64,000 nt of DNA from Salinirubellus salinus (GTDB taxonomy: Archaea; Halobacteriota; Halobacteria; Halobacteriales; Haloarculaceae). A program made the translations under genes and the position numbers. Below the pieces are notes generated by a model, which searched no databases, was not told the DNA's origin, and worked only from the letters and a program-made list of their open reading frames with translations. The stretch lies in contig NZ_CP104003.1 in NCBI RefSeq assembly GCF_025231485.1, forward strand, positions 1,984,001-2,048,000, in the 5' to 3' direction. This document shows, piece by piece, positions 1-64,000 of the stretch (positions are counted from its first letter, which is position 1; each line of letters begins with the position of its first letter).

Positions 1-723
1 GAGACGGGGCTGGCGGCCATCGCCAGCGTCGACTCGCTCAACTTCGTCCCCTCAATCGTCCTCGCGCTGGTCGGCATCGGCTACTTCTCGGTGACAGTGG
101 CGTTCGGCCGTCGCCTGATGCTCGCCACCGTCGCCGTCGGCGCACTCGCGCTCGTCATCCCCGTGGCCGGCTACCTCGTCTGGCGCAACCGCTACGCCGT
201 CGAACGCCGCGTCGTGAGTCTCCTCACCCCGCTCATCCGGGGCGTCGGCCGACTCCTCCCGCGGCGCAAGCCGCCGGACCCGGCGGTCATCGAGCGGCGA
301 ATCGAGGGGTTCTTCCACGCCATCGAGCGCGTGACCGGCGACCGGCGGGGGCTGGCACTGGCGCTCGGGTTCTCCACGCTCGGGTGGCTGTCGCTCGCTA
401 CCTCGCTCTGGCTCTCGCTCTACGCGCTCGAGTACCAGGTCCCGTTCGCGGCCGTCCTCGTCGTCGTGCCCGTCGCCGCCATCGCGGGCATCACCCCGCT
501 TCCGGGCGGCCTCGGCGGCGTGGAGGCGGTGCTCGTCGCGCTCCTCGTCCCCACGACGGGCGTCAGCGTCGCGGGGGCCACCGCCGCCGTCGTCATCCAC
601 CGGACCGCCACCTACTGGCTCCCGACGCTCGTCGGGGGCGGCGCGGCGGCGGCGCTCGGGGCGGGCGGGGTGGTCCAGAGTCTGAGCGGGGGGCCGCCGG
701 AGCGGGAACGTGGTGACGACTGA
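1..723 (+). CDS. Lysylphosphatidylglycerol synthetase/AglD-like (UPF0104) membrane protein, 5'-truncated
   Basis: The reading frame is open from base 1 to a TGA at 721-723, so the start lies outside the window and at least 240 C-terminal residues are present. The visible part has several hydrophobic helices separated by a basic cytoplasmic loop (LLPRRKPPDP). It carries the PGGLGGVEA motif seen in flippase-like proteins of the LPG synthase TM/AglD family. Members are polytopic membrane proteins tied to lipid-linked sugar or aminoacyl-lipid handling. The exact substrate cannot be read here. It converges on the site-2 protease gene at 1025. Confidence 0.75.
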   Translation, partial: ETGLAAIASVDSLNFVPSIVLALVGIGYFSVTVAFGRRLMLATVAVGALALVIPVAGYLVWRNRYAVERRVVSLLTPLIRGVGRLLPRRKPPDPAVIERRIEGFFHAIERVTGDRRGLALALGFSTLGWLSLATSLWLSLYALEYQVPFAAVLVVVPVAAIAGITPLPGGLGGVEAVLVALLVPTTGVSVAGATAAVVIHRTATYWLPTLVGGGAAAALGAGGVVQSLSGGPPERERGDD

Positions 724-1024
724 CCACCACTTTTTGCACTTCGCTCCCGTTGGTCGCTCGTCGCGCGCTGGCTTCGCTACGCTCAGCCAGTGGACCTCGC
801 TCGCTGCGCTCGCTCGGATGCTGGGCACACCACAGCTGGCCGAGCCACACGGCCAGCGCAATCCGCTCGCCACAGCGAGCGTGCGAGTGTACGGGAGAGG
901 GCAGGGACGCCGTGTCGCTCCGCAGGAGCGACCGGTGATACTGCGGGACGGGGCTGTTCAGATGGACCGTGCTTTGCACTCTCGCTCGATCGAGAGAGCG
1001 TCCAGGATACCCGGGTTTCTCGGA
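724..1024. other. Gene-free stretch between convergent genes
   Basis: This 300-base gap separates two convergent stop codons. It opens with a short T-run (CCACTTTTTGC), a plausible termination signal for the upstream gene. Around 980-1000 there is an imperfect hairpin (CTCTCG...CGAGAG). The rest is made of CGCTCG-type low-complexity runs common in haloarchaeal intergenic DNA. The ORFs crossing it read over both neighbouring genes and are shadows. Confidence 0.6.
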
Positions 1025-2188
1025 CTACGCGCCCAGCAGCTGGAACGGGACCGGGGTGAAACAGAGCGCCCCGAGGACGAACGTCAGGACGCCGACGGCC
1101 ACCCGCTTCCGGTCGAGCGCGTCGTCGTACACCGGCGTCGCGGGGCCAGCGTAGGCGAGCCCCATCGAGACGAGACCCCAGAACCCCCAGATGAGCACCG
1201 AGTCCCGCAGACCGAGGCCCTCGACGAAGAACAGGTAGCCCGAGAGGGCGAACAGCCCGAACGGGACGAGCGCGGCCACCGTCTCCTGTCGCTCGCCGAG
1301 CATCGCACGGACGAGGTGCCCACCGTCGAGCTGGCCCACCGGGATGAGGTTCAGGAACGTGACGAACATCCCGATCCAACCGCCGAAGACGACCGGGTTC
1401 ACTGCGAGTTCGGGGTCCGCGTAGCTGAGTGGCTGGCCCGTCAGCTCCGAGAGGAGCAACAGGAGCGGCGGGAAGCCGAACTCGATGTTGATGGCGTTCG
1501 GGTCGTTCAGCACGCTGTCGGGGACCGGCACCGGCGGGAGGTAGAGCCCGACGACGGTGACGGCGACGGTGGCGACCAGCCCGGCGAGCGGCCCGGCTAC
1601 GCCGATGTCGAACAGGGCCTCGCGGTCGGGGATGCGCCCCTTCATCCGGATGACGGCCCCGAGCGTCCCGATGAAGGTGGGTACAGGGATGAAGTACGGC
1701 AGCGTGGCCTCGACGTCGTGGTAGCGCGAGAGCACGTAGTGCCCGAGTTCGTGGACCCCCAGCACGGTCATGACCGCGAGCGCGAACGGCCACCCGGCCA
1801 GCAGGTCGGCCGGCGAGTTCACCGGCTCGTAGTACCACATCGTCCCCGCGAACAGCGTCGTGAGGACCGTGAGGAGGAACATGACGACGTTCGTCCACGG
1901 GACGCCGTCGAGACCCGTCGAGCGGGGTTCGGCCACCAGCGCGTGTCGCGAGTTCTCGATCCGGAGCCCCGTGATCGGGTCCTGCGTGGACTCCGTGACC
2001 GTCGTGAGGTGGACCTCGTAGCCGTGGTCGCGGAACACCGGCCAGACGCGTTGCTCCAGCGCCTCCGGCCCGATCTGTGGCTCACCGATGTAGAGGAGTC
2101 GGTCGCCGTCGCGTCGCGTCTCGACGACCCGGAAGGCCGAGGAGAACGCGGCCACCGGGGGAGCGTCGGCCGGTGGGTCGTGTCCCAT
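1025..2188 (-). CDS. Site-2 protease family (M50) intramembrane metalloprotease
   Basis: This 387-residue polytopic protein has the zinc-site motif HELGHY at about residue 144 and the second metal-ligand motif QLDGGH at about residue 286, each inside a hydrophobic segment. That is the signature of site-2 proteases, which cut transmembrane anchors of regulators within the membrane. An N-terminal soluble domain of about 90 residues (RDHGYEVHLTTV) precedes the first helix. ATG is used at 2186-2188. The gene is transcribed alone. A second M50 protease of different architecture lies at 7298. The substrate is unknown. Confidence 0.9.
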   Translation of the reverse strand: MGHDPPADAPPVAAFSSAFRVVETRRDGDRLLYIGEPQIGPEALEQRVWPVFRDHGYEVHLTTVTESTQDPITGLRIENSRHALVAEPRSTGLDGVPWTNVVMFLLTVLTTLFAGTMWYYEPVNSPADLLAGWPFALAVMTVLGVHELGHYVLSRYHDVEATLPYFIPVPTFIGTLGAVIRMKGRIPDREALFDIGVAGPLAGLVATVAVTVVGLYLPPVPVPDSVLNDPNAINIEFGFPPLLLLLSELTGQPLSYADPELAVNPVVFGGWIGMFVTFLNLIPVGQLDGGHLVRAMLGERQETVAALVPFGLFALSGYLFFVEGLGLRDSVLIWGFWGLVSMGLAYAGPATPVYDDALDRKRVAVGVLTFVLGALCFTPVPFQLLGA

Positions 2189-2354
2189 CTACCGAGGGCA
2201 GGTGGTCGGTAGGCATAAATCCCCGGACAGGGACGGCGACGACGGCGGTCCCACCGCTCGGCGGGTGGGGGGTAGGGAGAGGGCACGCGCCCTCTGCGGG
2301 AGGGAAGGTGTCGGGCGGGGACCCGACGGGGACTGGAGTTCCGGTCTGGGCAGC

Positions 2355-2606
2355 CTACGCGAGCTCCACGCGCCACGTGGTCGCGGAGGTGTACGACCAC
2401 TTCTCAATCTCCAGGTCCGTCGCGGACTCCCGGAGCTTCACCATCAGCGCGCCGATCTCCTTCGGGGAGAGCCCGACCTCGTCGGAGATGAACTTCGACT
2501 TGAAGTACATCTCGCCGTCCGCGGCCCGCTCTCGCAGGTACGTCTGCAGCCGCTCGGTCTTCGTCTCGGTCTCCGACTTCGTGGAGGGTTGCGTAGTCGC
2601 ACTCAT
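2355..2606 (-). CDS. Small haloarchaeal winged-helix-like protein (DUF7123-like)
   Basis: An 83-residue protein. The start at ATG 2604-2606 is chosen because a GAGGTG Shine-Dalgarno-like stretch lies 6-12 bases upstream; an in-frame GTG at 2615 is the alternative. After a polar, Thr/Lys/Glu-rich head, the sequence YFKSKFISDEVGLSPKEIG resembles a helix-turn-helix, followed by a short wing (KWSYTSATTWRVE). It resembles the conserved haloarchaeal DUF7123 family (from memory, not searched). The function is unknown and a DNA-binding role is inferred. A TATATG box about 40 bases upstream fits a short-leader promoter. Confidence 0.75.
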   Translation of the reverse strand: MSATTQPSTKSETETKTERLQTYLRERAADGEMYFKSKFISDEVGLSPKEIGALMVKLRESATDLEIEKWSYTSATTWRVELA

Positions 2607-2615
2607 CTGTGACAC

Positions 2616-2917
2616 CTCACTCCTCCCTATCTACCCCACCACCATATACCGGGCCGAACTTTAGGGTTGATTCGGCACGTTTCGGACTGAACCGAAGTAA
2701 AACGTACGTTTCACGACACCACGAGAGCCACTCAGACGTTTCACGAACGCTTCTGAGACTTTCTTTCACGGATTCGCGTCGAGCGCCGGCAGGGCCCGGT
2801 GAGCGGAGTCGATACCCCCGTTCGGGGGCACGAACCCCGCTCGTCGGCCCGCCGAGCGCGGACCGCGCGCGCCGGCGCCGGTCGGCACGTGCCGCCGTGC
2901 GGGCCGAGCAGTCGCGG
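2616..2917. promoter_or_regulatory. Gene-free region with repeated ACGTTTC motifs and a 12-bp palindrome
   Basis: This region lies upstream of the DUF7123-like gene and downstream of the moaE fusion. It contains a TATA box (near 2645) for the minus-strand gene. There is a perfect palindrome AAACGTACGTTT at 2700-2711. Two copies of ACGTTTCACGA lie near 2705 and 2738, with a related CACGTTTCGG near 2677. This half is less GC-rich than its surroundings, as expected of a control region. The bound factor is unknown. Confidence 0.4.
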
Positions 2918-3700
2918 TCAGTCGCGCTCGTGGACCCAGAACGTCTCCTCGGCCGTGACCTCCTTCTTGAACAGGGGGACCTCGTCCTTGAGGCGGTCGA
3001 TACCGTCCTCGACCGTCTCGAACGCCTCCCCCCGGTGGGCCGCGAGGACGACGACGAAGACGATGTCCTCGCCGTCGGGTACCACGCCCGTCCGGTGGTG
3101 CATCACCACCTCGAGGACGCCCTCGCGCTCCTCCAGTTCCGTCTCGATGGTCCGCATCCGGCGGTCGGCCACCCCCTCGTACTTCTCGAACTGGAGGTAC
3201 TCGGTGGGGGCGTCCTCGTCGTGCTCTTTCGCGCGCACCCGACCCGTGAACGTGGCGATAGCGCCCGAGTACGGAGCCTTCGGCGACCGCTTGACACGGG
3301 CGACGAGCGACTCGAGCGTCTCACGCGGTTCGACGTCGGCGAGAGCCTCGGTCAGGCGTTCGAGGTCGACGGCGTCCGCCGAGTCGGCACGCACGAGGAC
3401 CTCGCCGGCCGCGTCGGTCCCCCCGAGCGCGACGGTCGGGAGGTCGGCGGGCACGTCGAGCACCAGCGCGTATTCGTGATCCGGCGCGAGCCGGTCGAGG
3501 ACGTCGTCGAGCGAGAGGTCGTCGCGGCCGGTCGCCTGCCACCCGGTCTCGCCGTAGCGGTAGGTGGTGGCCGCCGTGCCCGTCGTCACACCGCCGTCGA
3601 GTGCCGCCTCGTGGACGACGCCGACCCGGCCGTCGAGGCGGTCGGCCAGTCGGTCCGCGAGGGTCCCGCTGTCGGGGCCGCAGATGGCGAGCGTTCGCAT
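2918..3700 (-). CDS. moaE: Molybdopterin synthase catalytic subunit MoaE fused to a MobB-like N-terminal domain
   Basis: The C-terminal half (about residues 115-260) is MoaE, which moves sulfur from MoaD to precursor Z to form molybdopterin. It shows the conserved SPKAPYSGAIATFTGRVR stretch, the MHHRTG segment and the catalytic-lysine region PLFKKEVT...TFWV. About 110 residues precede it and begin MRTLAICGPDSGT, where MobB-type proteins have a P-loop. Here the invariant Lys/Thr are missing, so this domain probably does not bind GTP normally. MoaE proteins are usually near 150 residues; this one has 260. The gene is divergent from pyrH with a 109-base gap. Confidence 0.88.
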   Translation of the reverse strand: MRTLAICGPDSGTLADRLADRLDGRVGVVHEAALDGGVTTGTAATTYRYGETGWQATGRDDLSLDDVLDRLAPDHEYALVLDVPADLPTVALGGTDAAGEVLVRADSADAVDLERLTEALADVEPRETLESLVARVKRSPKAPYSGAIATFTGRVRAKEHDEDAPTEYLQFEKYEGVADRRMRTIETELEEREGVLEVVMHHRTGVVPDGEDIVFVVVLAAHRGEAFETVEDGIDRLKDEVPLFKKEVTAEETFWVHERD

Positions 3701-3780
3701 ACCACGGCGTCGGGCCGGCGAGCGTTAGTAGGTGTCGCTGTCGGCCGTGGGCGGCTCCCGGTGGCACCCCTTGAGAACGC

Positions 3781-3789
3781 TTAAACGGC
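3781..3789 (+). promoter_or_regulatory. TATA box of pyrH-lysS
   Basis: TTAAACGGC begins 29 bases before the pyrH ATG at 3810. This is the archaeal TATA spacing expected of a leaderless or near-leaderless transcript, and it supports the chosen pyrH start. Confidence 0.5.
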
Positions 3790-3809
3790 GGCCGCAGTAA
3801 CTCCGGACA

Positions 3810-4529
3810 ATGAGAGTCGTCGTCTCCGTCGGCGGGAGCGTCCTCGCACCGGACCTCCGGGCCGACCGTGTCGAGGAGTACGCCGGGGCGCTGGGGAGTC
3901 TCGCCGACGCGGGCCACGAGGTGGCCGCCGTCGTCGGCGGGGGCGGGGTCGCCCGCGAGTACATCGGAACCGCCCGCGAACTTGGCGCGAACGAGGGACA
4001 GCTGGACCAGCTCGGTATCGAAGTCACCCGGCTGAACGCGCGCCTCCTCATCACCGCGCTCGGCGAGCGGGCCGCCCCCGTCCCCCGCGAGGGGTACGAG
4101 GAGGCGACCGAGACGCTCCGGCGCGACGGCGTGGCCGTCATGGGCGGCGTGGTACCGGGACAGACCACCGACGCAGTCAGCGCCGCGCTCGCGGAGTACG
4201 CCGACGCCGACCTGCTCGTCTACGCGACGAACGTCGACGGCGTGTACGACGCCGACCCGAGCGCCGACGACGACGCGACCCGGTACGACAGCCTCGCGGC
4301 CGAGGAACTGGTCGCGCTCGTCGCCGAGGGCGAGTCGCTCGGCTCGGCGGGGAGCAACGCCCCCATCGACCTGCTGGCGGCGAAGATCCTCCAGCGCTCG
4401 GCGCTCCGCACGTTCGTCCTCGACGGGAGCAACCCGGACCGCGTGCGTGAGGCCGTCGAGACCGGCGATTTCGACGGCACCGAGGTCCGACCGGACGCCG
4501 AAGGCGGGCTGAGCGAGGAGGACCGATGA
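3810..4529 (+). CDS. pyrH: UMP kinase (archaeal type)
   Basis: A 239-residue amino-acid-kinase fold protein that phosphorylates UMP to UDP. The N-terminal VVSVGGSVL and the VVGGGGVAREYI loop are the nucleotide-binding glycine motifs. YATNVDGVYDADPS is the conserved motif near the substrate/ATP site. The length is usual for archaeal PyrH. The start is supported by a TATA box at 3781. Its stop codon overlaps the lysyl-tRNA synthetase start (ATGA), so the two are co-translated. Confidence 0.95.
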   Translation: MRVVVSVGGSVLAPDLRADRVEEYAGALGSLADAGHEVAAVVGGGGVAREYIGTARELGANEGQLDQLGIEVTRLNARLLITALGERAAPVPREGYEEATETLRRDGVAVMGGVVPGQTTDAVSAALAEYADADLLVYATNVDGVYDADPSADDDATRYDSLAAEELVALVAEGESLGSAGSNAPIDLLAAKILQRSALRTFVLDGSNPDRVREAVETGDFDGTEVRPDAEGGLSEEDR

Positions 4530-6241
4530 CCAGCGAGGACGAGCAGCGCGAGTCCTCGGAACGAGTGAGCGGGAGCGAGCGACACGCGAACAGCGAGTTC
4601 CAGCCGACCAGCCCCCACACGCTCTCGGAGAGCGACTCCCGTCACGTCTTCTGGGCCGACACCGTCGCGGACCTGATCCTGGCGCGTGACCCCGACGAAC
4701 CCATCGTCGTCAAGGGCGGCATCTCGCCGTCCGGGGTGCCCCACCTCGGCAACATGAACGAGGTGATGCGGGGCTACTTCGTCGCCGAGGTGCTCCGCGA
4801 GCGTGGCTACGAGGTCCGGCAGGTGTTCACCGCCGACGACCGTGACCCGCTCCGGAAGCTCCCCCGAAAGCTCGCCGACGCCGAGGGGAACGTCGTCGGA
4901 CTGGGCGAGGTGGACGCCGCCGCCCTCGGCCAGAACCTCGGCAAGCCCTACACCGACATCCCCGACCCGTTCGGCGAGGTCGACTCGTACGGCGAGCACT
5001 TCACGAACCTCGTCGAACGCGGGGCCGAGCAACTCGGCGTCGATATCGAGGTGGTCTCGACCACCGACCTCTACGAGACGGGACAGATGGACGACGCGGT
5101 CAGACACGTCCTCGAACACGCCGACGAGGCACGGCGTATCCTCGGACAGTACCAGGACAAGGTCGACGAGGACTACGTCCCGTTCAACCCCATCTGCGAG
5201 TCGTGCGGGAAGGTGACCGAGACGGTGCTCTCGGTCGACCTCGAGGCCGAGACGGTCGAGTACGAGTGCACGGACATGACCGCCGGCGACCGGACCATCG
5301 AGGGGTGTGGCCACCGCGGCACCGCCACCTTCCGGGAGGGGAAACTCCCGTGGCGCTTCGAGTGGCCCGCCCAGTGGCAGGCGCTCGGCGTGGACTTCGA
5401 GCCGTTCGGCAAGGACCACGCCGAGGGGTCCTGGCCCTCGGGCGAGCACATCGCCCGGGAGCTGTTCGGCTTCGAGCCGCCGCTCCCGATGGTCTACGAG
5501 TGGTTCACGCTCGGCGGCGAGCCGTTCAGCTCCTCGGCCGGGAACGTGATACTGGCCGGCGAGGTGCTCGACCTGCTGGAGCTGGAGGTGCTCCACTACT
5601 TCTTCACCAAGAACCCGAAGAAGGCGCGGGACTTCAGCGTCGGCCGGCTCGACCAGCTGGTCGACGAGTTCGACCGGTTCGAGCGGCTCTACTTCGGCGA
5701 GGAGGACGGGACGGAGAACGAGACCGCGCTCGCCGAGCGCGTCTACCCGTTCGTCGTGAGCGAGGTTCGCGAGGAGCGCCTGCGCATCCCGTACACCTAC
5801 GCCGCCGTCCTCGGGATGACCGACGACGAGTCCCTGCGCCGGACGATGGCAGAGCGTGCGGGCCACCTCCCGGGCGACGCCCCCGACTGGGCGCGAGAGG
5901 CCGCGCTCGGGCGCATCCCTCGCGCCCGCGAGTGGGCGGTGCGCACGGACAACGAGTACAACTACGAACTCGCGGAGGACCTGCCGGACGTCTCGTTCGA
6001 CGCGGCCACCGAGGCGGCGCTCGACGCGCTGGCCGAGTTCGTCGAGGCCGAGGACCCGGACGAGGAGGCCCTGCAGGAGGAGATCTACGAGACCGCCCGC
6101 GCACACGACGTGGGCGTCGGCGACTTCTTCACCGCGGGATACCGCCTGTTCCTCGACACGGACGAGGGGCCGCGACTCGGTCCGTTCCTCGCGGCGCTGG
6201 AGCGGGAGTTCGTGCTGGCGCGACTCCGGCGACAGGCGTAG
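4526..6241 (+). CDS. lysS: Lysyl-tRNA synthetase, class I
   Basis: A 571-residue class I lysyl-tRNA synthetase, the archaeal form that charges tRNA-Lys using a Rossmann-fold catalytic core. The HIGH-type motif appears as PHLGN at about residues 75-79 and the KMSKS-type motif as SSSAGN near residue 335. A zinc-binding-like insertion (CESCGK...CTDM...CGHRG) lies at about residues 225-265. The C-terminal third is the helical anticodon-binding domain. The first 30 residues are a polar acidic head. It overlaps pyrH by four bases. Confidence 0.95.
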   Translation: MTSEDEQRESSERVSGSERHANSEFQPTSPHTLSESDSRHVFWADTVADLILARDPDEPIVVKGGISPSGVPHLGNMNEVMRGYFVAEVLRERGYEVRQVFTADDRDPLRKLPRKLADAEGNVVGLGEVDAAALGQNLGKPYTDIPDPFGEVDSYGEHFTNLVERGAEQLGVDIEVVSTTDLYETGQMDDAVRHVLEHADEARRILGQYQDKVDEDYVPFNPICESCGKVTETVLSVDLEAETVEYECTDMTAGDRTIEGCGHRGTATFREGKLPWRFEWPAQWQALGVDFEPFGKDHAEGSWPSGEHIARELFGFEPPLPMVYEWFTLGGEPFSSSAGNVILAGEVLDLLELEVLHYFFTKNPKKARDFSVGRLDQLVDEFDRFERLYFGEEDGTENETALAERVYPFVVSEVREERLRIPYTYAAVLGMTDDESLRRTMAERAGHLPGDAPDWAREAALGRIPRAREWAVRTDNEYNYELAEDLPDVSFDAATEAALDALAEFVEAEDPDEEALQEEIYETARAHDVGVGDFFTAGYRLFLDTDEGPRLGPFLAALEREFVLARLRRQA

Positions 6242-6300
6242 GACAAACACCACTTTGGCTCTCCTGAAGGCACTTACCCGTCACGCGAGCACCGGCAGGT

Positions 6301-7218
6301 ATGGGACGACAGACGCGACGCGCCCTCCTCGCGTCCACCGCGGCACTCGTCGGCGCCGGTGCGGGCTGTACGGGCCTCCGGCACGCGCTCGAAGGGTCGG
6401 ACGGCACCCCAACTGCCGAGCGAGACGGCCCGCCCCCGACGGACAGTCCGACCGAGTCGGGGCCGGACTCGCTCACCCTCGAAGCGGTCGAACCGCCGCT
6501 GGCGACCGAGGGGGCCGAGCCACGCACCGTGACGGTCTACCCCGAGTCGATGGCGCTGGCGCTCCGTCGTGCCGCCCGCATCGAGGGCACCTACCGGAGT
6601 CACGGGCCCGCGTTCGTCTACGCGCCCGAGCCCTTCTGGACCCGGTACCGGACGGTTCGGCTGACCGGCCCGGACGCCGGGTCGACGCCACAGGGCGTCT
6701 ACGAGATGGCGGCCGACGGTGGCATCCGGTACGAACTGCTGGTGGGGGCCGACCGACTGGAGGACGACCCGCCGGCCGCGCAGGTATCGGGGCTGGAGGG
6801 CGCGCGCCGCGAACTCGCACTGGCGGCCATCCGGAACGAGGGGCCGCGCGTCTACCCGGAGACGGAACTCGGCGAGTGGGTCCGGACCGAGTGGTTCGAC
6901 AATCGCTGGGAGCACGATGGGACGGTCTATCGTGGGAAGGAGGTCCAGCAGACGGACGCTGCGTTCTTCAGCCAGCAGGTGTGGGCGACGGTGCAGTTGC
7001 GCGAGACGCGCGCTGACCCACAGGTCGTCTTCGAGTTGCGGGCGCCCGGCGACGAGGTTCGCGACGTGCTGGGCCCGGTGTTCGACGAGTGGTCGAAGGA
7101 CGAGCCGACGACGGGGATGGACGACCCACCCGCGGCCGTCGTCGAGTACCTACGAGACGTAGACCTGCTGGCGACGCACACGACGGTGTTCAGGCCACGT
7201 CTCGAGGAGTTGCTGTGA
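6301..7218 (+). CDS. Predicted Tat lipoprotein, unknown function
   Basis: A 305-residue exported protein. The N-terminus reads RQTRRALLASTAALVGAGAGC, with the paired arginines and hydrophobic core of a Tat signal and a lipobox Cys at about residue 22. A Thr/Pro/Asp-rich linker follows and then a folded domain of about 240 residues. I do not recognise a defined family. The long linker and acidic surface are usual for haloarchaeal lipoproteins held on the outer face of the membrane. A TATA-like ACTTACC about 30 bases upstream supports this start. Confidence 0.8.
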   Translation: MGRQTRRALLASTAALVGAGAGCTGLRHALEGSDGTPTAERDGPPPTDSPTESGPDSLTLEAVEPPLATEGAEPRTVTVYPESMALALRRAARIEGTYRSHGPAFVYAPEPFWTRYRTVRLTGPDAGSTPQGVYEMAADGGIRYELLVGADRLEDDPPAAQVSGLEGARRELALAAIRNEGPRVYPETELGEWVRTEWFDNRWEHDGTVYRGKEVQQTDAAFFSQQVWATVQLRETRADPQVVFELRAPGDEVRDVLGPVFDEWSKDEPTTGMDDPPAAVVEYLRDVDLLATHTTVFRPRLEELL

Positions 7219-7297
7219 GCCGTCGCGCGCCGACGAGCGACCGTGTATCCTACCGGACCCAAAAGGGCCTTGTCGCGCCGACACGTCCCTGACGGTA

Positions 7298-9049
7298 ATG
7301 CTCGACCCCCTGCTGCTGGTCCTCGTCGGGGTCGTCCTCTACACGGTCGGGGCGACGTTCCTGAAGATGCGAGGCCGTCTCCCCGAGTACATCAACGTCT
7401 CGGGGCCGATCACGACGCTGCACACGAAGCGCGGGCGGGTGTTGCTCGACAGACTCGCCCAGCCCAAGCGGTTCTGGCGCGCGTGGGGGAACTTCGGCAT
7501 CGGGGCGGCGCTCGTCGTCCTCGTCGGGTCGTTCCTCCTCGTCGCCCTCGCCGCCGTCCAGGCGATACAGAACCCCACGCCGACGGCGCTCAACGAACCG
7601 CGGAACGTGCTCGCCATCCCCGGCGTGAACCAGTTCCTGCCGCTCTCGGCGGCGTTCGAGATCCTGCTCGGCCTGCTGATCGGTCTCGTCGTCCACGAGG
7701 GCGGCCACGGCCTGATGTGCCGGGTCGAGGACATCGACATCGAGTCGATGGGGCTGGCACTGTTCGCGTTCATCCCGGTCGGGGCGTTCGTCGCGCCGGA
7801 CGAGGAGTCCCGGCGGCGGGCGTCGCGCGGCGGGCAGACCCGGATGTTCGCCGCGGGCGTGATGAACAACTTCGCCGTCGCAGTGGTCGCGTTCGCGCTC
7901 CTGTTCGGCCCGGTGATGGGGTCCATCGCCGTGGTCTCGGGTGCCCCCGTCGGCGGGGTGCTCCCCGGGTCACCAGCCGCGCAGAACGGCATCGAGCGCG
8001 GCGACGTGGTCACGGCCATCGACGGCGTGACCGTCGAGGACGCCGACAGCCTCGAGGCCGCGCTCGCCGCCACCGACGCCCGGACCGTCGACGTCACGCT
8101 GGAGAGCGGGGAGACCGTCGGCATCGAGCGGTCGGTCATCGTCACCGGGTCGGCATCCGACTCGCCGCTCGACGTGAACAGTACCGTCACCGCGGTCAAC
8201 GGCACCGGGGTGTTCACCGAGAGCGCCTTCCGCGAGGCACTCGCCGACCGCGAGGTGGCGACGCTCACCACCGCCGGGGAGACGGAGACTGTCACCACGC
8301 CCGTCGGGACGCTCACGACGCCCATCGAGGGCTCGGCGTTCGCGGCCGCCGGCGCCCCCGCCGGCGAGAGCGTCGTCGTCACCCACATCGGCGGGGAGCG
8401 CACGCTCGACCACGCCGCGCTCTCGACCGTGCTCGACGGGTTCGGCCCCGGCGACGAGGTCGAGGTCGTCGGCTACGTCGACGGCGAGCGCGAGACGTGG
8501 ACCGTCACCCTCGGCGAGCAGAACGACGAGGCGTTCCTCGGCGTCACGGTGGCACGCGGTGTCACCGGGATGACCGTCGACGACTTCGGCACGGACCCGT
8601 ACCCGGCCGCGCAGTTCCTCGGTATCCTCGGCGGGGGTGACGGCGGCGGCATCGACTCGCCGATCCAGCGCGCGGTGGTCACCCTGAGTCTCCCGTTCCT
8701 CTCGGCGACGGGCGGCGCGGGCTACAGTTTCGCGGGGTTCAACGGTGCCGTGGCGAACTTCTACACCGCCACCGGCCCCCTCTCGGTGCTCGGGACGGGC
8801 GCGGTGTTGCTGCTCGCGAACGTCCTCTACTGGATGGCGTGGATCAACCTCATCATCGGCCAGTTCAACTGCGTCCCCGCCTACCCGCTCGACGGTGGGC
8901 ACCTGTTGCGCACCTCGACGGAGGCCATCGTCTCCCGACTCCCGGTGCCCGACCCCCGCTCGGTGACCAGCGCGGTCACCACGACGGTGACGCTGGTGAT
9001 GCTCGGCGGGCTGTTCGTGGTCATCTTCGGGCCGCGGCTGCTGACCTGA
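7298..9049 (+). CDS. Site-2 protease (M50) with internal PDZ domains
   Basis: A 583-residue membrane protease. The zinc motif HEGGHG falls at about residue 132 and the downstream metal ligand in PAYPLDGGH at about residue 529. Between them is a PDZ domain at about residues 209-265 (VSGAPVGGVLPGSPA...GDVVTAIDG) and a second PDZ-like segment near 355-405. This is the archaeal S2P layout in which PDZ domains gate access to the intramembrane active site. The neighbouring lipoprotein is on the same strand 80 bases away, but nothing shows a functional link. Confidence 0.9.
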   Translation: MLDPLLLVLVGVVLYTVGATFLKMRGRLPEYINVSGPITTLHTKRGRVLLDRLAQPKRFWRAWGNFGIGAALVVLVGSFLLVALAAVQAIQNPTPTALNEPRNVLAIPGVNQFLPLSAAFEILLGLLIGLVVHEGGHGLMCRVEDIDIESMGLALFAFIPVGAFVAPDEESRRRASRGGQTRMFAAGVMNNFAVAVVAFALLFGPVMGSIAVVSGAPVGGVLPGSPAAQNGIERGDVVTAIDGVTVEDADSLEAALAATDARTVDVTLESGETVGIERSVIVTGSASDSPLDVNSTVTAVNGTGVFTESAFREALADREVATLTTAGETETVTTPVGTLTTPIEGSAFAAAGAPAGESVVVTHIGGERTLDHAALSTVLDGFGPGDEVEVVGYVDGERETWTVTLGEQNDEAFLGVTVARGVTGMTVDDFGTDPYPAAQFLGILGGGDGGGIDSPIQRAVVTLSLPFLSATGGAGYSFAGFNGAVANFYTATGPLSVLGTGAVLLLANVLYWMAWINLIIGQFNCVPAYPLDGGHLLRTSTEAIVSRLPVPDPRSVTSAVTTTVTLVMLGGLFVVIFGPRLLT

Positions 9050-9170
9050 GGCGGGACCGTCGCCTCCGCTGTCGACGCCCTATATAGCCGACTATACCAA
9101 TACCCACCAGTAGTTCGTAGAACGTACACAACGGACCGATTAGAGAGCAGAAGTGACCCGTATGGGGTCG

Positions 9171-9196
9171 TAATATAAATCGCTTTAGTCGGATTC
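9171..9196 (+). promoter_or_regulatory. pst1 promoter: TATA box plus conserved pst box
   Basis: TAATATAAATCG (9171-9182) lies about 35 bases before the pstS1 start. It is followed at once by TTTAGTCGGATTC (9184-9196). The same arrangement precedes pstS2 at 14172-14199, with the box differing at one position. A phosphate-dependent box near the TATA element is known for haloarchaeal pst promoters. Equating it with this sequence is inference. Confidence 0.65.
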
Positions 9197-9212
9197 GCCC
9201 TCCGTCAGCCCG

Positions 9213-10280
9213 ATGACAGAGAACGCGGACGGTGTCAGCGCGGGTATCTCGCGTCGGAAACTCCTCGCCACGACGGGCCTCGCGGGTGCGGGACTGCTGG
9301 CCGGATGCACGCAGTCGAACACCGGGAGTGACCAGAACGGGGGCGGCGACTCTGACGGCGGTTCGGGCGGCGAGTCGGACGGCGACGACACGACGCCGAC
9401 CTCCGACGTCCTCTCGGGGGACATCGAGATCGCCGGCTCGTCCACCGTCTTCCCGCTCGCGACGGCGTTCGGCGAGATATTCCAGCAGGAGCACCCAGAG
9501 GTCAACATCAGCATCCAGTCCACCGGCTCCGGTGGTGGGTTCGCGAACTTCTTCTGTCCCGGCGAGACGGACTTCAACAACGCCTCGCGCCCCATCAAGG
9601 AGGGAGAGATGCAGCAGTGTGAGGACAACGGCGTCGAGCCGGTCGAGCTCACCGTCGCCACCGACGCGCTGACGGTCGTCGTCAACAACGAGAACGACTT
9701 CGCGACGGAGATGACCGTCGAGGAGCTCAAGACGCTCTGGTCTGCCGAGTCCGCCCCGACGACGTGGAGCGACGTGAACTCCGACTGGCCGGACGAGGAG
9801 ATCGAGTTCTACGGCCCGACCGACGCCTCGGGGACGTACGACTACTTCATCGAGGCCATCATCGGCGAGGAGGGGCCGGGTCACCGTCAGGACTACTCCG
9901 CGACCGAGCAGGACCGCACCATCATCCAGGGGGTCGAGGGCTCGGAGTTCGCCGTCGGCTACATGGGCTTCGCCTACTACTCCACGAACACCGACCGCGT
10001 GACCGCCGTCGCCGTCGACAACGGCGACGGGCCGGTCGAGCCGTCGCTCGAGACCGCGAAGTCCGGCGAGTACGCGCCGCTCTCGCGCCCGCTGTTCACC
10101 TACCCGTCCAAGCAGTCGCTCGCCGAGCGCCACGTCGCCGAGTTCGCCCGGTTCTTCGTCGACAACACGGACAACGAGCAGGTCGTCGCCGAAGAGGTGG
10201 GATACGTCCCGCTCGACGCCGACCAGAAGGCAGAGCAGGTCGACAAACTCGAGACGGCCATCGAGGAGGCGAACGCCTGA
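9213..10280 (+). CDS. pstS: Phosphate ABC transporter substrate-binding lipoprotein PstS (copy 1)
   Basis: A 355-residue phosphate-binding protein. The signal has SRRK (residues 13-16) followed by a hydrophobic run and lipobox LAGC with Cys32, which indicates Tat export and lipid anchoring. A Gly/Ser/Asp linker precedes the mature domain. That domain starts with IEIAGSSTVFPL and contains the phosphate-loop residues STGSGGGF and TDFNNASRPI. It delivers phosphate to the PstCA permease. It is first in pstSCAB. An 88-base gap with a hairpin separates it from pstC, consistent with higher expression of the binding protein. Confidence 0.93.
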   Translation: MTENADGVSAGISRRKLLATTGLAGAGLLAGCTQSNTGSDQNGGGDSDGGSGGESDGDDTTPTSDVLSGDIEIAGSSTVFPLATAFGEIFQQEHPEVNISIQSTGSGGGFANFFCPGETDFNNASRPIKEGEMQQCEDNGVEPVELTVATDALTVVVNNENDFATEMTVEELKTLWSAESAPTTWSDVNSDWPDEEIEFYGPTDASGTYDYFIEAIIGEEGPGHRQDYSATEQDRTIIQGVEGSEFAVGYMGFAYYSTNTDRVTAVAVDNGDGPVEPSLETAKSGEYAPLSRPLFTYPSKQSLAERHVAEFARFFVDNTDNEQVVAEEVGYVPLDADQKAEQVDKLETAIEEANA

Positions 10281-10301
10281 GCCGACCCGTCCGTATCGGA
10301 C

Positions 10302-10337
10302 GTTCGGCGTCCCCCGCGGCCGAACGAAGGACTTTTT
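10302..10337 (+). terminator. Hairpin plus T-run between pstS1 and pstC1
   Basis: GTTCGGC (10302-10308) pairs with GCCGAAC (10319-10325), and a T5 run follows at 10333-10337. It probably causes partial termination after pstS1, so the binding protein is made in excess. The T-run could instead be part of a pstC promoter. Confidence 0.45.
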
Positions 10338-10368
10338 CACCGACGCAAGAACACACGAATCACTCTAG

Positions 10369-11370
10369 ATGAGCACGGACGACATCACGGACGACCTGAC
10401 CCGGAACACGCAGAACGCCCCGGTGGAACTCGTCACGCGGTCGTTCTTCTTCGTGTGTGCGGTGCTCTCCATCGTCACGACGGTGGGGATCATCCTCCTG
10501 CTGGTGACCGAGGCGATGAAGTTCTTCAGCGTCACCGCCCCGCTGATGGGGTTCGAGGGCCAGACCGCCTCCATCGTCGAGTTCCTGACCGGGACCACGT
10601 GGCAGGTGAACGCCGGGAAGTTCGGCGTCCTCGCGCTGGTCTCGGCGACGGTCCTCATCACGTTCGGGTCGGCGCTCATCGCCATCCCGTTCGGGGTGGC
10701 GACCGCCATCTACCTCTCCGAGTACGCCGACCCGCGCCACCGGGACGTCCTGAAGCCGGCACTGGAGGTACTGGCCGGCATCCCGACGGTCGTCTACGGC
10801 TTCTTCGCGCTCATCTACATCACCCCCGCCATCCAGACGGTGCTGCCCGACACGGGGACGTTCAACCTCATCTCGGCCAGCATCGTCGTCGGCATCATGA
10901 TCATCCCGATGGTCGCCTCCATCTCCGAGGACGCGATGTCAGCCGTGCCGGACGACCTCCGACAGGCCGGCTACGGGATGGGCGCGACGAAGTTCGACGT
11001 CTCCACCGGCATCGTCGTCCCCGCCGCGCTCTCGGGCATCTTCTCCTCGTTCATCCTCGCGCTCTCGCGCGCCATCGGCGAGACGATGGCCGTCACCGTC
11101 GCCGCCGGCGCGCAGGCCCGCTACCTGAACCCGTTCCCCGTCTTCGAGTTCCTCAACGGCAACGCCCCGCTCCCGGTGAACGTCGCCGTCTACCAGGAGG
11201 GTGCACTGCCGATGACCGCCGCGATGGTCCAGCTCCTCACCGGAGACATCGAGGGCGGCGGGCTGGAGTACCGGAGCCTGTTCGCCATCGGTCTCACGCT
11301 GTTCGTCATCACGCTCGTCATGAACATCGTCAGCGACTACATCGCCCAGAAGTACCGGGAGGAGTACTGA
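10369..11370 (+). CDS. pstC: Phosphate ABC transporter permease PstC (copy 1)
   Basis: A 333-residue permease with about six hydrophobic helices and the ABC-permease coupling loop EDAMSAVPDDLRQAGYGMGATK, which docks on PstB. The SRAIGETMAV motif after it is conserved in PstC. With PstA it forms the transmembrane phosphate channel. It ends one base before the pstA1 start, so it is co-transcribed. Confidence 0.93.
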   Translation: MSTDDITDDLTRNTQNAPVELVTRSFFFVCAVLSIVTTVGIILLLVTEAMKFFSVTAPLMGFEGQTASIVEFLTGTTWQVNAGKFGVLALVSATVLITFGSALIAIPFGVATAIYLSEYADPRHRDVLKPALEVLAGIPTVVYGFFALIYITPAIQTVLPDTGTFNLISASIVVGIMIIPMVASISEDAMSAVPDDLRQAGYGMGATKFDVSTGIVVPAALSGIFSSFILALSRAIGETMAVTVAAGAQARYLNPFPVFEFLNGNAPLPVNVAVYQEGALPMTAAMVQLLTGDIEGGGLEYRSLFAIGLTLFVITLVMNIVSDYIAQKYREEY

Positions 11371-11371
11371 G

Positions 11372-13033
11372 ATGAGCACCGAGACACGCGGGGACGTCAT
11401 CGAGAGTTTCGGCGAGGTGAGCAAACGCGTCGGGCTCGCGTTCCGCTACCTGCTGCTCGTGGCGACGATGTTCGGTATCGCCACGCTCGCGGTGTTGCTG
11501 GTGTTCGTGTTCAACGACGCGGTCCAGCCGCTCACGGCCGACCCGCGTTGGCACCTCACCTTCCTCCTGACGTTCGTCCTCCCGTCGCTCGGCGTCGGGA
11601 GCTATCTCTACCTCCGGGACGACCCCGGCTTCGGCTTCGGAGCGGGGACCGTCGGCCTCGTGGTCGTCAGCCTGCTGTTCAGCGGCGGCGTGGCGATGAT
11701 ATTCGTCGACCTCGTCGACCCCATCGTCTGGTTCGCGTACACGCTCGCGGTGGCGGTCCCACTGGGCGTCGTGGTGTTGCTCCAGCGCGAGAGCCGTCGT
11801 ATCGGCTTCTTCACCCGCGTGGGCCTGACGACACTCGCGTTCTACGTCTCGCTGGCCGGGATTCCGGGGCCGCTCGGCGACGCGGTCGGGGTCGCGAACG
11901 TCGTCCCGAGTCTCGCGAACGTCGTCTCGAGCATCCCCGTCCTCCCGGTCGACTGGATGTTGCTCCTCGCCTCGGTGACCCTCCCGCTGGCCGTGCTGGT
12001 CGGCCTACGTGCTCGACGGCTGTTCGACGGGGACGGCCGGGCCGGACTGGTGGCCGGGGCCGGCGCGCTCGCGCTCGTCGCCGTCGCCGCCGTCGCCGGC
12101 CCGGCGGTCGGTGTCGACCCCATCCCCGCGACCGCCGTCGCCACCACCGTCCTCGTCCCCGCGGGCGCGTACGTGGGGTTCACGGCCATCGAACACCCGG
12201 AGCGCCGTCGGGGCCTGCTCCTCCCGGCCGCGGTGTTCGGCGGCGCGCTGGTCGGCGCGGTCGTCGTCCAGCAGTTCGGCTTCGCCGGCCCGCAGTCGTG
12301 GGTCGACTGGCAGTTCCTCACCAGCGCCCACAGCCGGAACGCCGAGGACGCGGGGCTCTACCCCGCCATCGGCGGCTCCATCCTGCTGATGACCGCCGTC
12401 GCGGTGCTGGCGTTCCCGCTCGGGGTCGGCGCCGCCGTCTACCTGGAGGAGTACGCGCCGGACAACCGCCTCACGCGGTTCATCGACGTGAACATCTCGA
12501 ACCTCGCCGGCGTGCCGTCGGTCGTCTACGGCCTGCTGGGACTGGGCGTGTTCGTCACGTACCTCGGCCAGCCGACGGGGACGGTGGCCATCGGCGGCGC
12601 GACGCTCGCCCTGCTCATCCTCCCCATCGTCATCATCTCCTCGCGCGAGGCCATCCGCTCCGTGCCCGACGAGATGCGACAGGCCTCCTACGGGATGGGC
12701 GCGACGAAGTGGCAGACCGTCCGTCGGGTCGTCCTGCCCCGTGCGTTCCCCGGTATCCTCACCGGGACCATCCTCGCGCTGGGGCGGGCCATCGGCGAGA
12801 CGGCCCCGCTCATCATGATCGGCGCGCCGAACGTGGTGTTCAACCTCCCCGCGGAACTCGGCGCGAAGGTGTCGGCGATGCCGCTGCAGGTGTACGCGTG
12901 GGCGTCGCTGTTCGCCGGCCCGGACTTCTACCAGAAGGCCGTCCCGGCCGGCGTGGTGGTGCTGGTGACCGTGCTGCTGGCGATGAACTCGGTCGCCATC
13001 GTGCTGCGAAACAGGTATCAGAACGAGAACTGA
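11372..13033 (+). CDS. pstA: Phosphate ABC transporter permease PstA (copy 1), N-terminally extended
   Basis: The C-terminal ~270 residues form a normal PstA permease, with the EYAP motif, the coupling loop [21 protein letters not shown] and [12 protein letters not shown]. PstA is usually 280-300 residues; this protein has 553. The additional N-terminal ~270 residues contain several further hydrophobic helices with no recognisable domain. The second operon's PstA is extended to the same degree, so the extension is shared and not a fusion accident. It is followed 10 bases later by pstB1. Confidence 0.92.
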
Positions 13034-13043
13034 GGTAGATACA

Positions 13044-13925
13044 ATGAGTAAGGAGAACACGGAATCGCAGGTGAGCAGGGAGGTCGGGCGTGAGACAGAC
13101 GACGGGAGCGTCATCGAGACGGACGTGAGCGAGAGCGTCGCCGACGCCGGGTCCGGCGTCACGGCCGGGTCGGCGAAGCCCATCGTCCGGTCCGAGGGTA
13201 TCGACGTCTTCTACAACGACAACCAGGCGCTCCACGACGTCTCCTTCGAGATCCCCGAGAACCGCGTCACCGCGATGATCGGCCCCTCGGGCTGTGGGAA
13301 GTCGACGTTCCTCCGCTGCATCAACCGGATGAACGACCTCATCGACTCGGCGCGTGTGGAAGGTGACCTCTACATCCGCGGGAAGAACGTCTACGACCCC
13401 GACGTCGACCCGGTCGCCCTGCGCCGGCGCGTCGGGATGGTGTTCCAGAAACCCAACCCCTTCCCGAAGTCCATCTACGACAACGTGGCCTACGGCCTCG
13501 AGATACAGGACAAGGAGGGCGACTACGACGAGATCGTCGAGGAGTCGCTCAGGCGTGCGGCCCTCTGGGACGAGGTGAAGGACCAGCTCGACGAGTCCGG
13601 CCTCGACCTCTCGGGTGGGCAACAGCAGCGCCTCTGTATCGCACGGGCCATCGCGCCCGACCCCGAGGTGCTCCTGATGGACGAGCCGGCCTCGGCGCTC
13701 GACCCCGTCGCCACCTCGAAGATCGAGGACCTCATCGCCGACCTCGCCGAGGAGTACACCGTCGTCATCGTCACGCACAACATGCAGCAGGCCGCCCGCA
13801 TCTCCGACAAGACGGCCGTCTTCCTCACGGGCGGGCACCTCGTCGAGTTCGGCGACACCCAGCGCATCTTCGAGAACCCCGAGAGCCAGGAGGTCGAGGA
13901 CTACATCAGCGGGAAGTTCGGGTAG
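13044..13925 (+). CDS. pstB: Phosphate ABC transporter ATPase PstB (copy 1)
   Basis: A 293-residue ABC ATPase that powers phosphate import. It has Walker [10 protein letters not shown] near residue 80, the Q-loop region [13 protein letters not shown], the signature LSGGQQQR, Walker [13 protein letters not shown] and the switch histidine in VTHNMQQA. An acidic, disordered head of about 45 residues precedes the domain, which is longer than bacterial PstB. It is the last gene of the first pst operon. Confidence 0.95.
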
Positions 13926-14171
13926 ACCGGCTCGAAACGCACTCGTTCTCCGTCACGCCGACCCACCCACGGAGCGACCGCGCCGGCTCGCCGACGGCCC
14001 GAACACGTATCCGTCGCCCGTCGCGCTCGCCACACCCGAGACGGGACCGCGTCTATCGAGACCTATCGAGTCGACCCGAGCCGTAATACTCGTCTCGTAT
14101 CGGTGTGTTCCCGGACCGAGCCGACCGTACCGCAACCGCCATCTACGAGCCGTTCGGGGCCGCTACGCCCC

Positions 14172-14199
14172 GATATTATAAACCGGTTTAATCGGATTC
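14172..14199 (+). promoter_or_regulatory. pst2 promoter: TATA box plus conserved pst box
   Basis: GATATTATAAACC (14172-14184) is followed by TTTAATCGGATTC (14187-14199), and the pstS2 ATG lies at 14216. Bases from the box onward (TCGGATTCRCCC) match the pst1 promoter closely, while the DNA further upstream does not. The shared segment is therefore a candidate operator. Confidence 0.65.
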
Positions 14200-14215
14200 A
14201 CCCACCGTCCACTCG

Positions 14216-15412
14216 ATGACGCAGAAGACGGAGGGTGTCAGCGAGTCCGTATCGCGCCGCAAGTTCGTCGTCGCCTCGGGGGTCGGCGGCGCTGCGATGC
14301 TCGCGGGATGTACAGGAAGCGAAAGCACGCCCACGCCCGGTGACTCGGGTGGGGACGACGAGACGGAGGCGCCGGCGGACGAAGACACGGCGACGCCGGA
14401 ACCGGGTATGGATACCTCGTCGCTCACGGCCGAGGGGTCCTCGACGGTGTACCCGATCGCGAACAAGGGGTCCTCGTACTGGAACTCCAACCCGCCGAGC
14501 GACGATGGCGAGTACTGGGGTTCGAACTCGGAGGAGGGCAACACGGTCCCCGGCTGGGACCAGCTCGACGGTGCCGAGGGCACGCGTCTGGCCGACTACT
14601 TCGCCGGCCTCTACGGCTTCGAGGCGACGGGCAAGCAGGCGAACCCGCCGTTCGCGACCCGCATCGGCCTGAGCCACTCGGGGACCGGCTGTCAGGCCGT
14701 CGTCGACGGCCTCGTCGACATCGGTAACTCCTCGGGTCCGATCACGGCCGAGCTCGGCTGGAGCCAGGAGAAGGCCGACGAAGAGGTCGTCGACCACGTC
14801 CTCGGTCGCGACGGCCAGCCCGTCGTCGTCTCGCAGGACATCTACGACGCCGGCGTCACGGAACTGACCGGTGAGGAGGTCCGCAAGATCTACCAGGACG
14901 AGATCACGAACTGGAGCGAGGTCGGCGGCCCTGACCAGCAGATCTTCTGTATCGGTCGCGCCGAGGGCTCCGGAACGGACACGGCGTTCCGCCTGAACAT
15001 GCTCGGCGGTGCCGACGCTCCGATGCCCGGCGTCGACGCACGCTTCGGCCAGAACCAGCAGGTCGCCCAGCAGGTCCAGCAGAACGACGGTGCCATCGCG
15101 TACATGGCGCTCGCGTTCACGAGCGATTCGGTGCTGCCGATCGCCATCGACTTCGAGGGCACGGTGTACGAGCCGGACGCGGACGCGGAGAACACCATCT
15201 TCGACTCCTCCTACCCGCTCAACCGTGACCTCCACCAGTACACGAAGATCACGGACGATACCCCGAGCGGGACCGACCTGCGCGAGGGTGCGTTCGCGAA
15301 CATGTTCCTGACCGACTTCGGGCAGGAGGTGTTCGTCCGCCAGGTCAACTACATCACGCTCCCGACCAAGGACATCGAGTCCGAGCGCGCGAAGCTGCCG
15401 GACCAGGCCTGA
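14216..15412 (+). CDS. pstS: Phosphate ABC transporter substrate-binding lipoprotein PstS (copy 2)
   Basis: A 398-residue Tat lipoprotein with SRRK at residues 13-16 and lipobox Cys32, the same positions as in copy 1. The mature protein carries the PstS motifs AEGSSTVYPI, SHSGTGCQAV and VDIGNSSGPI. It has a ~55-residue insertion between the first two (SSYWNSN...GLYGFEATGK) that copy 1 lacks. Beyond the signal peptide the two PstS proteins are clearly divergent, which suggests different affinity or conditions of use. It leads the second pst operon. Confidence 0.92.
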   Translation: MTQKTEGVSESVSRRKFVVASGVGGAAMLAGCTGSESTPTPGDSGGDDETEAPADEDTATPEPGMDTSSLTAEGSSTVYPIANKGSSYWNSNPPSDDGEYWGSNSEEGNTVPGWDQLDGAEGTRLADYFAGLYGFEATGKQANPPFATRIGLSHSGTGCQAVVDGLVDIGNSSGPITAELGWSQEKADEEVVDHVLGRDGQPVVVSQDIYDAGVTELTGEEVRKIYQDEITNWSEVGGPDQQIFCIGRAEGSGTDTAFRLNMLGGADAPMPGVDARFGQNQQVAQQVQQNDGAIAYMALAFTSDSVLPIAIDFEGTVYEPDADAENTIFDSSYPLNRDLHQYTKITDDTPSGTDLREGAFANMFLTDFGQEVFVRQVNYITLPTKDIESERAKLPDQA

Positions 15413-15454
15413 ATCGTCGAACTCGCTAGCGACGCGTCTCGAAAACCACCGACC

Positions 15455-15472
15455 GAGCCGCGGGCGCGGCTC
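15455..15472 (+). terminator. Hairpin between pstS2 and pstC2
   Basis: The perfect inverted repeat GAGCCGCG/CGCGGCTC lies 43 bases after the pstS2 stop codon, without a strong T-run directly behind it. Its position matches the hairpin after pstS1. This suggests the same attenuation or 3'-end stabilising role. Confidence 0.4.
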
Positions 15473-15519
15473 CCCGCGACGACCTATTTCGATACGACGA
15501 CACACACGATACTCACACA

Positions 15520-16647
15520 ATGTCCACGACACAAGAGGGGAGAACAGGCGCGGAGACGGTCACACGGACCGTGCGACGGGTCCGGAAGTTCGTCGGCGAG
15601 ACACCAGCCGAGGCCCTGGTGACCCTCGCCGTCATGACGCTGTCGTTGCTCGGCGCGTTCGTCGGCTTCCTGCTCGTCTCGCCGCTCACCGTCGTCCCGT
15701 TCCTCGTCTTCCTCGCTTCGGCTGCCTACGGGTGGGTCCGCTACCAGGGGTTGACCGCGAAGGTGCTCGCGCTCGCCACCACGATAGTGACCATCCTGAT
15801 ACTGCTCCTGATAACCGTCTTCATCTTCCTGGAGGCCATCCCGACCTTCCGGTTCATGAGCGACACCGTGTTCGGGGTCAGGGTCCCGGGCCTCGGCGTG
15901 TTCACGACGGGCAACTGGGACGCCGTCTCGCCGCCCATCAACTACTCGATGGTCCCGATGATCCACGGCACCGTTCTGGTGACGCTCATCGCGACGGCCG
16001 TCGCCGCGCCGCTGGGTGTGGCCGCGGCGCTGTTCCTCTCGGAGATCGCACCCGCGACGGTCCGGGAGATAGTCAAGCCCGGCGTCGAGATACTCGCTGG
16101 CATCCCGTCGATCGTCTACGGCTTCATCGGGTTCACCATCCTGAGCCCGTGGGCCTCCGACCAGTTCTCGCTGGTCGGTCAGGGGTCGTACGTCTTCGTC
16201 GGCATCATCGTCGGCCTGATGGCGCTCCCGACGGTCGTCTCGGTGGCCGAGGACGCGCTGTCCTCGGTGCCCGAGTCGATGAAGTCCGGGTCGCTGGCGA
16301 TGGGGACGACCGACTGGCAGACGATGACCAGCATCACGCTGCCGGCGGCGTTCTCGGGCGTCTCGGCTGCCGTCCTGCTCGGTGTGGGCCGGGCCATCGG
16401 CGAGACGATGGCCGCGACGGTGATGCTCCGGGGCGTGCCGAAGGTCACCGAGCCCATCTTCAACGCCTTCTACGGCCAGGAGACGCTCACGTCGCTCATC
16501 GCGCGGAACTACGGCGAGGCCGACGGCCTCCAGATGTCCGCGCTGTTCGTCGCCGGCGTCATCCTGTTCGTCACGGTGCTGTTCCTCAGCATCGGGTCGC
16601 AGTACATCGAGTGGCGGATGCGCAAGAAGCTGGGAGGTGAGGTCTGA
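15520..16647 (+). CDS. pstC: Phosphate ABC transporter permease PstC (copy 2)
   Basis: A 375-residue permease. The coupling loop EDALSSVPESMKSGSLAMGTT and the motif GRAIGETMAA identify PstC, and AGIPSIVYGFIGF is the usual core helix. It has about 40 more N-terminal residues than copy 1, mostly one additional helix pair. Its stop codon overlaps the pstA2 start by one base, so the pair is translationally coupled. Confidence 0.92.
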   Translation: MSTTQEGRTGAETVTRTVRRVRKFVGETPAEALVTLAVMTLSLLGAFVGFLLVSPLTVVPFLVFLASAAYGWVRYQGLTAKVLALATTIVTILILLLITVFIFLEAIPTFRFMSDTVFGVRVPGLGVFTTGNWDAVSPPINYSMVPMIHGTVLVTLIATAVAAPLGVAAALFLSEIAPATVREIVKPGVEILAGIPSIVYGFIGFTILSPWASDQFSLVGQGSYVFVGIIVGLMALPTVVSVAEDALSSVPESMKSGSLAMGTTDWQTMTSITLPAAFSGVSAAVLLGVGRAIGETMAATVMLRGVPKVTEPIFNAFYGQETLTSLIARNYGEADGLQMSALFVAGVILFVTVLFLSIGSQYIEWRMRKKLGGEV

Positions 16648-18305
16648 TGGCCACCGACTTCGGTGTCGACAAGGAGAGCCGCGACACGCTGGTCCAGAGC
16701 GGCACATCGAGCACGCGAGCGCTGGCGGGCTTCGCCGTCGCGGTCGCATCGATCCTGTTCGCGCTCTCGCTGACGGCGCTGTTCGAGGTCATCACCATCT
16801 CGGAGCCAGTGGCGGGCGTGCCGGTGACGGCGTTGCTCGGGGGGCTGTTGATACTGCTCGGCGGGACGGTCACCATGTTCGGCGTCGGCTCGCGACTCGA
16901 CTACGTCGAGACGGATCCGCGTGCGAGCGCTGGCCTCGTCGCCGGCATCGCGTTCGGTGGCGTCTGGGGCATCGTCGCCGGCCTGACGGCCTCGCAGACG
17001 TTCGAGCTCGGTGGCCTCGGCTGGGTCGCCGTGGCGCTCGTGGTCGGCGGGGCGGCGTTCTTCGCGACCATCCTCCCGCGCGAGGACGTCGGCTCGACGC
17101 TTCCGGCCGGGGCGCTCACCGCGCTTACCGGCGCGGTTTTCCTGCTCGACATCATCGGCCCGCAGTGGGTGTGGGACCTCGGCTTCCCGGACGCGTTCTT
17201 TGTGGCCGTCACCGCCGAGTTCACCATCCCGACGCTGACGCTGTTCTGCGCGCTGCTCGCGGGTTGGGCGTCGGCGAAGGCCTACGGCGGCTTCGGCGCC
17301 CGTGGCCGGCACATGGGCGCCTACCTGCTCGTCTACCTGAACGCACTCTCCATCGTCGGCGTGCTGTTCGTCCTGCTCGCGTTCACGATATTCAAGGGGC
17401 TCCCCGGACTGTTCCGTGGATTCGCCATCGGGCCGGGGACCGGGCCGACCTCGACCGTCGTCCTGTTCGGCACCGACCTGACGTGGACGTGGCCGTTCTA
17501 CGTCCCGTTCGCGATGGAGGGTGTCGGTCTGCTAAACGACTTCAACGGCGTCCTCCCGGCCATCTTCGGCACCATCTGGCTGGTGGTCGGTGCGGTGCTG
17601 TTCGCGGTGCCACTCGGTGTGGGTGCGGCCATCTTCCTCACCGAGTACGCCGAGCGTGGTCGGTTCACGCAGGTCGTCGAGGTGGCGACCAACGGGCTGT
17701 GGTCGACCCCGTCCATCGTCTTCGGCCTGTTCGGCTTCGCGTTCCTCATCCCGCGGTTCGGTGGCAACAAGTCGCTGCTCTCGGGGGCGCTCACACTCGG
17801 GTTCATGCTCCTCCCGCTGGTGGTCATCACCAGCCGCGAGGCGATGATAGCCGTCCCGGACGAGTACCGGGACGCGAGCGCGGCACTGGGGGTGAGCAAG
17901 TGGCAGACCGTCCGCAGCGTGGTCCTGCCGGCGGCACTCCCGGGCGTCGTCACGGGCGTCATCCTCGGCGTCGGTCGTATCGCTGGTGAGACGGCCCCCA
18001 TCCTGCTGACGATGGCGGGGGCACCGTTCACCCCCGGCAGCGAGACGGTCGACGTCATCGGCGGCTTCGAGTTCACGAGTACGGCGCCGTTCGTCTCGAA
18101 CCCGGCGCTGCTCGAGGCGACCTCGGCACTCCCCTACCAGCTCTACGCGCTCATCACCGCAGGCGTGGGTCTCGGTGAGAACGTCGCCAACCCCGACCAG
18201 TTCCAGTGGGCGACGGCACTCGTCCTGCTGATGGTCGTGTTGAGCTTCTACGCGGTCGGCATCGCGGCGAGATACTACTTCCGGCGGAAACTCCAGTACC
18301 AGTAA
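16647..18305 (+). CDS. pstA: Phosphate ABC transporter permease PstA (copy 2), N-terminally extended
   Basis: A 552-residue protein. The C-terminal permease half has [19 protein letters not shown], the coupling loop [21 protein letters not shown] and [11 protein letters not shown]. The N-terminal ~270 residues add several hydrophobic helices, as in copy 1, though the sequences differ considerably. It overlaps pstC2 by one base. The ATG of pstB2 follows its TAA stop by two bases. Confidence 0.92.
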
Positions 18306-18307
18306 TC

Positions 18308-19252
18308 ATGAGTGAATCCAAGCAGGAGACGGAGGCGCAACGAGAGGCGGCGGCCGAGTCCCAGACGGGGGGTGAGGCCACCAGCCAGCCGCTCACCACG
18401 GTGAGCGGCGAGACCGAAGAGCAGACGCGCGAGGAGTGGATCCAGTACGAGTTCGACGGCGAGGCGAAGATCGTCGCCGAGGACCTGGACGTCTACTACG
18501 GGGACGACCACGCGCTGAAGGGTGTCACGATGGAGATCCCCGAGAAGTCGGTCACGGCGCTCATCGGCCCGTCGGGCTGTGGGAAATCCACCTACCTCCG
18601 GTGTCTCAATCGGATGAACGACCGCATCAAGGTCGCCAGCATCGACGGGTCGGTCACGGTCGACGACCAGGAGATCTACCAAGACGGCGTCGACCTCGTC
18701 GAGCTCCGCAAGCGGGTCGGCATGGTGTTCCAGTCGCCGAACCCGTTCCCGAAGTCCATCCGCGACAACCTGCTCTACGGTCCCCGGAAGCACGGTGACC
18801 TCGATGCGGGGCTGCTCGCGCGGCTCACCGGTCGGGCCGACGAGAACGCGGAGGAGGAGCTGGTAGAGCGGACGCTGAAGCAGGCGGCCCTCTGGACCGA
18901 GGTGAACGACCGCCTCGACGACAACGCGCTCGGACTCTCTGGCGGCCAGCAACAGCGGCTCTGTATCGCTCGCTGTCTCTCGGTCGACCCCGATGTCATC
19001 CTGATGGACGAGCCGGCCTCGGCGCTCGACCCCATCGCCACGGCGAAGATCGAGGACCTCATCCACGAGCTCTCGAAAGAGTACACGGTCGTCATCGTCA
19101 CGCACAACATGCAGCAGGCCGCCCGCATCTCGGACCAGACCGCCGTGTTCCTCACGGGCGGTGAACTGGTGGAGTACGGTGACACCGACCAGATCTTCGA
19201 GAACCCGGAGAGCCAGCGCGTCGAGGACTACATCAGCGGGAAGTTCGGCTGA
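18308..19252 (+). CDS. pstB: Phosphate ABC transporter ATPase PstB (copy 2)
   Basis: A 314-residue ABC ATPase. Start ATG 18308 follows the pstA2 stop; a longer frame from 18206 would run inside pstA2 and is rejected. Walker A is GPSGCGKST, the signature LSGGQQQR, Walker [12 protein letters not shown] and the switch VTHNMQQA. The first ~55 residues are a Glu/Thr/Gln-rich acidic head. An insertion near [19 protein letters not shown] (after the Q-loop) is absent from copy 1. Confidence 0.94.
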
Positions 19253-19258
19253 AGCACG

Positions 19259-20281
19259 ATGGAGACACGAAAACTCCAGTGTGTAGGCGGCGGAACGTAC
19301 ACCGTCTCAATCCCGAAGGGGTGGGCGACCGAGCACCGACTGGAGTCCGGCACCGAGGTCCACCTCTACACCCACCGCGACGGGTCGATCGTCCTTCGCT
19401 CCAGCCACCACGACGGAGAGAGCCTGTCCGAGGTGACCGTCGAACTGACGGGGATGTCCACGGTGCTGGCCGAACGCGCGGTCCGTGCGGCCTACGCTGC
19501 CGGCTTCGAGACGGTGCGGCTGTCACACGCCGAGACGTTCACCGACGACCAGCGCCGACGCGTCGACCACGTTGCCCACCACCTGACGGGTACGGCCGTC
19601 GAGGGTGAGGGGCCCGACGAAGTGGTGCTCCGCAGCCTTCTCGACGCCTCCGACGTCTCGGTCCGGCAGACCGTCGTCCAGGTCCGGTTCACCGCGCTGT
19701 CGATGTACCGTCGGGCGACCGAAGCGCTGCTGGAGGCCGAGAGAGGCGTCGCGGACAGGCTCGACGACCGGCGCAAGGAGGCCGAGCGACTCGCCGCGCT
19801 CCTCGACCGACAGGCGAACCGCTCGCTCGTCGCGCTGTCGACCGTCGACGAACTCGGGACGAGCAGACCGGCGCTCGCCGACCACGACGAGGCGGCGTCG
19901 CTGCTGGCCGCGGCCGCCGACGACGCGGTCACCGTCGCCACGGCCGCCGAGGGGCTCGAGACACCGCTCCCTGAGGAGGTGGCCGAGGCGTTCGGGACGG
20001 CCGTCGACGAAACCCGACGGTCGATAGAGGTGGCAACCGAGGCGTTGCTCGAGGGAGCCAGCATCGCTGACGCGGCCGAGGCACTCGACCACAGCGAGGC
20101 CGCCGCCGCCCGGGTCGCCGCCGTCGACGAGGCGCTGCGCGAGGAGACGCTCGGGGTCGGGGAGCGCGCCCAGGTCGTGTCGCTGACCCGTGCGCTCGAC
20201 GCCGTCGACCGGACCGCCGGCCGGGCCGCCGGACTTGCCGAAGTCGCGCTCCGTGCGGCGACCCGTGAAGCTGACAGCTGA
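19259..20281 (+). CDS. phoU: Phosphate regulator: AbrB/SpoVT-type DNA-binding domain fused to PhoU domains
   Basis: A 340-residue protein. Residues 1-50 (RKLQCVGGGTYTVSIPKGWA...GTEVHLY...GSIVL) form a swapped-hairpin AbrB DNA-binding domain. The rest is helical, Ala/Glu-rich and PhoU-like. PhoU proteins sense Pst state and repress phosphate-starvation genes, and the AbrB fusion, common in archaea, makes a direct DNA-binding role likely. It starts six bases after pstB2 and is therefore co-transcribed. It is the natural candidate to bind the shared pst box at 9184 and 14187 (inference). Confidence 0.88.
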   Translation: METRKLQCVGGGTYTVSIPKGWATEHRLESGTEVHLYTHRDGSIVLRSSHHDGESLSEVTVELTGMSTVLAERAVRAAYAAGFETVRLSHAETFTDDQRRRVDHVAHHLTGTAVEGEGPDEVVLRSLLDASDVSVRQTVVQVRFTALSMYRRATEALLEAERGVADRLDDRRKEAERLAALLDRQANRSLVALSTVDELGTSRPALADHDEAASLLAAAADDAVTVATAAEGLETPLPEEVAEAFGTAVDETRRSIEVATEALLEGASIADAAEALDHSEAAAARVAAVDEALREETLGVGERAQVVSLTRALDAVDRTAGRAAGLAEVALRAATREADS

Positions 20282-20305
20282 GTCAGCGACGCGCCTCGCC
20301 CCGTC

Positions 20306-21313
20306 TCACTCTGTCTCTGTCTCTGGCTGGAGTCCCTGTCGGTGCTCTGTGAGCGTCGCCTGCACCGCTCCCCAGTCAATCGGTGGCGACACGTCCTCTA
20401 GGTCCGCTTCGAACGCGGCCCGCTCGTCGGCGAATCGGTCGGCCCACCGCTGGCGGGCGACCGAGGAGAGCCGGTCGCCGACGTCGTCGACCCGACGCTC
20501 GAACTCGGTGAGTCTGTCCTCGACCGTCTCGACGCGGTCGGTCACCTCGTCACCGTCCTCGTCGCTCCACGCACGGAGCGCGTCGAACTCCCAGCGGAGG
20601 TCCTCGAGCAGCAGTTCGAGCACGTGGTGGGTGAACGTGGCATCGACCCACGCGAGTGCGGTGTCGTCGGTCTCCAGCGGCTCCGTGTCGCCGGTCTCGA
20701 CCGCCCGCTCGATGCGGTCCAGTCCATCCGAGACTTGCTCGAGCGACTCCGACAGCGCGTTCAGGTCACCCGTGAGTTCGTCGAACCGGGAGCGTGGGTT
20801 CGAGACCCACGTCTCGAACTCCTCCAGTTCGAGTTGCAGGTCGTCGGCCAGCTTCTGGAGCCCGTTGGACCGCCGTTCGAGGTCGACGATACCCTGCGCG
20901 ACGGTGTAGAGGTCCTCGTCCGCCTCGGTGAGTCGTCGGAGGTCGGCGCCGAGGTCCGTCACTTCGCGCTGGATCCGGTCTAGCCGGGCTGCGTGGCCAT
21001 CGAGACGGGTCTGGACGACCTCCCGCACCCGTTCCTCACCGGCCGCCTCGAGCGCGTCTTCGAGTGCTATCTCGGCCAGTTCCGCGCGGGTCTCGGGCGT
21101 CGAGACGACCTTCGAGAGGTGTGCGAGCTTCGACTCGACGGCCTCCCACGTGAGGAGTTCCTCGACCTCCTCGCCGTAGGCAGACACGGTGTAGAGCGCG
21201 CCTCGGACCTCCTTTCGGTCGAGGGTTGGATCGTGTTCCATCAGGCGGTCTGTCGCGTCCAGGACCGTCAGCCCCTCGACCTCGGGTCTCGCCGTGCGGT
21301 CGGTCTCGGTCAT
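20306..21313 (-). CDS. Coiled-coil protein, annotated in relatives as 'halo transducer protein'
   Basis: A 335-residue soluble, very acidic protein with long heptad-like stretches of Leu/Glu/Asp/Arg from about residue 100 onward. There is no signal peptide or membrane helix. The N-terminal ~80 residues (LDATDRLMEHDPTLDRKEVRGALYTVSAYGEEVEELLTWEAVESKL shortened here to its key features) look like a small helical domain conserved in haloarchaea. Despite the customary name, the receptor signalling motif and HAMP domain of true transducers are not visible. The function is unknown. It converges on phoU with a 24-base gap. Confidence 0.7.
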   Translation of the reverse strand: MTETDRTARPEVEGLTVLDATDRLMEHDPTLDRKEVRGALYTVSAYGEEVEELLTWEAVESKLAHLSKVVSTPETRAELAEIALEDALEAAGEERVREVVQTRLDGHAARLDRIQREVTDLGADLRRLTEADEDLYTVAQGIVDLERRSNGLQKLADDLQLELEEFETWVSNPRSRFDELTGDLNALSESLEQVSDGLDRIERAVETGDTEPLETDDTALAWVDATFTHHVLELLLEDLRWEFDALRAWSDEDGDEVTDRVETVEDRLTEFERRVDDVGDRLSSVARQRWADRFADERAAFEADLEDVSPPIDWGAVQATLTEHRQGLQPETETE

Positions 21314-21385
21314 TCGGACGCGTGTTGACCGCCCAGCGGGTTAATCGCTTCCGTCCGCCCCAATCGCTCGACCTGACGGGTCCCC

Positions 21386-21700
21386 TCAGACAGTCGGCCC
21401 GTCGGCGCTCTGGACCCGCCAGCCGCCCTGCACGTCGCAGGCCTCGTGTTCGGTCCACGCGATCTCGGTGTCTGCGTCCACCTCGGCGCCCCCCTCGACC
21501 TCGGCCACCCGGAGGGTGAGGTCGAGCGCGTCGCCACAGCAGCCCACGTCGAGGAACTCCTCGCGCCGGTCGCCCTCGTGGACGGTCCCGAGGGTCTTGC
21601 GGAGGTAGGCCTCGAAGTGCCGCGTGGTGAGCTGGTAGCGGCCCCAGTCCGAGAGGTCGGCCGGGTACGAGAGGACGACGCGGGTCGCGGTGTCGGTCAT
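21386..21700 (-). CDS. Conserved haloarchaeal hypothetical protein
   Basis: A 104-residue soluble protein. It contains VGCCGDALDL with two adjacent cysteines and a third Cys in HEACDVQGGWRV. A well-spaced ATG lies at 21698-21700. No domain was recognised. Its start is divergent from the secF-secD operon, with 113 bases between its start codon and the short leader ORF at 21814. The cysteine pattern could hold a metal, but that is a guess. Confidence 0.65.
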   Translation of the reverse strand: MTDTATRVVLSYPADLSDWGRYQLTTRHFEAYLRKTLGTVHEGDRREEFLDVGCCGDALDLTLRVAEVEGGAEVDADTEIAWTEHEACDVQGGWRVQSADGPTV

Positions 21701-21813
21701 GCTCGTGCTACGTACTGGACGGACGAGAATCTTCGGCGCGTGGGTGCCCGACGGCCACGGGCGTCCCCGGCCGAAAAAGAAGGCTTATCCACGGCCCTTT
21801 CGCACCGACAGAC

Positions 21814-21861
21814 ATGCAGACACACGCTCGGACCCGGCTGGGGGTGCGGACCCGTGGCTGA
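21814..21861 (+). CDS. Candidate 15-codon leaderless leader ORF overlapping the secF start
   Basis: ATG 21814 opens a 15-residue frame (MQTHARTRLGVRTRG) ending at TGA 21859-21861. It overlaps the GTG start of secF in another frame. A TATA-like GCTTATCC at 21783-21790 is placed for transcription to begin close to this ATG. SecF itself has no Shine-Dalgarno sequence. The short frame may allow coupled initiation at secF. This is inference; a start-site artefact is possible. Confidence 0.35.
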   Translation: MQTHARTRLGVRTRG

Positions 21862-22738
21862 GGCGCGGGCGCAGCTCCCGTTCAACCTCCCCGAGGTGGA
21901 CTACGAGCGATACTCGAACCGGCAGCTCGTGGCCATCCCCGTGACCGTCCTCGGCCTCGCGTTGCTCGTCATCGCCGTCTTCTTCGCGCTCAACGGGACG
22001 CCGGTCGGCCTCGGCATCGAGTTCACCGGCGGCACCGAGTTGCAGGTGACGACGGACCAGTCGGAGGCACAGATCCGACAGGCGTTCGACGCGGAGATCG
22101 CGTCGTTCCAGCCCATCGCCGCTCAGGAGAACGCCTACATCATCACGTTCCAGTCGGAGGACACGAACGCCATCGAACAGCAGGCCATCGCGGCCTTCGG
22201 TGAGGGCAGCGTCGACTCCGTCGTCGGGCGGGAGGGCTCGTTCGGCCGGCAGGCACAGACGCAGGCCCTCGGTGGCATCGCCGTCGCCTTCGTCGGGATG
22301 AGCATCCTCGTGTTCGCGCTGTTCCGCACGTTCGTCCCCTCCATCGCGGTCGTGCTCTCGGCGTTCTCGGACATCGTCATCCCCCTGGCGCTGATGAACC
22401 TGTTCGGCATCGAGTTGAGCCTTGGGACGGTCGCGGCGCTCCTGATGCTCATCGGGTACTCCGTGGACTCGGACCTGCTGCTCAACAACCACGTCCTCCG
22501 CCGCCGTGGGGGGTTCTACGAGTCGACCTACCGTGCGATGCGGACCGGGGTGACGATGACGCTCACCTCCATCTCCGCGATGACGGTGATGACCATCGTC
22601 GCGTTCCTGTTCGGCATCCCGCTGCTCCCGAGCATCGGTCTCATCCTCGTGTTCGGACTCACCGCTGACCTGATGAACACCTACATGCTCAACGTCACAC
22701 TGCTCCGGTACTACAAGTTCGAGGCGATCGGTCGATGA
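21854..22738 (+). CDS. secF: Protein-export membrane protein SecF
   Basis: A 294-residue SecF. With SecD it assists translocation and membrane-protein release at the Sec channel. The GTG at 21854 is chosen because homologous sequence begins directly after it (LPEVDYERYSNRQL). The longer open frame upstream lacks protein-like composition. Features are a first helix, the periplasmic-type loop with GIEFTGGTELQV, and a five-helix bundle containing GYSVDSDLLLNNHVLR. SecF precedes SecD, the usual archaeal order, and its stop overlaps secD by four bases. Confidence 0.92.
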   Translation: MAEARAQLPFNLPEVDYERYSNRQLVAIPVTVLGLALLVIAVFFALNGTPVGLGIEFTGGTELQVTTDQSEAQIRQAFDAEIASFQPIAAQENAYIITFQSEDTNAIEQQAIAAFGEGSVDSVVGREGSFGRQAQTQALGGIAVAFVGMSILVFALFRTFVPSIAVVLSAFSDIVIPLALMNLFGIELSLGTVAALLMLIGYSVDSDLLLNNHVLRRRGGFYESTYRAMRTGVTMTLTSISAMTVMTIVAFLFGIPLLPSIGLILVFGLTADLMNTYMLNVTLLRYYKFEAIGR

Positions 22739-24294
22739 ACCTGCGCGAGAACTGGCGGCTGGTCCTGCTCTCGCTGTTGCTCGTGCTGAGTTCCGTCGCG
22801 CTGTTCGTCCCCTTCGGTGGTGGGGCGAGCGGGAACGCCGACGCGGGTGTCGTCGACACCGGCACGACGCTCCAGTACGGGCTGGAACTCTCCGGCGGAA
22901 CCCGCATCCGTGCGCCCGTCGTCGGGATGCACGTCGACCAGGTCGAGCTCCCCACCGACCCGAGTACGGTCCGTGACCAGGAGGCACAGCTCGCCTCGCG
23001 GCTCAACGTCTCGCTCTCCGACGTCCGGATGACACCCTCGCAGGGCACAGTCGAGGTGTTCGCCGATCAGAACAACGGCAACGTGACGAAGGCGGAGTTC
23101 GCGGCCGCGATGGGGTCGCTCGGCTACGAGGTCTCCGAGGGTGACATCGACGACGGCGTCACCGCCGAGACGCTCGACCAGATGGAGCGGACCCTCGACG
23201 ACAAGATCAACCGCGGGGGGCTGACCGGGGGCGACGCCAGCATCGTCCGGCCGGCCGGCGAACCGCTCATCGTCGTGGAGGTGCCCAACGCCGACCGCTC
23301 GGAGGTCCTCGAGCTCATCGGCTCGCGGGGGCAGGTCCAGATCGTCGCGCACTTCCCGGAGCAGCGGAACGGCACCACCGAGTACCGGGACGTCCCGCTG
23401 TTCGACCAGGACGGCATCCAGAGCGTCCAGAACGCCCAGCAGGGCCGTGGCGAACAGCCGCCGTACGTCCCCATCACGCTCGAGCCCGAGGCCACCGAGA
23501 ACTTCTCGAACGCGATGAACCAGTTCGGCTTCACGAACGAGGGCATCTCGGCCTGTCGGTACTCGCAGAACGAGTCCGACGCGGGCTACTGTCTCTACAC
23601 GGTCCGTGACGGCGAGGTGGTGTTCGCCGCCTCGATGAGTCCCGGGCTCGCGGAGATCATCCGCAACGATGAGTTCGACGGCGGCTTCCAGACCACGGCG
23701 TCGAACTTCTCCGACGCCCAGCGCCTGCAGCTCGACCTGCAGGCCGGCGCGCTCCCGTCGAACCTCGACCTGAACGCGGGCACCTCCTTCTTCCTCCAGC
23801 CCTCGCTGGCGGAGGAGTTCAAGTTGTTCTCGCTCATCACGGGGTTCGTCGCCGTCCTCGCGGTCGCCGGGACCGTGTTCCTCCGGTACCGTGAACCCGG
23901 CGTGGCTGCACCGATGGTGCTCACGGCGGCCGCAGAGGTGTTCATCCTCCTCGGGTTCGCCTCCGCCATCGGCCTCGCGCTGGACCTCTCGCACATCGCG
24001 GGGTTCATCGCCGTCATCGGGACGGGGGTGGACGACCTCATCATCATCGCCGACGAGATCCTACAGGAAGGTGAGGTCCGCACCGGGAGGGTGTTCGAGT
24101 CACGCTTCCGCAAGGCGTTCTGGGTCATCGGTGCGGCGGCCGCGACGACCATCATCGCGCTCTCGCCGCTCGCGGTGCTCTCGCTCGGTGACCTGCAGGG
24201 GTTCGCCATTGTCACCATCGTCGGCGTCCTCATCGGGGTGCTGGTGACGCGGCCGGCCTACGGGAACATCCTGCGGAACATCGTGCTGGACTAG
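22735..24294 (+). CDS. secD: Protein-export membrane protein SecD
   Basis: A 519-residue SecD. It has one N-terminal helix, LQYGLELSGGTRIRAPV (the D1 motif), a large extracytoplasmic domain to about residue 365, then five helices including the conserved GTGVDDLIIIADEI segment. It is read from ATGA overlapping secF. In archaea, which lack SecA, SecDF is thought to use the ion gradient to aid late export. Confidence 0.94.
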   Translation: MNLRENWRLVLLSLLLVLSSVALFVPFGGGASGNADAGVVDTGTTLQYGLELSGGTRIRAPVVGMHVDQVELPTDPSTVRDQEAQLASRLNVSLSDVRMTPSQGTVEVFADQNNGNVTKAEFAAAMGSLGYEVSEGDIDDGVTAETLDQMERTLDDKINRGGLTGGDASIVRPAGEPLIVVEVPNADRSEVLELIGSRGQVQIVAHFPEQRNGTTEYRDVPLFDQDGIQSVQNAQQGRGEQPPYVPITLEPEATENFSNAMNQFGFTNEGISACRYSQNESDAGYCLYTVRDGEVVFAASMSPGLAEIIRNDEFDGGFQTTASNFSDAQRLQLDLQAGALPSNLDLNAGTSFFLQPSLAEEFKLFSLITGFVAVLAVAGTVFLRYREPGVAAPMVLTAAAEVFILLGFASAIGLALDLSHIAGFIAVIGTGVDDLIIIADEILQEGEVRTGRVFESRFRKAFWVIGAAAATTIIALSPLAVLSLGDLQGFAIVTIVGVLIGVLVTRPAYGNILRNIVLD

Positions 24295-24366
24295 GCGGCT
24301 TCGGTTCTTTTTCGAGGGGTTTCGTCGCTGGTGACTGGTCTGTCGGGTGAGCGACGGTGCTAGAGC

Positions 24367-24385
24367 GCGGTACAACGTAAACCGC
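24367..24385 (+). repeat. Dispersed 19-bp repeat GCGGT-N9-ACCGC, copy A
   Basis: GCGGTACAACGTAAACCGC. Similarity to copy C continues downstream as AACCGCA...GAGCGGCC.GTG...CACACGGC over about 60 bases. Confidence 0.5.
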
Positions 24386-24623
24386 AACCGCAGAGCGGCC
24401 GGTGGCCGCTGCCGCGGCCACACGGCGGCCCCCCCACGCCCCGGGCGCGGGTGCGCGAACGAACGTGAGCGTGCCCACGCTGGCCGTGTGGTTCGCTCGG
24501 TCAGTCGAGGGGTCTGGCGCGTGCGGTGAGCGGTGCCGACCGAAGGGAGGCCCGCGAGCGACTCCGAGCGAGGGGCGAGCGAAGCGAGCCGGTTGGGGAG
24601 GAGTGAGGCTGTCGCTGGGCCGT

Positions 24624-24642
24624 GCGGTTTACTACGTACCGC
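24624..24642 (-). repeat. Dispersed 19-bp repeat GCGGT-N9-ACCGC, copy B
   Basis: On the minus strand it reads GCGGTACGTAGTAAACCGC followed by ACGGC. It faces copy A. Confidence 0.5.
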
Positions 24643-24727
24643 GATTCGCGAGTCTGCTCCACCACACCCACGAGGTAGGTCCACTCCCCGACACCCACAG
24701 GACGAACACCCCACCCGACACGCCCTC

Positions 24728-25363
24728 CTAGAACTCCCCGAGCGAGGACTGCTGAGCCGCGGCCAGCACGTCGTCACACGTCGACCACGAGGTCCGCGCA
24801 CAGGGTGGCAGGGCGCCGTGTTCCGCCACGTAGTCGGCGAGGAACGTCCGCGTGTTCGGGTCGCTCGGGTAGCCCGACCCCACGTCGCCGTACTGCTCGG
24901 CGAGCGCCGCGACGTGGGCGTCGCGGGCCACCTTGGCGACGATGCTGGCCGCGCCGACGAGGAGGTACGACTCGTCGGCGTGGTGTTCGGCCCGGAGCTC
25001 CGTCTTCACGGACAGGCGCTTCCTGACGCGTTCGGCGAACCGCTCGGTGCTCGTGTCGCCCGCGTCGATCACGCCGCCGTCACCGGCCTGGACGACCTGC
25101 GAGAGCGCCTCGGCCTGCGCCGCGACGGTGAGCGTGTTCATGTCCTCCGCGCCGTCGATACGCGAGACCGGTATCTCGGCCACGCCGACGGTGACCCCGT
25201 CGGCCTCGCGTATCGCCCGGTCGAGCGTCTCGCGGCGCTCGGGCGTGAGCCGCTTCGAGTCGTCGATACCGTTCGGGAGTTCGTGAGCCGGGCCACGGAC
25301 CGCTGCGGCGAACATCGACCCGAGCACCGGTCCCTTGCCGGCCTCGTCCACCCCGAATCGCAT
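24728..25363 (-). CDS. rnhB: Ribonuclease HII
   Basis: A 211-residue RNase HII, which removes ribonucleotides from RNA-DNA hybrids. The catalytic DEAGKGPV motif is at residues 6-13. GIDDSKRLTPERRE contains the conserved DDSK, and VGAASIVAKVARD and SGYPSDPNT are the family's later motifs. It lies 48 bases downstream of pus10 on the same strand, so they probably share a transcript. Confidence 0.95.
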   Translation of the reverse strand: MRFGVDEAGKGPVLGSMFAAAVRGPAHELPNGIDDSKRLTPERRETLDRAIREADGVTVGVAEIPVSRIDGAEDMNTLTVAAQAEALSQVVQAGDGGVIDAGDTSTERFAERVRKRLSVKTELRAEHHADESYLLVGAASIVAKVARDAHVAALAEQYGDVGSGYPSDPNTRTFLADYVAEHGALPPCARTSWSTCDDVLAAAQQSSLGEF

Positions 25364-25411
25364 GGACGGCCGGTTTCGCCGGGGGTGACTTAGCCGTTAC
25401 TGCCGAGCCGT

Positions 25412-26650
25412 TCAGTCGTCGCCGTCGGCCTCGAGGAGGTACTCGGGGTCCGCGAACGGTTCGTCCTCGCCCTCCACCGCGAGGACGTCGAGGTGGGTGA
25501 CGACGGCCGGGACGCCGAGCAGGCCCGCGAGCGAGGGCTCCGTGCGCCCCTCGTCGCCGCTGACGAGTTCCTTCACGTAGAGGCCGCCCTCGCCGTCGAC
25601 GGTCAGTTCGGCGTGGTACTCGTCGACCAGTTCGCCCGAGATGTCGTAGACGGTCCGCTCGCGCACGAGGTCGGCGCGTCGGTGCGAGACGCGGTTCGGG
25701 GTGCGCTGGTCGACGGTCGCGCCGTCGAGCGCGTCGACGGCCGCGGCGAGGTCCGCGGCCGTCACCGGCTCCTCGAACTCGACGTCCATCCGGTAGGTCT
25801 TGCCCGCATCGAGCATCTTCACGCGCTCGACCATCTCGTAGGTGGCGTAGCGCAGGCCCTCCACCTCGACGCGGCCGTCGCCGTCGTCGTTGACCTGTTC
25901 TTCGAGTTCCGGGAGGTCGACGTGCCGGCGTCGTGGGTGCTTGACCTCGAGGACGAACGGACGGCCCGTCCCGAGCATCAGCGCGTCGACGTCCTCGCGG
26001 CCGGCGCCGTGGAACACGCCCTCGGTGCCGCGGTGGGCGGTGGTGATGGCGGGCGAGACGAACGACTCGACGCTGTGGTCGTACTTCTCCCAGTCCGTCT
26101 GGGAGATGCCCCGCTCGAGTTTCCGGTAGCGGCCGTAGACGGCGATGGAGTTGCGCTGGACGTCGACGGTGTCGGCGTCGAGGTCCAGTGTGAGCTGCAC
26201 GTCAGGGCGCTCGAACTCCACCTCGGTCTCGGTCAGGCGGCCGACCCGGCGGCCCACTTCGCGGTTGACCTCGGATTTGAGCAGTTCGCCCGCGTCGGGT
26301 TCGAGACCGGCGTCCTCGCGCAGGAGCACCTCGTTCTCCTCGACGAGCGGCGGGACGCGGGTGCCGAGCTGGTAGGTGTCGAACTCGGTCCCGTCGAGCG
26401 CCTCGACGCACCGCTCGGCGAGTTCGTCGAAGCGACCGCAGACCCCCTCGCAGACCCAGCAGGCGTCGGCGTCGGGGGCGTCGTAGTCCGCGTCGTCGGC
26501 CAGCGCGACGGCGACGCGGAGGCCCTTCCCCCGCTCCTCGTTGCGGAGGCCGAAGCTCCGGTCGGCGAACGGCCGGCCGAGACAGGCGTCACAGAGCGGC
26601 CCGGTGGCGAGCAGCGCGCGGGCCGTGGCGAGAGGGTCCGAGTCGTCCAT
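25412..26650 (-). CDS. pus10: tRNA pseudouridine(54/55) synthase Pus10
   Basis: A 412-residue archaeal Pus10, which makes pseudouridine at tRNA positions 54 and 55. The N-terminus has paired cysteines, CDACLGRPF near residue 20 and CWVCEGVC near residue 62, forming the zinc site of the accessory domain. The catalytic aspartate motif is GREDVDALMLGTGRPF near residue 221, followed by EVKHPRRR. No gap or frameshift is seen. Confidence 0.94.
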   Translation of the reverse strand: MDDSDPLATARALLATGPLCDACLGRPFADRSFGLRNEERGKGLRVAVALADDADYDAPDADACWVCEGVCGRFDELAERCVEALDGTEFDTYQLGTRVPPLVEENEVLLREDAGLEPDAGELLKSEVNREVGRRVGRLTETEVEFERPDVQLTLDLDADTVDVQRNSIAVYGRYRKLERGISQTDWEKYDHSVESFVSPAITTAHRGTEGVFHGAGREDVDALMLGTGRPFVLEVKHPRRRHVDLPELEEQVNDDGDGRVEVEGLRYATYEMVERVKMLDAGKTYRMDVEFEEPVTAADLAAAVDALDGATVDQRTPNRVSHRRADLVRERTVYDISGELVDEYHAELTVDGEGGLYVKELVSGDEGRTEPSLAGLLGVPAVVTHLDVLAVEGEDEPFADPEYLLEADGDD

Positions 26651-26695
26651 ACCCGCGCTGGGGTGGGCCGCCGTATGGCTCCTTCGCCTTCCGGG

Positions 26696-28219
26696 TCAGC
26701 GCAGCGACTGGTTGATGGTCTTCGTCTGCTGGTAGTGCGCCAGCGTCTCCTCGGAGAGCTCCCGGCCGATGCCGGACTGCTTGTAGCCGCCGAACGGCAG
26801 GCCGGGGACGAGGTCGTGGTAGCTGTTGATCCAGACGTAGCCGGCCTGGATGTCGCGGGCCGCGCGCTGGGCCTTCGTCGCGTCGTTCGTGACGACGCCG
26901 CCGGCCAGCCCGTAGTCCACGTCGTTGACGAGCGTCATCATCTCGTCGTAGTCGTCCCAGCGGAACACCGAGAGGACGGGGCCGAATATCTCCTCCTGCA
27001 CGGCGCGTGAGTCGTGGTCCAGCCCCTCGACGAGCGTCGGCTCCACGTAACAGCCGTCGGCGAGGGCCTCGTCGTCCGGTCGGTCGCCCCCGGCGAGGAA
27101 CTGCCCGCCCTCCTCGCGCGCGAGGTCGAGGTACTCCATCGTCCGGTCGACCTGCTCGCGCGACACCTTCGGCCCGAGGTCCGTCTCCTCGTCCAGCGGA
27201 TCGCCGAGCGTCATCCCGTCGATGGCCGCCTGCAGCCCCGCGAGCACCTCGTCGGCCACGTCGTCGTGGACGAACAGGCGCGACCCGGCCTCGCAGCACT
27301 CCCCGGTGTTGTAGAAGATGGCCGAGGAGACGAGCCGGACCGCCTTCTCCACCTCCACGTCCGGGAAGACGACGACGGGTGACTTCCCGCCGAGTTCGAG
27401 CGTCACGTCGGTGACGTTCTCCGCGGCGGCCTTCATGACCTCCTTGCCGACCGCCGTGGAGCCGGTGAACGCTACCTTCCGCACGTCGGGGTGCCCGGTC
27501 AGCGGAGCGCCGGCCTCCTCGCCGTAGCCGGTGACGACGTTGACCACGCCGTCCGGGAGGAGGTCGTTCTCGGTGAGCAGTTCGGCGAGGCGGAGTGCCG
27601 AGAGCGGCGTCTGCTCGGCCGGCTTGAGGACCGTGCAGTTGCCCGCCGCGAGTGCGGGCGCGAGCTTCCAGGAGGCCATCAACAGCGGGAAGTTCCACGG
27701 GACGACCTGCCCGACGACGCCGTACGGTTCCTTGATGACCTGCCCGTAGCGCGAGCCCTCGGCCATCGTCTCGCCGTCGTTCCCACGGACGAGGCCGGCG
27801 AAGTAGCGGAACTGCTCGGCGGCCCCGCGCACGTCGATTGTCGCCTCGGAGACGGGCTTGCCGTTGTCGAGGCTCTCCAACCGGGCGAGTTCCTCGGTGT
27901 GGGCCTCGATGGTGTCGGCGATGGCCGTGAGCGCACGCTGGCGGCGGCCGGCACCGTAGCCGCTCCACTCCTCGTCGAACGCCCTCCACGCCGCCTCGAC
28001 GGCGCGGTCGACGTCCGCCTCGCGACCCCGAGCGGCCGAGGCGAGCACCTCGCCCGTCGTCGGGTCGACGGTGTCGAACGTCTCGCCGGCCGCGCTGTCG
28101 ACGAACTCGCCGCCGACGTAGAGGCCGGTGTGTTCGGGCAGTACCTCGCTCGCCGTCTCCCGGTGGCGCTCGCGGACCGCGTCACGTCGCTCCGCTGCTG
28201 ACTCTGGTTGGCTCGACAT
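26696..28219 (-). CDS. NAD(P)+-dependent aldehyde dehydrogenase
   Basis: A 507-residue ALDH-superfamily enzyme that oxidises an aldehyde to its acid. The start is taken as ATG 28217-28219 (MSSQPESA); an upstream frame of 34 further codons looks non-coding. The cofactor motif GQVVPWNFP, the catalytic-Glu motif LELGGKSP (about residue 271), the nucleophile motif FYNTGECCEAGSRLF (about 305) and EEIFGPVLSV are all present. The substrate cannot be deduced. It resembles betaine-aldehyde/general aldehyde dehydrogenases and stands alone between pus10 and a divergent small gene. Confidence 0.9.
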   Translation of the reverse strand: MSSQPESAAERRDAVRERHRETASEVLPEHTGLYVGGEFVDSAAGETFDTVDPTTGEVLASAARGREADVDRAVEAAWRAFDEEWSGYGAGRRQRALTAIADTIEAHTEELARLESLDNGKPVSEATIDVRGAAEQFRYFAGLVRGNDGETMAEGSRYGQVIKEPYGVVGQVVPWNFPLLMASWKLAPALAAGNCTVLKPAEQTPLSALRLAELLTENDLLPDGVVNVVTGYGEEAGAPLTGHPDVRKVAFTGSTAVGKEVMKAAAENVTDVTLELGGKSPVVVFPDVEVEKAVRLVSSAIFYNTGECCEAGSRLFVHDDVADEVLAGLQAAIDGMTLGDPLDEETDLGPKVSREQVDRTMEYLDLAREEGGQFLAGGDRPDDEALADGCYVEPTLVEGLDHDSRAVQEEIFGPVLSVFRWDDYDEMMTLVNDVDYGLAGGVVTNDATKAQRAARDIQAGYVWINSYHDLVPGLPFGGYKQSGIGRELSEETLAHYQQTKTINQSLR

Positions 28220-28411
28220 CGCGTGGATGGCGGAGCGAGCGTCGGGAAAGCGTTTCGTGGGTAGCGGCGACGGCGTAACCACTCGGGGTTTCGTCTCGGG
28301 GCGTGAGGTGGTCGACGACACCGTGCAGAATTACGTCGGGACAGGGAACGGGCCGTGGAGACACAGTTCGAGGCCGACACTTATGCCGACCGCGCCGGAA
28401 GTACCGTCCGC

Positions 28412-29095
28412 ATGCCCTCCACCGACGACGACGGCGACCGGTTCGGCGAGCGGTTCGCGGAGTTCCTCGACAGCATCGGGCTCGAGGAGTTGACCGCAGA
28501 CTACCGCGAGGAACACCGGACCGCCGAATCGAACCTCGAGGCGGCGTTCGGAGACGCCCCGGACCTCTCGGAGACGCCGCACGTCGCCGAGGTCAACCGC
28601 GTGAACGAGCACCGCGACGGCAGTGACGTCGTGGTCCCCGTCGTGCCGGCGGTGTTCGAAGCGTCGGGCGAGCCACCGCGTCAGCGTGTCTACGAGGTGG
28701 TCGGGACGGTGCTGGCGGCGGTCCACCCCGTGTTCGACGGTGCGGACTGTCACGTCCGGCACTACGACGTGCAGTTCGCCTACGCCGACGAGGCGGCGGA
28801 GGCGGTCGTCTACCGCCGGGTGACGGTCGACCCCGGACTGGCCGAGCGCGCGCTGACAGACTCAACGTTCGACGCGATGGCGCTCGCCCGTGCGGTGAAG
28901 GAGGGCGACGACGGCGACGACGGCGTCCCACCGGTCGACTTCCAGCGGTTCGACGCCCGTTCCACCTCCGCCGGGTCGTACGCGGGTGGGCACGCCGCGG
29001 TCCACGCCGCCACGGTGGCCGCGAGTTCGGGGGCGGCGGCCTCGTGTGCGTCGGGGGGGGCCGGGGCGGGCGCCGGTGGCGCGCCCGGCTGCTAG
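28412..29095 (+). CDS. Haloarchaeal hypothetical protein with Gly/Ala/Ser-rich tail
   Basis: A 227-residue soluble acidic protein. ATG 28412 is chosen because TTATGCC, a TATA-like element, lies about 28 bases upstream. An alpha/beta-looking core covers residues 1-170. The last ~50 residues are low-complexity Gly/Ala/Ser ending GGAPGC with a C-terminal cysteine two residues after a proline. No family is recognised. It is tail-to-tail with the small coiled-coil gene, with one base between the stops. Confidence 0.65.
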   Translation: MPSTDDDGDRFGERFAEFLDSIGLEELTADYREEHRTAESNLEAAFGDAPDLSETPHVAEVNRVNEHRDGSDVVVPVVPAVFEASGEPPRQRVYEVVGTVLAAVHPVFDGADCHVRHYDVQFAYADEAAEAVVYRRVTVDPGLAERALTDSTFDAMALARAVKEGDDGDDGVPPVDFQRFDARSTSAGSYAGGHAAVHAATVAASSGAAASCASGGAGAGAGGAPGC

Positions 29096-29096
29096 G

Positions 29097-29333
29097 TCAG
29101 TCCTCGTCCCAGTCGAGGTCCGTCTCGATGTCGATGGCCGCCAGTTCGGCCTGCTCCTCGAGTCGCGTTATCTCGGCCTCCCGTTCCTTGATGGCCCGGC
29201 GGTAGGCCTCGCGGTCCTCGAAGTTGGCCGACTCCGCACGCATCCGCAGGACCCGTAGCTGAGTCTTCAGCTCCCGCGAACGGGACCGGAGCGCCGCCGG
29301 GTCGTCCGTGTCGATGTCCTCCTCGTCGCTCAC
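29097..29333 (-). CDS. Small haloarchaeal coiled-coil protein
   Basis: A 78-residue, highly charged protein read from GTG 29331-29333; longer frames in the same phase lose protein-like composition upstream. Almost the whole sequence is predicted alpha-helical with heptad-type Leu/Ile spacing (RELKTQLRVLRMRAE...REAEITRLEEQAELAAI) and an acidic C-terminus. No enzyme motif is present. Such proteins often act as small oligomeric scaffolds, but the role here is unknown. Confidence 0.65.
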   Translation of the reverse strand: MSDEEDIDTDDPAALRSRSRELKTQLRVLRMRAESANFEDREAYRRAIKEREAEITRLEEQAELAAIDIETDLDWDED

Positions 29334-29454
29334 AGTGGGCCGTAGGTGGGCCCGGGGGCTGATCCCTTCGCCTCCGGCGAACCGTGCACCGAACCCGACA
29401 CCCGAGCCACACCTCGGGTGCGGGTTTTTCACCCCACCGCTCGTCGGCCGGCAC

Positions 29455-30675
29455 ATGACAGAACTCTCCGAACCGGCAGACGTCGAGCGGACCGCGGTGA
29501 TAGGCGCGGGGGAGATGGGACGTGGCATCGCGGCCGTGCAGGCGCTCGCCGGACGGGAGGTGGTGATACAGGACCTCGACACGGACCAGCTCGACGCCGC
29601 GCTCGAGCACGTCGAGTGGTCGCTGGGGAAGTCGGTCGAGAAGGGGCGGCTGAGCGAGGCCGAGAAGGAGGCCACGCTCGGGCGGCTCTCGACGGCCGAC
29701 GAACTCGCCGACGCCGTCGCGGGCGTGGACCTCGTCACCGAGGCCATCGTCGAGAAGCAGGCGGTCAAGGAGTCGGTGTTCGCGGACCTCGACGAGCACG
29801 CTCCGGACCACGCTATCCTCGCGTCGAACACCTCGGGGCTGAATATCACGCGCATCGCCGAGGCGACCGAGCGCCCGGACCGGGTGCTCGGCACGCACTG
29901 GTTCAACCCCCCGATGCTGATGGAACTGGTCGAGGTGGTCCACACCGAGCACACGGACCCCGCGATCGCCGACCTCGCCGCCGACTTCGTCGAGGCCCTC
30001 GGCAAGACGCCCATCCACTGCCGGAAGGACGTCCCCTCGTTCGTCGTGAACCGGTGTATGCGGCCCTACGGCGAGGCGGCGGCGTGGCTCGTCTACTACG
30101 ACGAGGCCCGGAAGGAGGCCGTCGACGCGGCCTTCGAGTACGACGAGGAGTTCCCGATGGGGCCGTTCGCGCTCGCGGACTTCACCGGGGGCATCCAGCT
30201 CCGGGTGGACGGCGAGGCCGACCACCTCGCGGACGACCGACTCCTCGCGTACGACACGCGTGTCTGTCCGCTGTTGCACGAACTGTACGAGCAGGGGCGG
30301 TACGGCCGGAAGGCGGGCGCGGGGTACTACGAGTACGACGAGGAGGGGCAGAAGGCCCCCGTCCCGGCCACCGCAGCCCGCGAGTTCGACCCGATGTGGG
30401 TCTGGGCCCCGGTCGTCAACGAGGCGGCGAAGATGGTCCAGCACGACGTGGCGACCGTCGAGGACGTGGACACGGGGATGCGACTGGGCGGCAACTGGCC
30501 CGTCGGCCCGTTCGAGAAGGCAGACCGCGTCGGCGCGGACACCGTCGTGGAGTACCTCTGCGAGTGGGCGGCGATGCACGACCGGCTGAACAAGCGGGCC
30601 GAACTGCTCCCGTGTGACCTCCTCGTCGAGCAGGCGAAGACGGGCGAGCGGTTCCACGACGACGGGGCCGCCTGA
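29455..30675 (+). CDS. 3-hydroxyacyl-CoA dehydrogenase
   Basis: A 406-residue enzyme that interconverts 3-hydroxyacyl-CoA and 3-ketoacyl-CoA in beta-oxidation-type pathways. The Rossmann motif AVIGAGEMGRGIA is near residue 14. SNTSGLNIT and HWFNPPMLMELVEV are the catalytic Ser/His/Glu/Asn region, and two C-terminal helical repeats follow. ATG 29455 is preceded by a T-rich promoter element (GGGTTTTTC). Its stop overlaps the flavin reductase start (TGATG). Confidence 0.92.
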   Translation: MTELSEPADVERTAVIGAGEMGRGIAAVQALAGREVVIQDLDTDQLDAALEHVEWSLGKSVEKGRLSEAEKEATLGRLSTADELADAVAGVDLVTEAIVEKQAVKESVFADLDEHAPDHAILASNTSGLNITRIAEATERPDRVLGTHWFNPPMLMELVEVVHTEHTDPAIADLAADFVEALGKTPIHCRKDVPSFVVNRCMRPYGEAAAWLVYYDEARKEAVDAAFEYDEEFPMGPFALADFTGGIQLRVDGEADHLADDRLLAYDTRVCPLLHELYEQGRYGRKAGAGYYEYDEEGQKAPVPATAAREFDPMWVWAPVVNEAAKMVQHDVATVEDVDTGMRLGGNWPVGPFEKADRVGADTVVEYLCEWAAMHDRLNKRAELLPCDLLVEQAKTGERFHDDGAA

Positions 30676-31268
30676 TGGAGGTCGACCCCACGGACGGCAG
30701 CCTCTACCGCACGCTCTCGTCGCTCGTCACCCCCCGACCCATCGGCTGGGTGTCGACGACGGGGCCGGACGACGTGGACAACCTCGCGCCGTTCTCGTTC
30801 TTCAACGTCGCGTGCGTCTCGCCGCCGACCCTCCAGTTCGCCCCCGGCAAGCGCCGCGGGCGGCCAGCGGGACTGACCGACAGCCAGCGGAACGCCGAGG
30901 CGACGGGCGAGTTCGTCGTCAACGTCGTCACCCGCGAGTTCGTCGACGCGATGAACGAGACGAGTGCGACGCTCGCGCCCGGCGAGTCAGAGTTCGACCA
31001 CGCTGGCCTCGAGCGGGCCGCGTCGACGGAGGTCACCCCGCCGCGGGTCGCGGGGGTCGTCGCCGCGTTCGAGTGTGAACACCGCGAGACGGTCGACCTC
31101 GGGTCGAACGCGCTCGTCCTCGGGGAGGTGGTCCACGTCCACGTCGACGACCGGGTCGTGAACGGGGTGGGGAAGGTCGACGTGGCCGAGGTGGACACCG
31201 TCGGCCGGCTCGCGGGGAGCTGGTACGACCGCGTGGAGTCGCGGTTCCGGATGGAGCGGCCGGACTGA
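30675..31268 (+). CDS. Flavin reductase-like, FMN-binding split-barrel protein
   Basis: A 197-residue protein of the flavin-reductase-like family. It contains TPRPIGWVST near the N-terminus, NLAPFSFFNV and the phosphate-binding NAEATGEFVVNVV, all typical of the FMN-binding split barrel. It overlaps the dehydrogenase by one base, so they are co-expressed. The family often supplies reduced flavin to a partner oxygenase, but no such partner is adjacent. Confidence 0.87.
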   Translation: MEVDPTDGSLYRTLSSLVTPRPIGWVSTTGPDDVDNLAPFSFFNVACVSPPTLQFAPGKRRGRPAGLTDSQRNAEATGEFVVNVVTREFVDAMNETSATLAPGESEFDHAGLERAASTEVTPPRVAGVVAAFECEHRETVDLGSNALVLGEVVHVHVDDRVVNGVGKVDVAEVDTVGRLAGSWYDRVESRFRMERPD

Positions 31269-31337
31269 GGAAGGTCGTCGCTCGTTGCGTGTCGGCGGTG
31301 GGAACGTACCCGAAGTCGGTGACCGGGGGGGCCGAGC

Positions 31338-31356
31338 GCGGTCCAAGGTGAACCGC
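31338..31356 (+). repeat. Dispersed 19-bp repeat GCGGT-N9-ACCGC, copy C
   Basis: GCGGTCCAAGGTGAACCGC lies between the convergent flavin reductase and MFS genes. Downstream similarity to copies A and B (ACGGC.C.GCGAC.GCC) shows a longer dispersed element, not a chance palindrome. Confidence 0.5.
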
Positions 31357-31529
31357 ACGGCACCGCGACCGCCGAGCGGCCAGTGCGTCCCGCTGGGCGC
31401 ACACGGCAGGCCTGCCCTCCCCTTCCGGCAGAGCAAGCTCTGTCGGCGTTCGCCTCGCTATCGCTCGGCTCACCGCTTCGCACCCACGCTCCCTGCGGTC
31501 GCGCAGGGTGCCAAGGCCACCCGGTCGAC

Positions 31530-32744
31530 TCAGGCGTAATCGGCGCGCACCGCCTCGCGGGTGGGGAGGAACACGAACAGGACGGCCGCCACGGCGGTCA
31601 GGCCGGCGAGCAGGTAGAACGACTCGGCGAACAGGTCGGCGTCGGCCATCGCCCCCACGACGGTCGAGCCGCCGGCGCCCAGCAGGAAGAACAGGGTGCG
31701 CAGGACTCCCCACGCGGTCCCCCGGACGGCGTCGGGGAGGACGGCGATGACGTAGGCGTTCGTCACGGCGACGATACCGAGTCGCGTGCCCAGCAGGAAC
31801 GAGAGCAGGGCGACCGGGACGAGGCCGTCGACGAACGGGACCGCGGCGAGGAGGGGGACGCCCGCGACGGAGATGACGACGATGACGATACGCTCGCCGA
31901 AGCGGTCGGCGAGCGCGCCACCGAAGAACTGGGCGAGCGCGCCGCCGAGGAACAGCAGCGAGAACATCGCCGCCGCGGTGGGCTGGGCGAACCCCTTCGC
32001 GTCCACGAGGTAGGTGACGAAGAAGGTGGTGAGCCCCTGGAAGCCGAACAGCATGAGCGTCACCGCGGCGACGGCGACGGTCACGCCGCGCACCCGGACG
32101 GCCCGGAGGACGTCGCGCGCGAGGTCACCGACCGGCGGGACCTCGGGGTCGGCGTGCCGCTCGCGCTCGGGGACGGCCCCCCACGCGAACGCGCCGGCGA
32201 CGAGGAGAGGTGGGGCGAGCCCGGCGACCACCCACCGCCAGCTCACGGACCCGACGAGCGCGCCCGCGAGGAACGGGAGGACCGCACTCCCCACCGCGCC
32301 GGCCGCGAGGGTAGCCCCGATGGCGGCTCCGTCGTTCTCCGGGAAGGTGCGCGAGAGGGCGGTCCCGCGCGGTGGGCCGTAGAGGCCGGTGGTGAAGCCG
32401 AACGCGGCACAGCCGCCGAGGAAGGCGAGGAAGACGGGCGAGACGCCGAGGACGAGGACGCTCCCGCCGGTGAGGAGGAGGCTGCCGGCGAGGAGGCGGC
32501 GCTCACCGACCCGGTCGGTCAGGATGCCCGCCGGCGACTGCATCAGCGCGTAGGTGGCCCAGATGACGGTGACGGCGACGCCGGCCTCGAAGTCACCGAC
32601 CGCGAAGGTACCTTTCACCTGCGGGAGGACGGCGGGGACGAGGTAGCGCCCGCCGAGGACGAACACCCACCCGACGGCGATGGCGAGCAGGGTCCACCCG
32701 CGGCCGTCGCCACGGAGGCGTGCCACCGCCGATTCGGTCGACAT
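31530..32744 (-). CDS. Major facilitator superfamily transporter
   Basis: A 404-residue MFS permease with about twelve hydrophobic helices. ATG 32742-32744 (MSTESAVARL) is used; the longer frame adds a Ser/Arg-rich non-protein-like head. The loop motif DRVGERRL between helices 2 and 3 and the matching DRFGERIV in the C-terminal half are the classic MFS loop motifs. The substrate is unknown. Divergent from the HTH regulator gene at 32847, which might control it (inference from position). Confidence 0.88.
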   Translation of the reverse strand: MSTESAVARLRGDGRGWTLLAIAVGWVFVLGGRYLVPAVLPQVKGTFAVGDFEAGVAVTVIWATYALMQSPAGILTDRVGERRLLAGSLLLTGGSVLVLGVSPVFLAFLGGCAAFGFTTGLYGPPRGTALSRTFPENDGAAIGATLAAGAVGSAVLPFLAGALVGSVSWRWVVAGLAPPLLVAGAFAWGAVPERERHADPEVPPVGDLARDVLRAVRVRGVTVAVAAVTLMLFGFQGLTTFFVTYLVDAKGFAQPTAAAMFSLLFLGGALAQFFGGALADRFGERIVIVVISVAGVPLLAAVPFVDGLVPVALLSFLLGTRLGIVAVTNAYVIAVLPDAVRGTAWGVLRTLFFLLGAGGSTVVGAMADADLFAESFYLLAGLTAVAAVLFVFLPTREAVRADYA

Positions 32745-32846
32745 TGGCGGGAGTCCGGCGCCACGCGAAGAGGAAGTTCCGGTACCGGCACGCGATGGGG
32801 AGAGCGCACCCGTGGTTCTATGCCGGCGGGCGGGCGACGGCCCCAC

Positions 32847-33737
32847 ATGAGCGAGCCACGCATCGTCGAGGACGTCGATCCGGACGAGGCGTTCGCCCTC
32901 CTCGGCAACGAGACGCGACTCGACATCGTCCGCTCACTGTGGGAGGCCGACGGTCACGAGGCGACGTTCTCCGCCCTCCGCGAGGCAGTCGGGATGCGCG
33001 ACTCCGGGCAGTTCAACTACCACCTCGGGAAGCTCGTCGACCGGTTCGTCGAGCAGTCCGATTCCGACACCTACCGGCTGACCCTCGCCGGCCAGCGCGT
33101 CTACGGCGCGGTCCTCGCTGGGCTCTACACGCAGGAGGGGTCGGTCGAGGACCGCCGGCTCGAGGAGCCCTGCGGGGCCTGTGGCGGCGACCGGACGTTC
33201 GCCTACGACGGCCAGCGGGTCGACGTCAGTTGCGTCGACTGCGGGCTGGGGACGTTCGTCCCGGTCCCGCCGGGCGTGTTCTCGGACTACCCGGTCGCGG
33301 AGTGGCCGAGCGTCGCCGACCGCTACGTCCGGGGGACGCTGCGGCGACTCGGTGACGGCTTCTGCCCGTTCTGCGAGGGCCGGGTCGCGGCCGCGGTCGA
33401 ACCGGAGATCGGGACCCGCGACCCGGATGCGGACCCCCCGCCGGCGTACGAGGCGTTCCCGAGCGTCCGTTACGAGTGCCAGCGGTGTACCGAGCGGTTC
33501 AGCGCCGACCTCGGGAGCGCGCTGGCCGCCCACCCCGCGGTCGTCTCGTTCTACCACGACCACGGCGTCGACGTCCGGGAGGTGCCGCTGACGCGTGTGC
33601 AGGCCGTCGACGAGGCGGAGGCGTGGGTTCGTGAGCGCGACCCGGTCGAGGCGGCCGTCAGCTACGGGGCCGGCGACGAGCGGCTCACGCTCGTCGTCGA
33701 CGCGACGGCGACCGTGACCGAGACGCGCCGGGAATGA
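32847..33737 (+). CDS. ArsR-like winged-helix regulator with C-terminal zinc-ribbon region
   Basis: A 296-residue protein. Residues 10-95 form an ArsR-type winged helix (FALLGNETRLDIVRSLW...FNYHLGKLVDRF). The remainder carries paired cysteines (CGACGG, CVDCG, CPFCEG, CQRCTE) consistent with two zinc ribbons. This layout is a common haloarchaeal transcriptional regulator type. Its stop codon TGA (33735-33737) lies within the first bases of the 570-bp mobile element. The last residues, ETRRE, may therefore not be the ancestral C-terminus. Confidence 0.82.
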   Translation: MSEPRIVEDVDPDEAFALLGNETRLDIVRSLWEADGHEATFSALREAVGMRDSGQFNYHLGKLVDRFVEQSDSDTYRLTLAGQRVYGAVLAGLYTQEGSVEDRRLEEPCGACGGDRTFAYDGQRVDVSCVDCGLGTFVPVPPGVFSDYPVAEWPSVADRYVRGTLRRLGDGFCPFCEGRVAAAVEPEIGTRDPDADPPPAYEAFPSVRYECQRCTERFSADLGSALAAHPAVVSFYHDHGVDVREVPLTRVQAVDEAEAWVRERDPVEAAVSYGAGDERLTLVVDATATVTETRRE

Positions 33738-34303
33738 CATCCTCCTCGTCGTGAACGACGAGGGTTCCCCATCCGCGCTCGGGGCCGCTCCGGCCATCGC
33801 ACCACTGAAAACGGTGCATGGGACTCCGGTGCGTCCGACGGGGGCAAATCCACCCGCGTGAGCGGGGTGTCTCGGTTTGTGCGCGATACGTGAGTCCCGC
33901 GAGGGATGTGGCGTATTCGGCGTCCAGACGGACGCGGTATCTCCTTGCACCGTGCATCCCCGCCGCCCACGAGGGAGTTGGGGGATGCTCCCGAACGACT
34001 CTTTCGAGGCGTCCGGGCACGGGTCGTGCCATCGACCTGCGTCACCTCTCTGCCACGGTGATGACGCTCAACCCCGGCAGGCTCGCGTTGTTGATGCCCA
34101 CCGTTCGGCGGGTGCGTCGGTGGACGTGAGTCCGGTCGAAGGTGTGGTATCGACCACGCCGACGGGAGGAACGCCAAACCACCTCCACGTTTCCGCGTTG
34201 AGTTACCGGAGAAACGACCCAGGCGGCCATAAGCGCGTGGTTCGGACTGTAAGTGGTTGGATTCACGCCCGCCGTGAACGGCGGGACTCTCTCCTCGAAT
34301 CAG
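33734..34303 (-). mobile_element. 570-bp non-autonomous IS200/IS605-type element (PATE-like), copy 1
   Basis: Defined by comparison with copy 2 (58968-59537, inverted) and with the TnpB element at 43588-45186. On the minus strand it begins CTGATTCGAGGAGAGAGTC after the flank CTAC and ends GAGGAGGATGTCAT. There are no terminal inverted repeats. Each end has a subterminal hairpin instead, CCCGCCGTTCACGGCGGG at 34268-34285 and CCTCGTCGTTCACGACGAGG near 33741-33760. This matches single-strand-transposing IS200/IS605 relatives and the palindrome-associated elements described in haloarchaea. No transposase is encoded. It fills the whole gap between two convergent genes. Confidence 0.85.
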
Positions 34304-34307
34304 GTAG

Positions 34308-35756
34308 TCACGCCCGCCAGTCGAAGGCGCTCGGCAGGTCGTGGGGTTCGTGCCCCTCGTCGCCGGCCCGTCCGAGGTACGCCCGCAGGTCGTCGCGGAA
34401 CTCGGGGGCAGCACAGGCGAGGATGCGCTCGGCGCGTTCGCGTGGCGAGGTGCCGCGCAGGTCCGCGACCCCGTGGTCGGTGACGAGCACGTCCACGTCG
34501 TGTTCCGTGTGGTCGACGTGCGTCGCCAGCGGGACGACGCGGGAGATGTCGCCGTCGCCGGCCGTCGAGGGAACCGCCACCACCGAGAGCGCGGCGTTGC
34601 GCCAGAAGTCGCCCGACCCGCCGAGGCCGTTCAGCAGGCGCGAGCCCTCGACGTGCGTGGAGTTGACGTGTCCGTACAGGTCGACCTCGACGGCGGCGTT
34701 GACGGCGACGACGCCCATCCGCGAGACGACCCCGGGCGCGTTCGACACCTCGGCCGGGCGGAGGACGAGCGCCTCCGCGTACCGCTCGAGGTCGGCGAAC
34801 AGGCGGTCCTGGCCCTCGCGAGAGAGTGCGAGCGCGGTGCCCGAGACGACCGAGAGGTCGCCGGCGTCCACCATGTCGAGCAGGCCGTCCTGTATCACCT
34901 CGCCCACGTACTCGACGGGCGCGTCGAGGTCGCCCAGTTCGGCCATCATCGCGTTGCCGAGCGACCCGACGCCGAACTGCATCCGCAGGCGGCCCGGACA
35001 GGGGTCGCGGCCCACCTCGCCCGCGAGGAACGCGCGGAGGTTCGCCGCCACCGCCTCCACCTCGGGGGTCGGGTCGCGGAACTCGTAGGCGTCGTCTCGC
35101 CGGTCGGTCCGGACGACGGCCCGGAGTTTCGCGGGGTCGAACGGGATGCGTGGCGAGCCGATGCGCTCGCCAGGGTCGGTCAGCGGGACGGGTTCGCGCT
35201 GGGGTGGGTCGGCCGGCGTCCAGACGTCGTGGACGAGTGCGAGTTCGCGGGGGAGCGCCTCGTTCACCTCCACGACGAGCGCGTCGGCCGCCTCGACGAA
35301 CGCTGGGGTCTGTCCGAGCGACCCGCTCGGGACGAGCCAGTCCGGGCCACAGGCGACGGCCTCGACGACGGCCACGTCGGGGGGGCCGTAGTGGCCGAAG
35401 CGGGCCTCGTCGGCGACGGCGGAGACGTGCCGGTCGCTGGTGGCGACGCGACCCTCGTTGGCGGCGGCGCGGGCTTCGGGCGTGCCGGCGTAGGGGTAGC
35501 GCCGTGCCACGGCGCCCGCCTCGACGAGCGCGGTGTCGATCTCGCTCCCGACGCTCCCGCCGGAGACGACGGTCAGGGCGAGGTCACGGTCGGCCTCGGC
35601 CAGCGCGAGCGGGACGGCCTTCGGGTAGCCGACGCTCCCGAAGCCGCTGACGAGCATCGTGGCGTCGTCGGGGACGTGTTCGGCCGCGCTCGCGGCGTCC
35701 GTGACGGGGAGGTCGCCGCGCAGGCGCGCCTCGGGGACCCAGCGGTCGGCGGTCAT
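34308..35756 (-). CDS. Acetyl-CoA hydrolase/CoA-transferase family protein
   Basis: A 482-residue CoA-transferase family 1-type enzyme related to acetyl-CoA hydrolase, 4-hydroxybutyrate CoA-transferase and succinate CoA-transferase. Features are SGFGSVGYPKAVPLAL, the GSVGSEIDTAL loop, QFGVGSLGNAMMAEL, NGLGGSGDFWRNA and the C-terminal VTDHGVADLRG. The donor and acceptor are not deducible. It overlaps the MaoC gene by four bases, which suggests a joint CoA-thioester pathway. The stop codon abuts the CTAC flank of the mobile element. Confidence 0.88.
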   Translation of the reverse strand: MTADRWVPEARLRGDLPVTDAASAAEHVPDDATMLVSGFGSVGYPKAVPLALAEADRDLALTVVSGGSVGSEIDTALVEAGAVARRYPYAGTPEARAAANEGRVATSDRHVSAVADEARFGHYGPPDVAVVEAVACGPDWLVPSGSLGQTPAFVEAADALVVEVNEALPRELALVHDVWTPADPPQREPVPLTDPGERIGSPRIPFDPAKLRAVVRTDRRDDAYEFRDPTPEVEAVAANLRAFLAGEVGRDPCPGRLRMQFGVGSLGNAMMAELGDLDAPVEYVGEVIQDGLLDMVDAGDLSVVSGTALALSREGQDRLFADLERYAEALVLRPAEVSNAPGVVSRMGVVAVNAAVEVDLYGHVNSTHVEGSRLLNGLGGSGDFWRNAALSVVAVPSTAGDGDISRVVPLATHVDHTEHDVDVLVTDHGVADLRGTSPRERAERILACAAPEFRDDLRAYLGRAGDEGHEPHDLPSAFDWRA

Positions 35757-36310
35757 TCTGGCTGGGTGCCCACACCCTCGGGCCACCCCGGCGGGCGCGC
35801 GGCCGACGGCTGGGCGTGCTCGCGCTTGAGGACCATCGGGGTGCGCTCCAGCGAGAGCACCTTCGTCCCCTCCTGGTTGTACGCGCGGAGTTCGGTGGTG
35901 ACGATGCCGACGTGGTCGCGGGAGTCGGACTCGCGCCTGTCGAGCACCTCGCTCTCGGCGAAGATGGTGTCGCCGTGGAAGACGGGGGCGTGGTGGCGGA
36001 TGCGGTCGTAGCCGAGGTTCGCGGTGGCGTTCATCGACACGTCGACGACGCTCATCCCGACCGCGAGCGCGATGACGAACGTGCCGTCGACCAGGCGCTC
36101 GCCGAACTCCGTCTCGGCCGCGTACGCCTCGTTGAAGTGCATCGGGTTGAGGTTCATCGTCACGTTCGTGAACCAGACGTTGTCCGTCTCGGTGACGGTG
36201 CGTCCGAACGGGTGCTTGTAGACGTCCCCCACCCGGAAATCCTCGTAGAAGCGGCCCTGCCAGCCCTCGACGAGGCGAGTCTCGTGGTCGGGGTCCTCGC
36301 TGTCGCTCAT
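35753..36310 (-). CDS. MaoC-like (R)-specific enoyl-CoA hydratase family protein
   Basis: A 185-residue hot-dog-fold protein with FYEDFRVGDVYKHPFGRTVTE at the front and the hydratase-type motif NLNPMHFNEAYA, with a conserved Asn/Pro/His arrangement close to the hydratase-2 motif. The segment AYNQEGTKVLSLERTPMVLKR is typical of MaoC C-termini. It probably hydrates a CoA thioester. The gene is upstream of, and overlaps, the CoA-transferase gene. Confidence 0.85.
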   Translation of the reverse strand: MSDSEDPDHETRLVEGWQGRFYEDFRVGDVYKHPFGRTVTETDNVWFTNVTMNLNPMHFNEAYAAETEFGERLVDGTFVIALAVGMSVVDVSMNATANLGYDRIRHHAPVFHGDTIFAESEVLDRRESDSRDHVGIVTTELRAYNQEGTKVLSLERTPMVLKREHAQPSAARPPGWPEGVGTQPE

Positions 36311-36349
36311 ACCCTCGGGTCGCGGGGCGTCGTGAAAACCGTTGGCCGC

Positions 36350-36928
36350 TCACGCGGTCGGCGTCGCGGTGACGGTGGCGTTCGCCCACGTCCGGGGCTC
36401 CTCACCGAACGACTCACCACACCCGTTCGTCGACGCCGGGTCGATGCCGGTGAACGCGGCCGAACAGCCGGCGAACTCGCCGTTCTCGACGTAGAGCACC
36501 TGCACGCCGTGGGCGTCCGGGAGGAGGCCGGCGGGCGACCCGCCGCTCGGGTCGAGCGCGACGCGGTAGCCCACGGCCGGGTGCTCACAGGTGGACTCGA
36601 CGGGTCCCTCGTGGACCGACTCGACGTGGACGCGGAACCGGCTCAGGTCCGCGCCAGGCGGCGAGACGCGCTCGACCCGGACCGAGAGTGCCGCGTCGGT
36701 GTCGGCCACCCGGATCGAACCGTGTCGTTCGTACAGCGAGTCGGGGACGGTCGACCCGACCACCCCACAGCCGGTACCGGTCCGCTCGAACTCGGTCACG
36801 TCGAGTTCGGCGGGACCGGTGTGGTCGGAGAAGCCGGGCAGGGCGTTCACGGAGCCGGCGACGGCGAGCGTGAGAGCGGCCGTGACGAGGACGAGCACCA
36901 CGGTTCGGCGGGAGGGCTGGAGGGCCAT
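36350..36928 (-). CDS. Predicted membrane-anchored or exported hypothetical protein
   Basis: A 192-residue protein starting MALQPSRRTVV at ATG 36926-36928, followed by a hydrophobic helix (VLVLVTAALTLAVAGSVNAL) that acts as signal or anchor. The remaining ~155 residues form an extracytoplasmic domain with about six cysteines (including GCGVV, STCEH, FAGCSA and TNGCGES) that could form disulfides. I do not recognise the family. A TTTGTA element about 25-30 bases upstream fits the start. Confidence 0.65.
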   Translation of the reverse strand: MALQPSRRTVVLVLVTAALTLAVAGSVNALPGFSDHTGPAELDVTEFERTGTGCGVVGSTVPDSLYERHGSIRVADTDAALSVRVERVSPPGADLSRFRVHVESVHEGPVESTCEHPAVGYRVALDPSGGSPAGLLPDAHGVQVLYVENGEFAGCSAAFTGIDPASTNGCGESFGEEPRTWANATVTATPTA

Positions 36929-37075
36929 ACTCCGGGCTGTGGCGCCGACTACAAAGAGTGGCCCGGCTCGGGCGGGTGTGGACACGGGGACTGCGACGAC
37001 CCGACTCTCACACCCGCTCGTCGTACTGTACCGTCGCAGGTTCCGGAGAGAAGGGTTCGCTGCGCTGCCGCGGCG

Positions 37076-37327
37076 TCAGTCCGAGGCGGCGGTCCGCCCG
37101 CTGGTCCCGTTCGCGTCGGACGGGGCGTTCGTCTCCGGACGGTTGGACTGCCCGACGGTGTAGAGGCCGCCGGTGGTCAGGCGCAGTACGCCCTCGTCCT
37201 GCAGGACGCCACACCGCCGGCGGACGCGCGCCGGGTGGGCGTCGACGGCCGCAGCGAGGTCGGTCCACGTCGCCGGGCCGTCGTACCGCAGGCGGTCGAG
37301 TATCGCCTCGTCCAGTTGCCGTGGCAT
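37076..37327 (-). CDS. Small winged-helix protein
   Basis: An 83-residue protein from ATG 37325-37327. Residues 1-60 (LDEAILDRLRYDGPATWTDLAAAVDAHPARVRRRCGVLQDEGVLRLTTGGLYTVG in the full chain) have the helix-turn-helix and wing of an MarR/Lrp-like DNA-binding domain. The last 20 residues are a Ser/Thr/Asn-rich tail. It is probably a transcription factor; the target is unknown. Confidence 0.75.
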   Translation of the reverse strand: MPRQLDEAILDRLRYDGPATWTDLAAAVDAHPARVRRRCGVLQDEGVLRLTTGGLYTVGQSNRPETNAPSDANGTSGRTAASD

Positions 37328-37494
37328 CACTACAGACGAGGGGCGCTGGACCCGTAGGTGGTGACCCACAGTACTGCCCCACGGGTCGGTCTCGAGGCGA
37401 GCGAGGCGCAGCCGGTGCGAGCGACGGCGTGTCGTCGAGTGAGCGTGTGCCGGCGACACGCTGAAACCCCCTCCCCGATTACGGCCCCCCGAAC

Positions 37495-37704
37495 ATGAGT
37501 GACTGCACCCACCCGCTCGACCCGGAGTTCGTCCACCCTGGCGACGTCGACATCATCGGCGTCGGCGCCGACGGCGAGGGCACGTTCTTCAAGCTCGCAC
37601 TCCCCTGCCCCGAGTGTAGCGAGGCGCTCGAGGTCCACGCCCACGTCGACAGCGTCGAGGAGGGCGAGTTCGAGTTGCCGCTCGACGACGCGCGCTACGA
37701 CTGA
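37495..37704 (+). CDS. Small haloarchaeal protein with CPEC motif
   Basis: A 69-residue very acidic protein. One CPEC motif in the middle (ALPCPECSEALEV) and an additional N-terminal Cys4 give an incomplete zinc-ribbon pattern, so metal binding would need a dimer or be absent. No function is assigned. ATG 37495 opens directly after a CCGAACATG leader. Confidence 0.65.
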   Translation: MSDCTHPLDPEFVHPGDVDIIGVGADGEGTFFKLALPCPECSEALEVHAHVDSVEEGEFELPLDDARYD

Positions 37705-37768
37705 GCCGCTCGACAGCCAGTCGCTCGACGCGACGCTGCCGAGGCCGGTCGCCACGACGGCGTCGCGT

Positions 37769-38911
37769 TCAGTCGTCGTCGCCGACGGCCTCTGCTTCCT
37801 CCCCCGCGAGACCGGCGCCCGCGTCCGTGACCGTGGCCGCTCCGTCGACGACGTGGACGTCGCGCTGCGGGAACGGGATCTCGATCCCGGTCTCCATGAA
37901 CGCGGCGTAGACCCCCTTGTTGAGCAGGTGCGTGGCCCGCCCGCGGAGGACGGGGTCGCGGATCCAGCAGAGCAACTCCACGTCCACGGACGAGTCACCG
38001 AACCCGCGGACCCGGACCCGCGGGGTGGGTCGCTCCTGGACGAGCGACTCGGCCTCGGCCACGCCGAGCAACGTCTCCTCGACGTGGTCGAGGTCCGACC
38101 CGTAGGCGACGCCGACGGGGATGCGGATACGACGCTCGCGGTCCGGCGCGGACTCGTTGACGACGGTGGCGGAGTTCAGCCGCGCGTTCGGGATGGTGAC
38201 GAGGATGTCGTCGCGGGTACGGATGACCGTCGAGCGGATGGAGACGTCCTCGACACGCCCGCGCTCGCCCGACTCGAGGACGATGTAGTCGCCGACGCGG
38301 TAGGTGCCGTCGAAGTAGAGCGCGATGGAGCCGAAGAAGTTCGCGATGGTGTCACGCGCCGCGAGGCCGATGACGATGCCGAGGATACCCGCGGAGGCGA
38401 GCAGCGGCGTGATATCGATATTCCAGTACGTCAGGAGGAGGAAACTGGAGACCGAGATGACGAGGAACGACCAGACGTTCTGGAAGATGGGGACGACGGA
38501 CTGGTCGACCACCTCCGTCGTCGTGAGTTCGTGTGAGACCTTCCGGCCGACGCGGACGAGTGTGAGCCCCCATATCACGGTCAGCACGGAGAGGATGGTC
38601 GCGGCGACCTGCAGGTCGAGCGCGCCGTTCAGGCCGATGGGTTCGCGCGCGAGGTAGGCACCGACGAGGACAACGGTAACGTAGCCTGCCGGGTGGATAC
38701 CACGGAGGACGATGTCATCCACCTCGCCGTCGATACGGCGGGTGATACGGGTGATGACGCGGTCGCCGCCGACCTGGACGAGACGGGCGACGGCCAGCGA
38801 GAGGACGACGATGACGACGAGTGCCTGCCAGTCCGGCAGCGCCGCGAGCGTCCGCTCGAACTCGGCGAGGGCGGCGGACGGGTCGGCGGGGAGGGACTGA
38901 CCGGTGAACAT
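37769..38911 (-). CDS. MscS-family mechanosensitive channel
   Basis: A 380-residue membrane channel with four to five helices followed by the MscS beta domain. The pore-lining helix is LLASAGILGIVIGLAARDTIANFFGS in sequence order, with the Gly/Ala pattern of MscS, then VGDYIVLESGERGRVEDVSIRST is the conserved beta-domain start. It releases solutes on hypo-osmotic shock. ATG 38911 is selected because TCTTTTGAC lies about 25-30 bases upstream. The C-terminus is acidic. Confidence 0.92.
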   Translation of the reverse strand: MFTGQSLPADPSAALAEFERTLAALPDWQALVVIVVLSLAVARLVQVGGDRVITRITRRIDGEVDDIVLRGIHPAGYVTVVLVGAYLAREPIGLNGALDLQVAATILSVLTVIWGLTLVRVGRKVSHELTTTEVVDQSVVPIFQNVWSFLVISVSSFLLLTYWNIDITPLLASAGILGIVIGLAARDTIANFFGSIALYFDGTYRVGDYIVLESGERGRVEDVSIRSTVIRTRDDILVTIPNARLNSATVVNESAPDRERRIRIPVGVAYGSDLDHVEETLLGVAEAESLVQERPTPRVRVRGFGDSSVDVELLCWIRDPVLRGRATHLLNKGVYAAFMETGIEIPFPQRDVHVVDGAATVTDAGAGLAGEEAEAVGDDD

Positions 38912-39023
38912 CGAACCACGTTGGCTGTCGGTGGTCAAAAGACTGTCTGCCGGACGTGCGTGCCGCTGGCAGGGCGCTCGCGGCGGATTTCCGGGAGAGG
39001 GAGGCCACGTGAGGGGAACCGCG

Positions 39024-39260
39024 TCACTTGAACCAGACCGTCGCCCCGACCACGTCCGCGGGGGCGTCGACCTCGCGGTCGAGTCGGCCGGTGAACAGGT
39101 CGAAGATGGCGTCGGTGACGGTGACGACCACTGGGTCGCCGTCCGTGGGCGCGACGGTCACCTCGACGCCGGCCTCGCCGCGGGTCACCGCGCGGACGAC
39201 GGCCTCGGTCCAGTCGTCCACGTCGGTGGTCGGGGGGCGGGCTCGGATGCGGTCGTGCAC
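39024..39260 (-). CDS. Small haloarchaeal hypothetical protein
   Basis: A 78-residue protein read from GTG 39258-39260; no ATG gives a longer frame. It is mostly beta-strand-like (AGVEVTVAPTDGDPVVVTVTDAIFDL) with a hydrophobic C-terminus GATVWFK. No motif or family is recognised. Moderate coding confidence rests on composition and on lying alone between two promoters. Confidence 0.55.
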   Translation of the reverse strand: MHDRIRARPPTTDVDDWTEAVVRAVTRGEAGVEVTVAPTDGDPVVVTVTDAIFDLFTGRLDREVDAPADVVGATVWFK

Positions 39261-39432
39261 AGCCGTGGTTGGGACCGACCCGGCGAGAGTGTTCCGGCCG
39301 GGCGAGACCGCGTGCCGTGAGCGCGCTCTGATTCCGCCTTCTCGAACGGTAAGGGTGCTGTTAACCTCCTTAGAACCGGAGTTTTCCGCCTTCTAACTAA
39401 GACTGTCTGTAGCGGATGACAGGCCGTTAGAG

Positions 39433-41160
39433 ATGAGCCCAGATACTAGCAACCGAGGATCGGCGCGGCAGGTCGCGCTCGTGGTACTGTTCGCCGTCGT
39501 GGTGACCGTGGCGGGTGTCGCACCCGCCGTCGCGGGGTCACCCAGCGCGGGAAGCGTCTATCAGATCTCCGGGATGGACGTGCCGTCGTCGGTCACGACC
39601 AACGAGTCGTTCAGAGTCTCGGCGCAACTGAGCAACGACGGGGCCATCGACATGCAGGTCGTCGCGTTCCGCATCGACACGAACGGCGACGGCGAGTTCA
39701 CCCCGAACGAGTCGCTCGGCGCCGAGGCGTTCGTCCTCCACGAGGGGGCCTCCCGGAACGTCACGTTCGACGTATCAGCCGCCGACATCGAGCCGGGCGA
39801 GTACGAGTACATGCTCTGGACCGAGTCCAGTAGCATGACCGGTAACATCACGGTCGAGTCGCCCGTCGCGCCCGCCACCTTCCGATTGGTTGGAGCGAGT
39901 GGACCAGACCAGATTACCATTGGGGAATCGTTTACTGTGAATGCGCGACTCGCGAACCTCGGTGATCTGAAGGGGACAGAAAACGTGAGTCTCTATTTGG
40001 ATACCGACGGTGATGGGCTACTGAGTGATGAGGTGGCCTTGACCAGCACGAGTTACGACCTCAACGGGTCGAGTGAGATGACAGTCGGGCTGAACGCCAG
40101 TACGCCCGAGGTGAGCCCTGGAACGTACGCAATTGGAGTGACTACGGGTGCCGAAGTCGTAGCAGGCGAGGTAAACATCACGCAGGCACCAGCACCTTTC
40201 GAGGTGAGGAGTCTCCGGACCGGTCGGGCGATGGTCGATGGGACCCTGGGCGTCTCGACGATTATCAAGAACGCCGATGATGAAGAGCGGACGGGGATTA
40301 TCGAAGTGCGGCTCGATTCGAACGGCGACGGCCGGTACACACCAGAGGAGACAGTGCGGACCCGAGAGGTGACACTCGGTGCAGGAGCATCGCAGCTCCA
40401 CAACTTCGCAGTTGATCTTCCAAGAGGTTACGACCCTGGAACGTACGAGTTCGCATTGGTTACTCCTGCCACAGTGCGGACCGCGACGTTCGAGGTGTTC
40501 CGCCCGAGCAGTGGTTCGGACGATGATGAGTCCCCAGAGAGGACGGAAGAACCTCCTGAGACGACTAGAGAGGACGTTGCGCAGGCGCTCTACGGTGAGA
40601 GCTACGAGGCGCTCGACGATGGGCAGAAACTCGCCGTCGAGGACGTGTTTGTCCGTCTCCCAGCCGAGGTGCCACTCTCGGAGATTCAGACCCGTCAGCA
40701 GCTCTCGCAGGAGTTGTATGGCGAGGACTTCCTCGTCGACGATGAGTTCGATAACGATGGTTCAGAGTATGCATTGACGCCAGAGCAGGCAACGACTGTG
40801 CAGAACACATACGACAAGCAGTTCGGTCCACTACCTGAGAGCCCGGATTATTCGCTCGAAGAGGTCGCCGTCGGGCTTTACGGGACGAGTCTCGAGAACC
40901 TGAAGGCATATGACCTCTATCAGGTCTACGCGGTGTACAACCGACAGCCGTACACCGAAGGCTACCGGTTCGACCAGTACAGCCTCGGTGATGAGTCAGA
41001 TACGAAGGTGATTCGGACGCAGCGGCGGATTGCCAATATCAACTACGAGCCTAGTATATACGTCCGAGAATGGCAGACACTCGACTCGGAGTCTGGGCTC
41101 TCACTCGAGCGTCTCCTCGAGGTCTACGACGCGTGGCAAGACCAGTTCGAAGAGAACTGA
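39433..41160 (+). CDS. Exported surface protein with repeated beta domains and LYG repeats; mosaic composition
   Basis: A 575-residue secreted protein with a Sec-type signal (VALVVLFAVVVTVAGVAPAVA). Three ~110-residue beta modules follow, each with an Asp-rich loop (DTNGDGEFTPNE, DTDGDGLLSDE, DSNGDGRYTPEE). The same module is repeated in the 912-residue protein at 45596. The C-terminal ~200 residues hold three helical LYG repeats (VAQALYGES, LSQELYGED, VAVGLYGTS). From about base 39890 third codon positions become A/T-rich compared with the 5' part. This suggests a 3' replacement by DNA from a lower-GC source. No C-terminal anchor is seen. A TnpB element begins just after its stop. Confidence 0.8.
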   Translation: MSPDTSNRGSARQVALVVLFAVVVTVAGVAPAVAGSPSAGSVYQISGMDVPSSVTTNESFRVSAQLSNDGAIDMQVVAFRIDTNGDGEFTPNESLGAEAFVLHEGASRNVTFDVSAADIEPGEYEYMLWTESSSMTGNITVESPVAPATFRLVGASGPDQITIGESFTVNARLANLGDLKGTENVSLYLDTDGDGLLSDEVALTSTSYDLNGSSEMTVGLNASTPEVSPGTYAIGVTTGAEVVAGEVNITQAPAPFEVRSLRTGRAMVDGTLGVSTIIKNADDEERTGIIEVRLDSNGDGRYTPEETVRTREVTLGAGASQLHNFAVDLPRGYDPGTYEFALVTPATVRTATFEVFRPSSGSDDDESPERTEEPPETTREDVAQALYGESYEALDDGQKLAVEDVFVRLPAEVPLSEIQTRQQLSQELYGEDFLVDDEFDNDGSEYALTPEQATTVQNTYDKQFGPLPESPDYSLEEVAVGLYGTSLENLKAYDLYQVYAVYNRQPYTEGYRFDQYSLGDESDTKVIRTQRRIANINYEPSIYVREWQTLDSESGLSLERLLEVYDAWQDQFEEN

Positions 41161-41169
41161 TAAAAGGGT

Positions 41170-42600
41170 AGATATCTGGGTCAGTGACCCACGACTGACG
41201 TCGTGGGCTTGTCAGTGGACTCCCCTTCTGCCGTCGCTTTGACGGAGGCGGTGTACTCGCCGTTCAGATTCAGCGTCCCTGACGTCAGCGCACACTGACA
41301 GGGTGCGCCTCCACCCGAAGACGTCTGCCCCGAGTGGAGTCGCTTGAGCAGTTTCCGAGCAATATTCTTGCTCGCATTATAATCCGCGTTCAGTTCGTAT
41401 TCGCACTTCTGACACTTGAACTGGTGTTTCGACCGCCGATTGTTCTCGTGGGTAAACCCACACGACGAACACCGCTGAGACGTGTACGCGGGACTCACCT
41501 GCTCGACCTCGATGCCGTACATCTCGGCCTTGTATTCGACGTACTGGTAGAGGCGTCGGAACGCCCATGCGTGGAATCGCTTCGCACCAGCCATTCGGTC
41601 ACGAATCCCGGTCAGATTCTCGAACGCGATATGCGTACACTCGTAGTCGCGAGCTTCGTCGAGAATCTGGTTCGAGGCGCGGTGGAGTTCGTCTTGCATC
41701 CAGCGGTGTTCGCGGTCGTTCATCGACTGCATCGACAGGTGTGCCGACCGCGTTCCCGCCTGTTGCATCGACCCACGAGTCTTCTCAAACTCTCGGCGTC
41801 GATGATTCATCTCGTCAGCGTTCCCAACGAACGCGCCCGTCGACGTCACGGCGAGTGAGCCATCCACGTTCAGGTCAACGCCAAGGACTGTTCTGTGCTT
41901 GGCGTCTTCAGAAGGAGTCGTGGACTGCTCGCCCGTGGTTCGGCGCATTCGAGCGTGGAGGTAGAACGACTCTGTGGAGCGGTCGTACTGTAACGTGGAC
42001 ATACGGAACTCGTAGTCCTCGTTCAGTAGGTACGCACCAATCGGCGTTCCTTCAGGTTTGTCGGGAAGCACGTAGTCACACTCGACGCGACCGTTCACGG
42101 TCGAGAGCGAAACGTGGTCGCGGTGGAACGTCGCACTTCGCTTGTCGTAGACGACGCTCCACGCATCGAAGTGCGGTTGACTGGTGTTCTCGCCGTTCTT
42201 GAGTCGGGCGACACCGCTTTTTGTGGCCTCGATAGCACGCCGAATCCCTTTCTGGACGAGATTCGCGGTCAACTCCGTTTCCCCGCGAAGTCGCTCGTAG
42301 AGGGCGTTCTCGGCTTGCTGTTTCGAGGTCACGCAGTAGTCGTTCGGGTGTCGCCACGCCCACTCCGAAGTGGTGTTCGCACAGTGGAGGAACTGGGTTT
42401 TGGTCTGATGGAGGTCGTCGCACCGCCCTGTGGGTACGTCGAGTTTGATCTTGACGGTGCGAATCACGTCCATCGTTAGTTCACATATCGAAGTACTTCT
42501 TTATCATAATTCGGGTTAGCGTGGGGGAGTCGGACTACTATCGCTCGTGGGTTGGTTCGAGCCTTGTCGGATTCCTCCCACGGCTCAAGCCGTGGGCTTC
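41170..42600 (-). mobile_element. TnpB-only IS200/IS605-type (IS1341-like) element, intact
   Basis: Boundaries are approximate. Two same-sense hairpins flank tnpB: CCCACGAC/GTCGTGGG at 41188-41207, inside the 3' end of the gene, and CCCACGGC/GCCGTGGG at 42577-42596 upstream of it. Same-strand subterminal hairpins in place of inverted repeats are the mark of this family. No TnpA tyrosine transposase is present. The element begins within ~10-20 bases of the upstream gene's stop codon. The overall base composition is lower in GC than the surroundings. Confidence 0.75.
41181..42473 (-). CDS. tnpB: RNA-guided endonuclease TnpB (IS200/IS605 family)
   Basis: A 430-residue TnpB. The RuvC-type catalytic residues are all present: Asp in GVDLN (about 198), Glu in IAFENL (about 285) and Asp in NADYNAS (about 363). 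A zinc finger, CSSCG...CQKCEYE, lies between the last two. TnpB uses an RNA made from the element's right end to cut matching DNA and so retain the element. Here the 3' end of the gene contains the hairpin at 41188-41207, as expected where the guide-RNA scaffold overlaps the gene. It appears intact. Confidence 0.9.
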   Translation of the reverse strand: MDVIRTVKIKLDVPTGRCDDLHQTKTQFLHCANTTSEWAWRHPNDYCVTSKQQAENALYERLRGETELTANLVQKGIRRAIEATKSGVARLKNGENTSQPHFDAWSVVYDKRSATFHRDHVSLSTVNGRVECDYVLPDKPEGTPIGAYLLNEDYEFRMSTLQYDRSTESFYLHARMRRTTGEQSTTPSEDAKHRTVLGVDLNVDGSLAVTSTGAFVGNADEMNHRRREFEKTRGSMQQAGTRSAHLSMQSMNDREHRWMQDELHRASNQILDEARDYECTHIAFENLTGIRDRMAGAKRFHAWAFRRLYQYVEYKAEMYGIEVEQVSPAYTSQRCSSCGFTHENNRRSKHQFKCQKCEYELNADYNASKNIARKLLKRLHSGQTSSGGGAPCQCALTSGTLNLNGEYTASVKATAEGESTDKPTTSVVGH

Positions 42601-42678
42601 CTCCTTGCATCTATGTGAATCAACGCACATCCAACTCGAAACCACAAACCATTCTTTCGCTCGTGGCGCGTCGACTGC

Positions 42679-43500
42679 ATGGACAGCGACGCCCTCAGAC
42701 TCGCGTTCGTCGTCGGCCTCCTACAGGGCGTCTTCGAGTGGCTCCCCATCTCCAGCGAGGGGAACGTCTCGCTCTACCTCACCGTCGTCGAGGGGCTCCC
42801 GGCCGAGGCGGCCGTCCGCTACTCCCTCTTTCTCCACGCCGGCACCGCCGTCGCCGCCGTCGCGTACTACCGCGGCGACGTGGCCGACCTGCTCCGGGGG
42901 CTCCCCGAGTGGCGACCGCGCGGGGCGTTCGAGGCGGGTCGGCGGGCTGACACCACCTTCCTTGCCGCCGCCACCCTCGTCTCCGGCGTCGTCGGCATCA
43001 CCGCGTTCCTCGCGCTCGAGGCGCTCGTCTCGGAGGTCTCCGGTGGCGTGTTCGTCGCGCTCGTGGGCGTCCTCCTCGTCCTCACCGGTGTCGTCCAGCG
43101 CGTCGCCGAGGGGGCGCTCGGGAACCGTGCGACGCCGACGGCGCTCGATGCCGTCCTCGTGGGTGGGTTGCAGGGACTCGCCATCCTCCCGGGGGTCTCG
43201 CGCTCGGGGACGACGGTGTCGGCACTCCTCTTGCGCGGCTACGAGGCCCCCGTGGCGTTCCGGCTCTCGTTCCTGCTCTCGATCCCGGCGGCGCTCGGTG
43301 CGGGCGTGCTCGCGCTGCTCGACACGGGGTTCCCTGACATCGGGGTCGCGGCGGCGGTACTGGCGCTGGCGACGAGCGCCGTCGTCGGCTACGCCACCAT
43401 CGACGGCCTCCTGCGGGTGGTCAGCCGGGTGGCGTTCTGGGCCGTCTGCGTGGGCCTCGGGACGCTCGCGGTGGTCGGCGGGCTACTCGTCCTCGTCTGA
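42679..43500 (+). CDS. Undecaprenyl-diphosphatase-like (UppP/BacA family) membrane phosphatase
   Basis: A 273-residue polytopic protein. VGLLQGVFEWLPISSEGNVSL is the first UppP motif and AILPGVSRSGTTVSALLL the second, which together form the polyprenyl-diphosphate active site. In archaea the likely substrate is dolichyl diphosphate, recycled after glycan transfer (inference). The length is normal. It is a single gene placed between two TnpB elements. Confidence 0.9.
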   Translation: MDSDALRLAFVVGLLQGVFEWLPISSEGNVSLYLTVVEGLPAEAAVRYSLFLHAGTAVAAVAYYRGDVADLLRGLPEWRPRGAFEAGRRADTTFLAAATLVSGVVGITAFLALEALVSEVSGGVFVALVGVLLVLTGVVQRVAEGALGNRATPTALDAVLVGGLQGLAILPGVSRSGTTVSALLLRGYEAPVAFRLSFLLSIPAALGAGVLALLDTGFPDIGVAAAVLALATSAVVGYATIDGLLRVVSRVAFWAVCVGLGTLAVVGGLLVLV

Positions 43501-43587
43501 GTGGTCTCGCGGGTCGAAACAGACCAGTTCGACCGCGTTGCCGTCCGGGTCGTCGAGATACGCCGAGCGCCACTCGACCCAGTCGTG
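43483..43587 (-). pseudogene. VOC/glyoxalase-family C-terminal fragment cut by the TnpB element
   Basis: The minus frame ends at TAG 43483-43485. It reads EWRSAYLDDPDGNAVELVCF, the typical final beta-strand and Glu ligand region of vicinal-oxygen-chelate proteins. Upstream, after about 34 codons, it runs straight into the element end at 43588. No N-terminal part is found beyond the other end of the element at 45187, where a plus-strand gene follows. The rest of the gene has therefore been lost, not simply split. The 3' end overlaps the uppP end. Confidence 0.7.
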
Positions 43588-45186
43588 ATGACATCCTCCT
43601 CGCCGTGAACGGCGAGGGTTCCTCACGCTGGGGGTATCGCTTACCGGCCCACGGAGGCAACTTGCGGGTTCGTATGCTCCTCGTTGGGACGGAAAGAGCG
43701 TGATGACTCTGACCAGTGATGGTCGTCCCACTTGAGGCATACAGGCCGTGCCATCGGCCGTGGTGCCGTCGTTTGCCGTTGACAAGACACTACGTGTCTC
43801 GTTCGCCAATCAGAACCCGAAGAGTTCTGATGACGTCGAAGGAACGTCTCCGATGCGGTGAGGTCTGCGTGTCCCTCGAATCCACACGGACATGTCAGCG
43901 TATCCCTGTGGCGCGTCGTCTCCGCTGTCGAACCACAGTTCGGACACTCCTGACTCGTCCACGCCTCCGAGCGGACCTCGACCGACATACCGAACTCCTC
44001 GGCGGTACACACCAGCCTTGCGACGAACGCCCGAAACGCCCAGAAATTGTGCGTCTTGGCGTTCGTCTCCACCGACCAGTGGGTCGAGAGGACGTCCGTC
44101 AACGCCCCGACGTACACTGTCGAGACGCCCTCTTCGTAGAGACGTTCGATGAGATCGCGGACGAGCGCGTCTTGCGCGTGGTCGCGCCGCTTCGTCCGCC
44201 GGTCGTACAGGTGTTGGATACGGTGACTGCTGTATCGGCCGTCTTCCAACAGCGACTGGAGGCGGGCGACCTCTCGCGTCGTCTCGCGGAACCGCTCGAA
44301 CAGGTCGCGTCCTTCGTACAGGTATTGCTCACCGGTTGTGGTCGTACAGGCGACGAGCGTGTTCGCACCGATGTCCAGCGCGGCTTCTTCCGAAGCCAGT
44401 GGGTGTGCCAGTCGAGAATCGTCGATGGTGACTGGCTGAAAGGCCCTGAACGTCTGTGCGTGTTCGTCGTAGTACAGTTCCAACCGGCCCTGCTTGTCGT
44501 ACTCCTTCCAATTGGGGTCGCCCCGGACTTCGAGTCGGAGGCGTTCCCGTCGGCCGAGTCCGTACTCGGCTTTCAGGTCCTGACCGACGAGGATGTCGAG
44601 GCGGGAGTATTCGCCCCACTCGACGGAGTACGACGTGTTGCGGATGTACGTGCGGAGGTCGCGTCCTTCGCGTTCGTTGCCCTAGTCTCCGGGCTTGCCG
44701 TTGGCTTCGCTCTTCTCCTTGAGCGCGAAGAACGACCGCCACGCTTCGCGGCTCTTGCGCTCGATCTGCTGAACCGTCGACGCTCCGAGGACGCCACCGT
44801 AGCGACCGCGATACTCGCTGATGTCCCACACGTCGCTGTCGGAATCGGCGTAGTTCTCACGGCGCTCGTAGGTGATTTCGTTCCAGAGGGCGGCAGAAGC
44901 GTCCAACAGCCGGCGAAGCAACTCCTCGTCCTCCGCGGACTGCGGAACCACCTGGAACGCGTTGGTCCGCTTCATCGAGCCGACAGAGGGCGCAGCGGTA
45001 TCTATATAACGGCCATCCGGGGTGAAAGTGAACACGGGGAGATACCCCAGAGTGAGCGGCGTCGGCGGTTGTTCCGCAGTTGTCGGATTCACGCCCGTCC
45101 TCAGAACGCTCTGCGTTCTGATGTGCGAACGAGACGCTTTGCGTCTCGTTATCGCCGTGAACGGCGGGACTCTCTCCTCGATTCAG
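43588..45186 (-). mobile_element. 1.6-kb TnpB-only IS200/IS605-type element with decayed tnpB
   Basis: The left end (minus strand) starts CTGAATCGAGGAGAGAGTC after flank CTAC, and the right end finishes GAGGAGGATGTCAT. Both match the two 570-bp elements. The right-end hairpin CCTCGCCGTTCACGGCGAGG is perfect. The left-end hairpin is interrupted by about 60 bases that contain two additional stem-loops (around CAGAACGCTCTGCGTTCTG, and AACGAGACG pairing with CGTCTCGTT). No TnpA is encoded. Confidence 0.85.
43641..44975 (-). pseudogene. tnpB: TnpB pseudogene with one in-frame amber codon
   Basis: Read from ATG 44973-44975 ([16 protein letters not shown]), the frame stops at TAG 44682-44684 and then continues in the same phase as clear TnpB to 43641. 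One nonsense mutation separates about 97 N-terminal from 346 C-terminal codons. The first RuvC Asp ([11 protein letters not shown]), the zinc finger (CPNCGS...CPCGF) and GHADLTAS with the last Asp remain. The central YVGALTDVL has Ala where related TnpB proteins usually have an acidic residue. Nuclease activity is therefore unlikely twice over. Confidence 0.85.
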
Positions 45187-45263
45187 GTAGGCCGCCAGGC
45201 GCCAAAGCGCTACGCCCTGCGCGAAGGGGAACATACAGGCACGGCGGGGGCGAAGTCGGGACA

Positions 45264-45488
45264 ATGCAGGACCAGTACAAGGAGCTCATGTTCCGCTCGT
45301 TCAAGGACGCGATGGACGTCGTCGCGGACTACAACGAGTGGGCCGAGGACGCGTTCGAGACGCAGGTGCCAGTGCCCCCGCAGGCCGTGCCGCAGGTGGC
45401 GATGGCGCTCTACCGCTCGCGGGTGATGGCCCACGCCGGCGGCGACGGCTTCTCGGTCCCCGAGTTCGACGGCCGGATGTACGAGTGA
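45264..45488 (+). CDS. Small haloarchaeal hypothetical protein
   Basis: A 74-residue protein from ATG 45264, the first methionine outside the mobile element. It has an N-terminal amphipathic helix (MFRSFKDAMDVVADYNEWAEDAF) and a short C-terminal part with PEFDGRMYE. No family was recognised. It lies 77 bases from the end of the TnpB element, whose insertion may have replaced its upstream control region. Confidence 0.65.
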   Translation: MQDQYKELMFRSFKDAMDVVADYNEWAEDAFETQVPVPPQAVPQVAMALYRSRVMAHAGGDGFSVPEFDGRMYE

Positions 45489-45595
45489 GTTCGGTGACTG
45501 CCGACCCGTTGCCGATTCGGCTACTCCTTGCAGGCGTGAACCGTCCCGATTAATCAGTCGAACACTATTCCGGGGCCCCTCGATGGTCGCCCATC

Positions 45596-56470: not shown

Positions 56471-57880
56471 TCAAGCGGCCTGCGAGAGCGCCTCGACGAC
56501 GTCATCGAGCGTGAAGAGCTGGAGGTCGTCACGACTGGCAGCTGCCTCCTCGATAGATGGCTTGAATCCACTCCGGCTGAACAGGGCGTACTCGTACTCC
56601 GGGTCGCCACCGTCTGACGGTGTCCAGTCGATGTGGGGAGCGTCGTCCTCCAGGCCAGCCAGGACGCCATACCCGAGCGGGCTGTTCGTGAACTTCGCTT
56701 CGCCCACCAGCAGCGTCGCGCCACTGGTCGGGGCGACGACGTCGACCTCCCGGTCCTTGTGCCACCACTGACCGGGCACCCGGAGAAGCTGCAGATCAGT
56801 GTACAGCGTCGGTACCGCCTCGTGACAGAGACGTTCGAACGTGTTGCTGACGAACGCCGGCAGCTCCGGCTCGATGAGGTCCGCGTACGCACCATCGCCG
56901 TAGAGTTCGTACTGACCTGCTCTGCCGTAGAGATATTTGAAGTAGAAGCGAAAGAGCGGGTCGCGGACCCGATAGCGCGTCGTCTTCGTTCGCGTCGGAT
57001 CTGCCGTCACTGGATGGTAGCGTTCGATGAGGCCGAGCGTCTCCAAGCGGTCGAAGTAATAGGACGTATCGCGGCTGTCGATTCCGGCCCCCTGGGCAAT
57101 CTCGTTGCGCGTTCGGTTGCCGCTCGCCATCGATTCCAGCAACGCGAAGAAGCGGTTGACCTCGGTGAGTTCCATCTGGAGTACCGTCTCGGGCTCGTCG
57201 TGCAGTGGGCCGTCGGCATCCAGCAAGAGGCGCTCGATGTTCTCGCCGAGAGTGAGCGAGCTGTCGAGCGGGGTGAGATACCGCGGGGTTCCCCCGAAGA
57301 CACCGGCGACGAACACCAGTTCCTCGTTCGAATACCCGGGAACGAACTCCCGGAGCGAACGGAAGGGAAGCTCCTGGAGTTCGATCCTTCCGTTCGGTGT
57401 CTGCGAGACACGGCCGTACAGCGGTGCGCCACCGTCGAGGACGTGTTCGTGGATCATGCCGATTGCAGACCCCGTCAGGACGAGTGTCGCCCCACTCTCG
57501 TCGACCTCGTGGTCCCAGAGTCGCTGAATGATCGACGGGAGGCTCGCGTCCTGATCGATGAGGTAGGGAAACTCGTCGATGGCGACGACCGCGTCCTGAT
57601 CGATGAGGTACCGGAGGAGTGGCTCCCACGCCTGGCGAATATCGGTAATCCCCGGATACACCGATTTGGCGGCCTCGATGAATCGGGTGAGCTGGACTGG
57701 TGGTGTCTCCTGCACTGCCTGATAATAGACGGCGCCCTCGCGGTCTTTGAGCGATTCGAGGACGAGGCTGCTCTTGCCGATCTGCCGACGACCGTACACG
57801 ACTGCGAGTGCTGCCTGATCGCTCTCGTACAACGCTCGCAACCGGTGGAGTTCGTCCTCACGGTTGACGAACTGCTCCAT
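56471..57880 (-). CDS. AAA+ ATPase of the ATPase_2/DUF234 family
   Basis: A 469-residue protein. Residues 1-235 are a STAND/AAA-type ATPase (FVNREDELHRL, Walker A YGRRQIGKSS, Walker B VVAIDEFPYL, sensor LVLTGSAIGMI). A winged helix follows (EIAQGAGIDSRDTSYYFDRLETLGLIER), then a C-terminal DUF234-type domain with D...GEAKF (VDVVAPTSGATLLVGEAKF), a PD-(D/E)XK-like core. The family is widespread in archaea with an unknown role, often linked to mobile DNA. YLIDQD occurs twice about 20 residues apart. A perfect palindrome lies upstream at 57923. Confidence 0.88.
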   Translation of the reverse strand: MEQFVNREDELHRLRALYESDQAALAVVYGRRQIGKSSLVLESLKDREGAVYYQAVQETPPVQLTRFIEAAKSVYPGITDIRQAWEPLLRYLIDQDAVVAIDEFPYLIDQDASLPSIIQRLWDHEVDESGATLVLTGSAIGMIHEHVLDGGAPLYGRVSQTPNGRIELQELPFRSLREFVPGYSNEELVFVAGVFGGTPRYLTPLDSSLTLGENIERLLLDADGPLHDEPETVLQMELTEVNRFFALLESMASGNRTRNEIAQGAGIDSRDTSYYFDRLETLGLIERYHPVTADPTRTKTTRYRVRDPLFRFYFKYLYGRAGQYELYGDGAYADLIEPELPAFVSNTFERLCHEAVPTLYTDLQLLRVPGQWWHKDREVDVVAPTSGATLLVGEAKFTNSPLGYGVLAGLEDDAPHIDWTPSDGGDPEYEYALFSRSGFKPSIEEAAASRDDLQLFTLDDVVEALSQAA

Positions 57881-57922
57881 ATACTCTCTCGACGCCGAGT
57901 GCGCATAACCGTACCGATATTA

Positions 57923-57949
57923 GAAACTCATTTCGTAGAAATGAGTTTC
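57923..57949. promoter_or_regulatory. Perfect 12-bp inverted repeat upstream of the ATPase gene
   Basis: GAAACTCATTTC, three bases, GAAATGAGTTTC. It lies 43-69 bases before the ATPase start codon in a locally AT-rich stretch. It is a likely operator, possibly for autoregulation, since the ATPase carries a winged helix. Confidence 0.6.
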
Positions 57950-58436
57950 GCAGAATTTCGATTCTCATATCTCGGTCGAACGTTCGAGCGCCTCCACATC
58001 GGGAGCCCGTGACGGCACTGTTTGGCGAACCTGGTTCCCCCGAGGTACGCGACGCCGAGCGAGTAGCGTCGCGACCCCGCCCCTCGAATTGTGCTGAACG
58101 AATATTCATTCAGTGAAATCGGGGTTGATCGTCACCACTCCCGAGGCGACGCTCACCGGCGACACTCGGCTCCGGGGAGGGGCGTCGATCGAGTCGAGCG
58201 GCACTCAGGACGCCAGCGTCAACGTCAGTCCATCCCCGCTGAACGAGCCCTTCGCCTTGCAGTGGCGCGAGCGACGCGAAGCGGATGGCTCGCAGGCAGT
58301 GACGGTTCGGTGCTTTCGGACGGAACAACGGGTCGATGGGGATGGGTGACATTCGAGCAGGCGAGCCGAATCCGAACGGTTGCCGATTCGTCGTGGCCCA
58401 CCCGGTCAGGTACATGGACGAGACAGCAAGTCGAAG

Positions 58437-58912
58437 TTCCAAACTCCGTTTAGATGGCCATTGGTACCCATCTCAGGGCCTCTGACGCGAAACCGGCGTT
58501 TCCAATCTGCGATTCGGCTCCGGGAAGTTGTGCGTGTTGAACGGGTTTGGAGCGGACGAAAAGCGGGGACGACAAACAAATAGAACAGGCGAGAGAAGCG
58601 CTCTCGAACGCTCTGAGCCCCGATACCGGAACCCCGTTCGAGCGACAGAGAGCCCCGACTCGGCCCGACAGAGTTTCCAAACACGGTTGCCGTCTTGCGG
58701 TTTTGCCCGCTTCGCCCCCCGACTAGCGCCCACCTCGCCCTGCAGTCAAACGGGGTAGAAACCAGCATTCGACGTATAGAGCGCCTCTGCCTCTCGTTTC
58801 CATCTCGGTACCCCGGCACCCGTCTCTCGCTTCACCCCTCGTTTCAGCCCAATCCAAACACCGCTTAGACACCGTACCTCCCGGATAGAAACGCAGTTTG
58901 GAAGATTTGGAG
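58437..58912. repeat. Iteron-like cluster of TTCCAAAC motifs
   Basis: Copies seen: TTCCAAACTCCGTTTAGA at 58437, TTCCAATCTGCG at 58500, CTCCAAACCCGTT (minus) ending at 58552, TTCCAAACACGG at 58675, TCCAAACACCGCTTAGA at 58853, and TTCCAAACTGCGTTT (minus) ending at 58903. The two TCCAAACWCCGYTTAGA copies match at 15 of 17 bases. Confidence 0.5.
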
Positions 58913-58967
58913 GGGTCGGCAGCTCCGGTAGCACTTCGGCGTCGTGGGTCCCGCCGGCCCGAGCTAC

Positions 58968-59537
58968 CTGATTCAAGGAGAGAGTCCCGGCCTTCAGGCC
59001 GGGCGTGAATCTGACCGCTTCCGACACGTACCACGTGTTTATGCTGGCCGGGGTCGTTTCTCCGGTAACTCAACGCGGAAACGTGGAGGTGGTTTGGCGT
59101 TCCTCCCGTCGGCGTGGTCGATACCACACCTTCGACCGGACTCACGTCCACCGACGCACCCGCCGAACGGTGGGCATCAACAACGCGAGCCTGCCGGGGT
59201 TGAGCGTCATCACCGTGGCAGAGAGGTGACGCAGGTCGATGGCACGACCCGTGCCCGGACGCCTCGAAAGAGTCGTTCGGGAGCATCCCCCAACTCCCTC
59301 GTGGGCGGCGGGGATGCACGGTGCAAGGAGATACCGCGTCCGTCTGGACGCCGAATACGCCACATCCCTCGCGGGACTCACGTATCGCGCACAAACCGAG
59401 ACACCCCGCTCACGCGGGTGGATTTGCCCCCGTCGGACGAACCGGAGTCCCACGCACCGTTTTCGGTGGTGCGATGGCCAGCCCGACCCCGAGCGCGGAT
59501 GGGGAACCCTCGCCGTTTACCCCGAGGAGGATGTCAT
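58968..59537 (+). mobile_element. 570-bp non-autonomous IS200/IS605-type element (PATE-like), copy 2
   Basis: Same length as copy 1 and nearly identical over the interior (about 59035-59500), inverted relative to it. The left end is CTGATTCAAGGAGAGAGTC after flank CTAC (58964-58967), and the right end is GAGGAGGATGTCAT. The left-end hairpin is CCCGGCC-TTCA-GGCCGGG (58986-59003). It differs from copy 1 at two base pairs, both compensated. The right-end hairpin is imperfect here. No transposase or credible gene lies inside. Confidence 0.85.
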
Positions 59538-62500
59538 TCCGCCATCCGGTCGCGGATCCACGTCAGCGGATAGATGCCCGTGAACCCTGGCTGGTCGATG
59601 CGGAACTGCTGGAGCGGCGTCGCCTCTGCATAGGTCTGGGTGACGCGTGGCTCGCCATCGAGGGGGTCGTTGAGCGCTCGGAGGAGCTTGTGTCCGTCCG
59701 ATTGGGTCATCGTGATCCAGATGGCCTCCTCGGGCTCACACGCGGCGATCTTGTCGTAGTCCGCTGGCGCGGCCGCGGCGAGGTCGTTGTTGATGCGCTC
59801 GACCTCGATAGCGACGACGACCTCACCCTCGCGATCGAGTCCGACGATGTCGAGGCGGTCGGCGTTCCCCGAGGGCTCGTCCGCATCGTGGTTCACCTCG
59901 TAGTAGGGAACGACCTCGACGACAGGTGAGTCGGCGTCGTCCAGGTAGTGCGTCTCGAGATATCGCCGCCCGGCTTCGACGCCGAGGGTGTGTTGACTCG
60001 ACTCGCCGAGGTCGCCCGTGCCGTGGCCAAAGGCGATACCGCGGCGATGCCCCTCGTTCAACAGGGCTCGGCCCTCGCTCGTCACCGTGTACAGGCGGTG
60101 GGGGTGGTCACCACCGTGGCTGAGCACCCCGGCGTCGAGGAGTTCGTCGACGGCTTCGGACTCGATACCGACGTACTCCTGGAGCCGGAGCATACTGTCG
60201 AAGACGAGGTCGAACTCGGGGGCCTGATAGCGGCCCTGCTGGGCGTTGTAGACCGCTTGCAGGAACATGAGCTGGGCATCGGTGTAGCCGGTGTCGTGGC
60301 GTTCGTTCGCGCTGAGCTTGAGCGTCAACTCGGTGATGGGGACGTCGTCTGGATTCGTCGACCCATTGGGGTGGCACTCGAGCGCGCGACGCATCCCCTC
60401 GGGGCCGGGGTCGTACGTCGCCTCGCAGTGCTCGCAGACGATGGCGTGGCGCTCAGCGTCGTAGCGAAGCCCGCTCGGAAAGCGCGTGGTGTACGGGAGC
60501 GGGGTATCGACCCGTGGCCGGCGAGCGTCGTCGTCACGCGGGTCGGCGGGGTCGGTCGGCTCTCCGTCGGCGGTGTAGCGCTGCGTCGTACTGATGGGGA
60601 TGCCGGCCTCCTGCACGGTGCGGTGGCGGCATCGGGCAGCGGCGGCCTCGTACAATACCTGCTCGGTTCGGTCGAGTGACTCGTCGCTCGCGGGGTGCCC
60701 ACGCGGCGGGCTGGGCGAGGCGAGCAGGCAGGGTTGTGGTGGCGTCCCACCGAACGGTGCGGGCAGACTCGCGAGCCACTGGCCGGGGCGGAGCCCACGC
60801 ATCCGGGCAGCCATCGCCGTGTCGTCGATCTCGTCGGTCGCGAGGCGTTCGGCCAACTGTGGGTCGTAGCGGACCGGGCCGGCGAGGATGGTGCCGACGT
60901 CGTTCAGCACCTCGTCATAGGCCCGCTGGGAGGCCGCCTGCAGCTGGCGGGGGAACTGCATCGCGAGCGTGATCGAGAGGCCGAAACTCCGCGATTGCGA
61001 GAGAAGCTCACTGAGTAGCCCCGTATCGGCGACCGTGGCCGCCTCTTCGATGTAGCAGTTGACGAGCGGTCGGTCGTCGTCGTCATCATCGCGGGCGGCC
61101 CGTCGCCTGAGCGCCGCCCACAACTGCGAGAGGACGACCAGCGTGACCGCCCGTTGTGCGTCGTCGCGTAGCCCACCCGTGTCGATGATGATCGTCGCTC
61201 GCTCGTTCAACAGCGCGTCGAGGTCGAAGTGGGGAGTCGCTCCCTCGGTCTCAGCCTCAGCATCGGAGGCTGGGGCGACGTAGCCGAACAGGCGGGCGAG
61301 TCGGCGGTCGGCCGGTACCTTCTCGATGCGGGTGAGGACACCCTGCATGATGGCCTGGAAGGTATCGCCGTTGGCTTCGACGACGCCCGCCAGCAGGTCG
61401 GCGAGTTCGTCGTCGACGACGGGCGGCGGGGCCTGCCGGGAACGGAGTCGGCGGGCGGCCTGTTGCAACGCGGCGTGTGAGAAGGCGTCCGAGCCGTTGA
61501 CCGGGTCGAACAGCGCCTTCAGCAGGTAGGTGATGACGTCGGGGCTGCGTTTGGCCTCCCCGTAGCTGTCGGCGCCCATCAGCCCCTTGACGATCTCGAC
61601 GTAGTGGGTGATACGGTCGTCGACCGCGGTCTCGCGGGGGATGCCTGCCTTCAGGTCGGCTCGGATGTCGAAAAAGCCCATCGCGGGGAGCACTCGACTG
61701 CAGTCGAAGTAGTAGACGTCGTTGAGATTTCCGTAGCGAGCGTAGTGTGCCTGCAGGAGCTCACTGGCCATGCCATCACCCTTCGGGAGAAGGGAGATAT
61801 CGGCGCCGTCGGTCGCGGCGCGATTGTCGATCATAGCTCGATCGAAGAGTGTGGACTTCCCGACGCCGGTCGGGCCGAAGATAGCCATGTGTAACGACTG
61901 CAGTTCTGGTGGAAGCGCGAGCAGGTCGCCCGCCTCGTCGTTGTGATCGAGGAGGTGCCCAAGCGTGAAGCCCGTGGTCCGGTAGCGCCGAACCTGCTCG
62001 GTCGAGAGGGGCTGGTGGGCGCGTTGCTCGGCCGGCGTCGGTGCCAACGCCCGCCGGGCGGGCTCGGGGAGCGTCGCGCCGCTACAGAGCGTGAACAGCG
62101 AGAGGGTGGTCGGGTCGGTGACGATGCAGGCCGACCGATTCTGCGTCCACGGGAGCTTCGTCATGAAGCGGTCGTGGTCCGGCGCGGCATGTTCTCGATT
62201 ACGGAGTGCACTCCACGCCCGCTCCGAGTCGACGTCCTTGCCTTCGAGGTGGTAGTGCTCGCCGCCGGCGTGCTCGAACGCACTCCGCAGGGCACTGGTG
62301 AGCGCGTCGAGTGACCCATCGCCGATCGAGACGCTCTCAGACGCGACAGCTTCCTCCCTGTCGGCGTCGTCGTCGAGATGAGTGGTGGGTCGCACTTCGC
62401 CTTCGGCGGCCGTGGCGGCCCCGTCAGTGGCCGCTGGTGGGACGACCTGCGACGTGTGCTGGTCGAAGTCTGGTTTGCAGACGACCGCTCTGGCCGTGAC

Positions 62501-63511
62501 GGCGAAGGCGTGGGTCGCGTCTTTCGTCTCGAGGTCGGCCAGCCGCGACTCGGTGAACCGTGAGTAGTTGCGCTCATCCGCGTCGAGGTGCCGTGTCGTA
62601 CCGGTGTCGTACTCACGCCGGTACACGCTGTCGCTGTATCCTGCATCTTTGTGCTGGCGACGCTCGTACGAGCGCTTTGCCTCGCGCATCGCCTTGCGCT
62701 CGGATGGAGTCCCGAAGATAAACGCGGCGAGCTTCCCACCCCACGTCTCGACGCCCTCTTTCAGGTCGTACTCGCGGAGTTCGACCGCCCACGTGTAGTC
62801 CTCGAACGGCTCGACGAGTGCCTGGTAGACGGCCGGATACGGTGACTCAGCTAACAGCGACGCGACGTCGGCGAGCGGCGGTGCCGTCGAGTCCCGGTGC
62901 TCCGGGTTCTCGAACGCATCGTAAGGCGTGAGCCGCGTCTGCCAGTCCTGACGACGCTCGCCACGACCCTGCCACTGAATCGCTCGGACCGGGGTCGGGT
63001 CGGCAGCCCCGGCCGTGTCCTCGGGCTGGTCGCTACCCCCTCCGTTTCCGGTGGAGCGACATGACAATCCTTCTGTAGCTGAGCGTTCGGTCCGGGTGAT
63101 TTCGTAGCCTGCGGGAAACAGTTGGCCGGCGAGTCGCTCGATCGTGTCGAGTTGGCTCACCGGCTCGCACCCGAGGTAGTACTCGAGCGTCGGTTCCGGG
63201 CCACCCGGTGCGACGAGGAGCACCTCGAGGCGGACGGGCGTGGTCTCATCGAGGCCCAGCGCACCACGCAGCGTGGTCGTCTCGAACAGCGCGTCCCGGA
63301 TGCCCGAGGCGCCGGAGTTCGTCACCTCGACTGCCCGGTGAAGCCGCTCGAGTTGACCGACGAGCGTCTTCGGCTCGAGTGGGGTATCGGTCGGGCGGAC
63401 GTGGAGATACGGCCTGGTGTCGCTCGATGTCGCGTCGTGGGCGTTCGACGCGTTCTCGCCGTCGAGGCGGGCGTCAGCTTGACTCGAGCCCCCCGACTCG
63501 TGGTCAATCAC
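59534..63511 (-). CDS. HerA/VirB4-like transfer ATPase with zinc motif, winged helix and C-terminal PD-(D/E)XK-like domain
   Basis: A 1,325-residue protein starting at GTG 63509-63511. Residues ~40-480 are a non-ATPase region (LEVLLVAPGGPEPTLEYYLG) typical of plasmid transfer ATPases. Walker A GPTGVGKSTL is at ~544 and Walker B NCYIEEAATV at ~819, followed by LSQSRSFGLSITLAMQFPRQL. A Cys/His motif (CEHCEATYD...ECH) lies near 1023 and a winged helix near 1065-1130. The end domain has RLDIVGL (about 1219) and AIEVERIN (about 1236), a PD-(D/E)XK-like Asp...Glu-X-Glu pattern. It is probably a DNA pump with nuclease. The stop TGA lies in the mobile element's edge. Confidence 0.82.
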   Translation of the reverse strand: MIDHESGGSSQADARLDGENASNAHDATSSDTRPYLHVRPTDTPLEPKTLVGQLERLHRAVEVTNSGASGIRDALFETTTLRGALGLDETTPVRLEVLLVAPGGPEPTLEYYLGCEPVSQLDTIERLAGQLFPAGYEITRTERSATEGLSCRSTGNGGGSDQPEDTAGAADPTPVRAIQWQGRGERRQDWQTRLTPYDAFENPEHRDSTAPPLADVASLLAESPYPAVYQALVEPFEDYTWAVELREYDLKEGVETWGGKLAAFIFGTPSERKAMREAKRSYERRQHKDAGYSDSVYRREYDTGTTRHLDADERNYSRFTESRLADLETKDATHAFAVTARAVVCKPDFDQHTSQVVPPAATDGAATAAEGEVRPTTHLDDDADREEAVASESVSIGDGSLDALTSALRSAFEHAGGEHYHLEGKDVDSERAWSALRNREHAAPDHDRFMTKLPWTQNRSACIVTDPTTLSLFTLCSGATLPEPARRALAPTPAEQRAHQPLSTEQVRRYRTTGFTLGHLLDHNDEAGDLLALPPELQSLHMAIFGPTGVGKSTLFDRAMIDNRAATDGADISLLPKGDGMASELLQAHYARYGNLNDVYYFDCSRVLPAMGFFDIRADLKAGIPRETAVDDRITHYVEIVKGLMGADSYGEAKRSPDVITYLLKALFDPVNGSDAFSHAALQQAARRLRSRQAPPPVVDDELADLLAGVVEANGDTFQAIMQGVLTRIEKVPADRRLARLFGYVAPASDAEAETEGATPHFDLDALLNERATIIIDTGGLRDDAQRAVTLVVLSQLWAALRRRAARDDDDDDRPLVNCYIEEAATVADTGLLSELLSQSRSFGLSITLAMQFPRQLQAASQRAYDEVLNDVGTILAGPVRYDPQLAERLATDEIDDTAMAARMRGLRPGQWLASLPAPFGGTPPQPCLLASPSPPRGHPASDESLDRTEQVLYEAAAARCRHRTVQEAGIPISTTQRYTADGEPTDPADPRDDDARRPRVDTPLPYTTRFPSGLRYDAERHAIVCEHCEATYDPGPEGMRRALECHPNGSTNPDDVPITELTLKLSANERHDTGYTDAQLMFLQAVYNAQQGRYQAPEFDLVFDSMLRLQEYVGIESEAVDELLDAGVLSHGGDHPHRLYTVTSEGRALLNEGHRRGIAFGHGTGDLGESSQHTLGVEAGRRYLETHYLDDADSPVVEVVPYYEVNHDADEPSGNADRLDIVGLDREGEVVVAIEVERINNDLAAAAPADYDKIAACEPEEAIWITMTQSDGHKLLRALNDPLDGEPRVTQTYAEATPLQQFRIDQPGFTGIYPLTWIRDRMAE

Positions 63512-64000
63512 CGGCTTCCCGCGCTGATTGCGCGATAGATTCGGCGTGGCCGACGGCGACTCTCGATATGCGGATTATCGTGGGGGATTCCCATCACCCG
63601 CCGCTTCGCTACTTCTCCGCATATATGCATCTGCTGTCACAGTGGAACATATAGTGGAACGAGAACGAAATCTCCACGCGAGATGACGTGTCACGGGACG
63701 AGGCGAGGGTGAGAACGGCTCGAAAGCCCCCGGGCGCTGGGCTCCCGCGGCTCGCTGCGCGCCTCGCAGGCTCGGTGCTTGCGTCGCCGGGGTTCGCCCA
63801 GCCCCCGGCCCCTTTCAGTCCCACCCGGTTGCTTGTGTAGGGGAGCGTCGTCTCGTGGACGGCTGGTGTATGCTCGACGTGCGCCCTGCTCGCCAGCCCG
63901 GTCGCCTGCGGGGAGTTCGTGCCTCCCCGGCACGCCAGCATTATGCGCGGTTTCGGTCGGCTCGCCGACCGCCGCTCGCCGACGCGAGAACCGGCATAAA
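63512..64000. other. Gene-free right end with promoter, direct repeat and a low-complexity conserved element
   Basis: Bases 63512-63660 are the AT-richer promoter area of the ATPase-nuclease gene. They include GTGGAAC twice, eight bases apart start to end (around 63643-63661). From about 63715 to 63850 the sequence reads, on the minus strand, GGTGGGACTGAAAGGGGC, then a stretch rich in CCGGGGGC and GCGCAGCGAG. I recall it as a dispersed haloarchaeal non-coding sequence. The short ORFs over it look spurious. No tRNA or CRISPR unit was found. Confidence 0.45.

What the first reader, a model, noticed from the sequence alone, without database searches (positions are those of the whole stretch)
59534..63511. 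Very large ATPase fused to a zinc motif, winged helix and nuclease-like domain
The protein combines a transfer/packaging-type ATPase (Walker A ~544, Walker B ~819) with a C-terminal region that has a DNA-binding winged helix and the Asp...Glu-X-Glu of PD-(D/E)XK enzymes. An ATP-driven DNA pump and a nuclease in one chain could serve conjugation, plasmid maintenance or defence. No relaxase, pilus gene or restriction partner is visible in this window.
Basis: partly seen in the sequence, partly recalled or inferred. Interest (0 to 1): 0.65.

Follow-up and report, generated by a model that had tools for sequence, protein, structure and literature searches.

The report
Coupling ATPase fused to nuclease-like domain
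A salt-loving archaeon carries two intact orphan copies of a DNA-pumping motor, related to the motors of DNA-transfer (conjugation) machines, with a DNA-binding and nuclease-like end attached; in other haloarchaea the same gene sits in integrated conjugation-like elements that have no recognised DNA-nicking enzyme, so this extra end is a testable candidate for that missing part.

Summary
Window 59534-63511(-) encodes an intact 1325-aa protein with Walker A/B, a Cys zinc motif, a winged-helix-like segment and a C-terminal D...E-x-E block whose key residues are invariant in 36 relatives. The ATPase belongs to the TrwB/VirD4 (type IV coupling protein, FtsK-HerA) family. About half of the chromosomal relatives have VirB4 within 110 kb, nearly always upstream and divergent; six of six regions read in full hold the same genes: coupling ATPase, OB-fold protein, TFB, TrbL, VirB4. 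The same C-terminal domain ends the coupling ATPase of VirB4/TrbL plasmids, including Halobacterium salinarum PHS3. MOB-suite types all 142 matching plasmids non-mobilizable. The window copy and its 79% paralogue are orphans on a chromosome without VirB4, yet under purifying selection. A covarying ~125-nt hairpin lies 5' of both copies, but it is a dispersed repeat in most related genomes. Best explanation: a haloarchaeal coupling ATPase with a built-in DNA-recognition/processing domain, left behind by, or acting in trans with, a conjugative element. Nuclease fold and activity are unproven: Pfam and PDB searches are silent and AlphaFold models were poor. New variant of a known kind, interest about 0.5.

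The parts
59534..63511 (-). Gene for the 1325-aa coupling-type ATPase with C-terminal nuclease-like domain
   Evidence: ORF and alignment with 35 relatives
60557..62014 (-). ATPase core, about residues 500-985, TrwB/VirD4-HerA type
   Evidence: TrwB_AAD_bind 31/36, TraG-D_C 20/36, DUF87 23/36 members; TrwB 1e9r E=5.6e-6
61853..61876 (-). Walker A, GPTGVGKS, residues 546-553
   Evidence: invariant G549, G551, K552 in 36 relatives
61043..61063 (-). Walker B, VNCYIEE, residues 817-823
   Evidence: E823 invariant, E822 nearly invariant
60374..60436 (-). Cys motif C1026-x2-C1029...C1046, zinc-binding type
   Evidence: three invariant Cys
60062..60316 (-). winged-helix-like segment, about residues 1066-1150
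   Evidence: conserved segment; weak MarR-like PDB match E=0.23; dN/dS 0.11
59537..60028 (-). nuclease-like domain, residues 1162-1325: E1170, H1174, R1219-x-D1221, E1236-x-E1238, D1243, D1251, D1253
   Evidence: all invariant in 36 relatives; profile match to the C-terminus of T4SS-linked plasmid coupling ATPases, 99.9%, E=5e-34
63711..63835 (-). d1: structured ~125-nt hairpin 5' of the gene, same strand
   Evidence: covariance model E=1.8e-20; only two matches in the genome, one 5' of each paralogue
63932..64000 (.). start of d2, conserved noncoding block with inverted repeats, running past the window end up to a divergent OB-fold gene (L007:8191-9036)
   Evidence: 530-bp block 83% identical between the two paralogous loci; OB-fold Pfam match
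58961..59538 (.). 578-bp IS200/IS605-like mobile fragment abutting the 3' end of the gene; reaches into the last codons and the stop
   Evidence: 84.6% copy at G000:C1:2791196-2791774; sequences

Best explanation
[quoted passage not shown] Proposed working: the winged-helix/zinc part recognises the element's DNA, possibly in the noncoding region between this gene and the divergent OB-fold gene; the nuclease-like domain makes the cut or nick that starts transfer, or trims the DNA; the ATPase pumps the DNA towards the VirB4/TrbL channel. The window copy and its paralogue have no channel genes nearby, so they are either left-over parts of such elements that keep a role, or act in trans with the T4SS genes of the resident 249-kb contig. 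SHOWN: coupling-ATPase family, invariant motifs, VirB4/TrbL synteny of relatives, C-terminal domain shared with plasmid coupling ATPases, purifying selection, orphan state. INFERRED: nuclease fold and activity, the site recognised, direction of pumping, use of the plasmid channel in trans.
For: Family: TrwB_AAD_bind in 31/36 and TraG-D_C in 20/36 relatives; TrwB 1e9r is the top PDB profile match, 5.6e-6. Synteny: 26 of 53 copies bearing the C-terminal domain have VirB4 within 110 kb on the same contig, 24 of them upstream and 22 upstream and divergent; all six regions read in full carry coupling ATPase, OB, TFB, TrbL, c6 and VirB4, five of six in the same orientation. Shared domain: hhalign 99.9%, E=5e-34, with the C-termini of VirB4/TrbL-linked plasmid coupling ATPases; H. 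salinarum PHS3 OE_RS12100, directly after a VirB4 gene on a plasmid typed MPF_T, has it at E=3e-38. No relaxase recognised: 142/142 plasmids typed non-mobilizable, in line with the statement that archaeal conjugative plasmids lack recognisable relaxases (PMC9905601). Conservation: D1221, E1236, E1238 invariant; dN/dS 0.11-0.20 in the C-terminal parts. The domain occurs mostly fused to the ATPase (ORFs of about 1150-1450 aa) and, among 295 genomes of the phylum, only in the window's own order.
Against: No fold support: no Pfam match to the C-terminus, no significant PDB profile match, AlphaFold pLDDT 38 and 43, meaningless Foldseek matches. The third catalytic position is Glu, not Lys. About half of the copies have no VirB4 found nearby, partly because contigs are short. 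The window copy has no VirB4 on its chromosome and no integrase within 150 kb. No transmembrane helix, unlike VirD4/TrwB. No transfer has been shown for any of these elements here.
Confidence: 0.6

Rival explanations
1. The C-terminal domain is a catalytically dead nuclease fold, or another domain, used only to bind DNA or a partner; the protein is an ordinary coupling ATPase with a specificity tail, and strand cutting is done by another protein.
For: E-x-E instead of E-x-K; fold not confirmed. Many bacterial coupling proteins carry specificity tails (general knowledge).
Against: D1221, E1236, E1238 and also R1219, D1243, D1251, D1253 are invariant in 36 relatives down to 35% identity, more than a binding surface usually needs; the best-matching plasmid coupling ATPases keep the D and the E-x-E.
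Confidence: 0.3
2. The orphan works in defence (HerA-nuclease type, compare MADS8): it pumps along and degrades foreign DNA.
For: PADLOC mad8 match 9e-13 over the ATPase; candidate defence ATPase PDC-S27 1.65 kb downstream; an HNH/type IV restriction-like gene lies about 5 kb from the paralogue.
Against: The mad8 match covers only the ATPase shared by this whole superfamily; no other MADS gene matched among the neighbours tested; relatives sit with VirB4, TrbL and TFB.
Confidence: 0.15
3. The ATPase packages element DNA into plasmid vesicles, as proposed for pR1SE ORF25, rather than driving conjugation.
For: pR1SE ORF25 is described as a VirB4/TrwB/HerA-like ATPase thought to recruit the plasmid into vesicles (PMC10818511).
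Against: Relatives lie in elements with TrbL and VirB4; kinship with ORF25 could not be tested because the record is not held.
Confidence: 0.08
4. The two copies are decaying remnants with no present function.
For: No VirB4 on the chromosome, no nearby integrase; a mobile fragment has replaced the last codons; C-terminal fragments elsewhere in the genome.
Against: Both ORFs are intact at 79% identity; dN/dS 0.25 overall, 0.11-0.20 in the C-terminal parts. This selection may predate the orphan state.
Confidence: 0.15

Closest known systems
Type IV coupling proteins TrwB / VirD4 / TraG-TraD
   Same: ATPase core with Walker motifs, Pfam TrwB_AAD_bind and TraG-D_C, synteny with VirB4 and TrbL in relatives
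   Different: No transmembrane helix; ~500-residue N-terminal region; C-terminal zinc, winged-helix and nuclease-like domains; orphan here
Coupling ATPases of haloarchaeal plasmids (Halobacterium salinarum PHS3 OE_RS12100 type)
   Same: Same ATPase and same winged-helix/nuclease-like C-terminus (E=3e-38)
   Different: About 30% identity over the rest; directly beside VirB4 and a primase; the Cys motif is not kept in the aligned plasmid members
HerA-NurA
   Same: Works like: ATP-driven DNA pump plus nuclease; proposed to feed archaeal conjugation (PMC9905601)
   Different: Two separate proteins in HerA-NurA, one chain here; NurA kinship not tested
Fusexin-bearing integrated mobile elements of haloarchaea (PMC9259645)
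   Same: Integrated elements with VirB4, HerA and TraG/TraD/VirD4 family genes
   Different: No fusexin candidate noticed in the six regions scanned by eye; kinship of the exact proteins not tested
MADS8 (mad8) defence ATPase
   Same: PADLOC profile match over the ATPase (9e-13)
   Different: No other MADS gene matched among the neighbours tested
Streptomyces TraB with its clt site
   Same: Works like: DNA pump with a C-terminal winged helix that could recognise a nearby noncoding site without a relaxase (general knowledge)
   Different: TraB has no nuclease-like domain; recognition of d1/d2 is untested here

Membership tests
Type IV coupling protein (VirD4/TrwB) | TrwB/TraG-type nucleotide-binding domain | tested here: met
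   31/36 and 20/36 relatives match; the window protein itself only below threshold
Type IV coupling protein (VirD4/TrwB) | encoded with a T4SS (VirB4, VirB6/TrbL) | tested here: inconclusive
   met for relatives: 26/53 within 110 kb, 6/6 regions read in full; not met for the window copy itself, VirB4 only on the second contig
Type IV coupling protein (VirD4/TrwB) | N-terminal transmembrane anchor (usual, not universal) | tested here: not met
   no hydrophobic segment in the window protein or nearly all relatives; so 'coupling-type ATPase' is claimed, not a canonical VirD4
PD-(D/E)XK nuclease | conserved D...(D/E)-x-K active site | tested here: inconclusive
   D...E-x-E, invariant in 36 relatives; the Lys position is Glu
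PD-(D/E)XK nuclease | alpha-beta-beta-beta-alpha-beta core fold | tested here: inconclusive
   the AlphaFold model shows that order of elements but at pLDDT 43; Foldseek gives no match
Replic_Relax (PF13814) | significant match to the profile | tested here: not met
   no match in the window protein or own genome
Bacterial relaxases (MOB families) | recognised relaxase domain | tested here: not met
   no Pfam relaxase match; 142/142 related plasmids typed non-mobilizable
MADS defence system | mad1-mad7 partner genes beside mad8 | tested here: not met
   PADLOC on ten neighbouring proteins of both copies shows none
Integrative conjugative element (window copy) | integrase and T4SS around the gene | tested here: not met
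   no integrase within 150 kb, no VirB4 on the chromosome, no tRNA near; boundaries not resolved for relatives

The most novel reading that the evidence does not exclude
The C-terminal zinc/winged-helix/D...E-x-E module is the functional stand-in for the missing relaxase of haloarchaeal conjugation: one polypeptide recognises a structured noncoding site next to its own gene, cuts it, and pumps the DNA through a VirB4/TrbL channel.
Probability: 0.2. Interest if true: 0.85.

Novelty: new variant of a known kind. Interest (0 to 1): 0.5.

Why it matters
How archaeal conjugative elements prepare DNA for transfer is open: no recognisable relaxase has been found in them (PMC9905601). A conserved nuclease-like module on the coupling ATPase, in both integrated elements and plasmids of the model organism Halobacterium salinarum, gives a specific candidate and point mutations to test. 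It also suggests that plasmids typed 'non-mobilizable' may carry transfer machinery.

Tried and rejected
Inversion or shufflon at the gene's 3' end, suggested by a flank found 21 kb from the paralogue: explained by copies of one IS200/IS605-like fragment. d1 as a site unique to this gene: true in this genome but it is a dispersed, often paired repeat in 80 of 96 related genomes; the association with the gene remains strong (15/44 against 9/561 other genes), with the caveat that the model was built from copies near the gene. Integron-like cassettes bounded by d1: repeated d1 copies around cargo in a few loci, not pursued, and the dispersal weakens the idea. Kinship with Replic_Relax: not detected. 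Kinship with the other plasmid subgroup's C-terminus (PDAR...IEVETTT): not significant. Viral origin: no relative in IMG/VR or phage records. Only one genome contigs relative was found, so the genome search was used instead. pR1SE record not held.

Full report
WHAT IS THERE. The window lies at 1984001-2048000 of a 4.13-Mb chromosome in a 4.38-Mb, two-contig genome. Close relatives of the gene are all haloarchaeal. The ORF at 59534-63511(-) is 1325 aa. A second intact copy, 79% identical, is at 2813277-2817236(+).

CONSERVATION. In an alignment of 36 relatives from many genera, G549, G551, K552, E823, C1026, C1029, C1046, E1170, H1174, R1219, D1221, E1236, E1238, D1243, D1251 and D1253 are invariant. 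The motif is always E-x-E. From general knowledge BamHI is an active PD-(D/E)XK enzyme with E-x-E; I could not find this in the paper library, so it is a lead only. Between the two copies in this genome dN/dS is 0.25 overall, and 0.13, 0.11 and 0.20 in the zinc, winged-helix and nuclease-like parts. Both copies have therefore been kept as proteins, at least until recently.

FAMILY. The window protein alone gives only weak library matches. As a family the assignment is clear: 31 of 36 relatives match TrwB_AAD_bind and 20 match TraG-D_C, and the top solved structure is TrwB. It has no transmembrane helix. The C-terminal ~330 residues match nothing in Pfam and nothing significant in the PDB.

SURROUNDINGS IN RELATIVES. 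In 96 genomes of the taxonomic family, 60 have a relative. One class keeps the window protein's C-terminus and is mostly chromosomal; another is on plasmids or integrated elements directly beside VirB4 and TrbL. Searching the same genomes with a VirB4 profile shows that the chromosomal class is also linked to VirB4, only further away: 26 of 53 copies within 110 kb, 24 upstream (13-104 kb) and 22 upstream and divergent (both coordinate lists were copied by hand). In six regions read in full the gene set is the same: coupling ATPase, then divergently an OB-fold protein, TFB, conserved membrane proteins, TrbL, c6 and VirB4; in one of the six (G027) the VirB4 operon is turned round. An NrS-1-type primase-polymerase (PF22763) lies nearby in some.

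SHARED DOMAIN. The window C-terminus is homologous to that of VirB4/TrbL-linked plasmid coupling ATPases (hhalign 99.9%, E=5e-34; alignment), including OE_RS12100 of Halobacterium salinarum plasmid PHS3, which follows a VirB4 gene and whose plasmid is typed MPF_T yet non-mobilizable. All 142 plasmid records with a match are typed non-mobilizable. A second plasmid subgroup ends in a different domain that also shows PD...E-x-E but is not detectably related. The domain was found in 25 of 295 genomes of the phylum, all of the same order, most hits in ORFs of about 1150-1450 aa.

THE WINDOW COPY. Both chromosomal copies are orphans: VirB4 occurs only on the 249-kb second contig, which also carries a 1724-aa ORF with the same ATPase and C-terminal domain. 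No integrase lies within 150 kb of either copy. Downstream of the window copy is an IS200/IS605-like fragment that reaches into the last codons, then a DUF234 ATPase.

NONCODING ELEMENT. Upstream, a 530-bp block is 83% identical between the two copies, more than the genes themselves. Its first part, d1, is a long hairpin; in 19 aligned copies 17 of 26 pairs show changes on both sides and none of 500 shuffles reaches the observed covariation. In this genome it has exactly two matches, one 5' of each copy, and nothing in Rfam matches it at E<=1 in the two loci scanned. Elsewhere it is dispersed, up to at least 34 copies per genome and often in inverted pairs. It is thus REP-like, yet enriched 5' of this gene: 15 of 44 against 9 of 561 other genes (the model was seeded from copies near the gene, so the figure is biased upward). 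Whether it is a transfer site, a regulator or a passenger is open.

MECHANISM. The best reading is a coupling ATPase that brings its own DNA-recognition and probably DNA-cutting module to a conjugation-like machine that otherwise lacks a recognised relaxase. The literature states that no recognisable relaxase is found in archaeal conjugative plasmids and suggests HerA-NurA as a source of single strands (PMC9905601); this protein would be a one-chain version of that idea. Integrated haloarchaeal elements with VirB4, HerA and TraG/VirD4 genes are known from the fusexin work (PMC9259645), so the element class is not new. What I did not find described is the conserved C-terminal module and its sharing between plasmids and integrated elements, with the limit that only open-licence papers were searched.

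LIMITS. The nuclease fold is unproven. Transfer has not been shown. Roughly half the relatives have no VirB4 found nearby, and the window copy has none on its chromosome.

Noticed in passing
window 63711-63835(-); L009:12969-13094; A ~125-nt covarying hairpin with nearly invariant ends (GGGACTGAAAGGGG ... GGGGGCTTTC) and an unpaired GGG/GGG internal loop is a dispersed, often inverted-paired repeat in 80 of 96 haloarchaeal genomes, without an Rfam match in the two loci scanned.
   Followed up: partly
L007:8191-9036 and L009:11527-12678: The same conserved upstream block leads into an OB-fold gene at one locus and a TFB gene at the other, and the block runs into the first codons of both (MSSRYTIG... 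and MSSSNTIG...).
   Followed up: no
L044 (3994, 5643, 7554), L046, L059, L070, L097: Several copies of d1 in direct orientation bracket cargo genes (PIN/VapC-like toxins, HTH proteins) upstream of the coupling ATPase, cassette-like.
   Followed up: partly
window 58961-59538; L011:11196-11774; L007:12147-12516: IS200/IS605-like mobile fragment; the copy at L007:12155-12303 matches Rfam sot0042 (E=7.7e-15), the one abutting the gene changes its last codons and stop.
   Followed up: partly
window 56471-57880(-): DUF234 archaeal ATPase, PADLOC candidate defence PDC-S27 (2e-40); members of the same cluster lie near the coupling ATPase in L042, L044 and L078.
   Followed up: partly
L083-L088, L090, L091: A second plasmid subgroup of coupling ATPases ends in a different PD...E-x-E domain (PDAR...IEVETTT), a possible independent nuclease-like fusion.
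   Followed up: partly
G000:C2 (L082, and VirB4 at 18812 and 212071): The 249-kb second contig carries a coupling ATPase in a 1724-aa ORF and VirB4 genes, so it may be a conjugative plasmid.
   Followed up: no
L009:4361-7660 and 7734-8459: Near the paralogue: a 1099-aa PDDEXK_1 protein and an HNH protein with a type IV restriction-like match, hinting at a defence island.
   Followed up: no
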